Assembly (NCBI RefSeq): GCF_900100705.1
Contig: NZ_FNCH01000002.1
Coordinates: forward strand, 248,001-312,000
Reading direction: 5' to 3'
Source: Pedobacter terrae
GTDB lineage: Bacteria; Bacteroidota; Bacteroidia; Sphingobacteriales; Sphingobacteriaceae
Length of the DNA stretch: 64,000 nt
Below the pieces are notes generated by a model. It saw only the letters and a list, made by a program, of their open reading frames with translations, made no database searches and was not told the origin of the DNA. Of the stretch, positions 1 to 64,000 are shown piece by piece. Within the stretch, counting starts at the first letter, position 1. Each line of letters begins with the position of its first letter. The position numbers were made by a program, and so were the translations under genes.

Positions 1-325
1 CAACAAAGTGCAGGTTATATTGCGCTATGAAACTTTCGCCAACAATTGTTATTATTCCAAGATAGCCATTTGTTAAGTGTTTATTGCTAGCTGTATCAGC
101 TATATATTTTATACGCAATAAATTTTTTAGGGGCAGATCACCAGCAATGGCATGCGATGAAATATCAACATATTGGATGGGTTCGGGCGAAATAAAATGC
201 AAAGGGCTACCACTGCTGATAAAAATGTCTGGAAGATCGGTACGGTTTACTCCGCTATTTGGCTGCGCAAAAAGCAAATGGCAAGTACATAGAATTGCCA
301 ATAGGAAAAAAATTAGTTTCTTCAT
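1..325 (-). CDS. traN: Conjugative transposon protein TraN (DUF4138), N-terminal part
   Basis: The ATG is at 323-325 and the frame stays open to the left edge, giving 108 residues of a longer protein. The product starts with a signal peptide (MKKLIFFLLAILCTCHLLFA, then QPNSG). TraN proteins are VirB9-like parts of the outer-membrane side of the Bacteroidetes type IV transfer apparatus. Its place directly downstream of traM in a tra operon supports the name. Only the signal peptide and the first beta-rich segment can be seen, so the call depends partly on gene order. The stop codon lies outside the window. Confidence 0.75.
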   Translation of the reverse strand, partial: MKKLIFFLLAILCTCHLLFAQPNSGVNRTDLPDIFISSGSPLHFISPEPIQYVDISSHAIAGDLPLKNLLRIKYIADTASNKHLTNGYLGIITIVGESFIAQYNLHFV

Positions 326-338
326 ATTGAATGTGGGA

Positions 339-1562
339 TTAATATTTGTTCTGCTTGTTTTTTAGTTCTTCGGGGTCAATAAGATAGACCTGTGTATTGT
401 ATTTCAGCTTGGCCTTATTGCTCCGTATAAGTTTTCCTACGGCGGTAGTGGTAGACTGGAACATCTTTTGGAGCAGGCTCATCACCAATTGGTTATTGTT
501 CTCTGCCTGTTGCTGAATGGTCATACCCTGGCTTGCATCACTTCCCAAAACTTTTGAAAACTCCCTGAATGCTGACGCCGGAACGTAAAGTCCTGGTAAG
601 CCGTCATTATCGTAAAGGTCTAATCTGATTGGGAGAATATTATTGTTCTGAAGGATTGAAGTAACCGTAAGATTGACCCTTTGCCCACTGAAACCCGTAA
701 TCTGTGCATACAGATATGTTCCCTTTTTTACAAGGAATTTCCCAACGTTGATGTCATCTAATAGCCTGATGCGCAGGCGTGAACCAGCATAGCCAGTAAT
801 ATTCTGGTCTACAATTGCACGAATAAAGCTTTCCTCGCTATCTGGAAGAATGGTATTAAAATATTCAATAGAACCAGTGCTTTTGGAGACACTTAGTTTT
901 TTTTGGTTTTTCTGTTCGCGTTCAGCAATTGCGATTGCCTTGTTCCTTGCCTGTTCAGCTTTATAATCGGGGTCGTTTGCTTTTCCCAGGCTGTCGATCA
1001 AGGTCATCTGTTCCCTAAAAATCTTCATTGGATCAGTTTGTCCCGTACCAGCAGATGGCATCGAGCTGCTGGTGTTTCCCGTTGGCTGTTGTTTTAATTT
1101 TGAAAGCGCTGTTGCCAGATCGCGGTCTGCATCATAGGCCCTCGAATTGTTTCGCCTTGGACCAGCATCTGGAAAAGTGGAGCGGGGTTTGGGCGGTTCG
1201 TTGGCCGTTACTCCAAATTTCCTTTTCATTTCCTTGTCTATGGAATCCAACATACGTTTTTCCATCTGATTATAAAGGTCAGGTACCTGTTGTTTAATTG
1301 CCTGGTCTTCACCGATGCCACCCACTGCGGTATAGCCGTCTGCATCTTTGTATTGTTTGCGATATGCGTCAAGCTTATCCTCAATTCCTTTGTTCTTTAC
1401 ACCATCGGACACATCTGCTAAATTTTCCTGAAGTGCGTTCCCTTTCTCCACTACTGGCACTTCCTTGCCAAAGCTGCTTTTCCATACATAAAAGAAAAGG
1501 CACAAAAATGGCAGAAGTATCAACGGAAGCATGTAACGCGGTTGCTTAAAATTGATTTTCAT
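339..1562 (-). CDS. traM: Conjugative transposon protein TraM (VirB10-like)
   Basis: This 407-residue protein has one N-terminal membrane segment (about residues 11-29), a Pro/Gln-rich middle and a C-terminal domain typical of TraM. VirB10-like proteins span the envelope and link the inner and outer membrane parts of the transfer machine. The C-terminal part has the expected pattern IRAIVDQNITGYAGSRLRIR, then LLDDINVGKFLVKKGTYLYA and LPIRLDLYDNDGLPGLYVPA. I chose the ATG at 1562 (MKINFKQPRY). An in-frame start at 1583 would overlap the upstream gene by 11 bp and is possible. traN begins 13 bp downstream. Confidence 0.88.
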   Translation of the reverse strand: MKINFKQPRYMLPLILLPFLCLFFYVWKSSFGKEVPVVEKGNALQENLADVSDGVKNKGIEDKLDAYRKQYKDADGYTAVGGIGEDQAIKQQVPDLYNQMEKRMLDSIDKEMKRKFGVTANEPPKPRSTFPDAGPRRNNSRAYDADRDLATALSKLKQQPTGNTSSSMPSAGTGQTDPMKIFREQMTLIDSLGKANDPDYKAEQARNKAIAIAEREQKNQKKLSVSKSTGSIEYFNTILPDSEESFIRAIVDQNITGYAGSRLRIRLLDDINVGKFLVKKGTYLYAQITGFSGQRVNLTVTSILQNNNILPIRLDLYDNDGLPGLYVPASAFREFSKVLGSDASQGMTIQQQAENNNQLVMSLLQKMFQSTTTAVGKLIRSNKAKLKYNTQVYLIDPEELKNKQNKY

Positions 1563-1572
1563 AATTATTGGT

Positions 1573-1995
1573 TTATTTGACATTGAGTTGTCGATGAATT
1601 ATTTCCAGTTGGTCAATAGCATCTTTTACGATCAGGCTATCAGCACCCGTTAACGTATCTTTTTGAAGCACTGTATTGATCTCGTTTTGCAGTTCAAGAA
1701 CTTTTTTTAACGCTTGGCCTGCACCAAGTATCTGACCGAGTCCCTGTGTTATTGGGGCGGCAGTACCCGCAAGCAATTGCGCTGGTTTGTCCTTCTTGAC
1801 CCTCATAACTGTAAATGCCAGTATACCGGAAATCAGCATAACGCCAAGCATAGTAAAGAATATCTGTTTTGGGTACTTTTCACATATATGCCTGATCCGG
1901 TTTCCGAAGCGTGCAAAATAAATGGCGAACTCTTTTGAAATTTCATTCCAAAGAGCCTTATCGGGTTTAAAATGAGTTTTTCTGTACATTTTCAA
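1573..1995 (-). CDS. Small conjugal transfer protein in the TraL position
   Basis: The 140-residue product has a basic N-terminal cytoplasmic segment, one membrane helix around residues 46-65 (IFFTMLGVMLISGILAFTVM), and an alpha-helical C-terminal part. It lies between traK and traM, where CTnDOT-type elements carry traL, and overlaps traK by 29 bp. No enzymatic motif is visible. Its role is inferred from position: probably a membrane-anchored accessory part of the transfer complex. Confidence 0.65.
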   Translation of the reverse strand: MKMYRKTHFKPDKALWNEISKEFAIYFARFGNRIRHICEKYPKQIFFTMLGVMLISGILAFTVMRVKKDKPAQLLAGTAAPITQGLGQILGAGQALKKVLELQNEINTVLQKDTLTGADSLIVKDAIDQLEIIHRQLNVK

Positions 1996-2587
1996 GATCT
2001 TTGTTTTCTAATGTTTTCCAGCGGGTAATCAGCACCGCATGGGGATTATTATCTGACCTTGTTTCAAGGTCTTTCAGATACCCTTCGGTTACCAGCGAAC
2101 GTATAATCGTTGAGCTTCTGCGGTCGATTTTTTGCCTGCCATAATAACGGAAGTACTTTCTGGCCTCGTCGATGACGACGGAATCGGTCTGGATAGTCAA
2201 TACCGCACTGGAAGAAAGTATTGAATTAAAAAATCCCTTTTCTTTCAGGTTATTGTATTGGAGCGCTCCACTTTCATCAACCAGGTACATTGCCCTTTTC
2301 ATCTGATATTCGATATATTTATCGTCAGGAGTTAGAGAAAAGAAAAGGCCGTGGAACAGGTTGATGTGCGAACGATATTCCGCGGCCCTGTTTAACTGTA
2401 CACTGGTCTGCCTAGCGAGCAGAGGAACACTGTTTGCATCCAGAACATATACGGTTTTACGCGCATCTGAAACCTGCTTATAGGCAAAAAACGAAACCAT
2501 CAAGACAATAAGAGCTGTTAAAATAAAACTGCCAGCAGAAAGGAATGTAGCCAAGCGAACCTTGGCTTCAATATTTTTGATAATCAT
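1967..2587 (-). CDS. traK: Conjugative transposon protein TraK (VirB8-like)
   Basis: This protein is 206 residues long with one N-terminal membrane helix (about residues 13-35) and a mixed alpha/beta periplasmic domain, the layout of VirB8-type proteins and of Bacteroidetes TraK. The opening IKNIEAKVRLATFLSAGSF is typical of TraK. The start overlaps the traJ stop at 2587, which suggests translational coupling. It is expected to act as an inner-membrane scaffold of the transfer channel. Confidence 0.85.
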   Translation of the reverse strand: MIIKNIEAKVRLATFLSAGSFILTALIVLMVSFFAYKQVSDARKTVYVLDANSVPLLARQTSVQLNRAAEYRSHINLFHGLFFSLTPDDKYIEYQMKRAMYLVDESGALQYNNLKEKGFFNSILSSSAVLTIQTDSVVIDEARKYFRYYGRQKIDRRSSTIIRSLVTEGYLKDLETRSDNNPHAVLITRWKTLENKDLENVQKNSF

Positions 2588-3723
2588 TATTTCATCATTT
2601 TGGTAAGCATTCGTGAAAGATTTGATGCGCCTCGGCCCATTGTAGATGTGGCAGAGCTTATGCCTGATGTAGACACGATCCAGGTGCTGATGCTTGGTAC
2701 GGTAAGCATGGTCAGGCCACCGATCAGAAAGGTTACGATCACCATCCCAAACGAAAGAAGACCATTGCCAGCAAACCAGCCAAGCTTTTCAAGGCTTTCG
2801 CCAGAGCTACCGACCAGTTCCCTGTAACGGCTGATTTCAGCCTCCATCGCATAATGCTGGAATAGCGAGGCAACATAAAGAACCAAAAAACCAATGCCTG
2901 TATACAGGTTTACGGAAATAAACCGGGCTACCCATGTACTGAAACTGTCCCTGAAAGCAGGAAGAATACTGATCGCTACCGAAAATGGGCCCAGAATAAT
3001 CAGAATAGTTGAAAAGATGATCTGTATAATAAAGATGATGTAAACGCAAATGCGCAAAATCCAAAGGGCAAGTGTTTCCAGAATCGAAGTAGCAAGGAGT
3101 TGAAGACCGACCTGCATACGGTTTCGGAGCTCGACTATTGGGTTCCAGACTTCGGCAAAACCTTCTTTAACAGTAGATTTTACACTTTCCCAGGCATTTT
3201 CGTACCAGGTATCTGCTTCCTGCTTCGCTGTTTCGGTCTGTGCCTGGACTGTAAGCAACTGGTCTGCAACCTGGACCATAAGCTGGGCCCTTTCCATGCG
3301 CAGGTTATTAACCTGTATCTGGCTGCCCTCAAACATAAGCTCGGTCTTGTTTGCAATCAGATCAGTGGGATATGCAACAACTCTGGTAAATGTAGACCAC
3401 CAGAGAATGACCATCACCAATCCAAATGGTCTCAATAATGGCATGATTTCCATTTTCTTATCACCGGACATCATTTCATAGGATTTTATGGCAAAAAAAA
3501 TGAGCATGAATATGGCAGCCAACGCCTGTGCATCCGCAATAAAGGCATCATAATGTGTCCAGATCGTATTTTTCATAGTCTTCAAAAAGTGCATCATGCC
3601 CTCTTCATACACGCCGTTGCCCTGCAAAAAATTGAAGGTTTTTTTAAAGCTGTCCGGTACATCACCGGAACCAGATTGCACAAAAAAACCGGCAGTGCCG
3701 GTCATTAAATTTGATATGTTCAT
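2587..3723 (-). CDS. traJ: Conjugative transposon protein TraJ (VirB6-like)
   Basis: This 378-residue polytopic membrane protein has hydrophobic segments near residues 65-80, 97-115, 215-290 and 320-345. A long, mostly soluble stretch lies between the second and third groups. TraJ is the VirB6-like inner-membrane channel component of Bacteroidetes conjugative transposons. The family end TMLTVPSISTWIVSTSG is present near the C terminus. The gene is in the tra operon between the traI-like genes and traK and overlaps the traK start. Confidence 0.88.
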   Translation of the reverse strand: MNISNLMTGTAGFFVQSGSGDVPDSFKKTFNFLQGNGVYEEGMMHFLKTMKNTIWTHYDAFIADAQALAAIFMLIFFAIKSYEMMSGDKKMEIMPLLRPFGLVMVILWWSTFTRVVAYPTDLIANKTELMFEGSQIQVNNLRMERAQLMVQVADQLLTVQAQTETAKQEADTWYENAWESVKSTVKEGFAEVWNPIVELRNRMQVGLQLLATSILETLALWILRICVYIIFIIQIIFSTILIILGPFSVAISILPAFRDSFSTWVARFISVNLYTGIGFLVLYVASLFQHYAMEAEISRYRELVGSSGESLEKLGWFAGNGLLSFGMVIVTFLIGGLTMLTVPSISTWIVSTSGISSATSTMGRGASNLSRMLTKMMK

Positions 3724-3732
3724 CTTGCTGAT

Positions 3733-4512
3733 TTAAAGTTTGGATTTCGCCAATATGTCATTGGCAATCTGTTGATCTGTTCGATATCCCTGATTTTGGA
3801 CAATAGGCTTTTCCCTTGTTTTCATTTTACCTGCCGTCTCGCTAAGCGAAAGGAACTTTCGGGAATATTGCTTCTTGGCCTCCCAGGAAGCCTGTAGTTT
3901 TCGATACTCCAAAAAAAGGCGGTGATAGGCGATTATCCTTGATCCCCGGTCTAATGTCGAGGCTTGGGCGGCTTCAAGTCTTTCGCGGATTGCGGCAGCT
4001 TCTGTACGGTACCAGTCATATACGCCTGTGCGTACCAGGTAATCCTTTTCTTTTTGTGCTATGCCATTTAATAGGATATTATCGCTCTGGTTTAACAGCG
4101 GTTCAAATTCATGCCTATAGTATAATTGCCAAAGCGGATCAATTTCTGAAAATACCGCAGAATAGTTAGAGGATTCTGTCAAAGCGGTATTTCTTAAGGT
4201 ATCGGAATGTAGTTTATAGGCATTGGTGGTATTCTGCATTGCTGCTGCAAAGGCAAGGCGTTGAGTTTGTGGGCCTATTGGACCCAATGGGCGCAAATCC
4301 TTTTTTGGATAATCCGGGTGCCATGCCCAGGTAAGCCAATATTCAGGATTTAGTCCCAAAAACCCGCTGGTGGGGGTGAATTTTTTCCTGTCCCATTGTT
4401 TAAACACCATGCGTTCCTGTTGATTGGTGATATGTTTATCCCTGATTGTTTTCTGTGCAGAAGTTTGTATCAACAGGCAGGAAAGCAGTATTGTTAAGAG
4501 GTAATTTTTCAT
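3733..4512 (-). CDS. Exported conjugal transfer protein, function unknown
   Basis: The 259-residue product has a signal peptide (MKNYLLTILLSCLLIQTSAQ) and is otherwise helical and charged. It lies between a TraI-like gene and traJ, 3 bp from the former, so it belongs to the transfer operon. Its end, YRTDQQIANDILAKSKL, resembles the C-terminal ends of the three TraI-like proteins just upstream, which share D-(K/M)-(Q/R)-(I/L) followed by I-x-N-x-x-x-L-K. It may therefore be a distant, longer member of that set. No catalytic motif is visible. Confidence 0.6.
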   Translation of the reverse strand: MKNYLLTILLSCLLIQTSAQKTIRDKHITNQQERMVFKQWDRKKFTPTSGFLGLNPEYWLTWAWHPDYPKKDLRPLGPIGPQTQRLAFAAAMQNTTNAYKLHSDTLRNTALTESSNYSAVFSEIDPLWQLYYRHEFEPLLNQSDNILLNGIAQKEKDYLVRTGVYDWYRTEAAAIRERLEAAQASTLDRGSRIIAYHRLFLEYRKLQASWEAKKQYSRKFLSLSETAGKMKTREKPIVQNQGYRTDQQIANDILAKSKL

Positions 4513-4515
4513 TGC

Positions 4516-5187
4516 TTAATTTTTTAGATATTTAATATTATTTATGATCTCGCTGGAAATACGCATATCCTGGTTGACGAAATCCCGATATGGGTTTGCC
4601 ATTTTTAGTATTCCGTTCATCTTGGCCCAATACATAGATTTGCCCATACTGTAGCATAATGCCCTTATGACCTTTAGCTCTAAAATGATCTTGCGCAACA
4701 GGGCATCGCGCTTTTCAAAGTCCATTAGCACATTGTTGCCTTCTTTTAAAACGAATGCCGATACTTCGCTTACCAGATTGATACCCCTTGTTTTCATTTG
4801 CCTTGCTACGTCTTCGGCAAAAAGAAGCAGATAAGGTTCCGATCCCGCGATGGAAATCGTGTTATTGCTTTCACGAATGATTTCGTTGCTTATTTCTGCT
4901 ATCTGGTACACTGCAATTCCGCTTTTAAGGGCCTGATTGACATGGGTAAGCGAATTGCGTATAAGGGTCTGCACCATAATTACCGATCCGATATTGATAT
5001 TAATATCGTCCAGTCTATTATGTATGGTATTCAGATACCCATTGTGCGTATTTTCTGCGGCCAGGCGGACTGCGCCATTCTCATTTACAATATTGAAATG
5101 GTTTCTATCGAAAACAATTCTCTGGCCGAACGACTTTTCAGTCGTACCAAAAATTAATAGGGCTACGAATATTATATATGGCTTCAT
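4516..5187 (-). CDS. TraI-like conjugal transfer protein, third tandem paralogue
   Basis: This 223-residue protein has a signal peptide (MKPYIIFVALLIFGTTEKSF). Like the gene at 5840-6502 it carries a central LLLFAEDVARQMKTRG segment, a MYWAKMNGILK segment and the end NPYRDFVNQDMRISSEIINN. These matches show it is a paralogue from tandem duplication. TraI-type (DUF4141-like) proteins are periplasmic transfer components. The start overlaps the preceding gene by 4 bp. Confidence 0.7.
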   Translation of the reverse strand: MKPYIIFVALLIFGTTEKSFGQRIVFDRNHFNIVNENGAVRLAAENTHNGYLNTIHNRLDDININIGSVIMVQTLIRNSLTHVNQALKSGIAVYQIAEISNEIIRESNNTISIAGSEPYLLLFAEDVARQMKTRGINLVSEVSAFVLKEGNNVLMDFEKRDALLRKIILELKVIRALCYSMGKSMYWAKMNGILKMANPYRDFVNQDMRISSEIINNIKYLKN

Positions 5188-5843
5188 GGCTTTCCGTTCT
5201 TTAAAATGTCTGCATTTCTGATAATATCATCGATCAGCTGCTTGTCCCTATTTACAAAGTCCTTAAAGGGATCGATCGAACGTTTGTAATTTGCCTGTTG
5301 CATACAGATAACCAAACCTTTGCTGGCCCCTTCTATAAGCCGGAGTTCAGTAAGGGCATGGGAAAATAGTATTTTCCTGTCACTTGCTTTCATCTGGTTG
5401 ATTTCCCCGATGCTCAAAGCAAGTCCCGCAATATAATTGGCAAGCATTTTTGCCCTGTGCACCAGATCAATTTCGGTTTGCAGGGCGATGGCTATAAGAA
5501 GAGGGTTATCAGCTGCCAAATTATAAATGATGCTTTGTTGCCTGATGATCTCTGAAACCAAAGGACTTGCATCTAAACCGATCTGCGCCACATCTATTGC
5601 TAACCCGATGGTATGAAAACGGCTTTGCAATTCCCTGTATTTGGTTTTCAGCTTGCCCATCTGCGTTTTGTTAACCTCTTCATTGGCAGATGTAACAGCC
5701 TGCTTGTTCTTTGCCTCATCCTGCCTGCTGTGTTCGCTTTTGCTTTCGGAAACCAACTGGTGCAGAAGTTCGACGTTAAGTTGCGAATAAGCATTAACTG
5801 AAATGCTATAAAAAATGATGGCTATAAATACTATCTTTTTCAT
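5184..5843 (-). CDS. TraI-like conjugal transfer protein, second tandem paralogue
   Basis: The 219-residue protein has a signal peptide (MKKIVFIAIIFYSISVNAYS), a charged helical region at about residues 35-75 and the shared C-terminal segment DPFKDFVNRDKQLIDDIIRN. It is the most diverged of the three TraI-like paralogues. The central LLLFAE segment is replaced by a related LLIAIALQTEIDLVHRAKML. Overlaps of 4 bp on both sides place it firmly in the operon. The role is inferred from family and position. Confidence 0.68.
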   Translation of the reverse strand: MKKIVFIAIIFYSISVNAYSQLNVELLHQLVSESKSEHSRQDEAKNKQAVTSANEEVNKTQMGKLKTKYRELQSRFHTIGLAIDVAQIGLDASPLVSEIIRQQSIIYNLAADNPLLIAIALQTEIDLVHRAKMLANYIAGLALSIGEINQMKASDRKILFSHALTELRLIEGASKGLVICMQQANYKRSIDPFKDFVNRDKQLIDDIIRNADILKNGKP

Positions 5844-6502
5844 TGCTTTAGGTATTTAGCGTTCCTTATGATGTTGTCGGCAATCTGCTTGTCAATATTG
5901 ATATAGCCTGCGTAGGGATTAAGGGAGTTTAGGATTCCACGCTGCTTAGCCCAGAACATGGTTCTTTGCATTCCATAGGCTACGCCTCGCAAGATCATGA
6001 GCTCTGTTCTTATCCGGTTCAGGAGCTTCGCCCGTTCCCCGGAATCCATAAGATTATTTAAGCCTCCTTGCAAAACAAAAGAGCTGACCTCTACAGCAAG
6101 TGCTGTTCCGCGGCGCTTAAACTCTCTTGCGCCATTTTCGGCAAACAATAGCAACGCTGGATTGCTTTGCGCCAAAACAACCGCTTTGTTAACATCCGTA
6201 ACAATATCTACACTGATTTCCGATATATCCTGAATGGCTAATAAAGACCTTACCGCAGCGGAAACCTCGCTCAGGCCCCTATAGATCTGCTGCTGTAGGT
6301 CGTTTACAATAACCAGTTGCCCGGTAACGGCTAGCTGGCCTCGCTGGATCAGGGTAAGGTTGTCATTTGTTCTGTTGAGCTGCCCATTAATAACCCCTGA
6401 ATGGGCTGCCATTGCACCAGCGGTTGCGGGATCAACATAAATTTGGGCAAATACAGGGCATCCAATAAGGAAAAGCCCAGCTATTAATAATATTATTTTC
6501 AT
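5840..6502 (-). CDS. traI: TraI-like conjugal transfer protein, first tandem paralogue
   Basis: This 220-residue exported protein (signal peptide about residues 1-20, ending VFAQ) follows traG with a 4-bp overlap, the usual place of traI in CTnDOT-like elements. It contains the shared pattern LLLFAENGAREFKRRGT, MFWAKQRGILNSLNPY and a final D-K-Q-I-A-D-N-I-I-R-N. It is predicted to be periplasmic and helical. Three consecutive paralogues are unusual compared with a single traI. Confidence 0.72.
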   Translation of the reverse strand: MKIILLIAGLFLIGCPVFAQIYVDPATAGAMAAHSGVINGQLNRTNDNLTLIQRGQLAVTGQLVIVNDLQQQIYRGLSEVSAAVRSLLAIQDISEISVDIVTDVNKAVVLAQSNPALLLFAENGAREFKRRGTALAVEVSSFVLQGGLNNLMDSGERAKLLNRIRTELMILRGVAYGMQRTMFWAKQRGILNSLNPYAGYINIDKQIADNIIRNAKYLKQ

Positions 6503-9000
6503 ATAAAATCGGGTTTAAAATATTCGACAAAGGAGTTAACCGGAAGACCCGTATTATTGACCTGATGCACGAATGCTTCGAGTGTAAGGCCACTTCTTTC
6601 AAGATCAGAAACAAAGGTTTCCAGTCCGTCCTGGTAGCTCCCCTTAGCCTTAACATATACCTCTACTGCATTTTTTTCAGGCTTTTCAGTAGTATAGGTA
6701 AGGTATTGGTAAATAGAATTTTCCACGCCGTACACTTCCCCCGTAGCGCCCCTGCGGATGTAAACTTCCTTAAAGCGGGCCCTGCCTTCCTTATTGTCGA
6801 GATTGTTAATGGTAAATATCTTCTTCTGCTCGGTTTCGGTAATGGATAAGAGCTTGGCTATCTCTTTGTAGTTCTCCTTGAACTTGCTCTGGTCAAGCAG
6901 AAAGATAGTATCGGAATTGCTGATGATGCTGTCTTTTACCACTGCATTGCCTATGATGTCACCCAATTCCTGTGTAACGACAATAGCCTCCCCCCAAAAT
7001 TTTCTGACGGTTTTATACAAATAAAGTATATACCCAGCCATTAATGGGGATGCTATTGCCTTCCACGCCTCTTCAATTATCAGGGCTTTGCGCTGTGAAG
7101 AACGGTGCCGCATCTTCTGGATAAAAACGTCCATTATCGCAAGGGTTACTATTGGAAACAGAATTTTATTCTCCTTCAAATTGTCGATTTCATAGACTAT
7201 GAACCGCTCGGAAAACAGCGATTTATCCGATGCCTCATTAAGAATTGTATCGAATTCTCCGCCCAGGTAAAATTTTTTGAGAACATAACGGAACTCGTCA
7301 AGCTCAAAAGGTATTTTTTCTTCTCTTTTGATTTCTGGTATCCTTTCAAGTGCAAACTCATAAAATGAGTTAAAATTTAATTGCGCCACCTTGTTTTTTT
7401 CGTTGAGGTCTGGGTCAAAGTATTGGCTATAGTACCCGGAAATTACGTTTGAGATCACATCGCGCTCCACAGTGCTCACCGTTCCTTCGGAACCTTTCCA
7501 AAGCAGGCTGATCAGCGTACACAAAAAATCTTTCTTCTCGATGTTGTACTCACTTTCGGCAATTGCAAAAGGGTTCATTGTGATGGGTTTGTTCTCCGAC
7601 CAGGTAATGTATTTGCCATGATAGTATGAGCATAAACCGGAATATGAATGCCCGGTATCTACAATGACCACATCCATATTATAAAGCATATACTGTTCAA
7701 CCAGCGCATTGATGAGATAGGATTTTCCAGCACCTGATGGCCCCAAACAGAACCGATTTCGAGCGCTGATGCGCCCTGTACGCATGGGCAAATCCGATAG
7801 GTCTATTGCCACCGGCACCCCCTGGCGGTCAGTAAACCGGATCAGAAAATCAGATGGTTCGTCCTTAACCAGGGCTTCTTTAAAAAAGAGGCATAATGCG
7901 GCATCTGCCGTTGTCAAAAACCAATCATACTTCTGTAGTTCAACACCATTGCCAGGCAACGCACAACGGAAAAGTTCCAATTGGTTATAGGCATTCCTTG
8001 ACGGAATGATACCTTGCTGGAAAAGCGCGGCCTCAATAAAGTTGGTTGCTCTATCAATGTGCTCTTGGTTGGCGCATACGATCAATGAGTAGTGCGCATT
8101 CACCAATAACTGATTTTCCCTTGCCACATCGACCAAAAGCATATCGATGTCTTCCACGCACATCAGATTGGCAGGATCTGGGACACCTAAATGGCGTTTT
8201 CGTTTCAGTTCCAGCTTATTAAGCGTCATTTGTTGTGATGGTATTTCCAAAAGCTGGTTATAGATGATCACCTTATAGCCGGGAACCTGATGCAAAAACG
8301 AGAGATTGTCCACCGGGAAATCCCTCATGCCTTTGTTATCCTGCTTTTCTGTGTAGGCGCCGACTTTTTCGGGAAGTTCAACCGCATCGGTATTTACGAT
8401 GCTTAGGCACCTGATAACCGCATCGCCCAAATTAAGCTGGCTATCGTTGCACCGCATATTGTTCAGGGCTATTGTTGGAGAGGCAAACTCCATGCTAAGC
8501 ACCTTGCTTACATAACGGTTGATCTCCGCCTCGGTAAGGTATTTGGGATCAAATCCGGCACCAGCCAACAGGTCAGAAACCTTTCCTATGTTCTGGAAAA
8601 AATCGGCCAGAACTTTTTTATCAAAGGTGTAAAATGCACCTCTTTTAACCTGGCGTGTAATTATAAGATAGGTCTTAATATCGGTATATTCCCTTCCTTC
8701 AAAATGTGTATGGTATTTTTGCTGAAGAAATTCGTTGGCTGGTATCGGCTTGTATTTTTTACGGATAAAGACATCCTGTTTTTGTATGATATGGCCTTCA
8801 CCCAAAATCTTGATGATATTGAGAAGCACACTTTGATAAGCTATATAGGCTTCTGGATCGGCACTATATTGAAGAACAGGGTTGTCTATGTGCATGATAA
8901 CCGAAAAGCCTCCTTTCTCACCATATAGAAGCTGTATGCCATTATAGGCATCAATGCCTGCATAGGGCATTTTAAATGCTGTTTTTCTTTCTCGTTGCAT
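6499..9000 (-). CDS. traG: Conjugation system ATPase TraG (VirB4 family)
   Basis: This 833-residue protein is the energising ATPase of the transfer machine. A Walker A motif GPSGAGKS sits near residue 420 (DNA about 7724-7747) and a Walker B-like segment KALIIEEAWKAI near residue 640. The later stretch RKFWGEAIVVTQELGDIIGN is typical of VirB4/TraG ATPases of Bacteroidetes. The length matches the family. The start overlaps traF by 29 bp. The protein probably acts at the cytoplasmic face of the inner membrane with TraJ. Confidence 0.95.
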   Translation of the reverse strand: MQRERKTAFKMPYAGIDAYNGIQLLYGEKGGFSVIMHIDNPVLQYSADPEAYIAYQSVLLNIIKILGEGHIIQKQDVFIRKKYKPIPANEFLQQKYHTHFEGREYTDIKTYLIITRQVKRGAFYTFDKKVLADFFQNIGKVSDLLAGAGFDPKYLTEAEINRYVSKVLSMEFASPTIALNNMRCNDSQLNLGDAVIRCLSIVNTDAVELPEKVGAYTEKQDNKGMRDFPVDNLSFLHQVPGYKVIIYNQLLEIPSQQMTLNKLELKRKRHLGVPDPANLMCVEDIDMLLVDVARENQLLVNAHYSLIVCANQEHIDRATNFIEAALFQQGIIPSRNAYNQLELFRCALPGNGVELQKYDWFLTTADAALCLFFKEALVKDEPSDFLIRFTDRQGVPVAIDLSDLPMRTGRISARNRFCLGPSGAGKSYLINALVEQYMLYNMDVVIVDTGHSYSGLCSYYHGKYITWSENKPITMNPFAIAESEYNIEKKDFLCTLISLLWKGSEGTVSTVERDVISNVISGYYSQYFDPDLNEKNKVAQLNFNSFYEFALERIPEIKREEKIPFELDEFRYVLKKFYLGGEFDTILNEASDKSLFSERFIVYEIDNLKENKILFPIVTLAIMDVFIQKMRHRSSQRKALIIEEAWKAIASPLMAGYILYLYKTVRKFWGEAIVVTQELGDIIGNAVVKDSIISNSDTIFLLDQSKFKENYKEIAKLLSITETEQKKIFTINNLDNKEGRARFKEVYIRRGATGEVYGVENSIYQYLTYTTEKPEKNAVEVYVKAKGSYQDGLETFVSDLERSGLTLEAFVHQVNNTGLPVNSFVEYFKPDFI

Positions 9001-9280
9001 ACGTTATTTTTAATTGAACTGGGTGGACAATGACCCCTTTGTAGCGTTTTTTGCTATGTAGGCCGTCTTTTTGGCGGAAAAAGGTATAGCCAAGCCCGGA
9101 GCAGATCAGTAAAATGGTAAGGAAACCGCCCAGGTACATGCTGATAAGCGCCCCGATAAGGCCACCGATAACGAGGCCCCCAACCAGGGAACCTATGCCC
9201 CAGTAAATAAATTTTCCTTTAAAGCCACGATAAATAAGGGGCTTCTGGAGCCCCTTATAAATGGAATATCTAGGCACCAT
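8972..9280 (-). CDS. traF: Conjugal transfer protein TraF (DUF4133)
   Basis: This 102-residue protein has two adjacent membrane helices (about residues 25-75) after the short motif YSIYKGLQKPLIYRGFKGKF, which is characteristic of DUF4133/TraF proteins. These are VirB3-like parts of Bacteroidetes conjugative systems and normally precede the TraG ATPase. The overlap with traG at 8972-9000 and the shared base with traE at 9280 show tight coupling. Confidence 0.9.
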   Translation of the reverse strand: MVPRYSIYKGLQKPLIYRGFKGKFIYWGIGSLVGGLVIGGLIGALISMYLGGFLTILLICSGLGYTFFRQKDGLHSKKRYKGVIVHPVQLKITYATRKKNSI

Positions 9281-9588
9281 TATACACCGAAGAAGGCTTT
9301 AATGACCACCGATACCAGAACCAGAAAGAGGCAGGAACCGCCCCAGCTCATCAGTTCTTTGTTGATGTCCTGGTCACCTGCATTCCATTTGATGTACACG
9401 CGTACCCCACCGATCAAACCGACCACTGCACCGATGGCCAGGATCAGGGTTGAAACCGGATCAACATAGCTGGTCAGCGAAGAGGTTGCGGCATTGATGC
9501 CCGTAGAACCGCCACCTTGGGCAAAAGAAGATTGGGCCAGCAATGAAAGCATGGCAATTGCGAACAGTCTTTGATTTTTTACTGTCAT
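9280..9588 (-). CDS. traE: Conjugal transfer protein TraE (DUF4134, pilin-like)
   Basis: The 102-residue product has a signal peptide (ending SSFAQG) followed by two membrane helices with the family pattern LIGGVRVYIKWNAGDQDINK and GGSCLFLVLVSVVIKAFFG. DUF4134 proteins are small VirB2-like presumed pilus subunits. A second, related gene precedes it at 9628-9948. Confidence 0.9.
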   Translation of the reverse strand: MTVKNQRLFAIAMLSLLAQSSFAQGGGSTGINAATSSLTSYVDPVSTLILAIGAVVGLIGGVRVYIKWNAGDQDINKELMSWGGSCLFLVLVSVVIKAFFGV

Positions 9589-9627
9589 AGATTAAGAAAT
9601 TAAAAAGTGAAAAATTGAAATGGCTGA

Positions 9628-9948
9628 TTAGTGTATCCCGAATAGGGCTTTGAGAACTGTGCCCAGAATGGACAGGAACAGGCATGAAAAGAGCCAGCCC
9701 ATGACCTGGGCGTCTATATGGTGCTTGCCGGACTGCCAGTTAGCGTAAACACGCAGTCCCCCAAGCATGCCGCTGATCGCTCCCAATACGAGCACCATAT
9801 CGGATAAGCTGAAATACCAGCGGTGGACTTCGCCACTGGCGCTGTAAAACTCGCCTATCCCTGGTGGTGTTTGGCAAATGCCCAGTAAGGGCAGTCCAAA
9901 AAAAAAGACAACCGAAGTTGTCTTTTTGAGAAATGTTCCTAACTGCAT
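9628..9948 (-). CDS. Second TraE-type protein (DUF4134)
   Basis: This 106-residue paralogue of the downstream TraE has an N-terminal hydrophobic signal segment, then LGGLRVYANWQSGKHHIDAQ and FSCLFLSILGTVLKALFGIH, matching the two-helix DUF4134 pattern. It differs from the next gene in its loop after the signal (FYSASGEVHRWYFSLSD). Two TraE-type genes occur in many Bacteroidetes elements and may encode major and minor pilin-like subunits. That division of labour is inference. Confidence 0.85.
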   Translation of the reverse strand: MQLGTFLKKTTSVVFFFGLPLLGICQTPPGIGEFYSASGEVHRWYFSLSDMVLVLGAISGMLGGLRVYANWQSGKHHIDAQVMGWLFSCLFLSILGTVLKALFGIH

Positions 9949-9955
9949 TATTGCA

Positions 9956-10285
9956 TCAATAAGGAATGGTTTTGGTAAATTCGATCAGGTCTGATTGCGC
10001 AAGGGAAAAAAGCTGTTTCAAACTTACGCCCCCCGTAGCACTGATTGGGCCGGAAGAGATAGCCTGCCTGTTGTTTGGACTATGGGCCTGTAATTTTTTC
10101 TCTTCCTTTTGAACATCATTTTCAACAACAGTTTTGGGTTGATGCTCTTCGGAAAAGGTAAGTTCTTCCTGACCGGAATTTTCAGCATACATCTGTTTGG
10201 GCCTTAGCAGGTCAAGTAATATATTTATCAGGTAATAAATAAAATAAGCGACCAAAAGGTAAAGGATAAATTGGTTCCAGTTCAT
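9956..10285 (-). CDS. Small membrane-anchored transfer protein (TraC/TraD position)
   Basis: The 109-residue product has one N-terminal membrane helix (FILYLLVAYFIYYLINILLD) and a hydrophilic, low-complexity middle, then a conserved-looking end (SLKQLFSLAQSDLIEFTKTI). It overlaps the upstream DUF3408 gene by an ATGA junction and lies before the traE genes. In CTnDOT-type operons traC and traD occupy this interval. No function can be read from the sequence. Confidence 0.6.
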   Translation of the reverse strand: MNWNQFILYLLVAYFIYYLINILLDLLRPKQMYAENSGQEELTFSEEHQPKTVVENDVQKEEKKLQAHSPNNRQAISSGPISATGGVSLKQLFSLAQSDLIEFTKTIPY

Positions 10286-10647
10286 AATTCGATTGTTTTA
10301 ATGTTTTCTTTGATATATTGGATTAGTTCTGGGTGCTGGTGTAGAAAATATTGCAGGCTATAAGCGATTAGTTTATTCATGTCAATGGATTTGGCAATTT
10401 TTAGCTGCTTCAATAAGAAGACAGTTCTGTCATCAAGCCGTATCAACAGTTTTTCTTTTCCGGTCAGCTCATAGCTTAGCATGTTATCAAATAGCTTTTC
10501 CACAGATGGATCAATAGGAATTGCATTTTTTGCTGATGGTCTTTCTTTCTCGGTAGAAAGGGCTTTTGGTTGGGTGACAGGCTTGGAATTTCCGTCTTTT
10601 TTTATGGTTTCCCTTAATTCGTCTGCAAGGGTTTTAATTTCATTCAT
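10282..10647 (-). CDS. DUF3408-like protein (TraB position)
   Basis: This is a 121-residue protein from the ATG at 10647, whose ATGA overlaps the parA stop. A longer reading from 10662 is open but less likely. It has a charged N-terminal half and a C-terminal helical domain (RLDDRTVFLLKQLKIAKSID, then MNKLIAYSLQYFLHQHPELI) of the ribbon-helix-helix kind seen in DUF3408 proteins, which follow ParA in Bacteroidetes conjugative elements. It probably works with the ParA ATPase in partition or DNA processing. Confidence 0.72.
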   Translation of the reverse strand: MNEIKTLADELRETIKKDGNSKPVTQPKALSTEKERPSAKNAIPIDPSVEKLFDNMLSYELTGKEKLLIRLDDRTVFLLKQLKIAKSIDMNKLIAYSLQYFLHQHPELIQYIKENIKTIEL

Positions 10648-11279
10648 GTTTTTTCCTCCCAATCGATATATTGGTTATAAATGTGGTCAAGAACCGGAAG
10701 CACAACTGGCAATAGGATTAGGGGAGTTTGGAATGTACTTATTCGCTGAAAATCTACACGATCGGCAAGGGCTGGAGCAATAACACCAAATCGCTGAATG
10801 ACCTTTTCTATCTCCGAACGTGTTTCATATTTTACGGTATTCTTAATGCGGTTGGGAATAAAGATAAATGGAGCCCGTTCGTTGATCTTACGCAAGACCA
10901 TTGCAAAAAGGATCGTAGAATCTACTGAAAATTCATCGTATGCAAAAGGACAGATTACGACATCTGCGGCTGCAAACACTGGCAAAAGGCCGTCATCATC
11001 CATTTTGCCGGGCAGATCTATTATTATAATTTCACCTGCCCGGTTGGTAAGGGAACTATGCAGGGATGGGAAGATCTTAAGTTCAGCAGGCACGACATCA
11101 TAAAGAGGTTCATTTTCCAAAATTTTTGCCTTTTCAGCTTTTGATGATATGGATTGTTGATAGTCCATATCCAACACTGTTACCTTTCTTTTTTTGACCT
11201 GTGTAAGGTAGTTCGCAAAAAGTAGCGTGAGCGTACTCTTCCCTGCGCCCCCTTTTTGATTTCCTATTAAAATGACCAT
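10644..11279 (-). CDS. ParA family ATPase (TraA position)
   Basis: The 211-residue protein opens MVILIGNQKGGAGKSTLTLL, a deviant Walker A (KGGAGKST) of the ParA/MinD family, and has ADVVICPFAYDEFSVDST and a Walker B-like IIIIDLPGKM. ParA proteins at this place in Bacteroidetes elements (called TraA in CTnDOT) are thought to help maintain or position the element. It heads the tra operon, 39 bp downstream of the relaxase gene. Confidence 0.92.
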   Translation of the reverse strand: MVILIGNQKGGAGKSTLTLLFANYLTQVKKRKVTVLDMDYQQSISSKAEKAKILENEPLYDVVPAELKIFPSLHSSLTNRAGEIIIIDLPGKMDDDGLLPVFAAADVVICPFAYDEFSVDSTILFAMVLRKINERAPFIFIPNRIKNTVKYETRSEIEKVIQRFGVIAPALADRVDFQRISTFQTPLILLPVVLPVLDHIYNQYIDWEEKT

Positions 11280-11318
11280 AATCGTTCTGATAAGTGGGTT
11301 ATAGAATATATGTAAGTA

Positions 11319-12518
11319 TTATCTTGTATTTGTTCTTGCCTTGCGCTTGCGTTGACGGTTCCTGCCAAGAATGGCTTCATCATCAATGTCTTCAGCAAGA
11401 TCCAGGCTGATTTCTGGTAGAAAAAATGTTGCTTCATATCCACCAGTAAATGCAGGTGTTGTATCTGTATGCTCTACAGACTGCGCGGGTAAATCTTCAA
11501 TATCTCTATCGGCATCCACCGATTCTAGCATTTCGATTTTGGGTTCCTGAAGATTATTTGCGAGAAATTGTGTTGGGTCTATCAATTTTTCCAATGGCAT
11601 AAGTTCACCGCCTTTATAGACAGATTGATGTTTTCGGGAATGGTCGATTACTGTATAGCCATAAGGTGGCATACCAGGCTGACCATGGAAGAGTATCTGA
11701 AGCCCTAATTTTGCTGACAATTCCTCGGCAAGATCAGAAGTGTAGCCTGTTGGTTTGGCAATCATTCCTTTAGGTACAGGTTTTGAAACCGGAACAACGG
11801 CGGGATTGTGAATTTTACTATACTTTTCTATTATCGCCCGAAGCTGCGCCAATCTGTCAACATCCTGTTTATAGGTTTTCCTGCGAGCATCAACCAAAGC
11901 CAGGTCAACAGTTCTCTGTTGCAAGCCATACTTGGAGATTTTGTATTTATCACCATCTTGCTGCAAACTGTATCCCTGGCATTCCAAAAGCATCATAAAT
12001 TGGGGCTTTGTAGAAAAATTATAGCTTAGGGCCCTTTCTATGTCTTTATCTATCTGCTTCTTTTCGTTAAGGTCCATCAATTGGTTAAGCACTTGATAGG
12101 CCCTTATCTTTTCGTAGCTGTCATTGATCTTTTTGCCGTTTTCATCAATACGGGTAGAAACAATGTGAATGTGATTGTTGGATGTATCTTTATGGAATAC
12201 CAGCAAATAGGGCTGTTTTTCATAGCCCATTCCCTTAAGCCAATTTGTTGCAAGCTCGGTAAGCTGTTCCTTGGTATGTGATTTACCCTTACAGGATAAA
12301 ACGGCATGAAACTGGGGGTATTTAATCCTGGCACTTGTTGCAGAACGTGCTTCAAGGTAATTAACGTAATCTCTTGGTTTCAAATGTTCCAAAGCCTGTA
12401 ATGCCCCGAAGTTTTCTACCTTCATCAGTTCACCTTTGTCGCTTTCTATTTTATCGGTATTGTAGCTTATGCCACCAAATGTGGCAGATGGACGTAGTAG
12501 TTTTACGATCATAGTCAA
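11319..12518 (-). CDS. Relaxase / mobilisation nuclease
   Basis: The 399-residue protein has the metal-binding relaxase motif III HKDTSNNHIHIVSTRID (H-x-D-x4-H-x-H) near residues 109-125. The catalytic Tyr is probably one of the N-terminal ones, such as in ISYNTDKI or RDYVNYLEAR. The N-terminal domain would nick one strand at oriT and stay covalently attached. The C-terminal half is hydrophilic and unassigned. It overlaps the MobC-like gene by 4 bp, the usual relaxosome pair. Confidence 0.92.
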   Translation of the reverse strand: MTMIVKLLRPSATFGGISYNTDKIESDKGELMKVENFGALQALEHLKPRDYVNYLEARSATSARIKYPQFHAVLSCKGKSHTKEQLTELATNWLKGMGYEKQPYLLVFHKDTSNNHIHIVSTRIDENGKKINDSYEKIRAYQVLNQLMDLNEKKQIDKDIERALSYNFSTKPQFMMLLECQGYSLQQDGDKYKISKYGLQQRTVDLALVDARRKTYKQDVDRLAQLRAIIEKYSKIHNPAVVPVSKPVPKGMIAKPTGYTSDLAEELSAKLGLQILFHGQPGMPPYGYTVIDHSRKHQSVYKGGELMPLEKLIDPTQFLANNLQEPKIEMLESVDADRDIEDLPAQSVEHTDTTPAFTGGYEATFFLPEISLDLAEDIDDEAILGRNRQRKRKARTNTR

Positions 12519-12901
12519 CCTTTCATTAGCCGTATAATCTGTCGGAACAGTTTTTCAAGCTCCTGTTGAACTTCAACGTACTCCGTAAAAAGGCTGTTAA
12601 ATTCAGCCGTCACTTCATGCCCAAGCATTCCTCGTTTGTGCAGCACATTGGCATGTCTTGCCAACTGATTGATATTATTGCCGGACCGCCCCAGTTCAGC
12701 GCCGATAAGATCAAGCTGTTTCATCAGCTCTTTGGCGTTCACAAGCATCTTGGTAGAATTTTTAAGTACTCTAATACGCACAATATCCGCGCGACTTATG
12801 CCCAGTGATTTTTCCAGTTCGAGAAACTGATGAAGTTCCGGTTCGCTCAACCTCAATTCAAATCGGCGTATCTTTCGTGGGGAAAGTTCATTCTTTGCCA
12901 T
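12515..12901 (-). CDS. MobC-like relaxosome accessory protein
   Basis: This 128-residue protein is a plasmid mobilisation relaxosome protein: an N-terminal ribbon-helix-helix-like part (RRFELRLSEPELHQFLELEK), then ELGRSGNNINQLARHANVLH, the common MobC core. MobC proteins bind near oriT and help the relaxase melt the nick region. It starts 13 bp after the methyltransferase stop and overlaps the relaxase start. Confidence 0.9.
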   Translation of the reverse strand: MAKNELSPRKIRRFELRLSEPELHQFLELEKSLGISRADIVRIRVLKNSTKMLVNAKELMKQLDLIGAELGRSGNNINQLARHANVLHKRGMLGHEVTAEFNSLFTEYVEVQQELEKLFRQIIRLMKG

Positions 12902-12914
12902 GTTTCTTTTAGCT

Positions 12915-13955
12915 TTAAATTGAGCTGTCTGCTTTTTCGATGGCCCGAAAAATTTCTAAGGCAACTTGCGGAACAATTGCATTGCCGTATGCTTTTACGC
13001 TTTCGGCTCGCCATGCAGAAAAGGTAATTCCGTCCAATTCGAGGGGAAGCCCATCATTTCCGCCACAAAACGGGGGTTCAGTTGGCCATGTTTCCCAGTT
13101 GGGAATTTCGTTTTGCCAATTTGCTCTGTCGTTGGAAGCACCCGGAACAGGCGGCGCAATATCAATACTGGCATATTTTCCTCCATCACAGGATATGTTG
13201 GAGATTGTGCCTTTAGGGTATAATAGATCAGGAAGTCCGTCAATGATACCTGCCCGCCGTTTCCCTTCTCGCTTTTCCGATCTGCCAGCTCCCTGCCTTG
13301 TTCTACCTGTTTTTTTGTCATTCCCAGATTGCTTATTTCCGTAGCTGTCGGTGTGGGCAACAAACCAGACCCGGTCCCTTTGGTGTGGTGCGTTAATGGC
13401 AGCAGCCGGAATACACAAAACGATTGGCGTGCCGTCCTTAAGCTGCGGTAATACATATCCTGCACCGTTAATTTCTGAAATGATGCTGGCGATAACCCTT
13501 CGTTGGAGCCTGACAATGATACTGTCCGCCTGCTGGTCGTTGTCCTTACAAAAAAGCTCAACCGCTTTGATCTCCATTTCAGATAAACTGTCCGGTTCGA
13601 GAATGCTGAACAGTCCAGCAACATTTTCAAGAACGATCCACTTAGGTCGTGCTTCTGTAATAATTCTGCAAGCCTCTGGGAAGAGATAGCGGTCATCCGC
13701 TTTGCCCTTTCTTCTTCCTGCCTGGCTGAATGGTTGGCAGGGAAAACCTCCGCTGATGATGTCAACGCTTCCTCTAAACTGAGTTGCATCGAATTTAAAG
13801 ATGTCGTCATAATGGTAAATGTTAGGCCAGTAATATTGAAGAATGGTTTTACAAAAAGGGTTTTTCTCGCTTGAAAACACATTTTGCCAACCTGCCCATG
13901 TAGCAGCGATGTCAAAACCGCCTATGCCACTAAACAAACTCCCATGCCTAAACAT
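12915..13955 (-). CDS. DNA (cytosine-5) methyltransferase
   Basis: The 346-residue protein has the ordered C5-methyltransferase motifs: LFSGIGGFD (motif I, residues 7-15, SAM binding), GGFPCQPFSQ (motif IV, catalytic Cys73), ENVAGL (motif VI, residues 110-115), QRDRVWF (motif VIII, residues 192-198) and AYGNAIVPQVA (motif X) near the end. The target-recognition region is short. It leads an apparent operon with the mob genes, so it may modify the element to evade restriction in a new host. No cognate endonuclease is next to it. The gene contains a second long ORF in another frame at 12995-13915. Confidence 0.95.
   Translation of the reverse strand: MFRHGSLFSGIGGFDIAATWAGWQNVFSSEKNPFCKTILQYYWPNIYHYDDIFKFDATQFRGSVDIISGGFPCQPFSQAGRRKGKADDRYLFPEACRIITEARPKWIVLENVAGLFSILEPDSLSEMEIKAVELFCKDNDQQADSIIVRLQRRVIASIISEINGAGYVLPQLKDGTPIVLCIPAAAINAPHQRDRVWFVAHTDSYGNKQSGNDKKTGRTRQGAGRSEKREGKRRAGIIDGLPDLLYPKGTISNISCDGGKYASIDIAPPVPGASNDRANWQNEIPNWETWPTEPPFCGGNDGLPLELDGITFSAWRAESVKAYGNAIVPQVALEIFRAIEKADSSI
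12995..13915 (-). CDS. Overlapping 306-residue ORF nested in the methyltransferase gene
   Basis: This frame is open for 306 codons on the same strand as the methyltransferase gene and lies wholly inside it. The product does not look random. It has SGLLPTPTATE near residues 188-198 and ends LNPRFVAEMMGFPSNWTELP, combinations I recall from predicted phage and mobile-element proteins found beside cytosine methyltransferases. The rest is basic and Ser/Thr-rich with no known fold. Either it is a real overlapping gene, or the motifs are the frame-shifted image of conserved methyltransferase segments that annotation pipelines also call in other genomes. Confidence 0.4.
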   Translation of the reverse strand: MTSLLHGQVGKMCFQARKTLFVKPFFNITGLTFTIMTTSLNSMQLSLEEALTSSAEVFPANHSARQEEERAKRMTAISSQRLAELLQKHDLSGSFLKMLLDCSAFSNRTVYLKWRSKRLSFFVRTTTSRRTVSLSGSNEGLSPASFQKLTVQDMYYRSLRTARQSFCVFRLLPLTHHTKGTGSGLLPTPTATEISNLGMTKKQVEQGRELADRKSEKGNGGQVSLTDFLIYYTLKAQSPTYPVMEENMPVLILRRLFRVLPTTEQIGKTKFPTGKHGQLNPRFVAEMMGFPSNWTELPFLHGEPKA

Positions 13956-14009
13956 TGAATGCCCTTATTAAAAAATGTTTGGCATTGTGATACTCACGAG
14001 GGATAAATG

Positions 14010-14028
14010 GGCATGGCAATGCCATGCC
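14010..14028. repeat. Perfect 9-bp inverted repeat
   Basis: GGCATGGCA and TGCCATGCC are separated by one base, 55 bp upstream of the methyltransferase start. It could be an operator for the methyltransferase-mob operon or a relaxosome protein site. There is no T tract, so a terminator is unlikely. Confidence 0.6.
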
Positions 14029-14130
14029 TACTCTTAATCTAAGAGGATGGTTAGATAACATACAATGAATTTTTAGGGTTAAAAATTTGAGGGTAATTTT
14101 TTATGGCGGTTGTCTTGGCGCTTTGCAGGA

Positions 14131-14264
14131 AAAAAAGGGAGTTGCGACCTTTTTTCTTCCTTAGCCCAGCCTTTCCCCAACGGGGTTAGGCAGGCTAAGG
14201 CAAGTTCGTTTTTGTCGTCAGCCCAGGCCGAAGGCGGGCTGTACGGACAAAAACACAACTTGCC
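14131..14264. other. Tandem hairpins, candidate oriT region
   Basis: Three extended inverted repeats follow each other. The first is AAAAAAGG/CCTTTTTT (14131-14138 with 14148-14155). The second is built from TTAGCC/GGCTAA (14161-14166, 14193-14198), GCCT/AGGC and CCCC/GGGG. The third is a 66-base element built from GGCAAGTT/AACTTGCC (14199-14206, 14257-14264), TTTTTGTC/GACAAAAA (14209-14216, 14246-14253), AGCCC/GGGCT and GCC/GGC. The position upstream of the methyltransferase-MobC-relaxase operon suits an origin of transfer. The two short ORFs that cross this region look like consequences of the repeats. The nick site is not identified. Confidence 0.5.
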
Positions 14265-14339
14265 CACAACAAAACAAAAAAATACCGTTATACCGTTTTT
14301 ACTTGAAATGCACTTTTTGGTATAGCATAGGCCAATACT

Positions 14340-14689
14340 TCGTGAGCCATACAGGTGAACATGTTTAAAATTAAGTCCAGATATCTATTTAGATAACTGT
14401 ATAAATAGCTATTAATAAAATAACCCTATATCCGTATTAACATATATATAGGTATCGGCATAAAGGAATAGTTATAAATCCATATTAGCAGAAATAGGTA
14501 TAGTTGGTTGGTTATATAATCATTTATCCATACATATAGATAGTAGGCAAACAAAGCAGTGCATCAACACATATGGATATATCCAAATAACTATCTAGTT
14601 AGATTGTTAAATAAATGCTTTGATGGCTATACAATAGGCTGGGCATCTATATATCTAGCTATGCAAATAGTCTGATAGATATATAAAGA
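14340..14689. other. AT-rich non-coding stretch with many short TA-rich palindromes
   Basis: About 350 bp without an ORF, made largely of TATA, CTAT, ATAG and TAGATA words, for example ATATATATAGGTAT, CTATCTAGTTAG and CTATATATCTAGCTAT. It lies between the hairpin cluster and the Toprim-like gene. Such composition fits an easily melted origin region or a recombination target, but I see no regular iterons. Confidence 0.4.
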
Positions 14690-15673
14690 TTAACGTTTTG
14701 GGGTTGTTCCAATATTCCTTGTTGCCTGATCCTCGGACTTTTGAGCATAATTCGGCGGCTCCATTTCTTTATTTATTTTTTCGTTATAATCTTTATAGCC
14801 TTGATATTCATAAGAGCGGTCAATGGCATGGGGTATCTCGTTTATTAATTGAGCTGTACACCTTCTTCCCGGTCCATCATGGTCAAAATAAACGTCAACC
14901 ATTTGGACATCACTAAGGGGTTCAATGATTTTATCCAAAAACACTATTGAGTTTAAAACGATTACGGTAGGCATCACTTGAGGCTGTTTTTCTTTCAGCC
15001 AACTCAAAAAATCAAACGTTCCCTCAAAAAGTACCACATGATCAGGGTTTCCATTTATTACCGAAATACCTTTGGCGCCAATACTACTTTTGAAACCCTT
15101 TGCATTAGAAAATTCCCAATTGCCATATTCGTTTTGCCAGCCAATGGCGTAAAATGTCCGCTGATCTCCAGCTCCGCTTTTATGTCGGTAATAAACCTCA
15201 CTTAGATAAGGTGCTGCTACATCGAGTATGCCCCTCGATTTAAGATATTGGGTCAGTACGTAATTTGATCCTATTGGTCTGGTATTTACCAATTCAAATT
15301 TGTAGCCTTCTTCTTCCTTTTCATGCGCGTACTTTACAGGTGGTATATATTCAGGGAGCAATGAGGTATCCAGGTTACTGACTTCTTTAATCTTGTGCAG
15401 GACTTGAATAAAGGTTAATTGGGGCCAATATGCCAAACCTAACTGCACAATACCACCACCTTTAATGTTTGTTTGTCCGGGACCACCGCGATCAATCCAC
15501 TTACCACCAGCATCCCAAACCGTAAAAGAAGGGGTATCTTTTTTGGTTTCCCGAAGCATACTATGATAAAAGTGTTCCCTGCCAATCTTCCTTACGGGCT
15601 GATGGCCCAAACGGGATAAAAAATCTACAATGGAAATATTTTCCAATGTGGACATATCTAAAAACTCTGTCAT
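14690..15673 (-). CDS. Toprim-domain protein, primase-like
   Basis: This 327-residue protein resembles the primase-like proteins of Bacteroidetes conjugative elements. An N-terminal domain (SIVDFLSRLGHQPVRK, with GGGIVQLGLAYWP) is related to DnaG zinc-finger regions but lacks the usual Cys/His cluster. A Toprim domain follows, with the acidic motif VLFEGTFDFLSWL and the metal-binding DxD in VYFDHDGPG. It may prime replacement-strand synthesis after transfer. It overlaps the next gene by 4 bp (15670-15673), a paralogue. Confidence 0.85.
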   Translation of the reverse strand: MTEFLDMSTLENISIVDFLSRLGHQPVRKIGREHFYHSMLRETKKDTPSFTVWDAGGKWIDRGGPGQTNIKGGGIVQLGLAYWPQLTFIQVLHKIKEVSNLDTSLLPEYIPPVKYAHEKEEEGYKFELVNTRPIGSNYVLTQYLKSRGILDVAAPYLSEVYYRHKSGAGDQRTFYAIGWQNEYGNWEFSNAKGFKSSIGAKGISVINGNPDHVVLFEGTFDFLSWLKEKQPQVMPTVIVLNSIVFLDKIIEPLSDVQMVDVYFDHDGPGRRCTAQLINEIPHAIDRSYEYQGYKDYNEKINKEMEPPNYAQKSEDQATRNIGTTPKR

Positions 15674-16515
15674 GGCGAATTAATAATTTTAGGTGGATTT
15701 ATACCCTGAATGGCAGATAAGACCTCTGCATTCAGATGTTGTTTTCCAAAGAAAACTGCGACTTCATGAAATTTGGAAGCCCGCTTTTTTGCTGCTTCTA
15801 CAAATTCAGGGGAATTTAAAATCAATATGCTGGGGCCAAGAAGTTTATTAGCAAATTTCCAGCTCAGGTAGTCAATGTAATCTTCAAACAAGATCAGGCT
15901 GCTTTCGTTGCCAGGAATAAACGTCATTCCTTTATGCCCCAAACAGCCTGAAAAATTCTTGCCCCTAACTTCCCAGCCGCCGTTTTCATTCTGCCATCCG
16001 GCTGCAAAAAATTCCTTGCGCCTGCGTTTTTCATCTACCACATAATAATAGACTTCCTTTAAATGGCCTATTGAAATTTCCCACAATCCTTGAGACTGCA
16101 GATAAGCCGTGATTTCGACATTACAGCCAACAGGTTTAATTTCCTCAATATGATAGAAAGGTATTTTCACTGCAAGCCTTTTTCTCTGGCCATTTGTTTT
16201 TTGGATTCCAGTAGGTCGTTTTGATATCTGAAAAAATTGGCTGATTTTTTCTATTACCTGCTCTGAATTAAGATCTGGCCAATAGGCAATTCCAAAGTCT
16301 ATTATATTGCCACTTCTCTTTGTTAAACGATCATACCAGATATTTAGCTGTTCATTTACAACAAAAGCTGACTTTATTTCGGCACTTTTTAACACATTAA
16401 TATAATGATGTTCAACGCCATTTATTTTAGCTGGTTTGTACCCTAAGTGTTTTAGTAATGTACATATGGGCACTTGTTCCTTTATGGAACCTGCATTTAA
16501 AAAATTTTTCTTCAT
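15670..16515 (-). CDS. Toprim-like paralogue with a lost DxD motif
   Basis: This 281-residue protein has the same order of segments as the 14690-15673 product: LLKHLGYKPAKINGVEHHYI, IIDFGIAYWPDLNSEQVIEK, GWQNENGGWEVRGKNFSG, and LILFEDYIDYLSWKF. The metal-binding stretch is VFFGKQHLNAE where the neighbour has YFDHDGPG, so the DxD is gone while the first acidic residue is kept. It is probably non-catalytic and may be a partner of the active paralogue. The tandem order and 4-bp overlap suggest co-translation. Confidence 0.75.
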   Translation of the reverse strand: MKKNFLNAGSIKEQVPICTLLKHLGYKPAKINGVEHHYINVLKSAEIKSAFVVNEQLNIWYDRLTKRSGNIIDFGIAYWPDLNSEQVIEKISQFFQISKRPTGIQKTNGQRKRLAVKIPFYHIEEIKPVGCNVEITAYLQSQGLWEISIGHLKEVYYYVVDEKRRRKEFFAAGWQNENGGWEVRGKNFSGCLGHKGMTFIPGNESSLILFEDYIDYLSWKFANKLLGPSILILNSPEFVEAAKKRASKFHEVAVFFGKQHLNAEVLSAIQGINPPKIINSP

Positions 16516-16544
16516 GGTCTTATTTAGGATTAATGAGAAATGGT

Positions 16545-16820
16545 TTAGATGTATAGCATAGCATCTAGCGATTTTTGGATGGCTTCTACTTCAATACGGT
16601 CGATCCGCCAGGCAGCAGACTGGTTACCGTCTTTGCGTGGCGTAATTAATCCCTGATCAATCCACCTTTCAATGTTCTTTCGTCCATAGCGACGAAATGC
16701 CTCTGACTTGTTCAGATAAGGTTTGATCTTTCCGGTTCTGGAAAGCACAAGCTTGGCACCCATTTCGGCAGCATTGCGCAAGAGTATTCCTAACTGGTAA
16801 TCGGTTAATAAAATATTCAT
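16545..16820 (-). CDS. Small helix-turn-helix-like DNA-binding protein
   Basis: The 91-residue product has a conserved core LNKSEAFRRYGRKNIERWID followed by QGLITPRKDG, of the MerR/excisionase-like winged helix kind. A paralogue with the matching core (LSKAEAYRLFGRGNVDRWIN) lies at 17158-17436. It could be an excisionase/recombination directionality factor or a regulator of the Toprim operon 30 bp downstream. The family is not recognised with certainty. Confidence 0.6.
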   Translation of the reverse strand: MNILLTDYQLGILLRNAAEMGAKLVLSRTGKIKPYLNKSEAFRRYGRKNIERWIDQGLITPRKDGNQSAAWRIDRIEVEAIQKSLDAMLYI

Positions 16821-16862
16821 AAAGATTTAGCTTAAGAGAAATGGGATAGGGAATAGAAGTTC

Positions 16863-17053
16863 CTCTGGAGAACCGGCAACGGGTAACGAGCCCGCTATAA
16901 TCCGCTTTGCCGGTTTATTAATTCGGGACTACTAGCGTCGTATCCTACGATACGGGCCACTTGGGGACTATACACGATAGTTCCCTCGGCCTGCCAATGC
17001 GCTTTCAGCTATTGGTGCTTGATCCATTCCTGTAACAGGCGATATTAGCCTGT
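16863..17053. other. Hairpin-rich non-coding region, possible structured RNA
   Basis: Between the two HTH paralogues, 190 bp hold at least four stems: AACCGGCAA/TTGCCGGTT (16871-16879, 16907-16915) enclosing CGGG/CCCG, CGTATC/GATACG (16939-16944, 16949-16954), GGGGACTAT/ATAGTTCCC (16963-16971, 16977-16985, one G-U) and ACAGGC/GCCTGT (17035-17040, 17048-17053). There is no ORF. It could be a leader RNA of the gene ending at 16545, a small RNA or a DNA recognition region for recombination. The strand cannot be decided. Confidence 0.45.
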
Positions 17054-17157
17054 AAAGTAGAATAGATAACTAACCTCACTTTCGCAAAATTTCCCGGCTT
17101 TAAGGCGGGTTAATGCTTCATCCCTATACGTCAAAGACCTTTGGGAAATGAAGAAGT

Positions 17158-17436
17158 CTACCTATCTGCCACAGGCAGATAGGTAATCCGGTTGCTGGCA
17201 GCTGCAATTGCTTCTAGCTTATTCCGGTCAAGGGATTTTTTGGAACATTTCTCTGTGCTTTGAATCGGGCTTATTAGACCTTCATTGATCCAACGGTCCA
17301 CATTGCCACGACCAAAAAGCCGATAGGCTTCTGCCTTACTAAGCTGTTCCTGTAGTTGTCCACTTTCTAAAAGGGCATTGTCAACCCCTTGTTCAGTGGC
17401 ATTTTTCAACAGATAAAACAGGTCTTTCAGCTTCAT
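17158..17436 (-). CDS. Small helix-turn-helix-like protein, paralogue of 16545-16820
   Basis: This 92-residue protein shares the core AEAYRLFGRGNVDRWINEGL with the gene at 16545-16820 and has a similar N-terminal helix (LFYLLKNATEQGVDNALLES). The wing region differs and includes a single Cys. Two diverged copies separated by a hairpin-rich region may bind related sites with different outcomes. The function is inferred only as DNA binding. Confidence 0.58.
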   Translation of the reverse strand: MKLKDLFYLLKNATEQGVDNALLESGQLQEQLSKAEAYRLFGRGNVDRWINEGLISPIQSTEKCSKKSLDRNKLEAIAAASNRITYLPVADR

Positions 17437-17512
17437 AAGAGTTCCTTAAAATGTTGGTTTAACTATCATTTCCGAAACAAAGCAAGAAATTAGAGGGGGG
17501 CCAAAACAGTGA

Positions 17513-17543
17513 CAGGGGATGACCAAAAAATGGTCACCCCCTG
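17513..17543 (-). terminator. Strong hairpin downstream of the 17573-18742 gene
   Basis: CAGGGG/CCCCTG plus TGACCA/TGGTCA around a five-A loop, with single A and C mismatches. It lies 30 bp past the stop of the minus-strand gene. The flank read on the minus strand contains TGTTTTGG, not a clean T tract, so it may be a terminator or an RNA-stabilising 3' end. Confidence 0.5.
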
Positions 17544-17572
17544 CTTAAATCTTCTATTCAGAAGTGAAAAAA

Positions 17573-18742
17573 TTATGAGTTTTTGTAATTGGAAAGGTTG
17601 TAATTTTCGTTCAACCAGTTTAACATTCCTATCAAATGTCCTTTAAGCTTTTGCGCCGTAGAAAACTCCACATCAGTAGATTTTTTCCTTAAACTATCTG
17701 ATGAAATGTATTGCGTTTGTGGCGTAGAAAAATGGGTTGCAAAGAAAGTAAAGAGTTCTCCGATATTTTCTTTTGCTAGAAGTCCTTTTTCGATGAATAA
17801 ACGAATGAGCAGACCCAGTTGCGCTACAGATAGAAATATTTTCAATCTACTTGTTGTTTTCGAAAACTGCTCGTCTTGAACGATAGCTCTACGAAGATTT
17901 AGAATTTCTGATAGGTGCTTTTCCTTTTTCAAAAGAAAATTTTTAAACTGTCTGTCTATTTGATCGTGGTGAATCGACATCCTTCTATTGCCTACCAGCA
18001 AACCATTTAACCTGTCTTGCTCACTTATTATGGATTGTATCTGATCAGGCAGGCTAGAAATAGATTTTAGATGATTATTAAATGAATTGCTATAAAAATG
18101 GAAAAATTCCCTAGTGTTAAATCCTTGTAGATATAATAAATCAACTAAGTGTGATGTATCACTAATGTTGCTAGTTTCAATTTGCTTGATTAGATTAGTT
18201 ATATAGTCAATTTCACATTGAGTAATATTCTTCTTTTGTCTAAATAACATAAGAAATTTCTCAACCAGGCGATATAATTCCGGTTCTATGGATAATTTAT
18301 TTAAAAGATCAAGAAATGAGTTGAATACACCATTTAAATCCATCCTCATGCAATAATTATGGTACATGGTGATGGGTAGTTTTGAGTCAGCTTCCGGCTC
18401 AATCTGCTTAACATTAATAATCGTTCTTTCTATTGAATCGAGAAGATTTAAATACGTTGATTTAATGTTAGAAGATGTTCTTTTTTTCTTCCAAACAGGC
18501 GACAGATGGAAAAGGTAGGCATAGATTGCATTACTTATGCCAACCAGTTGTCTTAGATGCATCAAGGTTTTCCTTTTATTGAAATTTGATTTTACAAAGG
18601 GAACCTCACTATAATTCCGTAACTGATTTAAGAATCCAGTTTGAAGTTTCGTGAGCTCTTCCTTGCTGGCTTTACCATTGATTAATACGTTAGGATGGAT
18701 AAATTCATTTGTCCACTGCATGATTTTAAATGTTGGTTTCAT
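17573..18742 (-). CDS. RteC-like protein (tentative)
   Basis: The 389-residue, almost wholly helical protein has a C-terminal block FLSVAQLGLLIRLFIEKGLL, then F-x-x-H-F-S-T, S-S-D-S-L-R-K-K and a final helix LIGMLNWLNENY. The same block order occurs in the neighbour at 19298-20566 and resembles the C-terminal domain of RteC-type regulators of Bacteroides conjugative transposons. The N-terminal 300 residues have no motif I recognise. It may regulate transfer or excision. The RteC call is a resemblance, not proof. Confidence 0.4.
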   Translation of the reverse strand: MKPTFKIMQWTNEFIHPNVLINGKASKEELTKLQTGFLNQLRNYSEVPFVKSNFNKRKTLMHLRQLVGISNAIYAYLFHLSPVWKKKRTSSNIKSTYLNLLDSIERTIINVKQIEPEADSKLPITMYHNYCMRMDLNGVFNSFLDLLNKLSIEPELYRLVEKFLMLFRQKKNITQCEIDYITNLIKQIETSNISDTSHLVDLLYLQGFNTREFFHFYSNSFNNHLKSISSLPDQIQSIISEQDRLNGLLVGNRRMSIHHDQIDRQFKNFLLKKEKHLSEILNLRRAIVQDEQFSKTTSRLKIFLSVAQLGLLIRLFIEKGLLAKENIGELFTFFATHFSTPQTQYISSDSLRKKSTDVEFSTAQKLKGHLIGMLNWLNENYNLSNYKNS

Positions 18743-19110
18743 AGTTCAGGGATTTAGGTTATTTTTCCCCAAATTGGACAAGCTATTCTTGCCAAAAAAG
18801 TGACAAACATGACATGCAATAAGTGTCATTTATATTAAATACAGGCATTTAAAATAGGTAAGAACATATATTTATGTGACATTTTAGGCCAGTTATTTTT
18901 TTTCAAAATATCCATTTTTTTAATAATCGTTGATTACATTTGATAGGACAAAGCATAGTAATTAGGGAAACAATACTTTAGGCTAATGGGGATAAGCTGA
19001 AGTAATCATTTAAAGGTCAGTTAGCAACTTTTCAAACTGTAAGAATACCATCAAGCAAAAATTTAATTCAATTTTAAACGGCTAAATTAGATTAATGCTC
19101 TTTCGATATT
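18743..19110. promoter_or_regulatory. Regulatory intergenic region with TGACA/TGTCA sites
   Basis: This AT-rich 368-bp gap separates two diverging genes (17573-18742 on minus, 19111-19347 on plus). It contains the inverted repeat ATGACA-N9-TGTCAT at 18809-18829 and further TGACA words at 18801 and 18876. The same half-site forms a larger palindrome upstream of the Crp-like gene at 20759-20786. The sites are candidate operators for that regulator. Confidence 0.45.
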
Positions 19111-19347
19111 ATGCAAAAGAACATAAATGAAGATGAAGGATTCATTGATATACTTATCGATCAATTACCTGTTACTGACAATTTCAAAAAGAAAAGTCTT
19201 GAATTCGGCTTCTTAACAATAAGAGATATTACGGATGTGGGCTGGGGAAAGCTGTTAAAGTTAGATGGTTTTTGCTATTCATGGTTCAATGAGTTAGTTA
19301 GGCTATTGAAAAATAGAGATTTACTGGAACTTCTAGAAACGAAATAG
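19111..19347 (+). CDS. Small protein resembling an RNA polymerase alpha C-terminal domain
   Basis: The 78-residue product contains helices LPVTDNFKKKSLEFGFLTIR and WGKLLKLDGFCYSWFNELVR with the spacing of a helix-hairpin-helix fold like the C-terminal domain of RNA polymerase alpha (residues shift from L-x-x-x-G-I-x-T-I-x-D-L to FGFLTIRDI). It is the only plus-strand gene in this part. Its last 50 bp overlap the end of the convergent 19298-20566 gene. It may be a DNA-binding regulator. Confidence 0.5.
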   Translation: MQKNINEDEGFIDILIDQLPVTDNFKKKSLEFGFLTIRDITDVGWGKLLKLDGFCYSWFNELVRLLKNRDLLELLETK

Positions 19348-20566
19348 TTACTAAAATCCTAAGCTGTTCAGGAAATTGGGCATCAATATAAGCTATCATC
19401 ATAGTCAGCCATGATCTTACTTTTTTGACAACGCGAGATGAAAACTCCCATTTCGGCGCAAAGATATTACGCATATAATGAGGTGAAGCATTTGAATTCC
19501 TTATCCGATCCGTTTTAATGTGGCGCTCAACAAATCTATAAAGATTTGCATTATATCTCGTTTTCAAGAAATTGACAGCCTGCATCACTTTGAGTAAAAA
19601 GAAAAGTTCTTCTAAAGTCGTAGAGACTTCGAAATATTGCCATGCTTTTTTTTTGCCACCTTCATCTATGGCATTAAAACTCTCAACTTCCTTCAATTTC
19701 GCAATAATTGCAAGTTCATGGAGAATTGAGCCGGATATAGAATCAAGTATTGGCTGGACTTCTGGATTGTAGCCTATACTGACTTCAGGGCGAATGTTGC
19801 CCACAGTCTTGAGAAGATTGAGTAAAGCAATTTCCTGCTCTTCAAATGGAGCTCTTTTGGAGACTATGCTTTCCCCAAATTCGACCATAAAATTATAGAA
19901 GACTAAAGGATTAAAATTATAACCTATTAACAACTTGATTATGTTCATCGAGTCATCTCCAGATTCATCCGAGATGAGATAATTGAAAATTGCAGATAAT
20001 AGATTTTTATAATAAAGGTATTGATGCCAGTTTTCGAATGCAAAAGAATTCAAATCCTGATACTTATCTAAGAAATTGGTGATAATGGAAATAAGGTTCT
20101 CATCGACGGCTTTCTCCTTTAGTCCATTGATAACGAACATTTTTTTTGCTGGAACATCCTTATCTTCATAAACCACCCACATCGGAACTTTAGCAAAAAA
20201 GTCAAAATTTGGTGAAAAATTTATTCGTAGAAATTCTAAAACCTTGATAATTTTATTCTCAATATCAATATATAAGCTCTTCAACTTAATCTCCCATTCC
20301 AAATTGGAGGAGCATAATCCACTATGATATTGAAATACCCTATCAGAAAATTCTGTTAAACGAGCTTGTGTTAGCTTTATAAATACAGATAGCTTCACCT
20401 CTGTATCCTGTTCACCAATACGTTCCTGTAATCTATCGCTAAAAGTACCTAAAGTTTCCTTTAGTATCTTTTCATGCTCAATATATTCTCTGTTTTCAGT
20501 ATTGAAATTGACTAATTGTCCAAAAGAATCAACGTGTGTCTGTAGTTTATTTAATACCTCATTCAT
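19298..20566 (-). CDS. RteC-like protein (tentative), second copy
   Basis: This 422-residue helical protein has a middle portion (IKLLIGYNFNPLVFYNFMVE followed by IGYNPEVQPILDSISGSILH) and C-terminal block (STTLEELFFLLKVMQAVNFL, then VERHIKTDR, NASPHYMRN and MMIAYIDAQF) similar in order to RteC proteins and to the gene at 17573-18742. RteC is a DNA-binding activator of excision genes in CTnDOT. The two genes here would be diverged relatives. Its 3' end overlaps the opposing 78-residue gene by 50 bp. Confidence 0.4.
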   Translation of the reverse strand: MNEVLNKLQTHVDSFGQLVNFNTENREYIEHEKILKETLGTFSDRLQERIGEQDTEVKLSVFIKLTQARLTEFSDRVFQYHSGLCSSNLEWEIKLKSLYIDIENKIIKVLEFLRINFSPNFDFFAKVPMWVVYEDKDVPAKKMFVINGLKEKAVDENLISIITNFLDKYQDLNSFAFENWHQYLYYKNLLSAIFNYLISDESGDDSMNIIKLLIGYNFNPLVFYNFMVEFGESIVSKRAPFEEQEIALLNLLKTVGNIRPEVSIGYNPEVQPILDSISGSILHELAIIAKLKEVESFNAIDEGGKKKAWQYFEVSTTLEELFFLLKVMQAVNFLKTRYNANLYRFVERHIKTDRIRNSNASPHYMRNIFAPKWEFSSRVVKKVRSWLTMMIAYIDAQFPEQLRILVTISFLEVPVNLYFSIA

Positions 20567-20758
20567 ATGCTCTTCTTTCTAGAATTCCCTTTCGGAGAAT
20601 AGACGCTTATATTTTTCAGAGTCTAAAAATACAGGTCGTTCATTTGGGACGATTGCGTAATAAAGAATAAATATCATGAAATTAGGCGTTAAAACGAAAT
20701 AATTTTTGTCATCCAAAATTGCCTTTCATAACCTTAGTAAGCTCGATTTCATTTAAAC

Positions 20759-20786
20759 ATGACACATTTTATGTAAAAAGTGTCAT
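20759..20786. promoter_or_regulatory. 28-bp palindrome, candidate operator
   Basis: ATGACAC and GTGTCAT flank A-TTTT-ATGT-AAAA-A, which continues the symmetry. It lies 56 bp before the Crp-like gene and upstream of the oppositely oriented RteC-like gene. The half-sites recur upstream of the other RteC-like gene (18809-18829), suggesting one regulator for all three promoters. Confidence 0.55.
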
Positions 20787-20841
20787 GCGAATTATTTGAA
20801 AAAAATTGGTTTATTGGAAATGTTTACCAAAATAATGACGG

Positions 20842-21405
20842 ATGAAAGCACTTGTAGAAAAACTGAAAACTCTTAATACTGCAAAGAAAGACACCATCGA
20901 ATTATTAATTAATCTCTTTGTCAAAACAGAATTTAAGAAAGGTTGGATATTTGGCGGGACGATACAATCAGTTCCGATGCTCTACTTTATTTCAATTGGC
21001 CTAGTACGGGGTTCCGTAGAATACAAAGAATCTACCTATACACTTTGGATGCTCGAAACTGGCTTTTTAATTCCAAGCCACGGTTTTTTAGCAACAAAGG
21101 GCATTTCGGAAATAATTGAAATATTGAAGCCTACAACAGCATATGCGTTAAATCTGCTTCGTGCGGAAAAACTAGCGAAAGAAGATGTAAATCTTTATAA
21201 AATGTTATTAGAAATTTATGAGGAAAATCTTTTAGAGGGGCGTAAGAGGGAGCTAATGTTACGCATTCCAAATGCCGTTGAGCGCCGAAAATATTTCAAT
21301 CAGATGAATCCAGGAATGGAAAAAGCTATTACTGATGAACAAATATCACAGATATTAAGGATCGACAAAAAATACTACTATAGTATTAAAAGAAACAATA
21401 AATAA
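20842..21405 (+). CDS. Crp/Fnr-family regulator (diverged)
   Basis: This 187-residue protein has the length and layout of Bacteroidetes Crp-like regulators: an N-terminal beta-rich domain (about residues 35-110), a long helix (LLRAEKLAKEDVNLYKMLLE), and a short C-terminal HTH (TDEQISQILRIDKKYYYSIK). No cyclic-nucleotide phosphate cassette is evident, so the ligand is unknown. It is preceded by a palindrome (20759-20786) that could be its own operator, and MauE follows 198 bp downstream. Confidence 0.62.
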   Translation: MKALVEKLKTLNTAKKDTIELLINLFVKTEFKKGWIFGGTIQSVPMLYFISIGLVRGSVEYKESTYTLWMLETGFLIPSHGFLATKGISEIIEILKPTTAYALNLLRAEKLAKEDVNLYKMLLEIYEENLLEGRKRELMLRIPNAVERRKYFNQMNPGMEKAITDEQISQILRIDKKYYYSIKRNNK

Positions 21406-21603
21406 TCCTAGCTTTTTTTATTTTTAAGGTATACCCCCCTTGAATCAAATGCATGTTGATTATCCAAGATCGATTTGAAATCTGACTATACCGAGGTTAG
21501 AAATCCAACCCTAAAACCGTTTAAAATATTCCAAATACTTTCTAATTGACCTATAGTTTTCTGATTATAAGCTATCTAATTTTACTTTACCAGTTAATCA
21601 GAT

Positions 21604-22059
21604 ATGAAAAAGGAAACAATATTGGCGATAATCACTGCAATAATTGCAGCGCTTTTCTTTTATGCAGCATATAGCAAATTAATGGATTATGACAAGTCAA
21701 GGGACCAGATGAACAATCAGATTTTCCCTTCTTTAATATCTTCAATACTGACCTGGTTAATCCCCACCATAGAAATAATTTTAATGTTAGGGTTGCTTTT
21801 TCCTTTTACAAGAATTAAGGCGCTTTGGGCATCCCTTGCATTGTTGATCCTCTTTTCTTCTTACATAGGTCTTATAATGACCGGAATATTTGGGCGTATT
21901 CCTTGTAGTTGCGGGGGTATATTGGAGAACATGAGTTATGGTAAGCATCTAATTTTTAATCTTTTTTTCATTTTAATCGCAATCGTAGGGCTAGGGATAG
22001 AAAACAATAAATGGTTAAACCTATTAAATAGAAAGGAGCGTGCAAATCAGTTCAGATAA
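21604..22059 (+). CDS. MauE/DoxX-type redox membrane protein
   Basis: The 151-residue protein has four membrane helices (about residues 7-24, 45-66, 74-94, 115-135) and the motif RIPCSCGG (Cys101, Cys103) in the third loop, typical of MauE-type proteins. MauE proteins are related to VKOR/DsbD-like electron carriers and are thought to support disulfide formation in exported proteins. The next gene encodes a small exported protein with two Cys, a natural client. It lies opposite a thioredoxin-like TlpA in the same cargo block. Confidence 0.8.
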   Translation: MKKETILAIITAIIAALFFYAAYSKLMDYDKSRDQMNNQIFPSLISSILTWLIPTIEIILMLGLLFPFTRIKALWASLALLILFSSYIGLIMTGIFGRIPCSCGGILENMSYGKHLIFNLFFILIAIVGLGIENNKWLNLLNRKERANQFR

Positions 22060-22198
22060 AATTATAATTCAGGATAAAGCTGGCCTGTATATACAAAATA
22101 TCATTCTTATTGATAAAGAAATTATAGCTTCTAGGATTTCAATATCAGACAGGTTCTAATAAAATCTTTAAATAACAGAACCCTAAAAATCTATAATC

Positions 22199-22519
22199 AT
22201 GAACAAATTAAACATTGCGCTTAAAAGCGTGAACAAAATCGGATTATTTGCAATTGCACTTGTTGCATTTGCAGCAATGGCTTTTACACCAGCTAAAAGC
22301 AATTCAGTTGCTCAAAAATATGGCTATGACCAAGCCAATAATCAATGGGTATTAATTGAGGGAAAAACAATGGATAATTCTGGTAACCCGGCTCCAGGAA
22401 CTTACAGATGCGATGCAAGTTCAGAAACCTGTAGTGGATTGTTCAGTACCCCGCCAACAAGTGGTTCTTCTATTCCAGATAGTGGAACAACATTGGATGG
22501 AGACTTTTCTTTGAACTAA
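22199..22519 (+). CDS. Small exported two-cysteine protein (DUF6520-like)
   Basis: This 106-residue protein has a signal-like hydrophobic segment (LFAIALVAFAAMAF, about residues 16-29) and a polar mature part with exactly two Cys, Cys71 and Cys78 (RCDASSETC). The layout matches the small exported DUF6520 proteins often seen next to MauE genes in Bacteroidetes. Its function is not known to me. It may need its disulfide made or kept by MauE. A strong hairpin terminator follows immediately. Confidence 0.65.
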   Translation: MNKLNIALKSVNKIGLFAIALVAFAAMAFTPAKSNSVAQKYGYDQANNQWVLIEGKTMDNSGNPAPGTYRCDASSETCSGLFSTPPTSGSSIPDSGTTLDGDFSLN

Positions 22520-22522
22520 AAA

Positions 22523-22553
22523 AAATGGGTGTTCGGTTTATGAACACCCATTT
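22523..22553. terminator. Bidirectional terminator
   Basis: A perfect 12-bp stem AAATGGGTGTTC/GAACACCCATTT (22523-22534, 22542-22553) with a 7-base loop lies between the convergent DUF6520-like and SusD genes. A/T tracts on both sides allow it to act in both directions. Confidence 0.85.
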
Positions 22554-22559
22554 CTAATG

Positions 22560-23888
22560 TTATCTTGGATTTTGCTCTATACCATCCATTAGCTCCGTAT
22601 TAGGCAAAGGAAACGTATACTTTAATCCATTTGGAGCAAGTAAGATATCAACTTGATCCCTTTTTCTTTGCAAGGTAATAGCCGTAAGTGGATCTTGATT
22701 TAACCGTCGAAGATCTGTCCACCTCAATCCTCTGGCTACCAATTCTTTTTTTCTTTCCAAAAGTATTCTTTTCAAAAGATCCGTTTGCTCCATTCCATTA
22801 GTAGGAACATAAGTATTTGTTTTATAACGCTTTGTTAGAAGAAAATTAAGATCTTGTTCCGCCAACTCCAATTTGCCTAACCTACATGCACTTTCTGCAC
22901 GTATAAGATATACCTCATCATTTGCTATACCTACATATCCCCTAAACCTTCCATTTGAAGGAATAAAGAACATATTTTTCCTTAAATCTCCCTGAACATA
23001 AGAATTTGTCAGGTCGGTATTAAACTTCACTATTGCTGAACGTACAAAGGCATAAGATATATTTTCGCTGTGATAGGATACTTCTAAATTTCCATTAGGT
23101 AATGTATTGGGAAAAGGATTGGCAGCATTAGCATCCAAATTGTTGTAGTCAAGCAGGTCCTTATTAATGGCTAAACTTTTTTCTGCAAATTCAAACGCAT
23201 TTTGATAATCCTGAATAGTTAAATAGACTCTTGCAAGAAACGAAAGACAGCCCCATTTACTCGGTCTTGTTTTAAATTGCGAAGTGGCAGGTAGAAGTTC
23301 AACTGCAATCTTTAGATCAGCTGATAATTGAGCATATAATTGTTGTAAGTTCCCACGTCCTGGACGTTTGTTGACGTCCGAAAATAACGGCATCGGAATG
23401 GCAGGAGTAGTATTTGCACTAGCGGGACTATAAGGTTGAGCAAATAGCTGTGCAAGATTATAAAAGGCAAAAGACCGCACAAAAAGTGCACTCCCTTTTA
23501 TATTGTCATATTGCACTGGATTAATATTCCTGTCAATCTTTCCTAATCCGTCCAGTACGATATTTGCATAAAATATCTGCTTATAAGGTATGTCCCAATC
23601 GGTAATTGCAGTAGCGGCCTGATAAATATCGTCTGCCCAATAATATGTATTACTCTGTAAGGCATTTAATCCTGCTCCATTATTTGTTACTGTATATTCG
23701 TCTCCGGCAATAATGTTTAAGGCTGGGCTTACATTAAAGACGATATTATTATCAAGCAAAGCCTGAAAGTCATTTAATGTTGTTGGAACTAGCAGGGCCT
23801 TATTTGGCTTTTTATCAAGAAAATCCTTTTCGCAACCTGCGAATAAGATAAATAGGGAAACTCCCATAATAATGAATATCTTTCTCAT
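22560..23888 (-). CDS. SusD/RagB-family outer-membrane lipoprotein
   Basis: The 442-residue lipoprotein has a lipobox Cys19 (FILFAGCEKDFLDKKPN), the conserved SusD opening, a TPR-like region (ARVYLTIQDYQNAFEFAEKS) and the end ERKKELVARGLRWTDLRRLN typical of SusD. SusD proteins cap the SusC transporter and bind substrate on the cell surface. The partner SusC gene is 11 bp upstream. The substrate cannot be read. Nothing nearby is a glycan-degrading enzyme, which argues against a standard polysaccharide locus. Confidence 0.92.
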   Translation of the reverse strand: MRKIFIIMGVSLFILFAGCEKDFLDKKPNKALLVPTTLNDFQALLDNNIVFNVSPALNIIAGDEYTVTNNGAGLNALQSNTYYWADDIYQAATAITDWDIPYKQIFYANIVLDGLGKIDRNINPVQYDNIKGSALFVRSFAFYNLAQLFAQPYSPASANTTPAIPMPLFSDVNKRPGRGNLQQLYAQLSADLKIAVELLPATSQFKTRPSKWGCLSFLARVYLTIQDYQNAFEFAEKSLAINKDLLDYNNLDANAANPFPNTLPNGNLEVSYHSENISYAFVRSAIVKFNTDLTNSYVQGDLRKNMFFIPSNGRFRGYVGIANDEVYLIRAESACRLGKLELAEQDLNFLLTKRYKTNTYVPTNGMEQTDLLKRILLERKKELVARGLRWTDLRRLNQDPLTAITLQRKRDQVDILLAPNGLKYTFPLPNTELMDGIEQNPR

Positions 23889-23899
23889 TTCGTGTATGT

Positions 23900-26800
23900 T
23901 TAAAAATCAATTTTTACACCAATCGATAGTGTGCGCGGAAGTAGTGAAGCTTGAAAATCGGGATCGATCCTGCTTTTTGATGCTTTCCATAAAATACCAA
24001 GATTATTTGCATAGAGGTACAACTGCAAGTTTCTAACAGGTAATTTGGCTATTCCTAGTTTAGACAGATTGTAACTTAAATTGATATCCTGAAGTCGGAT
24101 ATGATCGCCTTTTTCAACAAGATTTTCCGATCTCAAATAAAAACTATCTCTATTCGTATTCGGGGTTAGTGGAATAGACGGAACTTGTGTTCTTTGTTCG
24201 TCTCCTGGTTGTTGCCATCTTAGATCGTAATCGCCGTGGGAACCTAAACCATAATTGTCGCCGTACTGTACCGAATATCTTCTAAAATAATAACCCAAAC
24301 GGTAGCTGATGTTAACAGAAAGGGAAAAATTATTCCATGACACATTGTTACGCATTGCACCAAAGAATAGTGGCCTTGCTCTTCCATTATATTTAAGATC
24401 AGATGCAGTAGTTTGGGCAATAACTTTTGCATAATCAGAACTTATTGAACCATCAGCCAAATAACCTTGTGGATTTCCGTTTGAAGGATCAAGACCTGCC
24501 CAGTTATAACTATAGATTGCATAGAGAGGTCTTCCAACTTGCGGAGTATTCAGGTAAGTAAGAAACTTGCTTACCGTTCCATCAACTTTATAATTCGTCA
24601 CCTCATCACTAGCATAAGTAAAAAGATAATCCGTAGACCACTTAAATACTCCATTCAGGTTTTTAGTGTATAGGTTTGCTTCAATACCATTGCCTTTAAT
24701 GTCGGCATTATTTCCTCTGAAGGAAGTTATTCCGGTATAATGTGGAAATGCAGTTTCACCAATAAGATCAGTTCCTTTCTTCGCATAGTACTCAATGCTT
24801 CCGCCAAACCTATTGTCAAATAGTTTGAAATCAACTCCAAAATTGGTTGTTGAAATCCTTTCCCATCTTAATTCTGGATTGGGTGGATTAATTATATTTG
24901 CATAAGGTTGTTTGGTAACAATATCATTGCCATTATAATACATTGCAGTAGTATACGCCGACAGTGTTTTATCGATGTTTCCACTATAACCATAAGTTGC
25001 TCTAATTCGTAAATAAGGTAACCATGTTAAATTATAAAAGCTCTCTTTAGATATTTCCCAACTAGAACCCATAGACCATAGCGGTACACCTTTTTGATTG
25101 GAATTTACACCAAAAAGATTTGACTTGTCAATTCTTCCACTTGCAGATATTATGATCCTATCATCAAAAGTATATGCTAGATTAGAATAATAAGACAAAT
25201 AACGATCTGTTAGTTCTTGCCTATTATCCCGATTTGGAATTAGATTGTTATTAGATTGTGGGTACACAAAATTACTATAGGCATGTACATAATCCACAGC
25301 TTTTCCAGTTGCATGTTCGCTGTCATAACCATAAATGCGATATGAATTTCCTATAATATTAAAATCTCTTATTTCGACACCTGCTAAAGCGTTTAAACTA
25401 TGTTTTTCTCCAAATTTGTCATTAAAGTTTAGTTGGGTGCGTAAGTTGTTCCTGATCGAAGATTGATCTGAATAATTCAATATACCACCTAATGGTATTG
25501 GCCTCTCAATTGGCATACCCGGATTGATGATAGTAAACTCATTAATAAGGTTTCTTGTGTAATAGCTATCTGCATTGTTTAGGTTTTCAGTTTTTGAAGA
25601 AGTTTTACCATATTGATACTGCATAGAAATGTCTAATTCTTTAATAAGATTATATCTAGCCTCTGTATTAATCAAATAGTCAAAAGAGTTTGAAAAATTA
25701 TCTGAAAGGTTTAATTCCTGTAAGGGTCGATAGTTCCAGTCTAAAAGGCCTATTCCGTTATTGGCAAGCTCATTAATATAATTTGTTCTGTAGTTTCTGG
25801 CAATAGAAAGTGGAGTGCCGTTCGCATCAGCAAACTTGGCATAAGGATACAGATCTCTTCCCTGTAATCCAAGATTTGAAATACCTATACTGTTTTGATC
25901 TGTCCGGCTATTGGTATATAAAACATTTGTTGCGATATCTAGCTTATTATTTATCAGGCTAAATGAATTTCCAAGATTAAAAGTCAATCTACTAAAATCA
26001 TTTCCTATGAGGTTTGAGAGATTTTTATCGTAACCAGATGACAAATAATATCTGTGAAACTGGCCTCCACCTTTCAAATTAAGGCTGTATTGTTGGTTTA
26101 TGCTTCGTCTTTGTAAATATGAATTGTAATCATTACGTACATCAAAATCTTTAAATTGCTCAATCTGTCTATCAGCTTCGGACGCACTTATTTTTCCATC
26201 ACGTTTTGCGATTAATAACTCAACAACAGGCGTTAGGGGCTGTTTTGAAACAGATGTTTCAAGTGTAGTGTAATACCCTTGGGCAAACAATTTCTTTTCT
26301 GTTTCGATATAATCTACAGATGACATTATGGGTGTATAGTATAAGTCGAGCTTAGTCCCAATTGTCAGATTTGAATTAAATGAAATCTGTAAGGGCTGAT
26401 TTAACAATCCCTTTTTTGTAGTAATGACGATTACGCCATTTCCAGCTCTTGCACCCCAAATAGACGCAGCAGATGCATCCTTTAGTATAGTTATGCTTTC
26501 TACATCATTAGGATTAATATTAGTAATGTCGCCATCGTACGGGAAATTATCTAACACAATTAATGGTTGATCATTGGCATTTATGGTATTTTGACCTCTA
26601 ATGCTAATACTATTGGCCCTTGCACCACTTTCGTGATTAAATATTAAGCCTGGCACAGCGTCATTAAGTCGAGAGAGTATGTCAGTACTGATTCGTCTAT
26701 TAAGCAATTTATTATCAACTTGCGCAAATGATCCAGTTGCTCTTTCTTTTGGAATCTTTTGGTATCCTGTAGAGATAACTGTCACTTCGCTTAATTGTTG

Positions 26801-27109
26801 AGTGTTTGGTTGTAGTCTTATTAATAATGTTTGCGCATTGGGCTCAGCCTTTAAACTAACTGTATAATCTAAATAACCAACATGGCTGGCTGTTAAAATT
26901 CCGTTAGTTGCAGCAATGATTGTGAATTTCCCTTCACTGTCAGTCTGTACAATTTGAGTGCTTTCATTAATTGATATTGATACTTTTTCAATTGGCAGGT
27001 TTGATACATTAGAAACCACCTTTCCAGTTATTTTAAATTGAGCAAATGCAACTGATGCGATAATAAAAAACGCTAATTGCAATAATATTAGGTTTAGATA
27101 CTTTTTCAT
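23900..27109 (-). CDS. SusC/RagA-family TonB-dependent transporter
   Basis: This 1069-residue protein has a signal peptide, an N-terminal carboxypeptidase-regulatory-like domain (about residues 25-100), the plug with the SusC signatures SIRGQNTINANDQPLIVLDN and GNGVIVITTKKG, and a 22-strand barrel ending in F. After the first domain it has STGYQKIPKERATGSFAQ, a variant region shared by a subgroup of Sphingobacteriaceae SusC proteins. TlpA lies 7 bp upstream, so the three genes form one operon. The presence of TlpA suggests that a thiol or disulfide compound, or a peptide, is involved. Confidence 0.95.
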   Translation of the reverse strand: MKKYLNLILLQLAFFIIASVAFAQFKITGKVVSNVSNLPIEKVSISINESTQIVQTDSEGKFTIIAATNGILTASHVGYLDYTVSLKAEPNAQTLLIRLQPNTQQLSEVTVISTGYQKIPKERATGSFAQVDNKLLNRRISTDILSRLNDAVPGLIFNHESGARANSISIRGQNTINANDQPLIVLDNFPYDGDITNINPNDVESITILKDASAASIWGARAGNGVIVITTKKGLLNQPLQISFNSNLTIGTKLDLYYTPIMSSVDYIETEKKLFAQGYYTTLETSVSKQPLTPVVELLIAKRDGKISASEADRQIEQFKDFDVRNDYNSYLQRRSINQQYSLNLKGGGQFHRYYLSSGYDKNLSNLIGNDFSRLTFNLGNSFSLINNKLDIATNVLYTNSRTDQNSIGISNLGLQGRDLYPYAKFADANGTPLSIARNYRTNYINELANNGIGLLDWNYRPLQELNLSDNFSNSFDYLINTEARYNLIKELDISMQYQYGKTSSKTENLNNADSYYTRNLINEFTIINPGMPIERPIPLGGILNYSDQSSIRNNLRTQLNFNDKFGEKHSLNALAGVEIRDFNIIGNSYRIYGYDSEHATGKAVDYVHAYSNFVYPQSNNNLIPNRDNRQELTDRYLSYYSNLAYTFDDRIIISASGRIDKSNLFGVNSNQKGVPLWSMGSSWEISKESFYNLTWLPYLRIRATYGYSGNIDKTLSAYTTAMYYNGNDIVTKQPYANIINPPNPELRWERISTTNFGVDFKLFDNRFGGSIEYYAKKGTDLIGETAFPHYTGITSFRGNNADIKGNGIEANLYTKNLNGVFKWSTDYLFTYASDEVTNYKVDGTVSKFLTYLNTPQVGRPLYAIYSYNWAGLDPSNGNPQGYLADGSISSDYAKVIAQTTASDLKYNGRARPLFFGAMRNNVSWNNFSLSVNISYRLGYYFRRYSVQYGDNYGLGSHGDYDLRWQQPGDEQRTQVPSIPLTPNTNRDSFYLRSENLVEKGDHIRLQDINLSYNLSKLGIAKLPVRNLQLYLYANNLGILWKASKSRIDPDFQASLLPRTLSIGVKIDF

Positions 27110-27116
27110 GTTTGGA

Positions 27117-28442
27117 TTATTTTGCAGTAAGAACAGAAGTGTCCTTGATTACCAATACTTCAATTGGCGCTATTGATTTCTCTAATAAAAGATCGTAGCG
27201 TTTGATCGCTTTATTAATAGAACTGATGTCGCTAAGGTTTGCCTCTAGTTCAATATCTACCTTTTCCATATACCCGGTTCCGTCTATAATAGGATATGGA
27301 CTTCTTTGCTGATAAATTTTGTTAAGCTCACTAATAAATTGTATCAGGTAAGTATTTACCATTTTACATCCATTAAGATTGAATGTGGCTAAGTAAGGTT
27401 CACCCTTTGTTTTAATTTTGTCAACTTTCGATGTTCTTCTTAGAACATAAACCTCCTTGTTGCGGGTTTCTATAACAGCTTTATATTTTGGGAACAGCCT
27501 GTTAAGATCGTCTCTCATAAATCCATAAATATCTTTGGCAAGTGCTGGTTCTACCTTTAATTCATAACAAAAGCCATTTCCCTTATTAAGCCAATTCAGA
27601 TATTCAGCTCCTTTAAATCTTGTATTTAACAGATTACTGTCTACAGTTTCCATAATAACTCTGTTTTTGGCCATGATAAACTTGTCTCTTAATGATGTGC
27701 GGTAAAGTCCCATTAATGAGCCATTCAGAACTATGATTTTTTTCGTTCCAGCCTCATCAGTTGACACATCCGATAAAGGTGTAAGTCCTTTTATATATTT
27801 AGTAAGCGTAGAGGAATATGACGTTTCAAGTTGCGATCCATTGAGATTTGAAGCAAAAGATTGTTTCAAATCATAAGGCAGATATTCGTCTCTTTTATGT
27901 TCAGCAACATTTCCTTTTAAAAAAAAGTTGTGGATTTCTATCTCGTTTATTTCCCTATGACTGGTAATTGCAGATACATTCCCTTTTACATCAATCCAGA
28001 CGTAATGTGGTAGGTAAACGTGGGGAAATAACTTATGTAGTTCATTTTCTGCATTAACAAGCGGTATAGTGTATTTCATTCCATCCCTCTTTTCCAATTT
28101 TTCCAAAAAGGGGAGCACTTCCTTTTCACTCTGGTAGGTCACCGAAAGAAACTGTACTTTATCTCCAAACTTCTTTTGGAGGCTATCCATTCTTGGTATC
28201 ATAGCTACGCAGGGCGAACACCAAGTTGCCCAAAAATCTAGTATCAAAAGTTTACCCTTAAAATCTGAGATTTTTGCAGTTTTTGTTTTGTAGTTATGAA
28301 TGTTGTTAATGGTTATATCTGGTACTGTCTGGCCGATTTGGATGCCTTTTGATGTTACATCAACCGGCTTATTTTCCTGCCCATTTACATAAAATTTTAG
28401 GCAAAGCAAAGCCATTACGAGGCATGTCGTTATTTTTTTCAT
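27117..28442 (-). CDS. TlpA-like thioredoxin-domain protein with extra C-terminal domain
   Basis: The 441-residue exported protein has a signal peptide, a TlpA/ResA thioredoxin fold at about residues 36-170 with the active site FWATWCSPC (Cys75, Cys78), and an unassigned C-terminal half about 270 residues long. Such proteins reduce or isomerise disulfides in the periplasm. It heads a three-gene operon with SusC and SusD, so its client is probably what they import or the small Cys protein on the other strand. The C-terminal domain is the part most worth identifying. Confidence 0.88.
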   Translation of the reverse strand: MKKITTCLVMALLCLKFYVNGQENKPVDVTSKGIQIGQTVPDITINNIHNYKTKTAKISDFKGKLLILDFWATWCSPCVAMIPRMDSLQKKFGDKVQFLSVTYQSEKEVLPFLEKLEKRDGMKYTIPLVNAENELHKLFPHVYLPHYVWIDVKGNVSAITSHREINEIEIHNFFLKGNVAEHKRDEYLPYDLKQSFASNLNGSQLETSYSSTLTKYIKGLTPLSDVSTDEAGTKKIIVLNGSLMGLYRTSLRDKFIMAKNRVIMETVDSNLLNTRFKGAEYLNWLNKGNGFCYELKVEPALAKDIYGFMRDDLNRLFPKYKAVIETRNKEVYVLRRTSKVDKIKTKGEPYLATFNLNGCKMVNTYLIQFISELNKIYQQRSPYPIIDGTGYMEKVDIELEANLSDISSINKAIKRYDLLLEKSIAPIEVLVIKDTSVLTAK

Positions 28443-28489
28443 GAGATTGTGAATAAGGTTAGTTTGATCTATTAACTAAGGAAAAAAGC

Positions 28490-28540
28490 AAACGGCAACG
28501 GGTAAAAACTATCATTAACTAAACCTAGGTGTTGCCGTTT
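28490..28540 (-). promoter_or_regulatory. Inverted repeat in the TlpA leader
   Basis: AAACGGCAAC (28490-28499) and GTTGCCGTTT (28531-28540) form a 10-bp stem with a 31-base loop, 48 bp upstream of the TlpA start. It could be the end of an upstream transcript or part of a leader controlling TlpA-SusC-SusD. Confidence 0.45.
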
Positions 28541-28555
28541 TGCTAAATATATTAT

Positions 28556-28930
28556 TTACTCAGGGTGGCATATTACCAAACTGATTAATATGATAAGTCT
28601 GCTGGTAAGTATTTGTATGTTACGACTGCAGTATACTAAAAGGTAAAAATGTGTTTTTAGGCACCAATGTAAAACGGGCCTTGTAGCATTGCTGCTAAAA
28701 CCTAATTCCTTAAATGGTAATATTAAAATGGAAGAACCAGTCTGTGGACGACTTATCCAGTTAATACCAGTAACCTCCAATCGCTGATCATGTGTTAATA
28801 TATCTGTATGGTATTGACTTGATGCCTTTGAACAATGAAAAGCAGATAACCTTAACACGACGCTAAGCCCCGTTAACCAAGGCTGCCGTAATTTAAATCT
28901 GTTGAGTTGTTTGTTGGTATTGCTTTTCAT
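28556..28930 (-). CDS. Doubtful 124-residue ORF upstream of TlpA
   Basis: The frame is open from an ATG at 28930. The product is basic, rich in Leu, Ser, Ile and His, and has no signal peptide or motif I recognise. Its C-terminal third is hydrophobic (RNIQILTSRLIILISLVICH). It lies between the folded region and the TlpA operon on the same strand, so it may be a translated leader, a real small protein, or a chance ORF in a long untranslated region. I lean towards non-coding or unknown. Confidence 0.25.
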   Translation of the reverse strand: MKSNTNKQLNRFKLRQPWLTGLSVVLRLSAFHCSKASSQYHTDILTHDQRLEVTGINWISRPQTGSSILILPFKELGFSSNATRPVLHWCLKTHFYLLVYCSRNIQILTSRLIILISLVICHPE

Positions 28931-28990
28931 TCCCGTTGCCTTAACAACGAACCTTTGTCAGCCTACAGAAACCAACTATTGAAAAATACA

Positions 28991-29201
28991 ATAGGGCTGG
29001 TAACTCGCAAAGACTAATGACCGTCGGCTCTGACAAAGCCACCCTTCCATATGGAAGGGCTCCCCATTAGACATAAGCGAGAACCAGCCCTATAGCTTGT
29101 ATAGGAACAAGGTTGCTCTGCTTACGCTCGCGGGGTAAATTGTCAGATTTAACGGTGCGAGGCTCGTAAGCCATACCATGTAATTTACATCAGAAGTATG
29201 G
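28991..29201. ncRNA. Multi-stem folded region, candidate structured RNA
   Basis: A 211-bp gap can fold into a compact branched structure. ATAGGGCTGGT/ACCAGCCCTAT (28991-29001, 29083-29093), CTCGC/GCGAG (29004-29008, 29077-29081) and CTAATG/CATTAG (29014-29019, 29065-29070) stack in order. They enclose GGCT/AGCC (29026-29029, 29037-29040) and an 18-bp palindrome at 29042-29059. A second domain has GCTTACG/CGTAAGC with CTCGC/GCGAG (29120-29131, 29057-29071 offset by 100, that is 29157-29171) and CCATAC/GTATGG (29171-29176, 29196-29201). On the minus strand it would lead into the TlpA-SusC-SusD operon. It matches no riboswitch consensus I can recall. Confidence 0.5.
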
Positions 29202-29233
29202 CAAAATTATAATTTTTAAACTAATAACTATCT

Positions 29234-29241
29234 TATCTTTG
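29234..29241 (+). promoter_or_regulatory. -7 promoter element for the XRE gene
   Basis: TATCTTTG fits the Bacteroidetes -7 consensus TAnnTTTG, about 100 bp before the XRE regulator start. No clear -33 TTG is at the usual distance. Confidence 0.5.
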
Positions 29242-29343
29242 TAGTTTCATCATTTTTATAAAGCAATATATCCAGTTTGATTGGCTTAATGCTATTATTT
29301 TTAGTAGTTTTAGGTTATCAATTTGTTTAAAAAATACAACGCT

Positions 29344-29760
29344 ATGTCAGATACAGAAACTAACGAAAATTTTACGGTGCTTGAAAATAAGGCTATAGGT
29401 AGAAATATATCCAGATTTAGGAAATTTAGAGACAAAAAAGCCTTTGAGGTTGCTGAATATGTGGGTATTGGCGAAGCTGCTTACACAAAGTATGAGCGTG
29501 GAGAAACTAAAATAACCATAGAGCTAATACAAAAGGTATCTGAATTTTTGAATATCGACCCGTTCACATTGTTGAATGTGTCGGAAGGACATGTGCTAGA
29601 AAACATTACCAATTCTCCTATAGCTATTCAGACGAATAGTACATTCTCAACAACAAACGAAAAACAGAATGACGCGATTCTAACTTTGATTGACAACGTT
29701 GTGGAGATGAACAAACGTATTATGGATTTGTTAGAAAAAACAGGTAGAACTGGAAATTAA
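29344..29760 (+). CDS. XRE-family transcriptional regulator
   Basis: The 138-residue protein (ATG at 29344, MSDTETNENF; an upstream in-frame start at 29323 is less likely) has a HTH domain at about residues 17-72: IGRNISRFRKFRDKKAFEVA then EYVGIGEAAYTKYERGETKI. A C-terminal helix (residues 105-135) may dimerise. A regulator with similar layout is at 41730-42122. It probably controls nearby cargo genes. The target is unknown. Confidence 0.82.
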   Translation: MSDTETNENFTVLENKAIGRNISRFRKFRDKKAFEVAEYVGIGEAAYTKYERGETKITIELIQKVSEFLNIDPFTLLNVSEGHVLENITNSPIAIQTNSTFSTTNEKQNDAILTLIDNVVEMNKRIMDLLEKTGRTGN

Positions 29761-30002
29761 CTAGCTAGATTACCAACTGCCCTAACCCCACTTTTATCAC
29801 ATTAATTTGCTTATTGCTGTTAAATCTTCTTTTGAAAATTAGGATTTATGAATAATTCTCATGCCGCTTTATTCCGCGACACGTTGTCATAATTTAATGA
29901 TATTATTTGTTTATCACGCTATAACATTAGCAAAGTATCAGGCCAATGTTGTATCTCAATGACAAATGCGAAACAAGAGCTCTGACAGCAAAAAATTTTA
30001 AT

Positions 30003-30452
30003 ATGAACATCATATCCGTAAGAGAAAATCCATCATACAAAGATACAGCTATCAAATATTTTCAAAAAAGTTGGTCTGAAGTTATGCCAATTATTTATGA
30101 AGACTGCATTTCAAATTGCATCAATGCCCATCAGCCTTTACCTCAATGGTACTTGCTAGAAAATGATGGAGAAATCATCGGCTGTGCAGGATTGATCACA
30201 AACGATTTCATAAGTAGAATGGATCTATATCCTTGGATTTGTGCCATATACATTGACGAAAAATTTAGGGGAAATGCCTACGGTTCGCTACTTATAGATA
30301 AGGCAAAAGAGGATACTAAGGCATTTGGATTTAAATACTTGAATTTATGTACCGACCATATTGGTTATTATGAAAAATATGGATTTACCTATCTGGGCGA
30401 GGGGTATCATCCATGGGAGGAAAAATCAAGAGTATATCAGATTGAAGTTTAG
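30003..30452 (+). CDS. GNAT-family N-acetyltransferase
   Basis: This 149-residue protein starts at MNIISVRENP (30003). An ATG at 29946 is in frame but lies in AT-rich leader sequence. It has the GNAT acetyl-CoA loop in AIYIDEKFRGNAYGSLLIDK (R-x-x-x-x-G variant) and a C-terminal YYEKYGF typical of the fold. The substrate is unknown. A truncated paralogue is at 39094-39354, 9 kb away. Confidence 0.85.
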   Translation: MNIISVRENPSYKDTAIKYFQKSWSEVMPIIYEDCISNCINAHQPLPQWYLLENDGEIIGCAGLITNDFISRMDLYPWICAIYIDEKFRGNAYGSLLIDKAKEDTKAFGFKYLNLCTDHIGYYEKYGFTYLGEGYHPWEEKSRVYQIEV

Positions 30453-30493
30453 GTCTAATACCTAAAATATCTTCCAATAAACCTGCAAAGCAA

Positions 30494-30979
30494 ATGACAG
30501 ATAACTTTGAGATTACCAGAGCAACCGAACTAGACGACTATACGAAAAAGCAGGTATTTGACTTATGGAATAGCGAATACCCTGAAAAACTTGCTTACAA
30601 TGAACTTGCTGAATTCGATGACTATCTGGAAAACCTTACGAACCTCAATCATTTTTTATTGGAAAGTAACGAAGACCTTGTTTTAGGTTGGGCACTTACC
30701 TTTCGAAGGGATAACGAGGCCTGGTTTGCCATCATTCTATCCGAAAAAATTAAGGGAAAAGGATTGGGAAGAAAGATGCTTAATGAAATTAAGCGAAATG
30801 AGAAAGTACTGAACGGTTGGGTAATTGACCACCATAATGACCTGAAGAAAAACGGAACCGTTTACTATTCACCTTTGAAGTTTTATGAAAAGTGCGGATT
30901 TGAAATTTTAAGCGAAATCAGGCTTGAACTGGACAAAATTTCAGCAGTGAAAATTAAATGGACAGACAACAAGCAGTAA
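30494..30979 (+). CDS. GNAT-family acetyltransferase
   Basis: This 161-residue protein has the acetyl-CoA binding segment IILSEKIKGKGLGRKMLNEI (G-K-G-L-G-R) and a C-terminal FYEKCGF. It lies 41 bp after another GNAT gene and is probably co-transcribed, but the two are not close paralogues. The substrate is unknown. Confidence 0.82.
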   Translation: MTDNFEITRATELDDYTKKQVFDLWNSEYPEKLAYNELAEFDDYLENLTNLNHFLLESNEDLVLGWALTFRRDNEAWFAIILSEKIKGKGLGRKMLNEIKRNEKVLNGWVIDHHNDLKKNGTVYYSPLKFYEKCGFEILSEIRLELDKISAVKIKWTDNKQ

Positions 30980-31211
30980 TCTTGCTGACAAGAAGTTTTT
31001 AAAAGGTGTTCTGCGAAGTAAATTCAATTGAATTGAACTGTGTGGGAACGATTAGAAGCTTCTTTTAATTAAGCTCACCAATCTTTCTTACCAAAATGAT
31101 TAGTAAAGAAAAAAAACCGCAAAAACCGTGATTCAGCTGAAAGCCCTAGCAAAGAATAAAATGCGTAATAGTGGGGTAATGCCAGAAAAATTGTTCCAGT
31201 TAAAATTAAGG

Positions 31212-31619
31212 CTAATGCATATTTTTAAGTTTTTCATTTAAAAATTTGGCCCCTTCTAAAACATCCGATTTCCAGGAGTAAAGTTTTTGTTTATTGATTT
31301 TATATTGTTTTGGTGAATATTTTTGATTTGCAAAGTATTCATAAGTATTCTCCGGATCAATTTTACAAAGAAAGAAGTCCCTCGTAACATCAAAGTACGT
31401 TCCATTTAGACAATTCCAGGCATGCGCCACAAATACTCCAGTGCCGTCTTTCAGAGTGGTTTTAAGAATACCTTCGACAAATTCTGCATTCCAGACTTTT
31501 CCGCAAATAATGGCATTTTCCATACACTTATTAGCTTCTAGTCTCTTTTTAACATCGCGAAGATCTTCAAAATCAAATTCAGAAACCGCAGTAATTTCAA
31601 TTCGTGTTGGTTTTGACAT
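31212..31619 (-). CDS. Hypothetical protein with a transglutaminase-like Cys/His/Asp pattern
   Basis: The 135-residue product contains CMENAIICGKVWNAEFVEGI, then VFVAHAWNCLNGTYFDVT. This order (Cys-x-x-Asn-Ala, then His-Ala-Trp-Asn, then Asp-Val-Thr) resembles papain/transglutaminase-like families in which Cys32, the His and the Asp form the catalytic triad. No signal peptide is seen. The resemblance is by eye only, and the protein may be non-enzymatic. Confidence 0.5.
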   Translation of the reverse strand: MSKPTRIEITAVSEFDFEDLRDVKKRLEANKCMENAIICGKVWNAEFVEGILKTTLKDGTGVFVAHAWNCLNGTYFDVTRDFFLCKIDPENTYEYFANQKYSPKQYKINKQKLYSWKSDVLEGAKFLNEKLKNMH

Positions 31620-31711
31620 ACTTTTTATTTTGATTACAATATTAATTTAAATGACCAATATTACCCATGAAATACCCATTTTTTCTTGTGCCAATTATAT
31701 AGTGATGGCTG

Positions 31712-31719
31712 TATATTTG
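31712..31719 (+). promoter_or_regulatory. -7 promoter element for the DUF4365 gene
   Basis: TATATTTG matches TAnnTTTG, 22 bp before the start codon. A TTG at 31686-31688 is a weakly placed -33 candidate. Confidence 0.5.
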
Positions 31720-31741
31720 AGAAAATTAACAAACTTATATC

Positions 31742-32743
31742 ATGGCCCGTAAGAAGCAAAGGGTAAATCAGCACATAATGGAAGATGAATCGTATCAGAT
31801 CATCAAAGATCTTATTCCAAGGGAATGGGTGATTAGAGAGTTTAATCGACCTGACTACGGCATTGATCTTATAATCGAATTATTTGATAAAGTAGATGAT
31901 CATACTTATGAGACCCTTGGAGAGTTTATATATATACAGGTAAAATCTAAGGAAAAAATACCTATTACCACAGAAAAAATATATAGTGTTGGAAACGTAG
32001 CTAAAGGAAAATGGAATCAGGATAAATCTGAATACATCAACCTAGACCTAGTTAAATACAGTTTTGATACTAACTCCATTTATACTATCCATAGTTTAGG
32101 TGCTAGCGTATCGGTACTTTTGTTTTATGTTGATATTCAATCCAGAGATGTTTATTTCATCAACATGAATGACTACATAGACAAGATTATACTGCCACAA
32201 AAACCGAAGTATGCAACCCAGCTGACTTTAACTGTAAAAATACCAGTATTGAACAATCTGAAAAATAGCATAATTAGTTCGACTGCGCTAAAGCTTTACG
32301 GAAAGCGATCTAAATTACTGGCTGCATTTACCAAATTCAACTATCAGAGAAATGAACTAAGTTATGCTTTTAAGATAAAATTCTGGCCGGTAATTACTTA
32401 CCGAGATACTCTAGAGAAAGATCTGAAAGTGACCGAAAGAGAAGTTTATGAATTGGCTATTTTCTTCATAAAGCAAATAGAAATTCTTGATATATGGAAT
32501 TATGAAGCTTGGCTTGTTTTACCTGATGCAAAACAGGAAATGATAAAATTAAAAAACTATTTGCAGAGTGATAGTTTAGAATGGGATAAGGCAAGAAATG
32601 ATATCATTATGTTATGGCAAAAGTTGACGAATCTGGGATCAATGTATGAGGATTTGATAAGAGAATGGTATTTACCTAAATTAATAGGTTTATTAACGTC
32701 ATATCCTGATATTCCAGAAATAATCAAATCGAAATCCAAGTGA
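31742..32743 (+). CDS. DUF4365-domain protein, nuclease-like
   Basis: The 333-residue protein has an N-terminal domain (about residues 10-160) with the DUF4365 pattern: FNRPDYGIDLIIEL, then GEFIYIQVKSKEKI, matching the D-(x)n-(E/Q)-x-K core of PD-(D/E)XK-like nucleases. The C-terminal half is helical with no motif. DUF4365 proteins occur in mobile elements and are suspected defence effectors. The neighbours here (PLD, HEPN, AbiGi-like) fit such a region. It has its own promoter. Confidence 0.75.
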   Translation: MARKKQRVNQHIMEDESYQIIKDLIPREWVIREFNRPDYGIDLIIELFDKVDDHTYETLGEFIYIQVKSKEKIPITTEKIYSVGNVAKGKWNQDKSEYINLDLVKYSFDTNSIYTIHSLGASVSVLLFYVDIQSRDVYFINMNDYIDKIILPQKPKYATQLTLTVKIPVLNNLKNSIISSTALKLYGKRSKLLAAFTKFNYQRNELSYAFKIKFWPVITYRDTLEKDLKVTEREVYELAIFFIKQIEILDIWNYEAWLVLPDAKQEMIKLKNYLQSDSLEWDKARNDIIMLWQKLTNLGSMYEDLIREWYLPKLIGLLTSYPDIPEIIKSKSK

Positions 32744-32901
32744 TAAGATTAGATATGATCTCAGGATTGAGGGTTGAATTAAATGATGAAAAATTGGCTA
32801 TTAAAGGGAATACCTGTCACAAGTAGTTTCATCTCATTAAATCATTTGTGTATTCTCACTTTAAAGGGAATACTAAAAAATTTAAAAATGATTACCTTTG
32901 A

Positions 32902-32974
32902 AATGAGAGCGTTAATAAGCGGGGACAAATCCATTCTTGGATGTCTCCGCCTTATTAGAATAAAAGTTCTCATT
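32902..32974 (+). other. Long stem-loop downstream of the DUF4365 gene
   Basis: AATGAGA/TCTCATT (32902-32908, 32968-32974) encloses AATAAG/CTTATT (32914-32919, 32951-32956), CGGGGACA/TGTCTCCG (32920-32927, 32942-32949, one G-U) and TCCA/TGGA. Upstream are two 13-bp direct repeats TTAAAGGGAATAC at 32801 and 32861, exactly 60 bp apart. It may be a terminator-like 3' end or a small RNA. The short ORF across it (32783-33007) is not convincing. Confidence 0.45.
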
Positions 32975-33043
32975 GTAAAACGCGAAATTAAATTAATAAA
33001 TATCTAAATAAACCTCTCCACTCTGTGGGTAAACCTTTTGCCT

Positions 33044-33244
33044 ATGAATGATTTTTTGAACAATACTGAATTTAAAACCATTCCAATCTCTGAAATTGAG
33101 AAAGGGGATTTTCTAGTAAACCTCGGCCCAGTATTAGAAACAGAAGATGTTATTACTCATTTCAATCTCATTATTGACAGGCTTAGCGAAAAGCAAGTAA
33201 TAAAGTTTAAAAGAGATATCGTCTTAGTTACAATTAATCAGTAA
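33044..33244 (+). CDS. Hypothetical small protein
   Basis: This is a 66-residue soluble protein (ATG at 33044). It has a beta-rich pattern (IEKGDFLVNLGPVLETEDVI and KFKRDIVLVTINQ) that could be a small barrel. No family is recognised. It is the first of a run of short genes between the DUF4365 gene and the defence-like group. Confidence 0.5.
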   Translation: MNDFLNNTEFKTIPISEIEKGDFLVNLGPVLETEDVITHFNLIIDRLSEKQVIKFKRDIVLVTINQ

Positions 33245-33311
33245 AAAATCTGGCTAGTAGATGTATATGAATTTAGAATATATCTCGTTGCCTCTCTAAA
33301 TTTACTACATA

Positions 33312-33482
33312 ATGGATCAATGTTATTCAACAGGATGTTCTGAATTATATTTCTATCATCGAAAACAAATCGATTACAATGCTAACGGTTTAGATGCTGC
33401 TTTAATTCTATTTATTGGAGTACTATTGATAGCTGTTCTGACCGTAATCTTAGATTACTGGCAAAGACAACAGTTTAAATAA
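33312..33482 (+). CDS. Small single-span membrane protein
   Basis: This 56-codon ORF encodes a polar N-terminal part with two Cys (MDQCYSTGCSELYFY), one membrane helix (AALILFIGVLLIAVLTVIL) and a short charged tail (DYWQRQQFK). The regular topology favours a real gene. No function can be assigned. Confidence 0.45.
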   Translation: MDQCYSTGCSELYFYHRKQIDYNANGLDAALILFIGVLLIAVLTVILDYWQRQQFK

Positions 33483-33518
33483 TAGGAAATCGATGAGATT
33501 TAATATGATAGCTAACCG

Positions 33519-33797
33519 CTATTCCTGAAGTTTAAATAAGTCTGATTTGGCAGTGAATTCCTCAATAATTTTTAGATTTTCATCTGGTATATGATAAATA
33601 CCTGGAAGCAACAACTTCACAATTTTAGCCAGCTCTTTCAACTCTATATTTTTTTCAGATAATGCCTGTTGGTATCCTAAAGCAAACCCCTTAGCGGCAA
33701 TTTTAGCGTCGTTGTTCTCTTTATAAGTGTCGCCGTGTTGAGTTGCAAGTTGGATAACGTAATCCATTGACTCTCGTTCTTTATTTGTTGTTTCCAT
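33519..33797 (-). CDS. Hypothetical 92-residue protein
   Basis: This is a helical, acidic soluble protein with a conserved-looking middle (AAKGFALGYQQALSEKNIEL) and hydrophobic segment AKIVKLLLPGIYHIP. It has no recognised domain. It is transcribed opposite to its left neighbours and stands alone. Confidence 0.5.
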   Translation of the reverse strand: METTNKERESMDYVIQLATQHGDTYKENNDAKIAAKGFALGYQQALSEKNIELKELAKIVKLLLPGIYHIPDENLKIIEEFTAKSDLFKLQE

Positions 33798-33996
33798 TGC
33801 TAAGTCGAAAATTTAAATATAATTAAATGTTGAGGAAAATAACCAAGTTTTTCCGGTTAAATACTTTCTCCTCTATTAACTGATAATTCAAAGATAAAAT
33901 TAAATATAGATTCAATTTTACGGTTTTCCGTAATTCCAAATAAAAAAATCAGCTTGAAATATATAGCAACTAAATTTATTAATCAAATTTTGAACG

Positions 33997-34662
33997 ATGA
34001 TAGAAAAATACAAATCGGAGGTTATCGAATTTTATGAATTGAAAAGAGATGCGGGTCAACTTTCGCCAAACTTGACCAACATCACACCCGCCAAAATACG
34101 CAAAGAAGTATTTGCTTTACTAAGCGCTTGTACGAATAGTTCCGACGTTAGAATGCTCAAAGAATTCTTTGAACTTCCGTTCCAGAAACAACTTTCAGAT
34201 ATCCCATTTAGAAAATGGGATATAGATAAATTCAGGCCACTCTGTACATTTTTAAAAAAAAGAATTAATACGCGAGATAAAAACATCGAACTACTTGCCT
34301 GGTTGATTGATTTTCAACCACGACCATTTTCGAACTACTGGCGTTCTTTTAAGGGTAAATCTGGTTCAATTTCAGAACTACTAATTACGGAAAGAGGGAT
34401 TATTAAAGAAAATAATTTTCTACGGTCTGATCAAATTCAGGGAATTGCGAAGATAACAAAAGACAGCTATCCACAATATGGTGGTGAACTTGCACATTCG
34501 ACCATATACAGAAAAGTGGAATCTCATCGGGACGAGTTAGCTAGCGTACTCACTAACAATATCATAGTAGAGAAACAAATTACATTGGAGTATCCTTCTG
34601 GTGTAAAATTATCTGTAGATGCCTGCGATATAAATCTGATTGCAAAATTGGTAAAATTATAA
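33997..34662 (+). CDS. Hypothetical 221-residue protein
   Basis: This mostly helical protein has several Cys and aromatic positions (FQPRPFSNYWRSFKGKSG) and a short beta-like end (ITLEYPSGVKLSVDACDINL). It has no signal peptide or catalytic motif that I recognise. It is followed by a good terminator (34782-34806) and is probably a single-gene unit in the ICE cargo. Confidence 0.6.
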   Translation: MIEKYKSEVIEFYELKRDAGQLSPNLTNITPAKIRKEVFALLSACTNSSDVRMLKEFFELPFQKQLSDIPFRKWDIDKFRPLCTFLKKRINTRDKNIELLAWLIDFQPRPFSNYWRSFKGKSGSISELLITERGIIKENNFLRSDQIQGIAKITKDSYPQYGGELAHSTIYRKVESHRDELASVLTNNIIVEKQITLEYPSGVKLSVDACDINLIAKLVKL

Positions 34663-34781
34663 TTAGTTAATTCCAAATATCAAAAATGGGAAGTTATGGG
34701 ATACTCGAAATTTTATCTTGTAATTTATCACAGCCTAATGTAAACAGTTTCTAAACTTTCAGATAAATGATATAGTGCTAA

Positions 34782-34806
34782 AAATGCCCCAATAAATGGG
34801 GCATTT
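34782..34806. terminator. Bidirectional terminator
   Basis: A perfect 10-bp stem AAATGCCCCA/TGGGGCATTT around ATAAA lies between the convergent 33997-34662 gene and the zinc-ribbon gene. Confidence 0.8.
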
Positions 34807-34819
34807 CGTGTTTTCCAAA

Positions 34820-34993
34820 TCATAACCAGATTTTAAAACTTCTTACCAATCCGCTAGTCATTAGTTGGCGATAAGACTCACCGCAGTGGGGGCAGTAAAT
34901 TTCCTCTTTAGTTTTATTTCCTGGCCCAGTTTCTTCAATTATTGTATAATCGAAATTCTTCTTACACTTAGTGCATTGTATATATTTTTCCAT
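34820..34993 (-). CDS. Small zinc-ribbon protein
   Basis: A 57-codon ORF on the minus strand encodes MEKYIQCTKCKKNFDY followed by a loop and YCPHCGESYRQLMTSG. Two CxxC knuckles (Cys7/Cys10 and Cys34/Cys37) with 23 residues between them form a typical zinc ribbon. It may bind nucleic acid or stabilise a partner. It is shorter than usual gene-finding cutoffs, but the motif spacing makes it convincing. Confidence 0.7.
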   Translation of the reverse strand: MEKYIQCTKCKKNFDYTIIEETGPGNKTKEEIYCPHCGESYRQLMTSGLVRSFKIWL

Positions 34994-35177
34994 ATTGCAA
35001 GAATATACTCAATTTCAAAAAATTCAAGTTATTGAGGTCATTAAATGTAAATAGTATTTAAAATGGCAGCGACCATTACCCAAATTATTTCAGTACAAAG
35101 AACCAGAAAGAAATTAATAACAATTAGTGCTTCAGAATATAGGAATACATTCCCAGCAACTACTTGGAATAAATATA

Positions 35178-35921
35178 TCAAACTGTAAACAAATCCTTCC
35201 CTTCTTCCTCCAATAGTTTTTTAAAGAAAATTTCAGCATATTCTAAAAAACATTCATTCAAAGCTCTTCCTGTTATCATGATAGTGAGTTCTTCCCCATC
35301 AAAATCCTTATTAAGTAATAAGTCTTCTTTAATTGAAACATCAGCATTCTCGCTAATAAAAGAAAGTAGCTTTTTTCTATCGGGATCATCATGTGTAATT
35401 GTTCCTTGATGGTGTACCAATCTATTGCGTATCTTTCTTAACGAATTTAGATAGCTCCATTCAGGCTGTAATCTATTGAAGTCTATTTTGCAAATTTTGC
35501 TTAGATAGACTTTTGCCTTGTCCAAATCACTACTTCCCTTCAAATCTGAAATCGAAACAGCTGTTGAAAATTGATAATGATGTTGATTGCAAATTTGTTT
35601 CAATTCATACTCGACAAAAGAGAAAATTTGAATTAGAAATGATGCTCTGAAATTATGAGGAAAATAATAATCTAATTTCATGTATTCACTAGCCAGTTCG
35701 CTTTCTAAGAAGCTTTCATATTCTGGATCAGTTGCAGCCTCATTTGCGTGCTTATTATTTTTGCTGAAATTTTGGAAACGTTTGTTTTTTTCTGAAACTA
35801 AACCATCTTCAATTATACTATAATAGTCTAACAGTTCCCGAAATGCAATCTCTATTCCGAAAAAATAAATTTTGCTGTAATTTATTAACGTACTTTTAGA
35901 AGTTTTTTTGGATAAATTCAT
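35178..35921 (-). CDS. HEPN-like protein downstream of the PLD/EVE gene
   Basis: This 247-residue helical protein has RKIRNRLVHHQG near residues 163-174. RNRLVH fits the R-x4-H motif of HEPN RNases, and it follows a helix LNSLRK as in that fold. It lies 7 bp downstream of the PLD-like gene and is surely co-transcribed. HEPN proteins are often RNA-cutting toxins in defence or toxin-antitoxin systems. That it is the effector here is inference. Confidence 0.55.
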   Translation of the reverse strand: MNLSKKTSKSTLINYSKIYFFGIEIAFRELLDYYSIIEDGLVSEKNKRFQNFSKNNKHANEAATDPEYESFLESELASEYMKLDYYFPHNFRASFLIQIFSFVEYELKQICNQHHYQFSTAVSISDLKGSSDLDKAKVYLSKICKIDFNRLQPEWSYLNSLRKIRNRLVHHQGTITHDDPDRKKLLSFISENADVSIKEDLLLNKDFDGEELTIMITGRALNECFLEYAEIFFKKLLEEEGKDLFTV

Positions 35922-35928
35922 CGGTCTA

Positions 35929-36987
35929 TCAAGATTTTACTAAATCATAATCAATTTTTGATATTTTATTAAATAGGTAAAGACCAAATTCTCTAGTCAA
36001 TCTTAGCTTATCACCGCCCCTCATTAAACTACCAAAACTGTTTTTTCCAGTTGGTGTAACGTTAAACTGCCCCTGTTTCAGCACTAAATCTTTTTGATTT
36101 GAAATAGTGATATTTTGTTTAGACCACTCCCTGCCATAATTTGGAGTGAGATTTTCTCCAACTACATAATAAGGCCACCTATCGTTTTCTAAAGTAGTTT
36201 TTCGGACTTCGGAATTAACTCGATAAATTGAAAGAATATTTTGGTGGCCAACTGCGTAACATATTAACAAATCGCCTTTCTTAACGCCCTTTGGCATAAT
36301 CTTCGAAAAATGTAAGTCCTTGTCAACTTCATCAAATCTACTGTCTAGTGGAACTCTGTTTTCAGTAACCCCGATAGGTTTGAGCCAAAAAGTAATATCT
36401 TTCCCAATATTAAAGAAATTTTCTTTAGGACAGAAAAGCAATGATAAGTTGAGTTCAATCGGATTTTTTTCAAGGGGTGGCTTGGGGTATTCTTCAATCT
36501 TCTTTATAAAATCGTCTATAGACTTTTCATTTAGTCGTTTATACTTTACTTTATCAACGATGCCAAACTTTACTTTATTGATTTCAGCTAAGTCTTCAAT
36601 TAAAATACCCCACTCATTATTTATCCTCAAACCACTATCGGTAAAATTGGCTGAAGTAATAATTGCTTTAGCGCTATGATCGTTGTATTCACCTAGAAAA
36701 ATCTTTCCGTGAAGCGAATTGTCTATTAGGATCTCTAGTGATATACTTTTTTGATTGAAAATGCAATAGAGCTCTTTGAAATAGGCGATTTTTGTATATT
36801 GGTCTTTATCAAAAGGCTTCAAAGTAGTGACTATTGTGACTCGTTGTAAATAATTGAAATCACCAAAATTTATCAGTTGAATATTTTTAGTAATAAATGG
36901 ACTTATTATAAAAATATTTTTTGCTGAGTGGAAAATCTGATTTAGATAAAACAAGTGATTGTGTCTGGTGAGATTGTTAATTATCAT
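35929..36987 (-). CDS. Phospholipase D-like protein with EVE-like C-terminal domain
   Basis: The 352-residue protein has an N-terminal PLD-type domain with the motif SLHGKIFLGE, then TSANFTDSGLRINNEWG (H-x-K and S-x-N-x-T), typical of restriction-like PLD nucleases that work as dimers. The C-terminal half (KIMPKGVKKGDLLICYAVGH, then ILSIYRV and DRWPYYVVGENLTP) resembles EVE/PUA-type domains that read modified bases. This pairing suggests a nuclease targeted to modified nucleic acid. It forms an operon with a HEPN-like gene. Confidence 0.65.
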   Translation of the reverse strand: MIINNLTRHNHLFYLNQIFHSAKNIFIISPFITKNIQLINFGDFNYLQRVTIVTTLKPFDKDQYTKIAYFKELYCIFNQKSISLEILIDNSLHGKIFLGEYNDHSAKAIITSANFTDSGLRINNEWGILIEDLAEINKVKFGIVDKVKYKRLNEKSIDDFIKKIEEYPKPPLEKNPIELNLSLLFCPKENFFNIGKDITFWLKPIGVTENRVPLDSRFDEVDKDLHFSKIMPKGVKKGDLLICYAVGHQNILSIYRVNSEVRKTTLENDRWPYYVVGENLTPNYGREWSKQNITISNQKDLVLKQGQFNVTPTGKNSFGSLMRGGDKLRLTREFGLYLFNKISKIDYDLVKS

Positions 36988-37095
36988 TTTAATGCAGTCA
37001 ATTTAGAGCTTGAAAATTTCAGAATTTAGGTTTTAGAGAAACTGAGACCGAAAGGAAGTTAATCATTTATGACTTCAGTCAAATTTTAAATATTG

Positions 37096-37887
37096 TTATT
37101 CGTCAGGCACGTGTCTTATTGTATTTACCTTAATCTTAATCTCTTTAGGAAACTCATTTAAATCGAATTTCTTGCAGATAATATCTTTAACTACATCTTG
37201 CTGATCATAGTCCTCTACTATTACAGCTCGTAGATGTTCTAGTTTATAGTCTATTCTTACTTCTTTGATAAGATCATTAAAATCTTTCTTTTTTTCTATA
37301 TCATGCCCAACTATAAAATATGGAGCATAATCAACTTTAATTATTTTACGCCATTCTCGTTCCATACCGTACGGATACTTTTCAGCCAATAGCCTCTCAT
37401 TTCTTACCAATTCACCATCGTAGTTTTTTGAATGAGCAAATATTTTTACGAGTTGTTTAGTCATTAAACTTTTATGATCTGTAGTGGTTCCATTAACAGC
37501 AGATTGAATATCCTCAATTGAAGCAGCCGAAATGCTCTTGAAACCTTCGATAATTTCATTCGTTAAGTCAGACTTTCTTTCTAAATAAAGTACAGGATTA
37601 AAATCATTGATTTCTCCCCAGGCTTTATCAAGAACAATTCCTAAAGTCCCGTAAGACCGTTGGTAATCAATTGCAAAATCTATCGAAACGTTTGAAGTGC
37701 TAATCATCGGAAAGCAGGCAGACTTATTTTCGTAGTCATTTGTAACGTTTTCACGACAATAACTAGGTCTCAAACCTTCCTTTAAAATTAATCTTAAAAT
37801 GTCCCAGTTCTGGGTCATATGTATTAAAGGAAAACTATCTCTTTCGCCTGGTGGAAATAATCTTGTTGTATCAATCCAGTAATTCAT
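37096..37887 (-). CDS. AbiGi-like abortive infection protein
   Basis: The 263-residue protein resembles the AbiGi family: FPLIHMTQNWDILRLILKEG, LRPSYCRE, then FPMISTSNVSIDFAIDYQRS, YGTLGIVLDKAWGEINDFNP and VLYLERKSD, with a late MEREWRKI. AbiGi is described with AbiGii as an antitoxin-toxin style phage resistance pair. No AbiGii-like partner is evident next to it. A perfect 8-bp inverted repeat lies 28 bp upstream and may be its operator. Confidence 0.65.
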   Translation of the reverse strand: MNYWIDTTRLFPPGERDSFPLIHMTQNWDILRLILKEGLRPSYCRENVTNDYENKSACFPMISTSNVSIDFAIDYQRSYGTLGIVLDKAWGEINDFNPVLYLERKSDLTNEIIEGFKSISAASIEDIQSAVNGTTTDHKSLMTKQLVKIFAHSKNYDGELVRNERLLAEKYPYGMEREWRKIIKVDYAPYFIVGHDIEKKKDFNDLIKEVRIDYKLEHLRAVIVEDYDQQDVVKDIICKKFDLNEFPKEIKIKVNTIRHVPDE

Positions 37888-37915
37888 GTTTTATTTTTTT
37901 TAATTATTATAAACT

Positions 37916-37936
37916 CGTTTATCGACAAGATAAACG
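37916..37936. promoter_or_regulatory. Inverted repeat upstream of the AbiGi-like gene
   Basis: CGTTTATC and GATAAACG around GACAA, 28 bp before the minus-strand start. The remainder of the 380-bp gap to the creatininase gene holds no ORF or clear motif. Confidence 0.45.
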
Positions 37937-38266
37937 GGAATCCAAGATATACTTAGCGAAGAGAAGCTTCAGAAATATGAAAATTTAAGAGAACGTACAA
38001 GGCTTAAGATATTTAGATGACGCAATATAAATCAACCCTTTCAGTTATACAAATTTAGAACAGGGATCACTTGAATAGAATCAAAAGTCAGTACAATGTT
38101 TAAATTTAAAAATCTATTGAATAGATCATTGATCGAATAAGAAATTTCTGGATTAGCTATACCATTAATGTAAATACTCTTAATGACAAATGTTTAATAA
38201 AGCTATGACTTCTTTTGTTCTAGCATAACAATAAATCGTACTTTAGTGCATAAAACAAAAGCACTC

Positions 38267-39028
38267 ATGAAGCCATACTTGTTAGCAGAATCGAATTGGA
38301 AAACCATCAAAGAAGAAAATTTCAATCTGGTGATATTACCATGGGGCGCAACTGAAGCTCACAACTATCATCTTCCTTACGCAACTGATAATATACAGGC
38401 TGAACGAATCGCAGAAGAAGCTGCCAGAATTGCATGGCAAAACGGAGCAAAAGTTACTGTGTTGCCCACAATACCATTCGGGGTAAACACTGGGCAGGCA
38501 GATATAAAGCTTGACATCAATATCAACCCAAGTACACAGCTTGCCATCTTACGTGACATTGTGCAGGTTTTGCGGCGTCAAGGTATGTACAAACTAATGA
38601 TATTAAATGGCCACGGCGGGAATGATTTCAAACCAATTATCCGAGAGTTGGGGCTGGAATTTCAGGATATGTTTATCTGCCTATGCAACTGGTTCCAGTT
38701 TAAGGGAAAAATGGATTTCTTTAAGCAACCTGGTGATCATGCCGATGAAATGGAAACCAGTTTGATGCTATATCTGTCGCCCTCGTTAGTACGTCCTTTG
38801 CAAGAGGCTGGGCTCGGAGCTGAGAAAAAAAATAGAATTTTGGCTTTCAGGGAAGGTTGGGTATGGGCTGAGCGAAAATGGTCACAGGTAACTGAAGATA
38901 CTGGTATTGGAGATCCGACAGCCTCTACTATTGAAAAGGGGGAAAGGTTTTTCTGTGAAATTACGAATCGAATTGCTGAGGTTCTCTTAGAATTGGATAA
39001 CGCAAATACGAACGACCTGTACATTTAA
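38267..39028 (+). CDS. Creatininase-family amidohydrolase
   Basis: This is a 253-residue protein from the ATG at 38267. An in-frame GTG at 38246 exists but ATG fits better. It has the metal-binding family motifs LPWGATEAHNYHLPYATD (Glu, His, Asp ligands), ILNGHGGND and PGDHADEMETS. Members hydrolyse cyclic amides such as creatinine or formamidopyrimidines, and one (MftE) is a peptidase for mycofactocin. The substrate is unknown here, and the neighbours do not suggest a pathway. Confidence 0.88.
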   Translation: MKPYLLAESNWKTIKEENFNLVILPWGATEAHNYHLPYATDNIQAERIAEEAARIAWQNGAKVTVLPTIPFGVNTGQADIKLDININPSTQLAILRDIVQVLRRQGMYKLMILNGHGGNDFKPIIRELGLEFQDMFICLCNWFQFKGKMDFFKQPGDHADEMETSLMLYLSPSLVRPLQEAGLGAEKKNRILAFREGWVWAERKWSQVTEDTGIGDPTASTIEKGERFFCEITNRIAEVLLELDNANTNDLYI

Positions 39029-39093
39029 CGACTCAGCTACAACTTGCTGTATCAAGTCAAATTACTCCACTCTTACCTATTTATAGAATAATA

Positions 39094-39354
39094 ATGAAGA
39101 TAGTATCAATAAGGCAAAATCCAGAATACAAACAGATAGCTATTGAGTATTTACAAAAAAGTTGGCCGGAAGTTTCACCAATTGTCTATGCAAATTGTAT
39201 AACTAATAGTATAAATACTGAACAGTCGTTACCCCAATGGTATCTTCTGGAGAAGGATGAAAAAATCATCGGATGTGCAGGATTGATCACAAATGACTTC
39301 ATCAGCAGAATGGATTTATATCCTTTGATTTGTGCGCGAAATGATTTCAGCTAA
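39094..39354 (+). pseudogene. Truncated GNAT acetyltransferase paralogue
   Basis: The 86-codon ORF matches the first 81 residues of the GNAT gene at 30003-30452: same segments LPQWYLLE, KIIGCAGLITNDFISRMDLY and P-(W/L)-ICA. It then leaves the homology at about 39335 and stops, just before the acetyl-CoA-binding loop. It cannot be a working acetyltransferase. It is probably a decayed duplicate, or the edge of a rearrangement in the ICE. Confidence 0.8.
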
Positions 39355-39360
39355 AAAAAT

Positions 39361-39396
39361 AAAAAAGGCAGATCACCAACTACATCTGCCTTTTTT
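39361..39396. terminator. Bidirectional terminator
   Basis: A perfect 13-bp stem AAAAAAGGCAGAT/ATCTGCCTTTTTT (39361-39373, 39384-39396) lies between the truncated GNAT gene and the convergent HEPN operon. Confidence 0.85.
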
Positions 39397-39399
39397 ATT

Positions 39400-40308
39400 T
39401 TAATTACCATAAGCAGTTTTGCCATCTTTCAAATCGGCTATACGCTCTGAACAAATGGTATTTGCGTTTTCAACTATCGCAATTACTTTTTTTAAAAGCG
39501 TCATTACATCGCTCTCGGTGGCTATAAGTTTATCATCGTAACGTGCATGACTAAAACCTTTCAATAACAGTCCAGTTACTCGCAAATCTTCTGGCGTGGT
39601 TTTATTTGGCGCTACCAAAGAAGAATCGGGCAAGGCTATATTGATTAAATTTAGTAAACGACGCAAACTATTGCTATTAGCCCTGTACCCCGTAAGAAGT
39701 TTGATCATCGCAAAATAACAATGTTGAAGTGCCTGATGCAACATAAAAACTGCCAAGCTATTACGGCCTTCATCAATAAAAAACTTACTACCCTTGATGA
39801 AATCCAAAGATAAATGATGCCATTGGTTCCAATCCTTTTCTTTACGTATAGTGCGTTTGTTGATAGGTGTTCCTTCAGCTGGAGAATCGAATTGCTCTTC
39901 GTTGCTATCGTGCAAAATAATTCCTTTTCTATAGATGGATGTAAAGAACGAACTACCCTTATTTAAAGCCTCATTAAATTCTTCCATTCTATGAACTAAA
40001 ATGGTGACCGATGCTTCAGACCTTAAAAGCTCTTCTAGACATTGTTGCATTTTGATATCATGGCATGTCTCATTTTTTGAAGGTATCACCAGCAAACAGT
40101 AACTATTTGATTTTGTTAGAGGTACCGACCCGTTTCCTAAAACTATGAAGCAACTTTCCTTTAGAACTGTAATAATTTCGCTTCCAAAACAAATAATCTT
40201 TTCTACCTTATATCTATTTAAAATTATCTTAGTTATTTTTGCGAGTTGGCTTTCGATGACAGACGGCTGTGGCTGTACAGGTAGATTTTTCAGTTTTTGC
40301 TTTTTCAT
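39400..40308 (-). CDS. HEPN-domain protein with nucleotidyltransferase-like N terminus
   Basis: The 302-residue protein has an alpha/beta first half (KVEKIICFGSEI and VTILVHRMEEFN, like the MNT-type nucleotidyltransferase fold but without the SDxD pair) and a C-terminal HEPN domain: SLAVFMLHQALQHCYFAMIK, TGYRANSNSLRRLLNL and GFSHARYDDKLIATES. Such MNT-HEPN-like proteins are found in Bacteroidetes mobile elements. It is the last gene of a four-gene operon, with a 4-bp overlap with the gene before it. Confidence 0.72.
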   Translation of the reverse strand: MKKQKLKNLPVQPQPSVIESQLAKITKIILNRYKVEKIICFGSEIITVLKESCFIVLGNGSVPLTKSNSYCLLVIPSKNETCHDIKMQQCLEELLRSEASVTILVHRMEEFNEALNKGSSFFTSIYRKGIILHDSNEEQFDSPAEGTPINKRTIRKEKDWNQWHHLSLDFIKGSKFFIDEGRNSLAVFMLHQALQHCYFAMIKLLTGYRANSNSLRRLLNLINIALPDSSLVAPNKTTPEDLRVTGLLLKGFSHARYDDKLIATESDVMTLLKKVIAIVENANTICSERIADLKDGKTAYGN

Positions 40309-40790
40309 TTTCTAGGTTTTGGTTTTATTCTTGATTTTGTATTTATTATTACATCCTTATCACTTAGGTTGTTGATCAACTCCTGATGCCAGTCACTGTA
40401 AAAGCACATCAAGCGGAAGCATCTCAAGTCAGCGTTCTTTTCCGCTTTCAACTCGAGCATTAGCTTTTTATATTTCTTAATGTATTTTTCCTGAACATTT
40501 TTTGCAGGAAGAAAACGTTCATTGTAAATACTGCAAAAAGTTAAAAGGAAATTTGTAGCTAACATTTTTACAGGGTTTACCAACCTGCTATTATGTTTAC
40601 CATCGGCAAAGTCGAGTTTCCTCAACGGCACATTGGGCAACCCCTCCATGCTCGACATGTACACTTTTGTACTGCAAAAGTACGGTAGTGAAATATTAGA
40701 CATAAATGCATCTATCACCTCCTCTGGCTTCAAATAAAGTAGATCGCATGCTACTTTAAATTCTGGGTTTAAAGTGAGATCAATTGTCAT
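40305..40790 (-). CDS. Three-paralogue family protein A
   Basis: This 161-residue protein opens with a segment LNPEFKVACDLLYLKPEEVI then DAFMSNISLPYF that matches the two genes upstream by the pattern (D/E)-F-x3-C-x2-L-x3-P-x2-(A/V)-(L/I)-x2-(Y/F). The rest is helical with several Cys. It overlaps genes on both sides (4 and 11 bp). No known family is recognised. A role with the following HEPN protein is likely from the operon. Confidence 0.6.
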   Translation of the reverse strand: MTIDLTLNPEFKVACDLLYLKPEEVIDAFMSNISLPYFCSTKVYMSSMEGLPNVPLRKLDFADGKHNSRLVNPVKMLATNFLLTFCSIYNERFLPAKNVQEKYIKKYKKLMLELKAEKNADLRCFRLMCFYSDWHQELINNLSDKDVIINTKSRIKPKPRK

Positions 40791-41184
40791 AGCCTACTAT
40801 ACTAAAGTTTAATCCCAATTTGTTTCTCAATTCTATTCTCTGTTCTATAATTTTCGGACGCCAAACATTTACAAATTCGCATATCTTTTCTTCAAGTTCG
40901 GGCTGCTCTAACTCAAGTTTCAGAATGGAACTTAATTCTTTGCTATAGTCCTTTTTAAGAAATTTTAATAGTTTTTTATCTACTCCTTTAGGGTCTTGGC
41001 TTTCAGTTCTTGTGAGCACAAGTTGCATGTCTCGTCCTAAAGGGTCGGCTGGGTGGCCACTTAATAATTTAGGTAAAGAGATTCTATTAACATAGTCCTG
41101 AAGTACCGCTTCTGGCTGGCAGGTTAGTACTAAGCACAATAATTCAAAATCGTGTGGTATTGCTAAGGTGATTTGAGCTTCCAT
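40780..41184 (-). CDS. Three-paralogue family protein B
   Basis: This 134-residue protein starts with IPHDFELLCLVLTCQPEAVL, QDYVNRISLPKL, the same unit as its neighbours, and ends in a charged helical part (PKIIEQRIELRNKLGL). It overlaps protein A by 11 bp and starts 1 bp after the stop of protein C. The function is unknown. Confidence 0.6.
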   Translation of the reverse strand: MEAQITLAIPHDFELLCLVLTCQPEAVLQDYVNRISLPKLLSGHPADPLGRDMQLVLTRTESQDPKGVDKKLLKFLKKDYSKELSSILKLELEQPELEEKICEFVNVWRPKIIEQRIELRNKLGLNFSIVGYDN

Positions 41185-41185
41185 T

Positions 41186-41569
41186 CTATAAAGTTTTAAA
41201 AATATTAGTATGCCATTTCTCGATTATCTCGGCGTATTTTTGAGAATTTGAACCTTCTCCTGCCATTCCGAGTGATATGATCTTCTTAATGGGGGCCAAA
41301 TGAAGTTTGTGATGTTTTGCTACTTTTAAGCCCTCAGTTTTTAACTGGGTTTCTTTAAACTTTTTAAAAATCGCAGTCGCTTCTGAATTGACACCTTCTT
41401 TTTCGTTAATTATGTAGTTATAAAATTTTACATGCCTCAGATAGGTAATAAGAGCTTGTTTGGGAGTGATATTTAAAAATTCACACATGATAATAAAGTC
41501 CTCAGGCAAATTGATCGAAATTGTCAACTCATGTTCGGCCCTTGGAATTTTGATTTGAGATTTTGCCAT
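41186..41569 (-). CDS. Three-paralogue family protein C
   Basis: This is a 127-residue protein from the ATG at 41569; an in-frame TTG at 41590 is an unlikely start. After a short lysine-rich head it has LPEDFIIMCEFLNITPKQAL, ITYLRHVKFYNY, aligning with proteins A and B, then a basic helical part. It is the first gene of the operon, transcribed away from the XRE gene at 41730. The shared region contains inverted repeats that may be its operator. Confidence 0.6.
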   Translation of the reverse strand: MAKSQIKIPRAEHELTISINLPEDFIIMCEFLNITPKQALITYLRHVKFYNYIINEKEGVNSEATAIFKKFKETQLKTEGLKVAKHHKLHLAPIKKIISLGMAGEGSNSQKYAEIIEKWHTNIFKTL

Positions 41570-41635
41570 ATTTTTTTGGTTTGCAGACAAAACAAAGGAT
41601 CAGAACGGCAAATATTTAATTATTGGCTCAGATAA

Positions 41636-41682
41636 AACATTTAGAATGTTCGATAAAATATTCAGTTAATCTGATATTTTAT
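41636..41682. promoter_or_regulatory. Two inverted repeats between divergent genes, candidate operators
   Basis: AACATT-TAG-AATGTT (41636-41650) is followed 2 bp later by ATAAAATAT-T-CAG-TTAAT-CTG-ATATTTTAT (41653-41682). Both lie between the divergent XRE and three-paralogue operons. XRE regulators commonly bind such symmetric sites to control both directions. Confidence 0.6.
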
Positions 41683-41717
41683 TGGGATTAGCCTTACATT
41701 AGTCACTGAAGAAAAGT

Positions 41718-41725
41718 TAAATTTG
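41718..41725 (+). promoter_or_regulatory. -7 element of a nearly leaderless promoter
   Basis: TAAATTTG matches TAnnTTTG and ends 4 bp before the ATG of the XRE gene. The usual start point would fall at or near the ATG, so the mRNA should have little or no leader. Confidence 0.5.
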
Positions 41726-41729
41726 CAAA

Positions 41730-42122
41730 ATGGAAACTACTGACAATACAAACAATGTTCACATTGGACAAAATATCAAACGTATTAGGGAGATTAAAGG
41801 AATTAAGCAAGAAACCTTGGCTATTGAGTTAGGTGGCGAGTGGAATCAAAGCAAAGTCTCGTTGTTGGAAGGTAGGGAAAGTATTGAAGAGGACTTACTA
41901 AAGCAGGTTGCAGAAATATTAAACGTTACTCCCGAAATGATCGAAAAATACGATGAAAAGACTGTAAATAATTTTTTTAGCAATACTTTTCACGATACAA
42001 GTGTAAATAATGGGCCACTTGGCTATGTTTATCAATGCACTTTTAATCCGTTAGATAAGGTGGTTGAACTTTATGAGCGACTGCTAAAAAGTGAAGCTGC
42101 AAATAGAGACTTGCCTAAATAA
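41730..42122 (+). CDS. XRE-family regulator
   Basis: The 130-residue protein has a HTH at about residues 14-66 (IGQNIKRIREIKGIKQETLA then WNQSKVSLLEGRESIEEDLL) and a C-terminal tail of unknown role with an acidic helix (PLDKVVELYERLLKSE). It resembles the 29344-29760 regulator in size and layout. It stands head to head with the three-paralogue/HEPN operon and is its probable regulator. Confidence 0.83.
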   Translation: METTDNTNNVHIGQNIKRIREIKGIKQETLAIELGGEWNQSKVSLLEGRESIEEDLLKQVAEILNVTPEMIEKYDEKTVNNFFSNTFHDTSVNNGPLGYVYQCTFNPLDKVVELYERLLKSEAANRDLPK

Positions 42123-42204
42123 ATCTTATTAGCTCCGATTTTTGACAATCATAAATTGCTTATTAGTTTAGATTTCTAATATATAAAGTTAATATTCTGG
42201 GATA

Positions 42205-42351
42205 CTATTTTCTTGCCATCCTATAGATGAAAAGTATCCAAACCGCAAATCCGACAATAAATGCTGGAAGAGGATTTTTCATATTTGTACCGGCCAATAA
42301 TGCGCCAGTTCCTATAATGCAGGTCAGGAAAAATAATATTAAGTTTTTCAT
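42205..42351 (-). CDS. Small two-helix membrane protein
   Basis: A 48-codon ORF encodes two hydrophobic helices (NLILFFLTCIIGTGALLAG and LPAFIVGFAVWILFIYRM) joined by a short polar loop. It is downstream of the integrase gene on the same strand. The regular topology suggests a real micro-protein. No function is assigned. Confidence 0.45.
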   Translation of the reverse strand: MKNLILFFLTCIIGTGALLAGTNMKNPLPAFIVGFAVWILFIYRMARK

Positions 42352-42384
42352 GTTTTTCTAATTTACAGTTTTAATCAAATAGAA

Positions 42385-42416
42385 ACCAGCACAACTTTCA
42401 ATGAAGCTGTGCTGGT
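42385..42416 (-). terminator. Hairpin after the integrase gene
   Basis: ACCAGCACA/TGTGCTGGT (42385-42393, 42408-42416), with extra CTT/AAG pairs inside, lies 8 bp past the integrase stop. No strong T tract follows on the minus strand. Confidence 0.55.
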
Positions 42417-42423
42417 ATTAATA

Positions 42424-43725
42424 TTAGGCAGCCTTTTTTATATTAGTTTTTGTTCTTGGTTTATCTAAGTATTTTTTGTCCATTCGGCGAAGAGAGTTTA
42501 TAACATTACTTTGTACATCATCAACAATGCCCCAATCTTTTTCAATATAAATATCTGTTGTCCTGTGATCATTGTCAACATGATTGAGCGCTTGAGAGAC
42601 ATCATCCCGACTCATTCTACATGTATTTCTCGCGATAGTAGCAAAGCTATGTCTTGCCCAATAGAGTGTTAAGTCTGAAAGCCCTGCAATCTTGCGTAAC
42701 TGTTTCATCCCCATTTGTAAAGACTTGTTAAGACCATTAACATTCACATAGCGAGCGCTCAATTTCTCCATATATTTTTCCAACAAAGGTTTAGCTTCGT
42801 CCACAATTTTTATGCTTATAAAGGCTTTATCTTTTCTTTGGTCTTGTGTTTTTGATCTGTTGTATTCAATTCGACCGTTAACTATATTTTTGTTCGTTAA
42901 CCCATAAATGTCGACTGCATTTATCCCACATAAATAAAATGACAGCATATATAAGTCTCTTGCTATTTCTGCACGTCCATCTGGTCTAGTTGTACAATCC
43001 CTTAGTTTTTTAATTTGCTCCAAAGAGTGGTTTCTTTTTTTTGTAAGCGGTGGGCTACCAACTTTGTACTTCTTAAATGGATAATGTTTGATTTTATATA
43101 TTCCCAAGTCCTCGTTATTGTATCTATTTCGGGCAGCATTGAACAAAGTCCGTAGGTCACGCATATGATTATACAATCCACTTTCACTAAGACCCTTAGT
43201 TTTTATTTCTTTGACGAAGCCTTTCTGACCACTCGGTCTTATAAGTATTCGGTCGCTTTTGAGATACCTTTCATAAGAAATCAGCATATTAGAGTTGATC
43301 TCTGTTATTGACACACTTTCTCTTTTGAAATAGTCAATCAAGCTATTTAGGATAACACGATGGTTGTGTGCTGTACCTGATTTACCATCGTTTTCACTTT
43401 GTGCAATATGAACCCTACAAAATTTAATAAAGTCGACTTCTGAATCGATGTCCAAAAGGTAGTCCTTTAAAGTTTCGGCTGTAAAGAAGTTAAGCTTTTC
43501 ACCAAGCTCACTAATGACTTTACGATAGCTTTTAACTTGCTTGTCAATTAGCTCTTCAACAAAATTGTCTTTTATCTTCATTTTTGTGGTCAATTGTTTT
43601 TTAACCACATAGTGAACTGTGTCGATGTACCTTCTTTGGTTGTTGTGGTGGACACAGATTTTTACATTGTAGGTGCCATCTGCTTTTTTGTGATGTTCGA
43701 ACACCTTGGCGCTAACGGTTGCCAT
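42424..43725 (-). CDS. Tyrosine site-specific integrase
   Basis: This 433-residue protein starts at MATVSAKVFEHH (43725); longer readings run into the sequence next to the tRNA. It has an arm-binding-like N terminus, a SAM-like core-binding domain (about residues 100-220) and a catalytic domain ending WARHSFATIARNTCRMSRDD, then ALNHVDNDHRTTDIYIEKDW with the nucleophilic Tyr. The usual first catalytic Arg of the TGLRxSD block is replaced (LCGINAVDIYGL), as is known for IntDOT. It lies 180 bp from a tRNA, the likely integration site. Confidence 0.92.
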   Translation of the reverse strand: MATVSAKVFEHHKKADGTYNVKICVHHNNQRRYIDTVHYVVKKQLTTKMKIKDNFVEELIDKQVKSYRKVISELGEKLNFFTAETLKDYLLDIDSEVDFIKFCRVHIAQSENDGKSGTAHNHRVILNSLIDYFKRESVSITEINSNMLISYERYLKSDRILIRPSGQKGFVKEIKTKGLSESGLYNHMRDLRTLFNAARNRYNNEDLGIYKIKHYPFKKYKVGSPPLTKKRNHSLEQIKKLRDCTTRPDGRAEIARDLYMLSFYLCGINAVDIYGLTNKNIVNGRIEYNRSKTQDQRKDKAFISIKIVDEAKPLLEKYMEKLSARYVNVNGLNKSLQMGMKQLRKIAGLSDLTLYWARHSFATIARNTCRMSRDDVSQALNHVDNDHRTTDIYIEKDWGIVDDVQSNVINSLRRMDKKYLDKPRTKTNIKKAA

Positions 43726-43866
43726 AATCCTTGAAATTAGCACGCAAAAAACTGTAACGTATTTGTAACGGTTTTGCGTGGAGTTAAACAAAAAATTATG
43801 TAAAACCTGCATTTAGGGGGCATCCTAAAGCATAGTTGCTGACGGTAATCAGCATCAGAAAAAATA

Positions 43867-43905
43867 AAAAAACCGTCCTCAAATTTCTTTGTAAGACGGT
43901 TTTTT
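43867..43905 (-). terminator. Terminator directly after the tRNA
   Basis: A perfect 11-bp stem AAAAAACCGTC/GACGGTTTTTT (43867-43877, 43895-43905) lies 2 bp past the tRNA 3' end on the minus strand, with a T run. It probably ends tRNA transcription and separates it from the integrase. Confidence 0.85.
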
Positions 43906-43907
43906 AG

Positions 43908-43981
43908 TGGGCCCAGCTGGGCTCGAACCAGCGACCAAGAGATTATGAGTCTCCTACTCTAACCAACTGAGCTATAGGCCC
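43908..43981 (-). tRNA. tRNA with CAT anticodon (probably tRNA-Ile2)
   Basis: The 74-base sequence folds as a cloverleaf: acceptor GGGCCTA/TGGGCCC, D arm GCTCAGTTGGTTAGAGT, anticodon arm with loop CTCATAA (anticodon CAT), and T arm GCTGGTTCGAGCCCAGC. The anticodon arm and GGTCGCTGGTTC stretch resemble the tRNA-Ile whose C34 becomes lysidine, more than an elongator Met tRNA. CCA is not encoded. The gene faces the ICE with its 3' end, as for many tRNA-integrating elements. Confidence 0.88.
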
Positions 43982-44123
43982 TTACGCTTCAATGTGCTGT
44001 CTGCGTGAGACAAATTTAGACAATTTTTCCGAGTTGGCTTCATCTTCTTTACCTTTGAAAAACCCTCAAAGGTTTGGTCTGAAGTTAAGCTCAAAATGCT
44101 TGTTTTCAATTCAATAGCTCTGT

Positions 44124-44165
44124 AGATTATGAGTCTTCTACTCTAACCAGCTGAGCTATAGGCCC
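44124..44165 (-). repeat. Second copy of the tRNA 5' half
   Basis: These 42 bp match 43940-43981 with two differences and stop within the anticodon arm. The following bases do not continue the tRNA. It cannot encode a working tRNA. It could be a remnant of a second tandem tRNA gene, or a scar of an earlier integration or excision. The spacing between copies is 184 bp. Confidence 0.8.
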
Positions 44166-44374
44166 GAAAAAAGGTATTCCTTTTTTGCGAGTGCAATGTT
44201 ACAAATTTCAATTGAAATTAGGAAAATGTTTTCGGCATTTTTTCATAAAAAGAACAGATATAAACTCATTTTCAATCGCTTAAATTTAATTTCCATTTTG
44301 CAAGGACTTCTTTATCATTAAAAAATGTGGATAAAACACCTGCTCATCTACCCTCAAATCCATTTCGAATAGAT

Positions 44375-44382
44375 TAATTTTG
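44375..44382 (+). promoter_or_regulatory. -7 element for the helicase gene
   Basis: TAATTTTG fits TAnnTTTG, 8 bp before the ATG, so the mRNA would start only a few bases upstream of the gene. Confidence 0.5.
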
Positions 44383-44390
44383 TAATTGAT

Positions 44391-46484
44391 ATGAATACGC
44401 CCGACCCGGACAACCAACTTCTTTTAGATTTTTTAGCCACCACCAATCAACCTGTTTTTTTAACCGGTAAAGCCGGAACGGGCAAAACTACCCTCTTGCG
44501 AAAAATCAGGGATACCACAAAAAAGAATTTCGCCATTGTTGCACCTACTGCAGTTGCAGCCATAAATGCTGGTGGCGTAACACTCCACTCCTTTTTTCAG
44601 ATTCCTTTTGGCCCTTTGGTTCCGGTTGTTGATGAAAATGCTGAAACTAATTTTAAATATTCAGACGAAAAAACCAGACTCTTACGCTGTCTTGATTTAT
44701 TGATCATTGATGAAATCAGTATGGTTAGGGTTGATCTGATTGACTTTATTGACCGTACTTTAAAACGTGTTAAAGGTTCAAACCGTCCCTTTGGTGGCGT
44801 TCAGGTGTTGATGATCGGCGATCTTTACCAGCTCTCGCCTATTTTTCACGATGCCTGGCATATTCTGGGCAGTTATTATTCCAGCCCTTATTTTTTTGAT
44901 AGCCTGATTTTCAGGTCGACACCCATGCTTACGTTTACTTTAGATAAGGTTTACCGTCAATCAGACCCGTTATTTCTTGATATTTTGAACGGGATGCGGG
45001 ATAATAGCCTCGATGCTGATCTTCTTGCCAAACTGAATGAACGTTACGATCTATCTTTAGATCAGGAATGGAAAGATGATTACATCACGCTGACCACGCA
45101 CAACCAATTGGTTAACGAAATTAACGAAGGCTGTTTAGCGAAATTGCCCGGAGAAGTTTTCGAATTCAATGCTGAAGTTAATGGCGATTTCCCTAAAGAC
45201 GCCTACCCTACCGACGAAAAACTTCAGTTAAAGCTGGGGGCACAGGTTATCTTCATCAAAAACGATTCTTCAGGTAAAAAGCAGTTCTATAATGGAAAAG
45301 CGGCTAAAATTACCGCAATTAGCCAGGACTCGATAAAAGTAACCTTTACCAATGGTGGCGGAGAAATCGAAGTAGAAAAAGAAATCTGGCAGAATGTTAA
45401 ATATAGCCTGAGCAATGAGGAAAATAAAATTGACGAAACCAGCACCGGATCGTTCTCCCAATACCCGTTTAAACTGGCCTGGGCCATTACCGTGCACAAA
45501 AGCCAGGGTTTAACTTTTGATCAGGCAATAGTAGATGTAAGCACTGCATTTACCCACGGTCAGGCCTACGTGGCACTGAGCCGTTGCAGAAGTTTGGATG
45601 GACTTATCCTGAAATCCCCAGTAGTTGCTGAAAATATCATTACCGATGCTAAAGTAATCAGTTTCACAAAAGCTGCTCACCAGGATAAACCTAGCCCTGA
45701 GCTATTAGCCCGTTATACACAGCAATACACCTGGGGCTTGATTCATGAACTGTTGGATTTCTCGCTGATGGCCAAAGACTGGGAAAAACTCGGGCGTTCC
45801 AGACTAATCGATAAAGATGAGCAGAATGCCTTTTTATCTATTTACGAACAGGGAAACCAGATTTTTCAGCACGAAATCTTTAAAGTAGCCAGAAATTTTA
45901 TTACCAAGGAATTTTCGAAAATTGATACGGATAAAAATCTGGCAGATGAAATTGCTTTTATAGAACGTTTGCAAAAAGCATCAGCTTATTTTGTTCCAAA
46001 ACTAGAACAGCTCATTGCCTTAACGGCAAAAATTACGGCCATTAACTTTTATAATGATACACATTCTGATAAACTCCTTACAGTATTAACAGATTGTAAA
46101 GACGCACTCCAGATCAAGCTGGCTTTATTTAAAATTTCCTGGAGTCCATTTTCCATTAAAGATTATATCAGTACCTTACACGCTGCAGGCAATAAACAAC
46201 CAGAAAAAAAGCCGGTTAAATCGAGTATTAAACCCAAAGAAATTTCCAATCCTCAGGTTTACAAAAACCTGGTCGAATGGCGTAAAACAATTGCGCAGCA
46301 ACGCGGCACGCAGGATTATGCGGTACTTTCTGATTTAGCATTACTTTCCATTGCCGAAAAAATGCCCAGAACTACCGATCAACTGGCAGCACTAAAAAGC
46401 GTAGGCATTGGAAATGCAAAAGAACTCGGCCAGCAGATTACCCGCATTGTTAATGCCCATTTGGGCACCAGCGAGTTATTTTAA
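44391..46484 (+). CDS. PIF1-like DNA helicase with HRDC-type C terminus
   Basis: The 697-residue protein has Walker A FLTGKAGTGKTTLL at about residues 18-31, Walker B LLIIDEISMV, and the superfamily 1 motifs AWAITVHKSQGLTFDQAIVD and QAYVALSRCRSLDGLIL near residues 365-410. The last 80 residues (VLSDLALLSIAEKMPRTTDQ, ALKSVGIGNAKE) form an HRDC-like DNA-binding domain. This is a chromosomal gene outside the ICE. It probably acts in DNA repair or replication. Confidence 0.92.
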   Translation: MNTPDPDNQLLLDFLATTNQPVFLTGKAGTGKTTLLRKIRDTTKKNFAIVAPTAVAAINAGGVTLHSFFQIPFGPLVPVVDENAETNFKYSDEKTRLLRCLDLLIIDEISMVRVDLIDFIDRTLKRVKGSNRPFGGVQVLMIGDLYQLSPIFHDAWHILGSYYSSPYFFDSLIFRSTPMLTFTLDKVYRQSDPLFLDILNGMRDNSLDADLLAKLNERYDLSLDQEWKDDYITLTTHNQLVNEINEGCLAKLPGEVFEFNAEVNGDFPKDAYPTDEKLQLKLGAQVIFIKNDSSGKKQFYNGKAAKITAISQDSIKVTFTNGGGEIEVEKEIWQNVKYSLSNEENKIDETSTGSFSQYPFKLAWAITVHKSQGLTFDQAIVDVSTAFTHGQAYVALSRCRSLDGLILKSPVVAENIITDAKVISFTKAAHQDKPSPELLARYTQQYTWGLIHELLDFSLMAKDWEKLGRSRLIDKDEQNAFLSIYEQGNQIFQHEIFKVARNFITKEFSKIDTDKNLADEIAFIERLQKASAYFVPKLEQLIALTAKITAINFYNDTHSDKLLTVLTDCKDALQIKLALFKISWSPFSIKDYISTLHAAGNKQPEKKPVKSSIKPKEISNPQVYKNLVEWRKTIAQQRGTQDYAVLSDLALLSIAEKMPRTTDQLAALKSVGIGNAKELGQQITRIVNAHLGTSELF

Positions 46485-46560
46485 AAAAATTTAGTTCTTA
46501 AACAATTTTTTAATACTTTCGCAACCCCATTTTAGCCCGCCAACCACAGCATAGCAAGCC

Positions 46561-47829
46561 ATGAGCAAGTTTTTATACGGAATCGATTTTGGTACAACCA
46601 ATTCGGCACTATCTATTTACGATGAAGAAAAGAAGGAAATTGTAGATACAATTTCTATCCCATCATTAATTTATTTTACAGAAGTAAAAAGCTTTGTTGA
46701 TGGCGAAAGCCATATCGTTGGCGAAAAAGCAATTGATGCTTATTTAAGCGACGGCATGAAAGGCCGTTTTATCAAATCCATTAAACAGATCCTCTCCAGA
46801 ACTACTTTTACCGAAACACGGATCCATAATAAACGGTATACGGCTTCTGATCTGGTTACTTTGATTCTTAAAGATTTAAAAGCGAAAGCGGATGAGATTA
46901 TTGGCGAAGACTGCCACAAGGCTATTATAGGTCGACCGGTTTTCTTTGATGATGATAATACCATGAAAGACACCCTGGCGCAAACCAGGCTAAAAAAGGC
47001 AGCAGAAAGTGCCGGTTTTACCGATGTCCGTTTTCAGTTTGAACCGATTGGCGCTGCTTTTGCCTACGAAAAAACCATTACCAAAAAAGAACGTGTTTTA
47101 GTAGCCGATCTGGGTGGTGGAACAACAGATTTCACCTTCCTTATTCTTGATCCGGATAAGGTAGGCAGCAAAGACCGTAAAAATGATATGATTGCTTCTG
47201 GCGGCATCTATATTGGTGGCGATAGTCTGGACTCGGCATTTATGTGGGATAGAGGAACACCCTATTTTGGAAAAAACACGTTGTACGAGGCCACACCAGG
47301 TAAAGTTTTAAATGTGCCTAAATCGCTTTTTGCAAATATCTGCACCTGGGATAAAATGAATTTCTTTAACGGTTTAAAAATCCAGAAAGAGATTGAAGAA
47401 TATTATTATTATTCCGGAAACGATCCTAAATTCAAGAACCTGATTACCTTAATCGAAAATAACCTGGGTTATTCGCTATTCAGATCGATAGAGAAAACCA
47501 AGATTGAACTTTCTGACCAACCTAATTCTACCTTCGCCTACAGCAATATGGAAATTGAGATCGATGAAAACATTTCGCTCGAGCAATATAATTCCATCAT
47601 CGAAAAAGATATTAATAAAATAGATACCTATCTGGATCAGTTTATGGAAACATACAAAATAAACCCTGCAGATATTGACTGTTTGTTTTTAACCGGAGGA
47701 ACATCAATGGTATCGGCTGTACAAAATTTATTTAAATCGAAATTTCCGCACATTCCATTAAACTCTGGCGATAATTTTAAAAGTGTGGCCAAAGGATTGG
47801 CTTACAGCGGTTATCTGTTTGAAAATTAA
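46561..47829 (+). CDS. Hsp70-family protein (YegD-like)
   Basis: The 422-residue protein has the actin/Hsp70 ATPase fold only: phosphate 1 loop YGIDFGTTNSALSIYD, phosphate 2 VLVADLGGGTTDFTF, and adenosine segment LFLTGGTSMVSAVQNLF. It lacks the substrate-binding domain of DnaK and matches the shorter YegD type in length. The client is unknown. It may be co-transcribed with the helicase upstream (76-bp gap). Confidence 0.88.
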   Translation: MSKFLYGIDFGTTNSALSIYDEEKKEIVDTISIPSLIYFTEVKSFVDGESHIVGEKAIDAYLSDGMKGRFIKSIKQILSRTTFTETRIHNKRYTASDLVTLILKDLKAKADEIIGEDCHKAIIGRPVFFDDDNTMKDTLAQTRLKKAAESAGFTDVRFQFEPIGAAFAYEKTITKKERVLVADLGGGTTDFTFLILDPDKVGSKDRKNDMIASGGIYIGGDSLDSAFMWDRGTPYFGKNTLYEATPGKVLNVPKSLFANICTWDKMNFFNGLKIQKEIEEYYYYSGNDPKFKNLITLIENNLGYSLFRSIEKTKIELSDQPNSTFAYSNMEIEIDENISLEQYNSIIEKDINKIDTYLDQFMETYKINPADIDCLFLTGGTSMVSAVQNLFKSKFPHIPLNSGDNFKSVAKGLAYSGYLFEN

Positions 47830-47919
47830 TTACAGGTTAAAGCTACAGCATGGAATCTAAGACATGCAGCATCTTTTATTCCCGGGAAGACAGGAGAGCA
47901 AAAACACTGATTTAGATTT

Positions 47920-47965
47920 GGAGCGCAAGGTCTGTACAAAACATTAACTTTCTTCCCGTTTTCGC
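47920..47965. repeat. Direct repeat copy 1
   Basis: A 46-bp unit beginning GGAGCGCA and containing CAAAACATTAACTTTCTTCC recurs at 48176-48222 with a few differences. The whole 47830-48630 interval contains no credible gene. Confidence 0.7.
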
Positions 47966-48175
47966 CGCCTCTTACCTCCTTGCTGCAGGGTGACATGTCA
48001 GCAGGGCCAAATTGGCCGATACAGTATTCCACTTTTCAGGTTAAATGATGCACAAACCGCTATTCCTAAACCTGATTGAGCGGAATAGCCCACAGCGAGG
48101 ATTATAAGCGAAAGCAGGACTGAAATTGCCAAGAAACACTGCACGCCCATTTCCTAAAAAACATTTATTAAAAGG

Positions 48176-48222
48176 GGAGCGCACAGCCTATACAAAACAT
48201 TAACTTTCTTCCCTTTTTTCGC
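48176..48222. repeat. Direct repeat copy 2
   Basis: The second copy of the unit at 47920-47965, 256 bp away in the same orientation. The last part differs by one or two bases (CCCTTTTTTCGC against CCCGTTTTCGC). Confidence 0.7.
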
Positions 48223-48630
48223 AGGTATTTATTTGCAATTTATTATGTGCACAATAAGTCTTCAACTACGCTCAGACGCACAATGCTTAACTTTAAAATA
48301 TTTGGTAATGCTAAGTTTTTTTTTTAAACAGATTTCAATTAACTAAATCCAGGGTTTCTCCCTTGTAAAATAGCCGCATTCACAATTGTAAATACTAAAA
48401 TACAAATAGGTAATATATTTAGGAATATTTCTTCTTCTTTAGATGAAGATTTCATAATTTAGCAGACATAAAATTGGTGCGGCTGATACAATAGATACAG
48501 TTGAGCAAAGCTTTACGCGTTAGGCGGGAAACAATTAATGTGGTGAGGTCTGGAATAGCTGTTTTCTAGAAGGGATGAAATCAACTTGATGACATTTCTT
48601 TGGCAGACGCACCAATTTTTTCTTTCCATT

Positions 48631-49407
48631 TCAGCTTAAACGGCTAAATTGCAATACCGACACGCCTTTATGTCTTTTAAAACTGGTGCTAAAATTTGTG
48701 GTCTGTTCAAAACCCAATAATTTAGCTATTTCATCAATCGTGTAATCGCTATGAAGCAATAATTCTTCCGCCTCCCGCATAATACGATCTTTAATGAGCA
48801 CAGTGAAACTTTTTCCAAGCACCCGATCTAAAAATTTATTCAATTTTCCAGGACTCATGCCCATTCCTTCGGCATAAAACTGAATGGATCTTTCCTGCTT
48901 ATAAAACTGTTCTAAAATTGCCCGAAATCTTAATACCTGCTGTAAATCATCTAAAGTTAATGCCGCAAGATAGCCATCTAAACCAGCCGTAAAACCCAAA
49001 AAAAGCGATAAATATTGTGCTAAAAAAGACATATCTCTTTTATGATCAATTTCTTTTTTCAACTGATCGAGTAAACTATAAGTTTTAATTGATTTTTGTG
49101 GATCGAGATCCCGGAAAGATAAATTTAAAAAGAGATTTTTAGCCTGGGGATCTAAATGCTGCAATAAAAATTCTGCATACAACAAACTACTGAAGCTCAG
49201 CCAAAAGCCTGAAGTTATTTCGCCATCTAACCTAACCAAACCTTCTTCCGGAATAAAAAAAATCCGACCATTTAACAGGGCATAATCGCCAGAATTCATA
49301 CATAAAAAGCCTTTTCCCTCACGTATAATCAGCATGCGCATGGGATATATGGCCTGTAACGCACGCTCTCTCCGAAAAAAACCTTTAATTGGCTCTAGCT
49401 GGATCAT
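48631..49407 (-). CDS. AraC-family transcriptional regulator
   Basis: The 258-residue protein has an N-terminal cupin-like sensing part (about residues 1-130) and a C-terminal AraC HTH pair: MGMSPGKLNKFLDRVLGKSF and YTIDEIAKLLGFEQTTNFST then FKRHKGVSVLQF. It is probably an activator or repressor of a metabolic gene. The target is not visible. The gene stands alone. Confidence 0.9.
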   Translation of the reverse strand: MIQLEPIKGFFRRERALQAIYPMRMLIIREGKGFLCMNSGDYALLNGRIFFIPEEGLVRLDGEITSGFWLSFSSLLYAEFLLQHLDPQAKNLFLNLSFRDLDPQKSIKTYSLLDQLKKEIDHKRDMSFLAQYLSLFLGFTAGLDGYLAALTLDDLQQVLRFRAILEQFYKQERSIQFYAEGMGMSPGKLNKFLDRVLGKSFTVLIKDRIMREAEELLLHSDYTIDEIAKLLGFEQTTNFSTSFKRHKGVSVLQFSRLS

Positions 49408-49675
49408 AAAAATTTAAGGATAAACAACCGTAAGACCAAATTTACCTGGTTTGGTTACAAGTTGCTAAAATAAATTATTATAACGAGCAATTAATTTTTA
49501 GCTATGAAAGTTAAACTATGTGTGATTATTACGTGGTTTAGTGGGAGCACTTTTTCTTTGGGATGCGCTATTCCTAAACCATTTCCTTCGACATCATCAC
49601 TAATAAGCCTCTGAAACTGCTTGTCATTAGATCACAATACCTTAAAAATAGAATAAAGATATTCTTTAATGCTAC

Positions 49676-49873
49676 CTAGGCAGATAACACAATTACCTTT
49701 GTGGCTTCGATGCCATGCGGTGTAAATTCAATATCAAACTGAACAATGTTACTGGTTTTTATGGGGTCAACCACACCATGGGCAAAAACGCTCAATTCTC
49801 TACCGCCATTTGATGGTATAATAGTACCCATCCCTTCTTCCGGATTATAAAACTTTACTGTACCTAATCTCAT
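49676..49873 (-). CDS. Diverged cold-shock-domain protein
   Basis: This is a 65-residue protein from MRLGTVKFYN (49873). The longer reading from 49936 overlaps the upstream gene and is unlikely. It matches the cold-shock fold, but RNP1 is altered (EGMGTIIPS where the family has KGFGFI) and the second motif is VFAHGV. RNA binding may be weakened or changed. It starts 4 bp after the stop of a normal cold-shock gene. Confidence 0.75.
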   Translation of the reverse strand: MRLGTVKFYNPEEGMGTIIPSNGGRELSVFAHGVVDPIKTSNIVQFDIEFTPHGIEATKVIVLSA

Positions 49874-49877
49874 CGAA

Positions 49878-50066
49878 TTACTGAATCTTTTTAACATTAA
49901 CTGCATTAGCACCTTTTTTCCCTTGCGACACCTCAAATTCTACCCGATCATGCTGACTTATTTTATCAGCTAAGCCAGTAACGTGAACAAAAATTTCTTC
50001 TCCATCTTCTGTTATGATGAAACCAAATCCCTTAGATTCATTATAAAATTTTACTGTTCCCTGCAT
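49878..50066 (-). CDS. Cold-shock-domain protein (CspA family)
   Basis: The 62-residue protein is a classical cold-shock domain: GTVKFYNESKGFGFIITEDG (RNP1 KGFGFI) and EEIFVHVTGL (RNP2). Such proteins are RNA chaperones that melt structured mRNA. It overlaps no gene and forms a pair with the diverged copy downstream. Confidence 0.92.
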   Translation of the reverse strand: MQGTVKFYNESKGFGFIITEDGEEIFVHVTGLADKISQHDRVEFEVSQGKKGANAVNVKKIQ

Positions 50067-50350
50067 TTTTATTTAGAATTTAATCCATAAACATACAAAA
50101 AGCAAAAAAGGTTTAGCCAATAAATAGATTTCTTTACCCGATTAATAGATCAGGCAATAAATGATGAGGATTTAGCAATAAACATGTCAAGCGAGCGCCG
50201 ACAATGTCATAACAAAGGCCGTGAGTGTTCACTATAGCAAATTCAGTAATCCTGTATTTTATAGGATACTGCATTGCAGAAAATGAATCCAATTACCTGG
50301 GCACAGAATTTAACGACTTATAAAAGGAGAAAGATATTCTTTAGAATAGA

Positions 50351-50443
50351 TTAACTCTTTTTCCCACTAAAAATCACAAAAAAAACACTAAGACCACCTA
50401 ACAGGAAAACTATTCCAAGAATCAAATTTACTTTATCGTTCAT
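50351..50443 (-). CDS. Possible 30-residue membrane micro-protein
   Basis: The ORF encodes MNDKVNLILGIVFLLGGLSV then FFVIFSGKKS: one membrane helix with a short N-terminal acidic and C-terminal basic part. It lies in a 680-bp gap between the cold-shock and sugar dehydrogenase genes, which otherwise shows nothing. Length alone does not rule out chance. Confidence 0.35.
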   Translation of the reverse strand: MNDKVNLILGIVFLLGGLSVFFVIFSGKKS

Positions 50444-50742
50444 CACGTAATGTACAGATTAAAATCACAATGACAATAGACTGACATAAAATAATTTCAA
50501 AAACAACCTTTGGTTGTACGATTCCTGAAATTTAATTAACCTGCTTCTGCAGATACTAAAAAGAACACTTAAACAACAAATAACTGAATACTAAACAATT
50601 AAAAATTAAAATAGAAACACTAATAGGTATATTTTCAAAATTTCACTAATATTTAATCTAATTGGCTTCGCATAAATTTTGATACAATACTACAGGCAAT
50701 AAAAGTATATCCTATATTTATTAAAAATCTTCAACCAAATAA

Positions 50743-53451
50743 ATGAAAACGACCTTTACCCTCTTGCTATCTGCCATTGCACTTATATTGATATCGGCAA
50801 CTACACTAAACAAGAAAGTTTATGAAAGCAAAGCTTTCGATTTCTTTCCAAAACATAAAATAGATACGCCAGACCAGGACCGCTTTGTTAAAGTTACCCT
50901 TGCACAGGGAGAATTTACAGAGCCTACCGAAATGACCATACTCCCAAATCTGGATATTTTGGTTGCCCAGCGCAGGGGCGAAGTGTTGATTTATAAAAAC
51001 CAGACAAAAAAAATTAAAGAAGCTGGTAAACTTGATGTTTATTTCAAAACCAATACCCCGAATGTAAATGCAGAAGAAGGTTTATTGGGCATGGCCGCAG
51101 ACCCAAAATTTGCTGTAAATAAATACATTTATCTTTTTTATAGTCCGTTTGACAAATCTGTCAACCGACTTTCGAGATTTAAGTTGGTTAACGATCAGAT
51201 TGTTAAAGAATCAGAAAAAATTGTGCTCGAATTCTATTCTCAGCGCGAAATATGCTGCCATACCGGCGGTTCCATTGCTTTTGGATCAGATAACCTGCTC
51301 TATGTATCAACAGGTGATAATTCTACCCCATTTGATGCACCAAAACAACAATATGTAAATAAAGGTTATGCCCCGTTAGATAACAGGAAGGGATTTGAAC
51401 AATACGACTCCAGGAGATCAGCTGGTAACACCAACGATTTAAGGGGAAAAATACTCAGGATTAAGGTGAATGAAGATGGTACCTATAGTATACCGGAAGG
51501 CAACCTTTTCCCTAAAGACAATCCGAAAACGAGACCTGAAATTTATGTAATGGGTAACAGAAACCCTTACCGTATTTCGGTCGATCAGAAAACCAACTTT
51601 TTATACTGGGGCGAAGTTGGTCCCGATGCCACTAACGATGATCCGCTAAGGGGCCCGAGAGGTTACGATGAGATGAACCAGGCCCGTAAGGCAGGTAATT
51701 TTGGCTGGCCCCTATTTATCGGTAATAATTACCCTTACAAAGCCTACGATTATACCAATGGCGAAAACGGGAATGCATTCGATCCTCAATCGCCGATAAA
51801 TAACTCACCAAACAATACGGGTTTAGAAAAACTTCCACCTGCACAACCAGCCTATATCTGGTATCCTTATGGCGAATCAAAAGAGTTTCCACAAGTGGGT
51901 GCAGGCGGCCGTACCGCCATGGCTGGCCCGGTATATTATGCCACAGCGAACTCACCTTACCCTACTTATTATAACGGAAAGCTGATTATTTATGAATGGG
52001 TACGTGGATGGGTTAAAGCGGTAACAATGAATGCCCAGGGAGATTACGTCAGTATGGAGCCATTTATGGCTAACGTTTCTTTAGCCGCACCTATTGATAT
52101 GGAATTGGGACCAGATGGAAAAATATATGTCCTGGAATATGGCAAAGGCTGGTTTAGCAAAAACCCTGATGCTGCAATTACCAGAATTGATTATCTGAAA
52201 GGCAATCGTCCTCCGGCTATTGAACGCCTTAGTATTGCGAAACCCAGTGGTTTACTACCTTATAAAATGATGGCAACTGTTATCGCTAAAGATCCAGATG
52301 GTGGCCCGTTAAAATATGTATGGAATTTAGGGAAAGGAATTACCAAAACTACCAATACGCCAACATTAACTTATACTTTTACTAAAAAGGGAGAATATCC
52401 GGTAAGTGTTACCGTGATAGATAATAGCAAAGCTTCGGCAAAAAGCCAGGTGATACCTGTTTATGCAGGAAACGAACACCCAACTGTAGCCATTAACTTA
52501 AGCGGTAACAAGAGCTTTTATTTCCCTAATAAAACAATTGATTATAAAGTGTTAGTGAGTGATAAAGGTGCGAAAGTAAATACGAACCGCATCTACATCT
52601 CAAATACTTATACAGAAGGGACCGATTTAGCTGGGGCACAATTGGGGCATCAGCAGGCGGCACAAACGCTGGTTGGCAAAGCGCTTATGCTGAAATCTGA
52701 TTGTAGCACCTGCCACAAAGAATCAGCAGTTTCCATCGGCCCTGCTTTCGATAAAATTGCAGCAAAATACAAGAACGATAGTAAAGCAGTTGATTACCTG
52801 GCCTCGAAAGTAATTGGTGGTAGCCATGGCGTTTGGGGTGAAGTACCAATGCCTGCACACCCTGCAATGAAAGAAGCTGAAGTGAAAAAAATTACCGAAT
52901 GGATTATGACTTTGGGCAACAAAGAGGCCGTTAAAGCCTCACTGCCGACTTTAGGAAAAATTGTTCCTGCAACAGCTGCAGATAAAAAGAAAACGGTATT
53001 TACGTTAAAAGCAACCTATACCGACGCAGGAGCTGCAGGATTAAAACCTTTAACCACTACAAACGTAATCAACCTGAAAAGCAATATCATTGATGCTGAT
53101 GACATTAAAGACTTTGAAGGTTTTGAACGTAAAGACATTTATGGTGGCGAAAAACTCATTCTCACCAAAGACAACGGTTGGATAGCCATCAAAAATGTGG
53201 ATTTAACAGATATTTCAGGTTTTAGCTATTCATTCCGGAACCTTGACCCTGAATCGGATGGAGAAATCGAAATCAGATTGGACGATAGTAAAGGGATCAT
53301 GATTGGAAAGTCTACCTTTAGAAAAGCTGTACCCATCCAAATAATTTCGGATGGAAAACAACATGATATCTATTTCGTATTTAAAACGCTAAAAACGGGT
53401 GATAAGAAAAAGCGGACCATAATCCAATCGATTACTGTAGAGCCTAAGTAA
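50743..53451 (+). CDS. Secreted PQQ-type sugar dehydrogenase with PKD, cytochrome c and C-terminal domains
   Basis: The 902-residue exported protein has, in order: a signal segment; a six-bladed glucose/sorbosone dehydrogenase-like propeller (about residues 50-490, with EEGLLGMAADPKF and CCHTGGSIAFG); a PKD domain (about 495-575, PPAIERLSIAKPSGL to YAGNEHP); a c-type cytochrome with heme motif CSTCH (about residue 657) and PMPAHPAMKEAE (distal Met); and a C-terminal jelly-roll-like domain (about 770-900). It is likely periplasmic or on the surface and passes electrons from a sugar-type substrate via its own heme. Confidence 0.88.
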   Translation: MKTTFTLLLSAIALILISATTLNKKVYESKAFDFFPKHKIDTPDQDRFVKVTLAQGEFTEPTEMTILPNLDILVAQRRGEVLIYKNQTKKIKEAGKLDVYFKTNTPNVNAEEGLLGMAADPKFAVNKYIYLFYSPFDKSVNRLSRFKLVNDQIVKESEKIVLEFYSQREICCHTGGSIAFGSDNLLYVSTGDNSTPFDAPKQQYVNKGYAPLDNRKGFEQYDSRRSAGNTNDLRGKILRIKVNEDGTYSIPEGNLFPKDNPKTRPEIYVMGNRNPYRISVDQKTNFLYWGEVGPDATNDDPLRGPRGYDEMNQARKAGNFGWPLFIGNNYPYKAYDYTNGENGNAFDPQSPINNSPNNTGLEKLPPAQPAYIWYPYGESKEFPQVGAGGRTAMAGPVYYATANSPYPTYYNGKLIIYEWVRGWVKAVTMNAQGDYVSMEPFMANVSLAAPIDMELGPDGKIYVLEYGKGWFSKNPDAAITRIDYLKGNRPPAIERLSIAKPSGLLPYKMMATVIAKDPDGGPLKYVWNLGKGITKTTNTPTLTYTFTKKGEYPVSVTVIDNSKASAKSQVIPVYAGNEHPTVAINLSGNKSFYFPNKTIDYKVLVSDKGAKVNTNRIYISNTYTEGTDLAGAQLGHQQAAQTLVGKALMLKSDCSTCHKESAVSIGPAFDKIAAKYKNDSKAVDYLASKVIGGSHGVWGEVPMPAHPAMKEAEVKKITEWIMTLGNKEAVKASLPTLGKIVPATAADKKKTVFTLKATYTDAGAAGLKPLTTTNVINLKSNIIDADDIKDFEGFERKDIYGGEKLILTKDNGWIAIKNVDLTDISGFSYSFRNLDPESDGEIEIRLDDSKGIMIGKSTFRKAVPIQIISDGKQHDIYFVFKTLKTGDKKKRTIIQSITVEPK

Positions 53452-53618
53452 AGGATTTTGACATTGGATTCCGGCTTACACGGGAATTCAATGTCAATTA
53501 AGTTAATCATAAATAATACGTCATCAATCCTGAGCAATAATTTATAATATAAAAATCAATATGATTGACAGATAAAATTTATTAGGTAATATCCATCAAG
53601 AATCGTCATTCCCACTTG

Positions 53619-53696
53619 ATCCGATGACTATACGGATGGGAACCTTAAAACGTGCATTAAGATTCCCGCATGCGCGAGATCCGATAGCTATCGGAT
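53619..53696. repeat. Two copies of a palindromic intergenic motif
   Basis: ATCCGATAGCTATCGGAT at 53679-53696 is a perfect palindrome, and ATCCG-N9-CGGAT at 53619-53637 is a looser copy. A third copy (ATCCGATAATTATTGGAT) is at 54889-54906. These are dispersed repeats, probably REP-like. The rest of the 430-bp gap shows nothing else. Confidence 0.65.
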
Positions 53697-53856
53697 GACG
53701 ACCGAACTGGTGGATTCTGTCAATGATAGCTTATCGAAGGACTTCTAAAGCATCTTACCTAGGTTTTGGACAGGCCAACATAACATCAAGAAGCGCATCT
53801 CGGCTTGCAAAACCTCATTTTATTTAAAAAAAACATGATTTAATATCCATCATTGA

Positions 53857-53864
53857 TATCTTTG
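53857..53864 (+). promoter_or_regulatory. -7 promoter element for the HAD gene
   Basis: TATCTTTG (TAnnTTTG), 21 bp before the ATG at 53886. It shows that the earlier in-frame ATG at 53853 is inside the promoter and cannot be the start. Confidence 0.6.
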
Positions 53865-53885
53865 CAGCAAATACGGATGAATTCC

Positions 53886-54521
53886 ATGCAAAACATTAAA
53901 AATATAATTTTCGATTACGGAAACGTAATATTTGATATCGATTTCAAAATTGCTCAGGCTTCTTTTCAAAAACTGGGCATTACTGATATCGAAAATTTCT
54001 TTGCGCACAAAGCGCATAACCAATTATTTGATGATTTTGAAACCGGTGCCATTTCACCATCCGAATTTAGGGAAGGAATTAGAAATGCCGCAGGCAAACC
54101 TGAATTAACTGACGAACAGATTGATGACGCATGGAACAGCCTGTTAATTGGAACCATACAGGAAAACCATGATTTACTACTGGAAGTAAAAGAAAAATAC
54201 CGTACTTTTTTGTTGAGCAACAACAACGAAATCCACTACGATTGGATTATCAATTACCTGAAAGCGACCTTCCAGATTAATGATTACGATGCCTATTTTG
54301 AGAAAGCTTATTTCTCGCAACACATGAAACTGCGTAAACCCAACACCAATATTTTTGAGCAGGTGTTAAAAGAAAACAACCTAAATCCTGCTGAAACCCT
54401 ATTTATCGATGATAGTCCACAACATATTGAAGGCGCTAAAAAAGTGGGATTAAACGCATTGTTAATGACCGAAAAACCGGCACAGTTGGGTGCCTTCCTA
54501 AAAGCGAACGGAATTTTGTAA
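53886..54521 (+). CDS. HAD-family hydrolase
   Basis: The 211-residue protein has the HAD motifs: I (FDYGNVIFDIDF, with the first D as nucleophile and Gly in place of the usual DxD Thr/Val), II LSNNNEIH, III K in HMKLRKPNTNIF and IV FIDDSPQHIEGAKK. This is the subgroup with a small cap, such as YihX/YjjG-type phosphatases. The substrate is unknown. The DUF962 gene follows after 8 bp. Confidence 0.9.
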   Translation: MQNIKNIIFDYGNVIFDIDFKIAQASFQKLGITDIENFFAHKAHNQLFDDFETGAISPSEFREGIRNAAGKPELTDEQIDDAWNSLLIGTIQENHDLLLEVKEKYRTFLLSNNNEIHYDWIINYLKATFQINDYDAYFEKAYFSQHMKLRKPNTNIFEQVLKENNLNPAETLFIDDSPQHIEGAKKVGLNALLMTEKPAQLGAFLKANGIL

Positions 54522-54529
54522 ATTAGCAG

Positions 54530-54850
54530 ATGTCAGAAAAAAAGTATAAGTCGCTAAAAGAGTTCTACCCATTTTATTTATCAGAACATCATAATACCAC
54601 ATCGCGTGTTTTACATTTTATCGGTACGGGCTTGGTTTGCCTGGCTTTCTTTACCGGATTCCTTTTTCACAACTGGCATTTTTTTCTGACTATACCGGTA
54701 CTGGGCTATGGCTTTGCATGGGTTGGCCACTTCTTTTTTGAGAAAAACAAACCGGCTACTTTTCAGTATCCGGGTTATAGCTTAGTTAGCGATTTTATCC
54801 TGTTCTACGATCTTTTATCCGGCAAACAATCTTTTGCAGTGAAAAAATAG
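54530..54850 (+). CDS. DUF962/Mpo1-like membrane protein
   Basis: The 106-residue protein has the DUF962 pattern: FYPFYLSEHHNTTSRVLHFI at the start (His ligands), two to three membrane segments and WVGHFFFEKNKPATFQYPGY. Mpo1-type enzymes are iron-dependent dioxygenases that alpha-oxidise 2-hydroxy fatty acids in yeast. A similar role in bacteria is inference. The conserved His residues (SEHH, LHF, GHF) are present. Confidence 0.85.
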   Translation: MSEKKYKSLKEFYPFYLSEHHNTTSRVLHFIGTGLVCLAFFTGFLFHNWHFFLTIPVLGYGFAWVGHFFFEKNKPATFQYPGYSLVSDFILFYDLLSGKQSFAVKK

Positions 54851-54888
54851 TTTTTAGTAGTTTAAAACTACCTTTCCATTTAAACTCG

Positions 54889-55213
54889 ATCCGATAATTA
54901 TTGGATGAAGCGGCATCCCCCAATCCTTCATTGGGGATACAGCGCAAAGCGAGGCTGCATGTTCCGAAGGGTTACTGCACACTCATTTCCAAAAAAACAA
55001 CGAAAAACATAATACATGAAAGATGCTGAAATAGATTCAGCATGACGATACAAAACGAAAAATCGTCTTCTCGACTGAAGCGCAGCGAAATGGAGAGATC
55101 TGCTAGATATAGATTTCTCGACTACGTTGTACTCCGCTCGAAATGACGACGCTGTTAACTGAAAACCACCAACTGTGAACTGAAAACTGAATACTGCTAA
55201 CTGAAAACTGAAC
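54889..55213. repeat. Intergenic repeats including AACTGAAAACTG units
   Basis: This gap holds the palindrome ATCCGATAATTATTGGAT (54889-54906), a hairpin GATGCTGAA/TTCAGCAT near 55022-55044, and from 55157 a degenerate tandem of AACTGAAAACTG-type words (for example 55178-55191 and 55199-55213). The same 12-mer lies inside aroA at 62293-62304. No coding frame is credible. Confidence 0.6.
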
Positions 55214-56397
55214 TACAGCTTCCTTCTTTTCAATTCCCTTTCAATCAAACCTAACTCACGGCCTGTTTGCCCTGCCACCGAAGTATTTTCCTGTGCTCTT
55301 CTGAACAGATAAGGCATTACGGCTTTAATCGGTCCGTAAGGAACATATTTTGCCACGTTATAATTCGAATCGGCAAGATTAAAACTTAAGTTATCGCTCA
55401 TACCCAATAACTGGGCAAAGTATACATGAGGATGATTGTGCGTGATATTTTTTTCATCCAAAAGGTAAGTCAATAAACGGCTGCTATCTTCATTATGCGT
55501 TCCGGCAACAATGGCAATATCTTCAATATGATCAACACAATAGCGTAAAGATTCGTTGTAATCACGGTCTGAAGCTGCTTTATCCGGTTGAATAGGCGAA
55601 GTATAGCCCATTTCCGCGGCACGTTTACGTTCTTTTTCCATGTAAGCACCACGTACCATTTTTACGCCTAGAATAAAGCCATCAGCTTTGGCAATTAAAT
55701 GGTCAGCTTTCATATCTGCCAGCTTATCATGGCGGTACATCTGGTAAGTATTATAGACGATAATCCGCTCACGGTTAAATTTACGCATCATATCCAAAGC
55801 CAACTCATCAATGGTATCCTGAATCCAGGTTTCTTCAGCATCAATCATAATGGGCACCGCTTTATCATAAGCTGTTTTACAGATCATTTCGCAACGCAGT
55901 TTCACTTTTTCATACTCTGTCAGTTCTGCTGCAGTTAAAGTTTCTTTGGCATCCAGCTTCTGTAATAATGCAAAACGGCCTATACCCGTTATTTTGAAAA
56001 CCGTAATCGGAATTTTGGCATCGCCATCGGCACGTACAATGGTGCGGATAATTTCGGCACAGGTTTCGTCAAACACCTGCTCTTCTTCTTCTCCCTCTAC
56101 AGAATAATCTAAAATGGTACCTACCCCGCCTTTAGCTAATTGCTCAATGGCTTTATTACATTCTGCAATGGTTTCGCCGCCACAAAACTGCTGAAAGATG
56201 GTTACTTTGATAGCGCCCTGAATCGGCAAACCGATATTTAAAAAGAAGTTGGTAATAGCCGGACCAACTTTGGTCAGAAAATTATTTCCGATCATTTTAA
56301 AAAGCCAGTATGCCTTTTTCAGCTCATGATTAGATTTTTGACGGAAAGCAATTTCCGTGTTATCGAAATTAGGCTGTTTCTTGGTGGATAAATCCAT
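55213..56397 (-). CDS. Proline dehydrogenase
   Basis: The 394-residue single-domain protein has the barrel and catalytic region of proline dehydrogenase: MIDAEETWIQDTIDELALDM, KMVRGAYMEKERKRA and FAQLLGMSDNLSFNLAD, with a late RRAQENTSVAGQTGRELGLI. It oxidises proline to pyrroline-5-carboxylate using FAD. The partner P5C dehydrogenase is not in this window. The promoter faces left, back to back with the S4-aroB operon. Confidence 0.93.
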   Translation of the reverse strand: MDLSTKKQPNFDNTEIAFRQKSNHELKKAYWLFKMIGNNFLTKVGPAITNFFLNIGLPIQGAIKVTIFQQFCGGETIAECNKAIEQLAKGGVGTILDYSVEGEEEEQVFDETCAEIIRTIVRADGDAKIPITVFKITGIGRFALLQKLDAKETLTAAELTEYEKVKLRCEMICKTAYDKAVPIMIDAEETWIQDTIDELALDMMRKFNRERIIVYNTYQMYRHDKLADMKADHLIAKADGFILGVKMVRGAYMEKERKRAAEMGYTSPIQPDKAASDRDYNESLRYCVDHIEDIAIVAGTHNEDSSRLLTYLLDEKNITHNHPHVYFAQLLGMSDNLSFNLADSNYNVAKYVPYGPIKAVMPYLFRRAQENTSVAGQTGRELGLIERELKRRKL

Positions 56398-56426
56398 TTT
56401 TTACGATATAATAAGTCAGATTGATG

Positions 56427-56485
56427 CAAAATTATAAAAAGCATTGGTTGTTAAAACTAAAAACCTCTAAATAATCGTATTTTTG
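56427..56485. promoter_or_regulatory. Back-to-back promoters
   Basis: CAAAATTA at 56427-56434 is TAATTTTG on the minus strand (for proline dehydrogenase), and TATTTTTG at 56478-56485 is the -7 element on the plus strand. The second ends 6 bp before the S4 gene start, so that mRNA is probably almost leaderless. Confidence 0.55.
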
Positions 56486-56491
56486 CATAAA

Positions 56492-56698
56492 ATGATACAA
56501 TTCAAATTAGAGGGCGAATTTATTCCATTGATCCAACTGTTAAAAGCAAGCGGATTGGTTGGCAGTGGCGGTGATGCCCAAACCGTTGTTGAAGATGGTT
56601 TAGTAAAAACCAACGGCGAGGTTGAATTCCGCAAGCGCTATAAGGTTCGGGTTGGTGATATTATTACTTTTGGCGAAAATAAAATAGAAATTATTTAA
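56492..56698 (+). CDS. S4-domain RNA-binding protein (YbcJ-like)
   Basis: The 68-residue protein is a lone S4 domain: IPLIQLLKASGLVGSGGDAQ, TVVEDGLVKTNGEVEFRKRY and KVRVGDIITFGENKI. It probably binds structured RNA. Its stop codon overlaps the aroB ATG, so the two are translationally coupled. An in-frame TTG at 56483 lies in the promoter and is not used. Confidence 0.9.
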   Translation: MIQFKLEGEFIPLIQLLKASGLVGSGGDAQTVVEDGLVKTNGEVEFRKRYKVRVGDIITFGENKIEII

Positions 56699-57753
56699 TG
56701 GAACCACTTAGCAGCGCAGGCCATACCCTTTATTTCGAAAGCAATTTAGCCGCTTTAAAAGTACTTTTAGCCAGCAACAAATACAGCAAAATTTTTGTAT
56801 TGGCTGATGAACATACGAGTGAAATATGCTTACCGCTTTTTCAATCAATTTTAGATTTTTCTGAATTCGACCTGATCGAAACTTCAGCAGGCGAAGAAAA
56901 CAAAAACATCGATTTCTGTATCGGAATCTGGAAAACCTTATTGGATTTTGAAGCCGACCGTAAAAGCCTGATGATTAACCTGGGCGGAGGTGTAATTACC
57001 GATATGGGTGGTTTTATTGCTTCTACTTATAAACGCGGAATAGATTTTATTAATATCCCTACTACCCTCCTTTCGCAGGTTGATGCTTCGGTTGGCGGTA
57101 AAACGGGAATTGATATCGACAATGTAAAAAACATGGTTGGAACATTTACCCTGCCACAAATGGTTTTTATCGAAACTGCGTTTTTAAAAACGCTGCCAGA
57201 ACGCGAACTTTTATCGGGTTTTGCCGAAATGATTAAACATGGTTTAATTTACGACAAACCTTATTACGAGAAATTAAAAGCAAGCGATTATTTAACACCA
57301 GCGGCGGCAGATATTTACCGCTCAGTTGAAATTAAAAATGAGGTGGTCACCATCGATCCACACGAGAAAAACCTGCGTAAGATTTTAAACTTCGGGCATA
57401 CCATTGGTCATGCCATTGAAGGTTATTCTTTGGCAAATGACGAAAATCCCTTAACACACGGTGAAGCTATTGCCATTGGTTTTGTATGTGAGGCAGCACT
57501 TTCAATCAATAACAGTACGCTCAGTACAGAAGAATTGGAAGATATCAGCAGATATATCTTATCGTTATATCCTAAATATCACATCAAAAAAGAAATCTAC
57601 AACACCCTCTTGGAATTGATGAAAAGTGACAAAAAGAACGAAGATGGAAACATCCTTTTCTCACTTTTAGAACGCATAGGTAAATGCACGTTTAACTGCC
57701 GTGTAAGTACAACAGATATTTTAAGCAGTTTAGATTATTATAACAGTTTATAA
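56698..57753 (+). CDS. aroB: 3-dehydroquinate synthase
   Basis: The 351-residue enzyme converts DAHP to 3-dehydroquinate in the shikimate pathway. It has the NAD-binding segment LMINLGGGVITDMGGFIAST, the catalytic region IPTTLLSQVDASVGGKTGID and the metal ligands in LNFGHTIGHAIEG and LTHGEAIAIG. Other shikimate genes are 2-6 kb downstream, but a hydroxylase-like gene follows directly in this operon. Confidence 0.95.
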   Translation: MEPLSSAGHTLYFESNLAALKVLLASNKYSKIFVLADEHTSEICLPLFQSILDFSEFDLIETSAGEENKNIDFCIGIWKTLLDFEADRKSLMINLGGGVITDMGGFIASTYKRGIDFINIPTTLLSQVDASVGGKTGIDIDNVKNMVGTFTLPQMVFIETAFLKTLPERELLSGFAEMIKHGLIYDKPYYEKLKASDYLTPAAADIYRSVEIKNEVVTIDPHEKNLRKILNFGHTIGHAIEGYSLANDENPLTHGEAIAIGFVCEAALSINNSTLSTEELEDISRYILSLYPKYHIKKEIYNTLLELMKSDKKNEDGNILFSLLERIGKCTFNCRVSTTDILSSLDYYNSL

Positions 57754-57754
57754 A

Positions 57755-58717
57755 ATGAAATATACCGGAAGTGATATTTCTGTTATCGGGCTATTTAGCT
57801 TCGTCATCGTTTTAACCCTGGTTGAAATGTATTTTAGCTACCAGCATGACAGAAAATTATATACCAAACGCGATACCTGGACGAACATCTACCTGATGAC
57901 AGCAGCCGTTGTGATTAATTTAGGTACCAAAACGTTTACTTTTTTCTTATTGGCTTACTGCTACCAGTTTCGATTGTTCCAGATTTCTAATGTTTGGGTC
58001 TATTGGATTGTGCTTATTTTGGCGCAGGATTTTTTATACTGGTTTTTACACACCGTTGGGCATTACGTACGCTTTTTCTGGGCCATGCATGTCACACATC
58101 ACTCCTCTGAACACTTTAACTTAACCACCGGTTTCCGTTCAACTGTTTTTGAGCCTTTGTACAGGGTTTTCTTTTATCTTCCACTGGCATTTATGGGCTT
58201 TACAGCGGTTGATATTCTTTTTGCCTATTTGGTTACCCAAATCTATGGTAACCTGGTTCATACCCAATACAATATTAAATTCCCAAAATGGTATGAGTAT
58301 ATTTTTGTAACGCCATCTCATCACCGGGTACACCATGCCAGCAATGTGCGCTACCTTGATAAAAATATGGGCATGGTATTAATTCTTTGGGACAGATGGT
58401 TTGGAACCTTCCAGGCCGAATTACCAGAGGATAAAGTTAAATATGGATTAACCACCCAACCTACCGATACCGGACCGGTAAACATTATTTTCCATGAATT
58501 TATTGCTTTAACAGCAGACGTAAAAAAGGCCCCGACCTTTATGGATAAAGTGAAATACATTTTCAATCCACCAGGATGGAGCCATGACGGAAGTACTAAA
58601 ATTGCTAAAATTATGCAGCAGGAATTACTTGAGGAGGAAAAGATGAAATACGAAGAACTGCAACACCAAAAAGTAAAAGGACTTAACGATCGGGGAGAAC
58701 TAAGTTCTACAGGATAA
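57755..58717 (+). CDS. Fatty acid hydroxylase / sterol desaturase-family protein
   Basis: The 320-residue membrane protein has the three His clusters of di-iron hydroxylases: HTVGHYVRFFWAMHVTHHSS, SEHFN and PSHHRVHHASN. Several membrane segments surround them. The substrate is unknown, probably a lipid. It starts 1 bp after aroB, so it shares its transcript. The operon ends with the hairpin at 58740-58769. Confidence 0.9.
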   Translation: MKYTGSDISVIGLFSFVIVLTLVEMYFSYQHDRKLYTKRDTWTNIYLMTAAVVINLGTKTFTFFLLAYCYQFRLFQISNVWVYWIVLILAQDFLYWFLHTVGHYVRFFWAMHVTHHSSEHFNLTTGFRSTVFEPLYRVFFYLPLAFMGFTAVDILFAYLVTQIYGNLVHTQYNIKFPKWYEYIFVTPSHHRVHHASNVRYLDKNMGMVLILWDRWFGTFQAELPEDKVKYGLTTQPTDTGPVNIIFHEFIALTADVKKAPTFMDKVKYIFNPPGWSHDGSTKIAKIMQQELLEEEKMKYEELQHQKVKGLNDRGELSSTG

Positions 58718-58739
58718 AAAATATTAATTTGTTTAAGCT

Positions 58740-58769
58740 AATGGTCTGTGTCCTACAGACCATTTTTTG
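58740..58769 (+). terminator. Rho-independent terminator
   Basis: AATGGTCTGT/ACAGACCATT with loop GTCCT is followed by TTTTTTG. It ends the S4-aroB-hydroxylase transcript. Confidence 0.88.
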
Positions 58770-58948
58770 TTAATATCTTATTTAATTTTCAATCAAAGAT
58801 GTACACAGATTAACAGTGATGAAGTTTTTGTGTGCTAAAAATATTTTGGTTCCTGAGCGGTCGGGAATATTAATCCTCTAAACGTATATATTTTAGATTT
58901 TACAGCCCCTTTTACACACCGCTCATTACCTATTTAAGATATAATTTG

Positions 58949-58956
58949 TATTTTTG
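58949..58956 (+). promoter_or_regulatory. -7 promoter element of the toxin-antitoxin pair
   Basis: TATTTTTG, 17 bp before the antitoxin ATG, fits TAnnTTTG. Confidence 0.5.
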
Positions 58957-58973
58957 ATATAAACTTTTATACG

Positions 58974-59165
58974 ATGACAACGTTAACCATACAAGTTAAA
59001 GATAACGACACTGAATTTCTTTTAGAAGTAATTAAAAGAATTAACGGCAAAGTAATCCAATCTTCGAAGAAAGAGAATTTGCTTAATGGTATAAAACAAG
59101 GAATAAAAGAAGCTAAAGATATTAAAGAGGGTAAAATTGCCCCGCTCTCTCTAAATGATATATAA
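58974..59165 (+). CDS. Antitoxin of a RelE/ParE-type pair
   Basis: The 63-residue protein has a beta-like start (MTTLTIQVKDNDTEFLLEVI) and a charged C-terminal part (GIKQGIKEAKDIKEGKIAPL) that would wrap the toxin. The toxin gene overlaps it by one base, the normal layout. This antitoxin type, without an obvious HTH, is common in Bacteroidetes. Confidence 0.78.
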   Translation: MTTLTIQVKDNDTEFLLEVIKRINGKVIQSSKKENLLNGIKQGIKEAKDIKEGKIAPLSLNDI

Positions 59166-59488
59166 TGGCTGAAATTAAAATACTATATTCTCCCATTTTT
59201 ATAAAAAAAGCTAAGCAATTAAAAAAGAAACACTTATCATTAATTAGCGATCTATCTCAATTAGAATCGATATTACTAGAAAACCCCTATACAGGCACAC
59301 CTTTAGGAAACAACATTTTCAAAATAAGAATGGCTGTTAAAAGCAAGGGAAAAGGAAAAAGTGGTGGATATAGAGTAATCACCTATTTACAAAATGAAGA
59401 TGAGATCAATATGATTTATATCTATGACAAATCAGAGGAAGCTACCATTACAAAAAAAGATATTCAGAAAATAATTGATAGTTTATAA
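59165..59488 (+). CDS. RelE/ParE-family toxin
   Basis: The 107-residue protein has the RelE/ParE fold: a start KILYSPIFIKKAKQLKKKH, then GTPLGNNIFKIRMA, GKSGGYRVITYL and IYIYDKSEEATITKKD. The GYRVI strand with Arg and the lysine-rich surface fit an mRNA-cutting or gyrase-blocking toxin. The cellular target cannot be told. Confidence 0.88.
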   Translation: MAEIKILYSPIFIKKAKQLKKKHLSLISDLSQLESILLENPYTGTPLGNNIFKIRMAVKSKGKGKSGGYRVITYLQNEDEINMIYIYDKSEEATITKKDIQKIIDSL

Positions 59489-59613
59489 AACTACTAAAGC
59501 TTCTATCAAATAGAAATCTGCTTTTACCCTATTTTAAGCTACAAAAGACCAATCCATAAACCAGCCCATTTCTAACAAAATTAAATTTTATTAAAAATAT
59601 TTTCAATTTCATA

Positions 59614-59643
59614 TTGACAAATTAAATTTTGTTATTACATTTG
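59614..59643 (+). promoter_or_regulatory. Promoter of the pheA attenuator transcript
   Basis: TTG at 59614-59616, 19 bp spacer, then TACATTTG at 59636-59643. This is a good match to the Bacteroidetes consensus (-33 TTG, -7 TAnnTTTG). Transcription should begin near 59650, just before the leader peptide. Confidence 0.75.
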
Positions 59644-59660
59644 GCTCAACAAAAAAAGAA

Positions 59661-59723
59661 ATGCAAAACACAAACACATATTACTTTGGTTACTTTTACT
59701 ATTTTAGTGAGAGCCGGGGCTAA
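59661..59723 (+). CDS. Tyr/Phe-rich leader peptide of the pheA attenuator
   Basis: This 20-codon ORF (ATG 59661, TAA 59721-59723) has codons 7-15 reading Y-Y-F-G-Y-F-Y-Y-F: five Tyr and three Phe. An A-rich stretch precedes the ATG. Codons 18-20 (Ser-Arg-Gly) contain the antiterminator arm. When charged Tyr or Phe tRNA is scarce, the ribosome would stall in this run and leave that arm free. The peptide itself has no expected function. Tyr codons outnumber Phe codons although the next gene is pheA. Confidence 0.9.
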   Translation: MQNTNTYYFGYFYYFSESRG

Positions 59724-59791
59724 TATGCAAAAAGATATATAACAATATTAAAATGTATAAAAAAGTCCCGGCAAACAGCCGGGACTTTTTT
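59713..59791 (+). promoter_or_regulatory. Attenuator: alternative antiterminator and terminator
   Basis: GTCCCGGC (59765-59772) can pair in two ways. With GCCGGGAC (59778-59785, loop AAACA) and flanking A6/T6 it forms a rho-independent terminator ending at 59791. With GCCGGGGC (59713-59720) it forms an 8-bp antiterminator with one G-U. The second arm lies in the last codons of the leader peptide, so a ribosome at the stop codon masks it and allows termination, while a ribosome stalled on Tyr/Phe codons does not. Confidence 0.9.
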
Positions 59792-59805
59792 GTTTTAACG
59801 CAAAA

Positions 59806-60639
59806 ATGGAAACGACAAAACGAGTAGCAATTCAGGGTATTAAAGCATCTTTTCACGAAGAAGCTGCGTACAAATTTTTTGGTAAAGACATTGAAACTGT
59901 TGAGTGTAATTCTTTTAAAGAGACTTGCGACAAGCTGGAAAAAAACGAGGCTGATTTCGTAGTCATGGCTATCGAAAACTCTATCGCCGGCAGTTTATTG
60001 CCAAACTATACACTGATCAGGGATTTTGGTTTTTCAGTTGTGGGCGAGGTTTACTTACCTATCCAATTGCACTTAATGGCGTTACCCGGCGTAAAGTTTG
60101 AAGATATAAAAGTAGTCACCTCACATCCTATCGCCATCCGTCAGTGTATCGATTTCTTTTATGATTATCCACACATTAAAATTGTAGAAAGCAACGATAC
60201 GGCAGCCTGTGCAAAACGGATCCAGGAAGAACAATTAACCGATACCATGGCTATTGCAAACAGTTTAGCTGCAGAACTTTACGGCTTAAACATTTTAGAA
60301 CGCCGTGTAGAATCGAACAAGAAAAACTATACCCGTTTCCTGATCCTTAAAAAAGACAAAACAGACGAAGGCAAAAAAATAAACAAAGCCTCCATTTGCT
60401 TTCAGGTTGGCCACAAGGCCGGTTCATTGGCAACCGTGTTAAATATTTTCGCAGAACAAGAGGTAAGCTTAACAAAAATACAATCTATGCCTGTTTTAGG
60501 TAAAAGAAACGAATATTACTTTTACGTAGACTTAGAGTGGCCAAGTACCGAAAAATACGATAAGGCCATTAGAAAGGCATTAAAATATACATCGAACTTT
60601 AACATATTAGGAGAATATCAAAAGAACGATAAAGTATAA
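59806..60639 (+). CDS. pheA: Prephenate dehydratase
   Basis: The 277-residue enzyme makes phenylpyruvate from prephenate. The catalytic part (about residues 6-185) has the expected ASFHEEAAYKFF, AIENSIAGSLLPNY and YTRFLIL segments. A C-terminal ACT domain (about residues 195-270) should bind Phe for feedback. The usual ESRP motif of that domain reads KIQSMP, so feedback may be altered. It is directly downstream of the Tyr/Phe attenuator. Confidence 0.95.
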   Translation: METTKRVAIQGIKASFHEEAAYKFFGKDIETVECNSFKETCDKLEKNEADFVVMAIENSIAGSLLPNYTLIRDFGFSVVGEVYLPIQLHLMALPGVKFEDIKVVTSHPIAIRQCIDFFYDYPHIKIVESNDTAACAKRIQEEQLTDTMAIANSLAAELYGLNILERRVESNKKNYTRFLILKKDKTDEGKKINKASICFQVGHKAGSLATVLNIFAEQEVSLTKIQSMPVLGKRNEYYFYVDLEWPSTEKYDKAIRKALKYTSNFNILGEYQKNDKV

Positions 60640-60754
60640 ATAAGTCGGGAGCTCGAAGACAAATAGTAGAACATTTAAACTAATAATAATAAAATAATTA
60701 AAATATAACTCTGGACTTCCGACTGCGGACTAAGGACTTTAACAACCCATCATC

Positions 60755-61894
60755 ATGAAACTTAATTTAAACATTCAGCCTTTAAACACCTGGTTAAACG
60801 TAAACAACGAACCATTAATCATTTCTGGTCCCTGCAGTGCAGAAACTGAAGAACAATTATTAACTACAGCGCATTTATTAGCCGCTACCGGTAAAGTATC
60901 GGTATTGCGCGCAGGTATCTGGAAACCACGTACCCGTCCGGGAGAATTTGAAGGAATCGGAAGTATTGGTTTAGAATGGTTAAAACGCGCAAAAGCAGAA
61001 ACCGGTTTACCAACAGCTGTAGAGGTTGCAAATGCAAAACATGTTGAAGAGGCTTTAGCAGCTGGTGTCGATATCCTATGGATCGGTGCACGTTCTACGG
61101 TTAATCCATTCACTGTTCAGGAAATTGCTGATGCTTTAAAAGGCCATGATGTTCCGGTATTGATCAAAAACCCGGTTAATCCGGATTTACAGTTATGGAT
61201 TGGTGCAATTGAGCGGATCAACGGTGCGGGCATTACTAAAATAGGTGCTATCCACCGCGGTTTCTCATCATTCGAAAAAAGTTCTTTCCGTAACGAGCCG
61301 ATGTGGGAAATGGCGATCCAGTTAAAAACTTTATGCCCTGAACTTCCAATCATCAACGATCCAAGCCATATTTGCGGTAACCGTGAATTAATCCCTTACG
61401 TTGCTCAAAAAGCGTTAGATTTAGATATGCAAGGTTTAATGATCGAATCTCACGTAGACCCTTCAGTGGCCTGGACAGATGCCAAACAACAAGTTACACC
61501 AGCTGCTTTAGCAGAATTGGTAGAGCGTTTAACTGTACGTGAACCAGAGGCACCAAACGAAGCATCTGCCGACAAATTAGCTGAACTACGTAAGTCAATC
61601 GATAAAATTGATGATATCTTATTACAGAAATTAGGTGAGCGTATGGCTATTGTAGAGAAAATTGGTGAATTTAAGCGTGATAACCAGGTAACGATCTTAC
61701 AGGTTAACCGTTGGGATGCCATCATTAAAAAAGGGCATGCTTTTGCAAAAGCTTTAAAATTAGATTTAAACTTTACAGAGAAATTCTTAGAATTGATGCA
61801 CGGTGAATCCATCCGTAAGCAAACTGAAATTATGAATGCGGGCAAAGCTGAAAAAGGTATTGCTGCAGAACAACATAACGAGGTTAAAGCGTAG
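60755..61894 (+). CDS. Bifunctional DAHP synthase / chorismate mutase
   Basis: The 379-residue protein has an N-terminal DAHP synthase (about residues 1-265; ISGPCSAETEEQLL, AGIWKPRTRPGEFEGIG, IIDDPSHICGNRELI-like IINDPSHICGNRELI, GLMIESHVDPS) and a C-terminal type II chorismate mutase (about 275-360; LAELRKSIDKIDDILLQKLG, then HGESIRKQTEIM). It makes the first shikimate intermediate and prephenate, the substrate of PheA. It may share the attenuated transcript with pheA (115-bp gap with no clear terminator). Confidence 0.94.
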   Translation: MKLNLNIQPLNTWLNVNNEPLIISGPCSAETEEQLLTTAHLLAATGKVSVLRAGIWKPRTRPGEFEGIGSIGLEWLKRAKAETGLPTAVEVANAKHVEEALAAGVDILWIGARSTVNPFTVQEIADALKGHDVPVLIKNPVNPDLQLWIGAIERINGAGITKIGAIHRGFSSFEKSSFRNEPMWEMAIQLKTLCPELPIINDPSHICGNRELIPYVAQKALDLDMQGLMIESHVDPSVAWTDAKQQVTPAALAELVERLTVREPEAPNEASADKLAELRKSIDKIDDILLQKLGERMAIVEKIGEFKRDNQVTILQVNRWDAIIKKGHAFAKALKLDLNFTEKFLELMHGESIRKQTEIMNAGKAEKGIAAEQHNEVKA

Positions 61895-62010
61895 TTGAGG
61901 TTAAAGCTGAAAGACTAAGGCTCAAAGCCAAGTCTACCAATATTGTCATCCTGAGCCTGTTGAAGGACTTATGATAGTTTTGACAACTCAATATGATATT
62001 AAAAAACAAA

Positions 62011-62050
62011 TAGATGTATTGTCAGATGTTACCATCTGACAATACATCTA
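62011..62050. repeat. Perfect 18-bp inverted repeat between DAHP synthase and aroA
   Basis: TAGATGTATTGTCAGATG and CATCTGACAATACATCTA flank a TTAC loop, 20 bp before aroA. On the plus strand no T tract follows. On the minus strand a T-rich run follows, but no gene reads that way. It may be an mRNA processing or stability element or a dispersed repeat. Confidence 0.75.
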
Positions 62051-62069
62051 AGCATAAAACAGAATAAAA

Positions 62070-63359
62070 ATGTCTAAAAATGCCTTAGTTTCTTTTAATG
62101 GAACCAAGAATATTAATACGGAAATCCAATTAACAGGCTCGAAAAGCGAATGCAACAGGGCACTGATTATTAGCGCTTTGAGCAAGAAGTTGGTTAAAGT
62201 AGATAATTTATCGAATGCAGCTGATACGGTAACCTTAAATGGCATCCTAAACAAGTTGGGAATTGATAATAGTGAGTTGGGAGCAGACTCCAAACTGAAA
62301 ACTGCAAACTCCGAACTGGTTGACGTTGGCCCTGCAGGAACCGCTATGCGATTCTTATCGGCTTATCTTTCCGCCAAGAACGGGAATTTCTTACTTACCG
62401 GAACCGAGCGTATGAAACAACGCCCGATCGGTATTCTGGCTGAAGCATTAAAAACCATAGGCGCTGATATTTCTTATGCAGAAGCAGAAGGTTTCCCGCC
62501 ATTGAATATTAATGGTCCGTTAAATCAAAAAACTGCCGAAGTTAAAATAAAAGGCGATATCAGCAGTCAATATATTTCGGCCTTGCTGATGATTGCCCCT
62601 ATCCTGCCTCAAGGTTTAACTTTGGAAATTGAGGGCGAGCTTACCTCAAAACCATATGTGGATATGACCTTAGATATGCTTGCAGAAGTTGGCATCGAGC
62701 ATCATTGGAATGGGAATTCCATTTCCATCGAACCACAGGCTTTTAAACCAGGTACCTTAGTTGTTGAACCCGATTGGAGTGCAGCGTCTTACTGGTATAG
62801 CATTGCAGCTTTAGCTGATGAAGCAGAAATTAGTCTACCTGCCTTAAAGGAAAAAAGTTTACAGGGCGATAGTCAGATTAAAAATATCATGAAGATTTTT
62901 GGTATTGCCACCAGCAAAACTGATAATGGAATTGCGATTAGCAACTTAGGCCTTTCTCTAGATACAAAGCAAGTTTTAGACTTAAAAACCTGTCCGGATT
63001 TAGCACAAACAATTATCGTTATTGCTGCAGCTTTAGGTAAAAACATGGCTTTTACAGGTTTAGAAACCTTAAAAATTAAAGAAACAGACCGTATTGCAGC
63101 CCTTCAGAACGAATTGGCCAAGATAGGCGTTACGCTAACTGAAAATAACCTGATTTATACGCTGAATACCGACAATCTTCATTTCCCGGATAAAATTACC
63201 ATTGCAACCTACGAAGACCACCGTATGGCCATGGCGTTTGCGCCACTTGCATTGTTGATCAAAGAAGTTGAAATTGAAGAAATGCAGGTAGTAGAAAAAT
63301 CTTATCCATATTACTGGGAAGATTTGAAAAAAGCGGGGTTTGAGGTGAAAGAGATTTGA
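62070..63359 (+). CDS. aroA: 3-phosphoshikimate 1-carboxyvinyltransferase (EPSP synthase)
   Basis: The 429-residue enzyme transfers the enolpyruvyl group of PEP to shikimate 3-phosphate. Motifs seen are LTGSKSECNRALIISALSK, DVGPAGTAMRFLSAYLS, GTERMKQRPIGIL, KGDISSQYISALL and KIKETDRIAALQNEL. A loop after about residue 65 (SELGADSKLKTANSEL) is encoded by DNA containing AACTGAAAACTG, the same word that forms an intergenic tandem at 55.2 kb. The loop is just before the conserved DVGPAGTAMR. Confidence 0.94.
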   Translation: MSKNALVSFNGTKNINTEIQLTGSKSECNRALIISALSKKLVKVDNLSNAADTVTLNGILNKLGIDNSELGADSKLKTANSELVDVGPAGTAMRFLSAYLSAKNGNFLLTGTERMKQRPIGILAEALKTIGADISYAEAEGFPPLNINGPLNQKTAEVKIKGDISSQYISALLMIAPILPQGLTLEIEGELTSKPYVDMTLDMLAEVGIEHHWNGNSISIEPQAFKPGTLVVEPDWSAASYWYSIAALADEAEISLPALKEKSLQGDSQIKNIMKIFGIATSKTDNGIAISNLGLSLDTKQVLDLKTCPDLAQTIIVIAAALGKNMAFTGLETLKIKETDRIAALQNELAKIGVTLTENNLIYTLNTDNLHFPDKITIATYEDHRMAMAFAPLALLIKEVEIEEMQVVEKSYPYYWEDLKKAGFEVKEI

Positions 63360-63571
63360 GATACCAGATGTGAGACATCAGATTTGAAGAGAATAAATCG
63401 TTGTGGAGACATCAGATTAATTAAGACAAATAAATAACAAGCTAACCAGATTTGAGAAAATTTTGAGGGCGAAAACTTCTCAAATCTAACCCCTAATAAT
63501 TTAAAAACTGAAGTTTAGATACGAATTGGTCCTTCTCAAATCTCCTATCTACCTTTTCTTATCTAATAAAT

Positions 63572-64000
63572 ATGGCAGGCAACTCATTCGGACAACTTTT
63601 TCGCATCACAACCTTTGGCGAATCTCACGGCGTGGCTATTGGTGTAATTATCGACGGCTGTCCGGCACAATTGAATATTGATCTGGATTTTATCCAGTCA
63701 GAACTGGACAAACGTAAACCAGGCCAATCCAAAATCACCACGCAAAGAAAAGAGAGCGATACCGTTCAGATTTTATCGGGTGTATTTGAAGGAAAAAGTA
63801 CCGGGACACCGATTGCCCTGTTAATCCCGAATGAAGATCAGCGTTCAAAAGATTATGGACATAATGTTGATGTTTACCGTCCTAGCCATGCCGATTATGT
63901 TTACGATGCAAAGTATGGAATCCGCGATCACCGGGGCGGAGGGCGTTCTTCTGCACGTGAAACTGCAGCCCGTGTAGCAGCCGGAGCCATTGCAAAATTG
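63572..64000 (+). CDS. aroC: Chorismate synthase, N-terminal part
   Basis: The first 143 codons are in the window and the gene runs off the right edge. The product starts [20 protein letters not shown], the chorismate synthase signature, with [17 protein letters not shown] and [20 protein letters not shown]. It completes the shikimate pathway by making chorismate. It lies 212 bp after aroA. That gap has short TCAGATT-type repeats and no terminator. Confidence 0.95.

Follow-up and report, generated by a model that had tools for sequence, protein, structure and literature searches.

The closest well-described counterparts of the locus reported here are the enteric attenuators of pheA (pheL) and trp (trpL), in which a short leader with cognate codons and a set of mutually exclusive RNA helices precede a gene of the matching pathway, with a terminator directly ahead of that gene and with the stop codon of the leader adjoining strand 2. 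All of these features recur upstream of pheA in Pedobacter terrae. The Pedobacter leader differs from enteric pheL in that its codon run is a mixture of Tyr and Phe, joined by Trp in relatives, instead of Phe alone, and in that its promoter is of the Bacteroidota type. The pheA gene is also different, since it carries no fused chorismate mutase and is followed by a gene for a DAHP synthase/chorismate mutase. A second useful comparison is with the multivalent leaders of ilv (Ile/Val/Leu) and thr (Thr/Ile), where one leader senses several products of the same operon; in the Pedobacter case the inputs would be aromatic amino acids, which share DAHP synthase as their entry step. DAHP synthase is the entry step for Phe, Tyr and Trp alike.

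Table 7 of PMC1173090 enters, from Merino's web predictions, an attenuator before the Bacteroides thetaiotaomicron operon pheA > hisHb > aroAIbeta-aroQ > tyrA. This is a similar operon in the same phylum, with the attenuator likewise predicted before pheA, but it retains hisHb and tyrA, and the table entry comes without leader sequence or codons. For Flavobacterium psychrophilum, the available part of PMC9723704 reports strong indications that leader peptides attenuate amino-acid operons, and it describes a structured 5′ element upstream of pheA that further genera of Flavobacteriaceae also possess and that no Rfam family matches. That element shares with ours the gene, the phylum and the lack of an Rfam hit; it belongs, however, to another family, and in that part of the paper it is not explicitly named as a leader-peptide case and no helices or codons are given for it. 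Leader-peptide-like small ORFs in B. thetaiotaomicron are the subject of PMC7366714, the accessible text of which does not include pheA, and the accessible part of PMC4833913 cites the attenuator survey of Lopatovskaya 2010, which may list the operon. Our searches, which covered mainly open-access literature, yielded no earlier account of the Sphingobacteriaceae leader or its Trp codon. An attenuator at the pheA operon has thus already been predicted in this phylum, and the Sphingobacteriaceae case adds a well-documented instance.

The pheA leader region

The features discussed below lie in the window, by which we mean the whole stretch of 64,000 nucleotides that was analysed; it belongs to contig 27 of its genome.

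59614-59643, + strand: promoter, with TTG at 59614-59616, a spacer of 19 nt and TACATTTG at 59636-59643 (from the sequence)
59661-59723, + strand: leader peptide ORF of 20 codons, MQNTNTYYFGYFYYFSESRG and stop (from the sequence; kept in relatives)
59677-59701, + strand: RNA strand 1 (protector), Tyr/Phe codons pairing with strand 2 (MFE fold; 1:2 co-variation)
59705-59727, + strand: RNA strand 2, overlapping the last leader codons and the stop codon (fold; kept in relatives)
59713-59720, + strand: antiterminator core GCCGGGGC, inside strand 2 and the leader ORF (complementarity)
59759-59791, + strand: predicted intrinsic terminator, a perfect 14-bp stem with a 5-nt loop AAACA and T6 at 59786-59791 (fold; co-varying 3:4)
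59765-59772, + strand: RNA strand 3 core GTCCCGGC, common to antiterminator 2:3 and terminator 3:4
59806-60639, + strand: pheA, prephenate dehydratase, 277 aa, first gene under the predicted control (PF00800, E 4e-56)
60755-61894, + strand: gene for a DAHP synthase-chorismate mutase fusion protein of 379 aa, probably on the same transcript as pheA (PF00793 and PF01817)
62070-63359, + strand: aroA (EPSP synthase), a probable further operon member (PF00275)
63572-64000, + strand: 5′ part of an ORF that continues beyond the window end and that we take to be aroC, chorismate synthase

Tyr and Phe account for eight of the nine codons at 59679-59705 in the putative leader peptide. GCCGGGGC is complementary to GTCCCGGC, including one G-U pair, and GTCCCGGC is also complementary to GCCGGGAC (59778-59785) within the terminator stem, the arms of which (59759-59772 and 59778-59791) contain no mismatch. 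The combination of TAnnTTTG with an upstream TTG or TTTG is the promoter type of Bacteroidota. A sequence-only reading of this DNA had proposed the promoter, the leader ORF, the Tyr/Phe run, both alternative pairings and the T run, and a check against the sequence found every one of them at the position that it had given. The MFE fold adds a 1:2 helix that was absent from that reading, in which 59677-59689 and 59693-59701 pair with 59705-59719 and 59721-59727; with the 1:2, 2:3 and 3:4 helices all present, the region has the full layout of a classical attenuator. The predicted fold of 59650-59800 has an energy of -43.4 kcal/mol as compared with -20.3 +/- 3.5 kcal/mol for 200 shuffles (z -6.5), none of which was as good.

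A terminator scan reported the attenuator stem on the minus strand only; since A6 and T6 lie on either side of it, the stem is symmetrical. An Rfam scan of the whole window at gathering score returned one tRNA only, with no match to a leader family or to the T-box, and similar scans of L002, L105, L107 and L125 gave no match at gathering score. The Rfam leader families comparable to the present case are Trp_leader, His_leader and similar ones.

Conservation of the leader

PheA was found in 42 of 59 relatives and in 283 of 301 Sphingobacteriaceae genomes. Upstream DNA was examined in 115 family genomes, made up of the loci returned and of a choice that covers all 22 genera with a PheA match, and an aromatic run is present upstream of pheA in all 115 and in all 22 genera, with eight aromatic codons per nine in 90 loci, seven in 23 and six in 2. 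A strict parser, which asks for an ORF starting with ATG, GTG or TTG, for at least six aromatic codons in nine and for a terminator at the right distance, passes 106 of the 115 family loci, and in the nine that it misses both leader and terminator are visible by eye. Dinucleotide-shuffled family upstream regions yielded a leader with a terminator in 0 of 575 cases, the ORF alone in 9 and the terminator alone in 7. The promoter element is retained as well: 104 of the 106 parsed family loci have TAnnTTTG no more than 75 nt before the start of the leader, against a mononucleotide-shuffled rate of 5%, and in 101 of the 106 it is preceded by TTG.

The 37 closest among the best 80 named PheA loci (L169-L205) all carry the leader and match R1, a covariance model built from 44 family leaders, with E at most 1.1e-7; the nearest named relative by PheA among the matches listed is Pedobacter kyungheensis, at 98%. 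Three contigs of metagenome-assembled genomes with unexpected titles, Legionellaceae (L187), Sericytochromatia (L245) and Bdellovibrio (L247), carry a pheA that is 71, 49 and 48% identical, respectively, to the Bacteroidota query. The contig titled Legionellaceae has the full leader (an R1 match), and all three bins are probably mislabelled or mixed.

Outside the family, a class-wide search found the PheA family in 44 of 158 genomes, and the class sample consisted of 39 loci. The strict parser passes 17 of these, and nine more (L107, L108, L137, L140, L144, L150, L152, L154 and L168) are positive by eye, giving 26 of 39; in the other 13 a leader was found neither by the parser nor by eye. Dinucleotide shuffles of the same loci gave leader with terminator in 0 of 195, the ORF alone in 3 and the terminator alone in 3. 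In the 17 parsed loci outside the family, TAnnTTTG occurs in only 9, and together with TTG in 7; both this scarcity and the 13 loci that lack a leader weigh against the attenuator reading. Among the matches listed, an aromatic leader ORF (scored as an ORF only) is present in 8 of 8 loci titled Cyclobacteriaceae and in 0 of 6 titled Prolixibacteraceae. In the class search with the covariance model, matches below about 45 bits include chance terminators and were left out of the counts.

Co-variation and folding

The pairing of the three helices was compared with that of exchanged strands in 55 representative genomes, and for each of 1:2, 2:3 and 3:4 the cognate pairing was equalled in 0 of 5000 permutations. 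Cognate strands did better than the median swap in 51 of 55 genomes for 1:2, in 45 for 2:3 and in 54 for 3:4, and within the family the 2:3 test is weaker, with 25 of 38 cognate pairs above the median swap. On A1, an alignment of 44 family leaders, 90.4% of the cells of the 3:4 helix are paired and changes on both sides occur at 9 of 14 pairs; the corresponding values for 1:2 are 88.1% and 11 of 22 pairs, and for both helices 0 of 500 shuffles were as high. Sliding the partners along the alignment makes the 1:2 and 3:4 values drop strongly. The 8-bp core of 2:3 is paired in 93.2% of cells, mostly through identity, with both-side changes at 4 of 8 pairs, a value reached by 20 of 500 shuffles, and a covariation score reached by 57 of 500, so that the co-variation of this core, as read from the alignment on its own, appears modest. 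The shuffle and swap controls correct only partly for relatedness. The sequence-only reading had made its case depend on both of its helices being conserved and co-varying in relatives, and this is what we observed, most weakly for the 2:3 core. By eye, several genera also show a possible outward continuation of the antiterminator helix (ATGCAT/ATGTAT, CGTTAA/TTAACG).

Folds were also predicted with part of the RNA masked by a ribosome that was assumed to have a 13-nt leading edge. When the ribosome occupies one of the three leading aromatic codons and the RNA stops short of strand 4, strand 3 finds an upstream partner over at least 5 bp in all 106 family loci and in all 17 others. When it sits at the stop codon, every one of the 106 and of the 17 loci forms 3:4 and not one forms 2:3, and with no ribosome 1:2 and 3:4 each form in 106 of 106 family loci and in 16 of 17 others. 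In the control for these folds at least 7 pairs were reached by 610 of 1230 shuffled spacers as against 115 of 123 real ones; because half of the shuffled spacers reach this number, pair counts discriminate little and only the energies separate the two, the mean for the 2:3 fold being -21.9 kcal/mol with real and -10.2 kcal/mol with shuffled spacers.

Similar leaders in the same genome

Look-alike leaders precede other amino-acid genes of the genome from which the window comes. Upstream of a trpE-like gene (L125, contig 36, reverse strand) a Trp leader, MINNIHTWLWQSNSKTDCAGCV, containing WLW, is followed by a GC-rich stem and T5, and is a probable trp attenuator, judging from its sequence. The gene for the bifunctional aspartokinase/homoserine dehydrogenase I (L250/L289, contig 12, about 35114-35236) has a Thr/Ile leader, MNFNTSIITTIIITTGINQRG, and a terminator upstream, and hisG (L287, contig 30) is preceded by MNLTLNHHLHLHHRR, a His leader with a weak AT-rich stem and T6 behind it; in another genome of the class (L267), MNTLAINMHHHHYFCA stands before a hisG-like ORF. 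These leaders suggest that attenuation may be a general means of amino-acid sensing here. We also looked for a second copy of the pheA switch and discarded the idea, since the exact pattern of strands 2 and 3 occurs once in the genome and the covariance model has one strong match (110 bits, a training sequence). Among the 60 weaker matches of the model in this genome the best, at 44 bits, is a Thr/Ile leader, and two of the weak matches, L251 and L253, resemble ordinary terminators.

Proposed mechanism and alternative explanations

Taken at the level of its sequence, the pheA leader is very probably a ribosome-mediated transcription attenuator of the trpL/pheL type that responds to aromatic amino acids. 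The anatomy of the region, its conservation, the co-variation of its helices and the masked folds are as such an attenuator requires, and the classical ribosome-stalling interpretation already offered in the sequence-only reading gains support from the last three of these in relatives. From these we infer premature termination in the cell, its link with the charging state of the tRNAs and how far the read-through transcript extends. RNA polymerase would start about 10-20 nt before the 20-codon leader. When Tyr-tRNA and Phe-tRNA are both plentiful, the ribosome would reach the stop codon at 59721 and cover strand 2, so that the 3:4 terminator could form and transcription would end near 59791. 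If either tRNA is short, the ribosome would stall within 59679-59705 and cover strand 1, leaving strand 2 free to form 2:3 before strand 4 is made, with read-through into pheA that would probably continue through the DAHP synthase/chorismate mutase gene, aroA and aroC. A leader that is not translated would adopt 1:2 together with 3:4 and terminate. Where the run of a relative includes TGG, a lack of Trp would be expected to have the same effect.

The same RNA switch could in principle be worked by a ribosome stalled for another reason, namely that the leader peptide in the tunnel senses a free aromatic amino acid, much as the TnaC peptide senses free Trp in the ribosome tunnel. In favour of this, many genera of the family have a closely similar peptide run, GYFYYF. 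However, several leaders stop sooner or end differently (TTYWFGYFYYFR, YYYQ or YYKK before the stop codon) while GCCGGG or a near variant of it is kept; Sphingobacterium-like leaders such as those of L072, L074 and L078 read the nearby GG as part of TGG (Trp) and not of GGN (Gly); the Gly codon is located at the 1:2 pairing site; and the order of the aromatic residues varies freely in other families. That the RNA is kept where the peptide differs favours RNA pairing and codon identity over an arrest peptide, which we consider very unlikely. Selection between 2:3 and 3:4 by a trans-acting RNA-binding protein or by a small-molecule aptamer, in the manner of a T-box or riboswitch, would agree with the well-structured 5′ portion of the RNA, but what is conserved is an ORF that abounds in exactly those amino acids which the downstream genes serve to make, no Rfam family was matched at gathering score in the window or in the four loci scanned, and the same genome has Trp, Thr/Ile and His leaders with matching codons before matching genes. 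This is the least likely of the explanations considered.

The symmetry of the stem (A6...T6) and the presence of a RelE-like gene upstream on the same strand would also suit a plain, unregulated terminator that insulates pheA from an upstream transcript, in which case the small ORF would be a chance or unrelated feature and pheA would be transcribed from another promoter. The gene in question is a lone RelE-like ORF (PF06296) at 59165-59488, just upstream of the promoter. Against this explanation, a promoter-like element lies upstream of the stem with the leader alone between them, and throughout the 22 family genera examined the leader is accompanied by the promoter element, strand 2 and the terminator, with differing upstream neighbours, a combination that the shuffles do not reproduce; we consider it slightly less likely even than the arrest peptide. 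The genes upstream of the leader do vary between species, with aroB directly adjoining in some. The results indicate that a large and environmentally important bacterial family regularly governs its aromatic operon by classical ribosome-stalling attenuation, and the pheA leader offers an exact and testable RNA switch that comes with natural codon variants.

The operon and its DAHP synthase

In every one of the 115 family loci pheA is followed on the same strand, after a gap of 5-473 bp, by a gene for a DAHP synthase/chorismate mutase. In all 33 family loci with long flanks (L084-L102 and L110-L123) aroA comes after it, and an aroC homologue is found further downstream in 30 of these. The intergenic gaps from pheA to aroC in the window are 115, 175 and 212 bp, a point against the proposed mechanism, and on the + strand the terminator scan gave no terminator-like site from the end of pheA to the start of aroA.

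No type II DAHP synthase was found in any of 40 genomes, and the number of PF00793 proteins per genome is two in 38 and one in 2 of the 40. In the genome of the window, the one genome for which the assignment was made, the second PF00793 protein is a KDO8P synthase, and given this and the lack of a type II enzyme the operon seems to hold the only DAHP synthase of the genome. The device therefore probably tunes entry to all aromatic amino acids. The suggestion in the sequence-only reading that the transcript continues into the DAHP synthase/chorismate mutase gene agrees with the synteny in all 115 family loci and with the failure to find another DAHP synthase in this genome.

Two further elements lie in the intergenic gaps. 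A perfect 18-bp inverted repeat at 62011-62050, in the gap between the DAHP synthase gene and aroA, has no T run on the + strand. The gap after pheA contains GGACTTCCGACT at 60713-60724, a single copy in the window. Among 290 fetched loci this sequence is present in 12, of which 4 belong to the genome of the window and 8 to other genomes of the genus; some of these loci have it twice, in opposite directions, and it resembles a small repeat that the genus carries between genes.

Amino acids probably sensed by the leader

The sequence-only reading treated the leader as a Tyr/Phe device. This describes the run in the window correctly, but many relatives add a Trp codon, which is present in 49 of the 106 parsed family leaders and missing from the clade of the window, and the device is for this reason better regarded as aromatic than as solely Tyr/Phe. 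The mean numbers of codons per parsed family leader (n = 106) are 4.28 for Tyr, 3.53 for Phe and 0.48 for Trp, and outside the family (n = 17), where 3 leaders contain Trp, they are 3.53, 4.59 and 0.18. A tree of 71 pheA sequences, 64 from the genus and 7 from elsewhere, requires no fewer than 5 switches of the Trp label, or 4 if only well-supported branches are counted, and the window sits in a 37-member clade without the Trp codon. A second DAHP synthase as the reason why some genomes are without this codon was considered and is unsupported, as a type II enzyme was found in none of the 40 genomes.

We give about an even chance to a more comprehensive proposal, according to which, in Sphingobacteriaceae and perhaps in much of the class, one cis-acting RNA would integrate Phe, Tyr and, through TGG, Trp in the control of the sole DAHP synthase. 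The Trp input would have been lost (or gained) several times, once toward the clade of the window, with strand 2 changing to match so that 1:2 stays paired (TAC with GGGGC, TGG with GGGAC). At 64 loci of the genus, codon 8 is TAC or TAT with G in strand 2 in 40 and TGG with A in 22, with 2 exceptions. Independent pairs for this comparison number 4, of which about 2 change in the same way, 0 in the opposite way and 2 show no difference (sign test, p 0.5), and since the co-segregation rests on few events we claim no significance for it. A mixed codon run of this kind provides a handle on how one leader weighs several amino acids.

The excess of Tyr codons, which had been called odd for a gene of Phe synthesis, is less odd in that the operon outside the family can hold an aminotransferase gene and tyrA: in L105, which belongs to another family, the gene order assigned by Pfam is pheA, aminotransferase, tyrA and DAHP synthase, and the excess may thus be a legacy of an operon whose products included Tyr. 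In L104, likewise by Pfam, the aminotransferase and tyrA are present and the leader is absent. Such a Tyr-making ancestral operon may have existed, as judged from these two Pfam-checked loci and from ORF sizes elsewhere. The sole PDH_N match in the genome of the window is a 418-aa protein (L001, contig 21), barely above the Pfam cut-off and encoded away from the operon; the 350 nt upstream of its gene contain no aromatic leader by eye, and the protein is likely to be the tyrA product of this organism.
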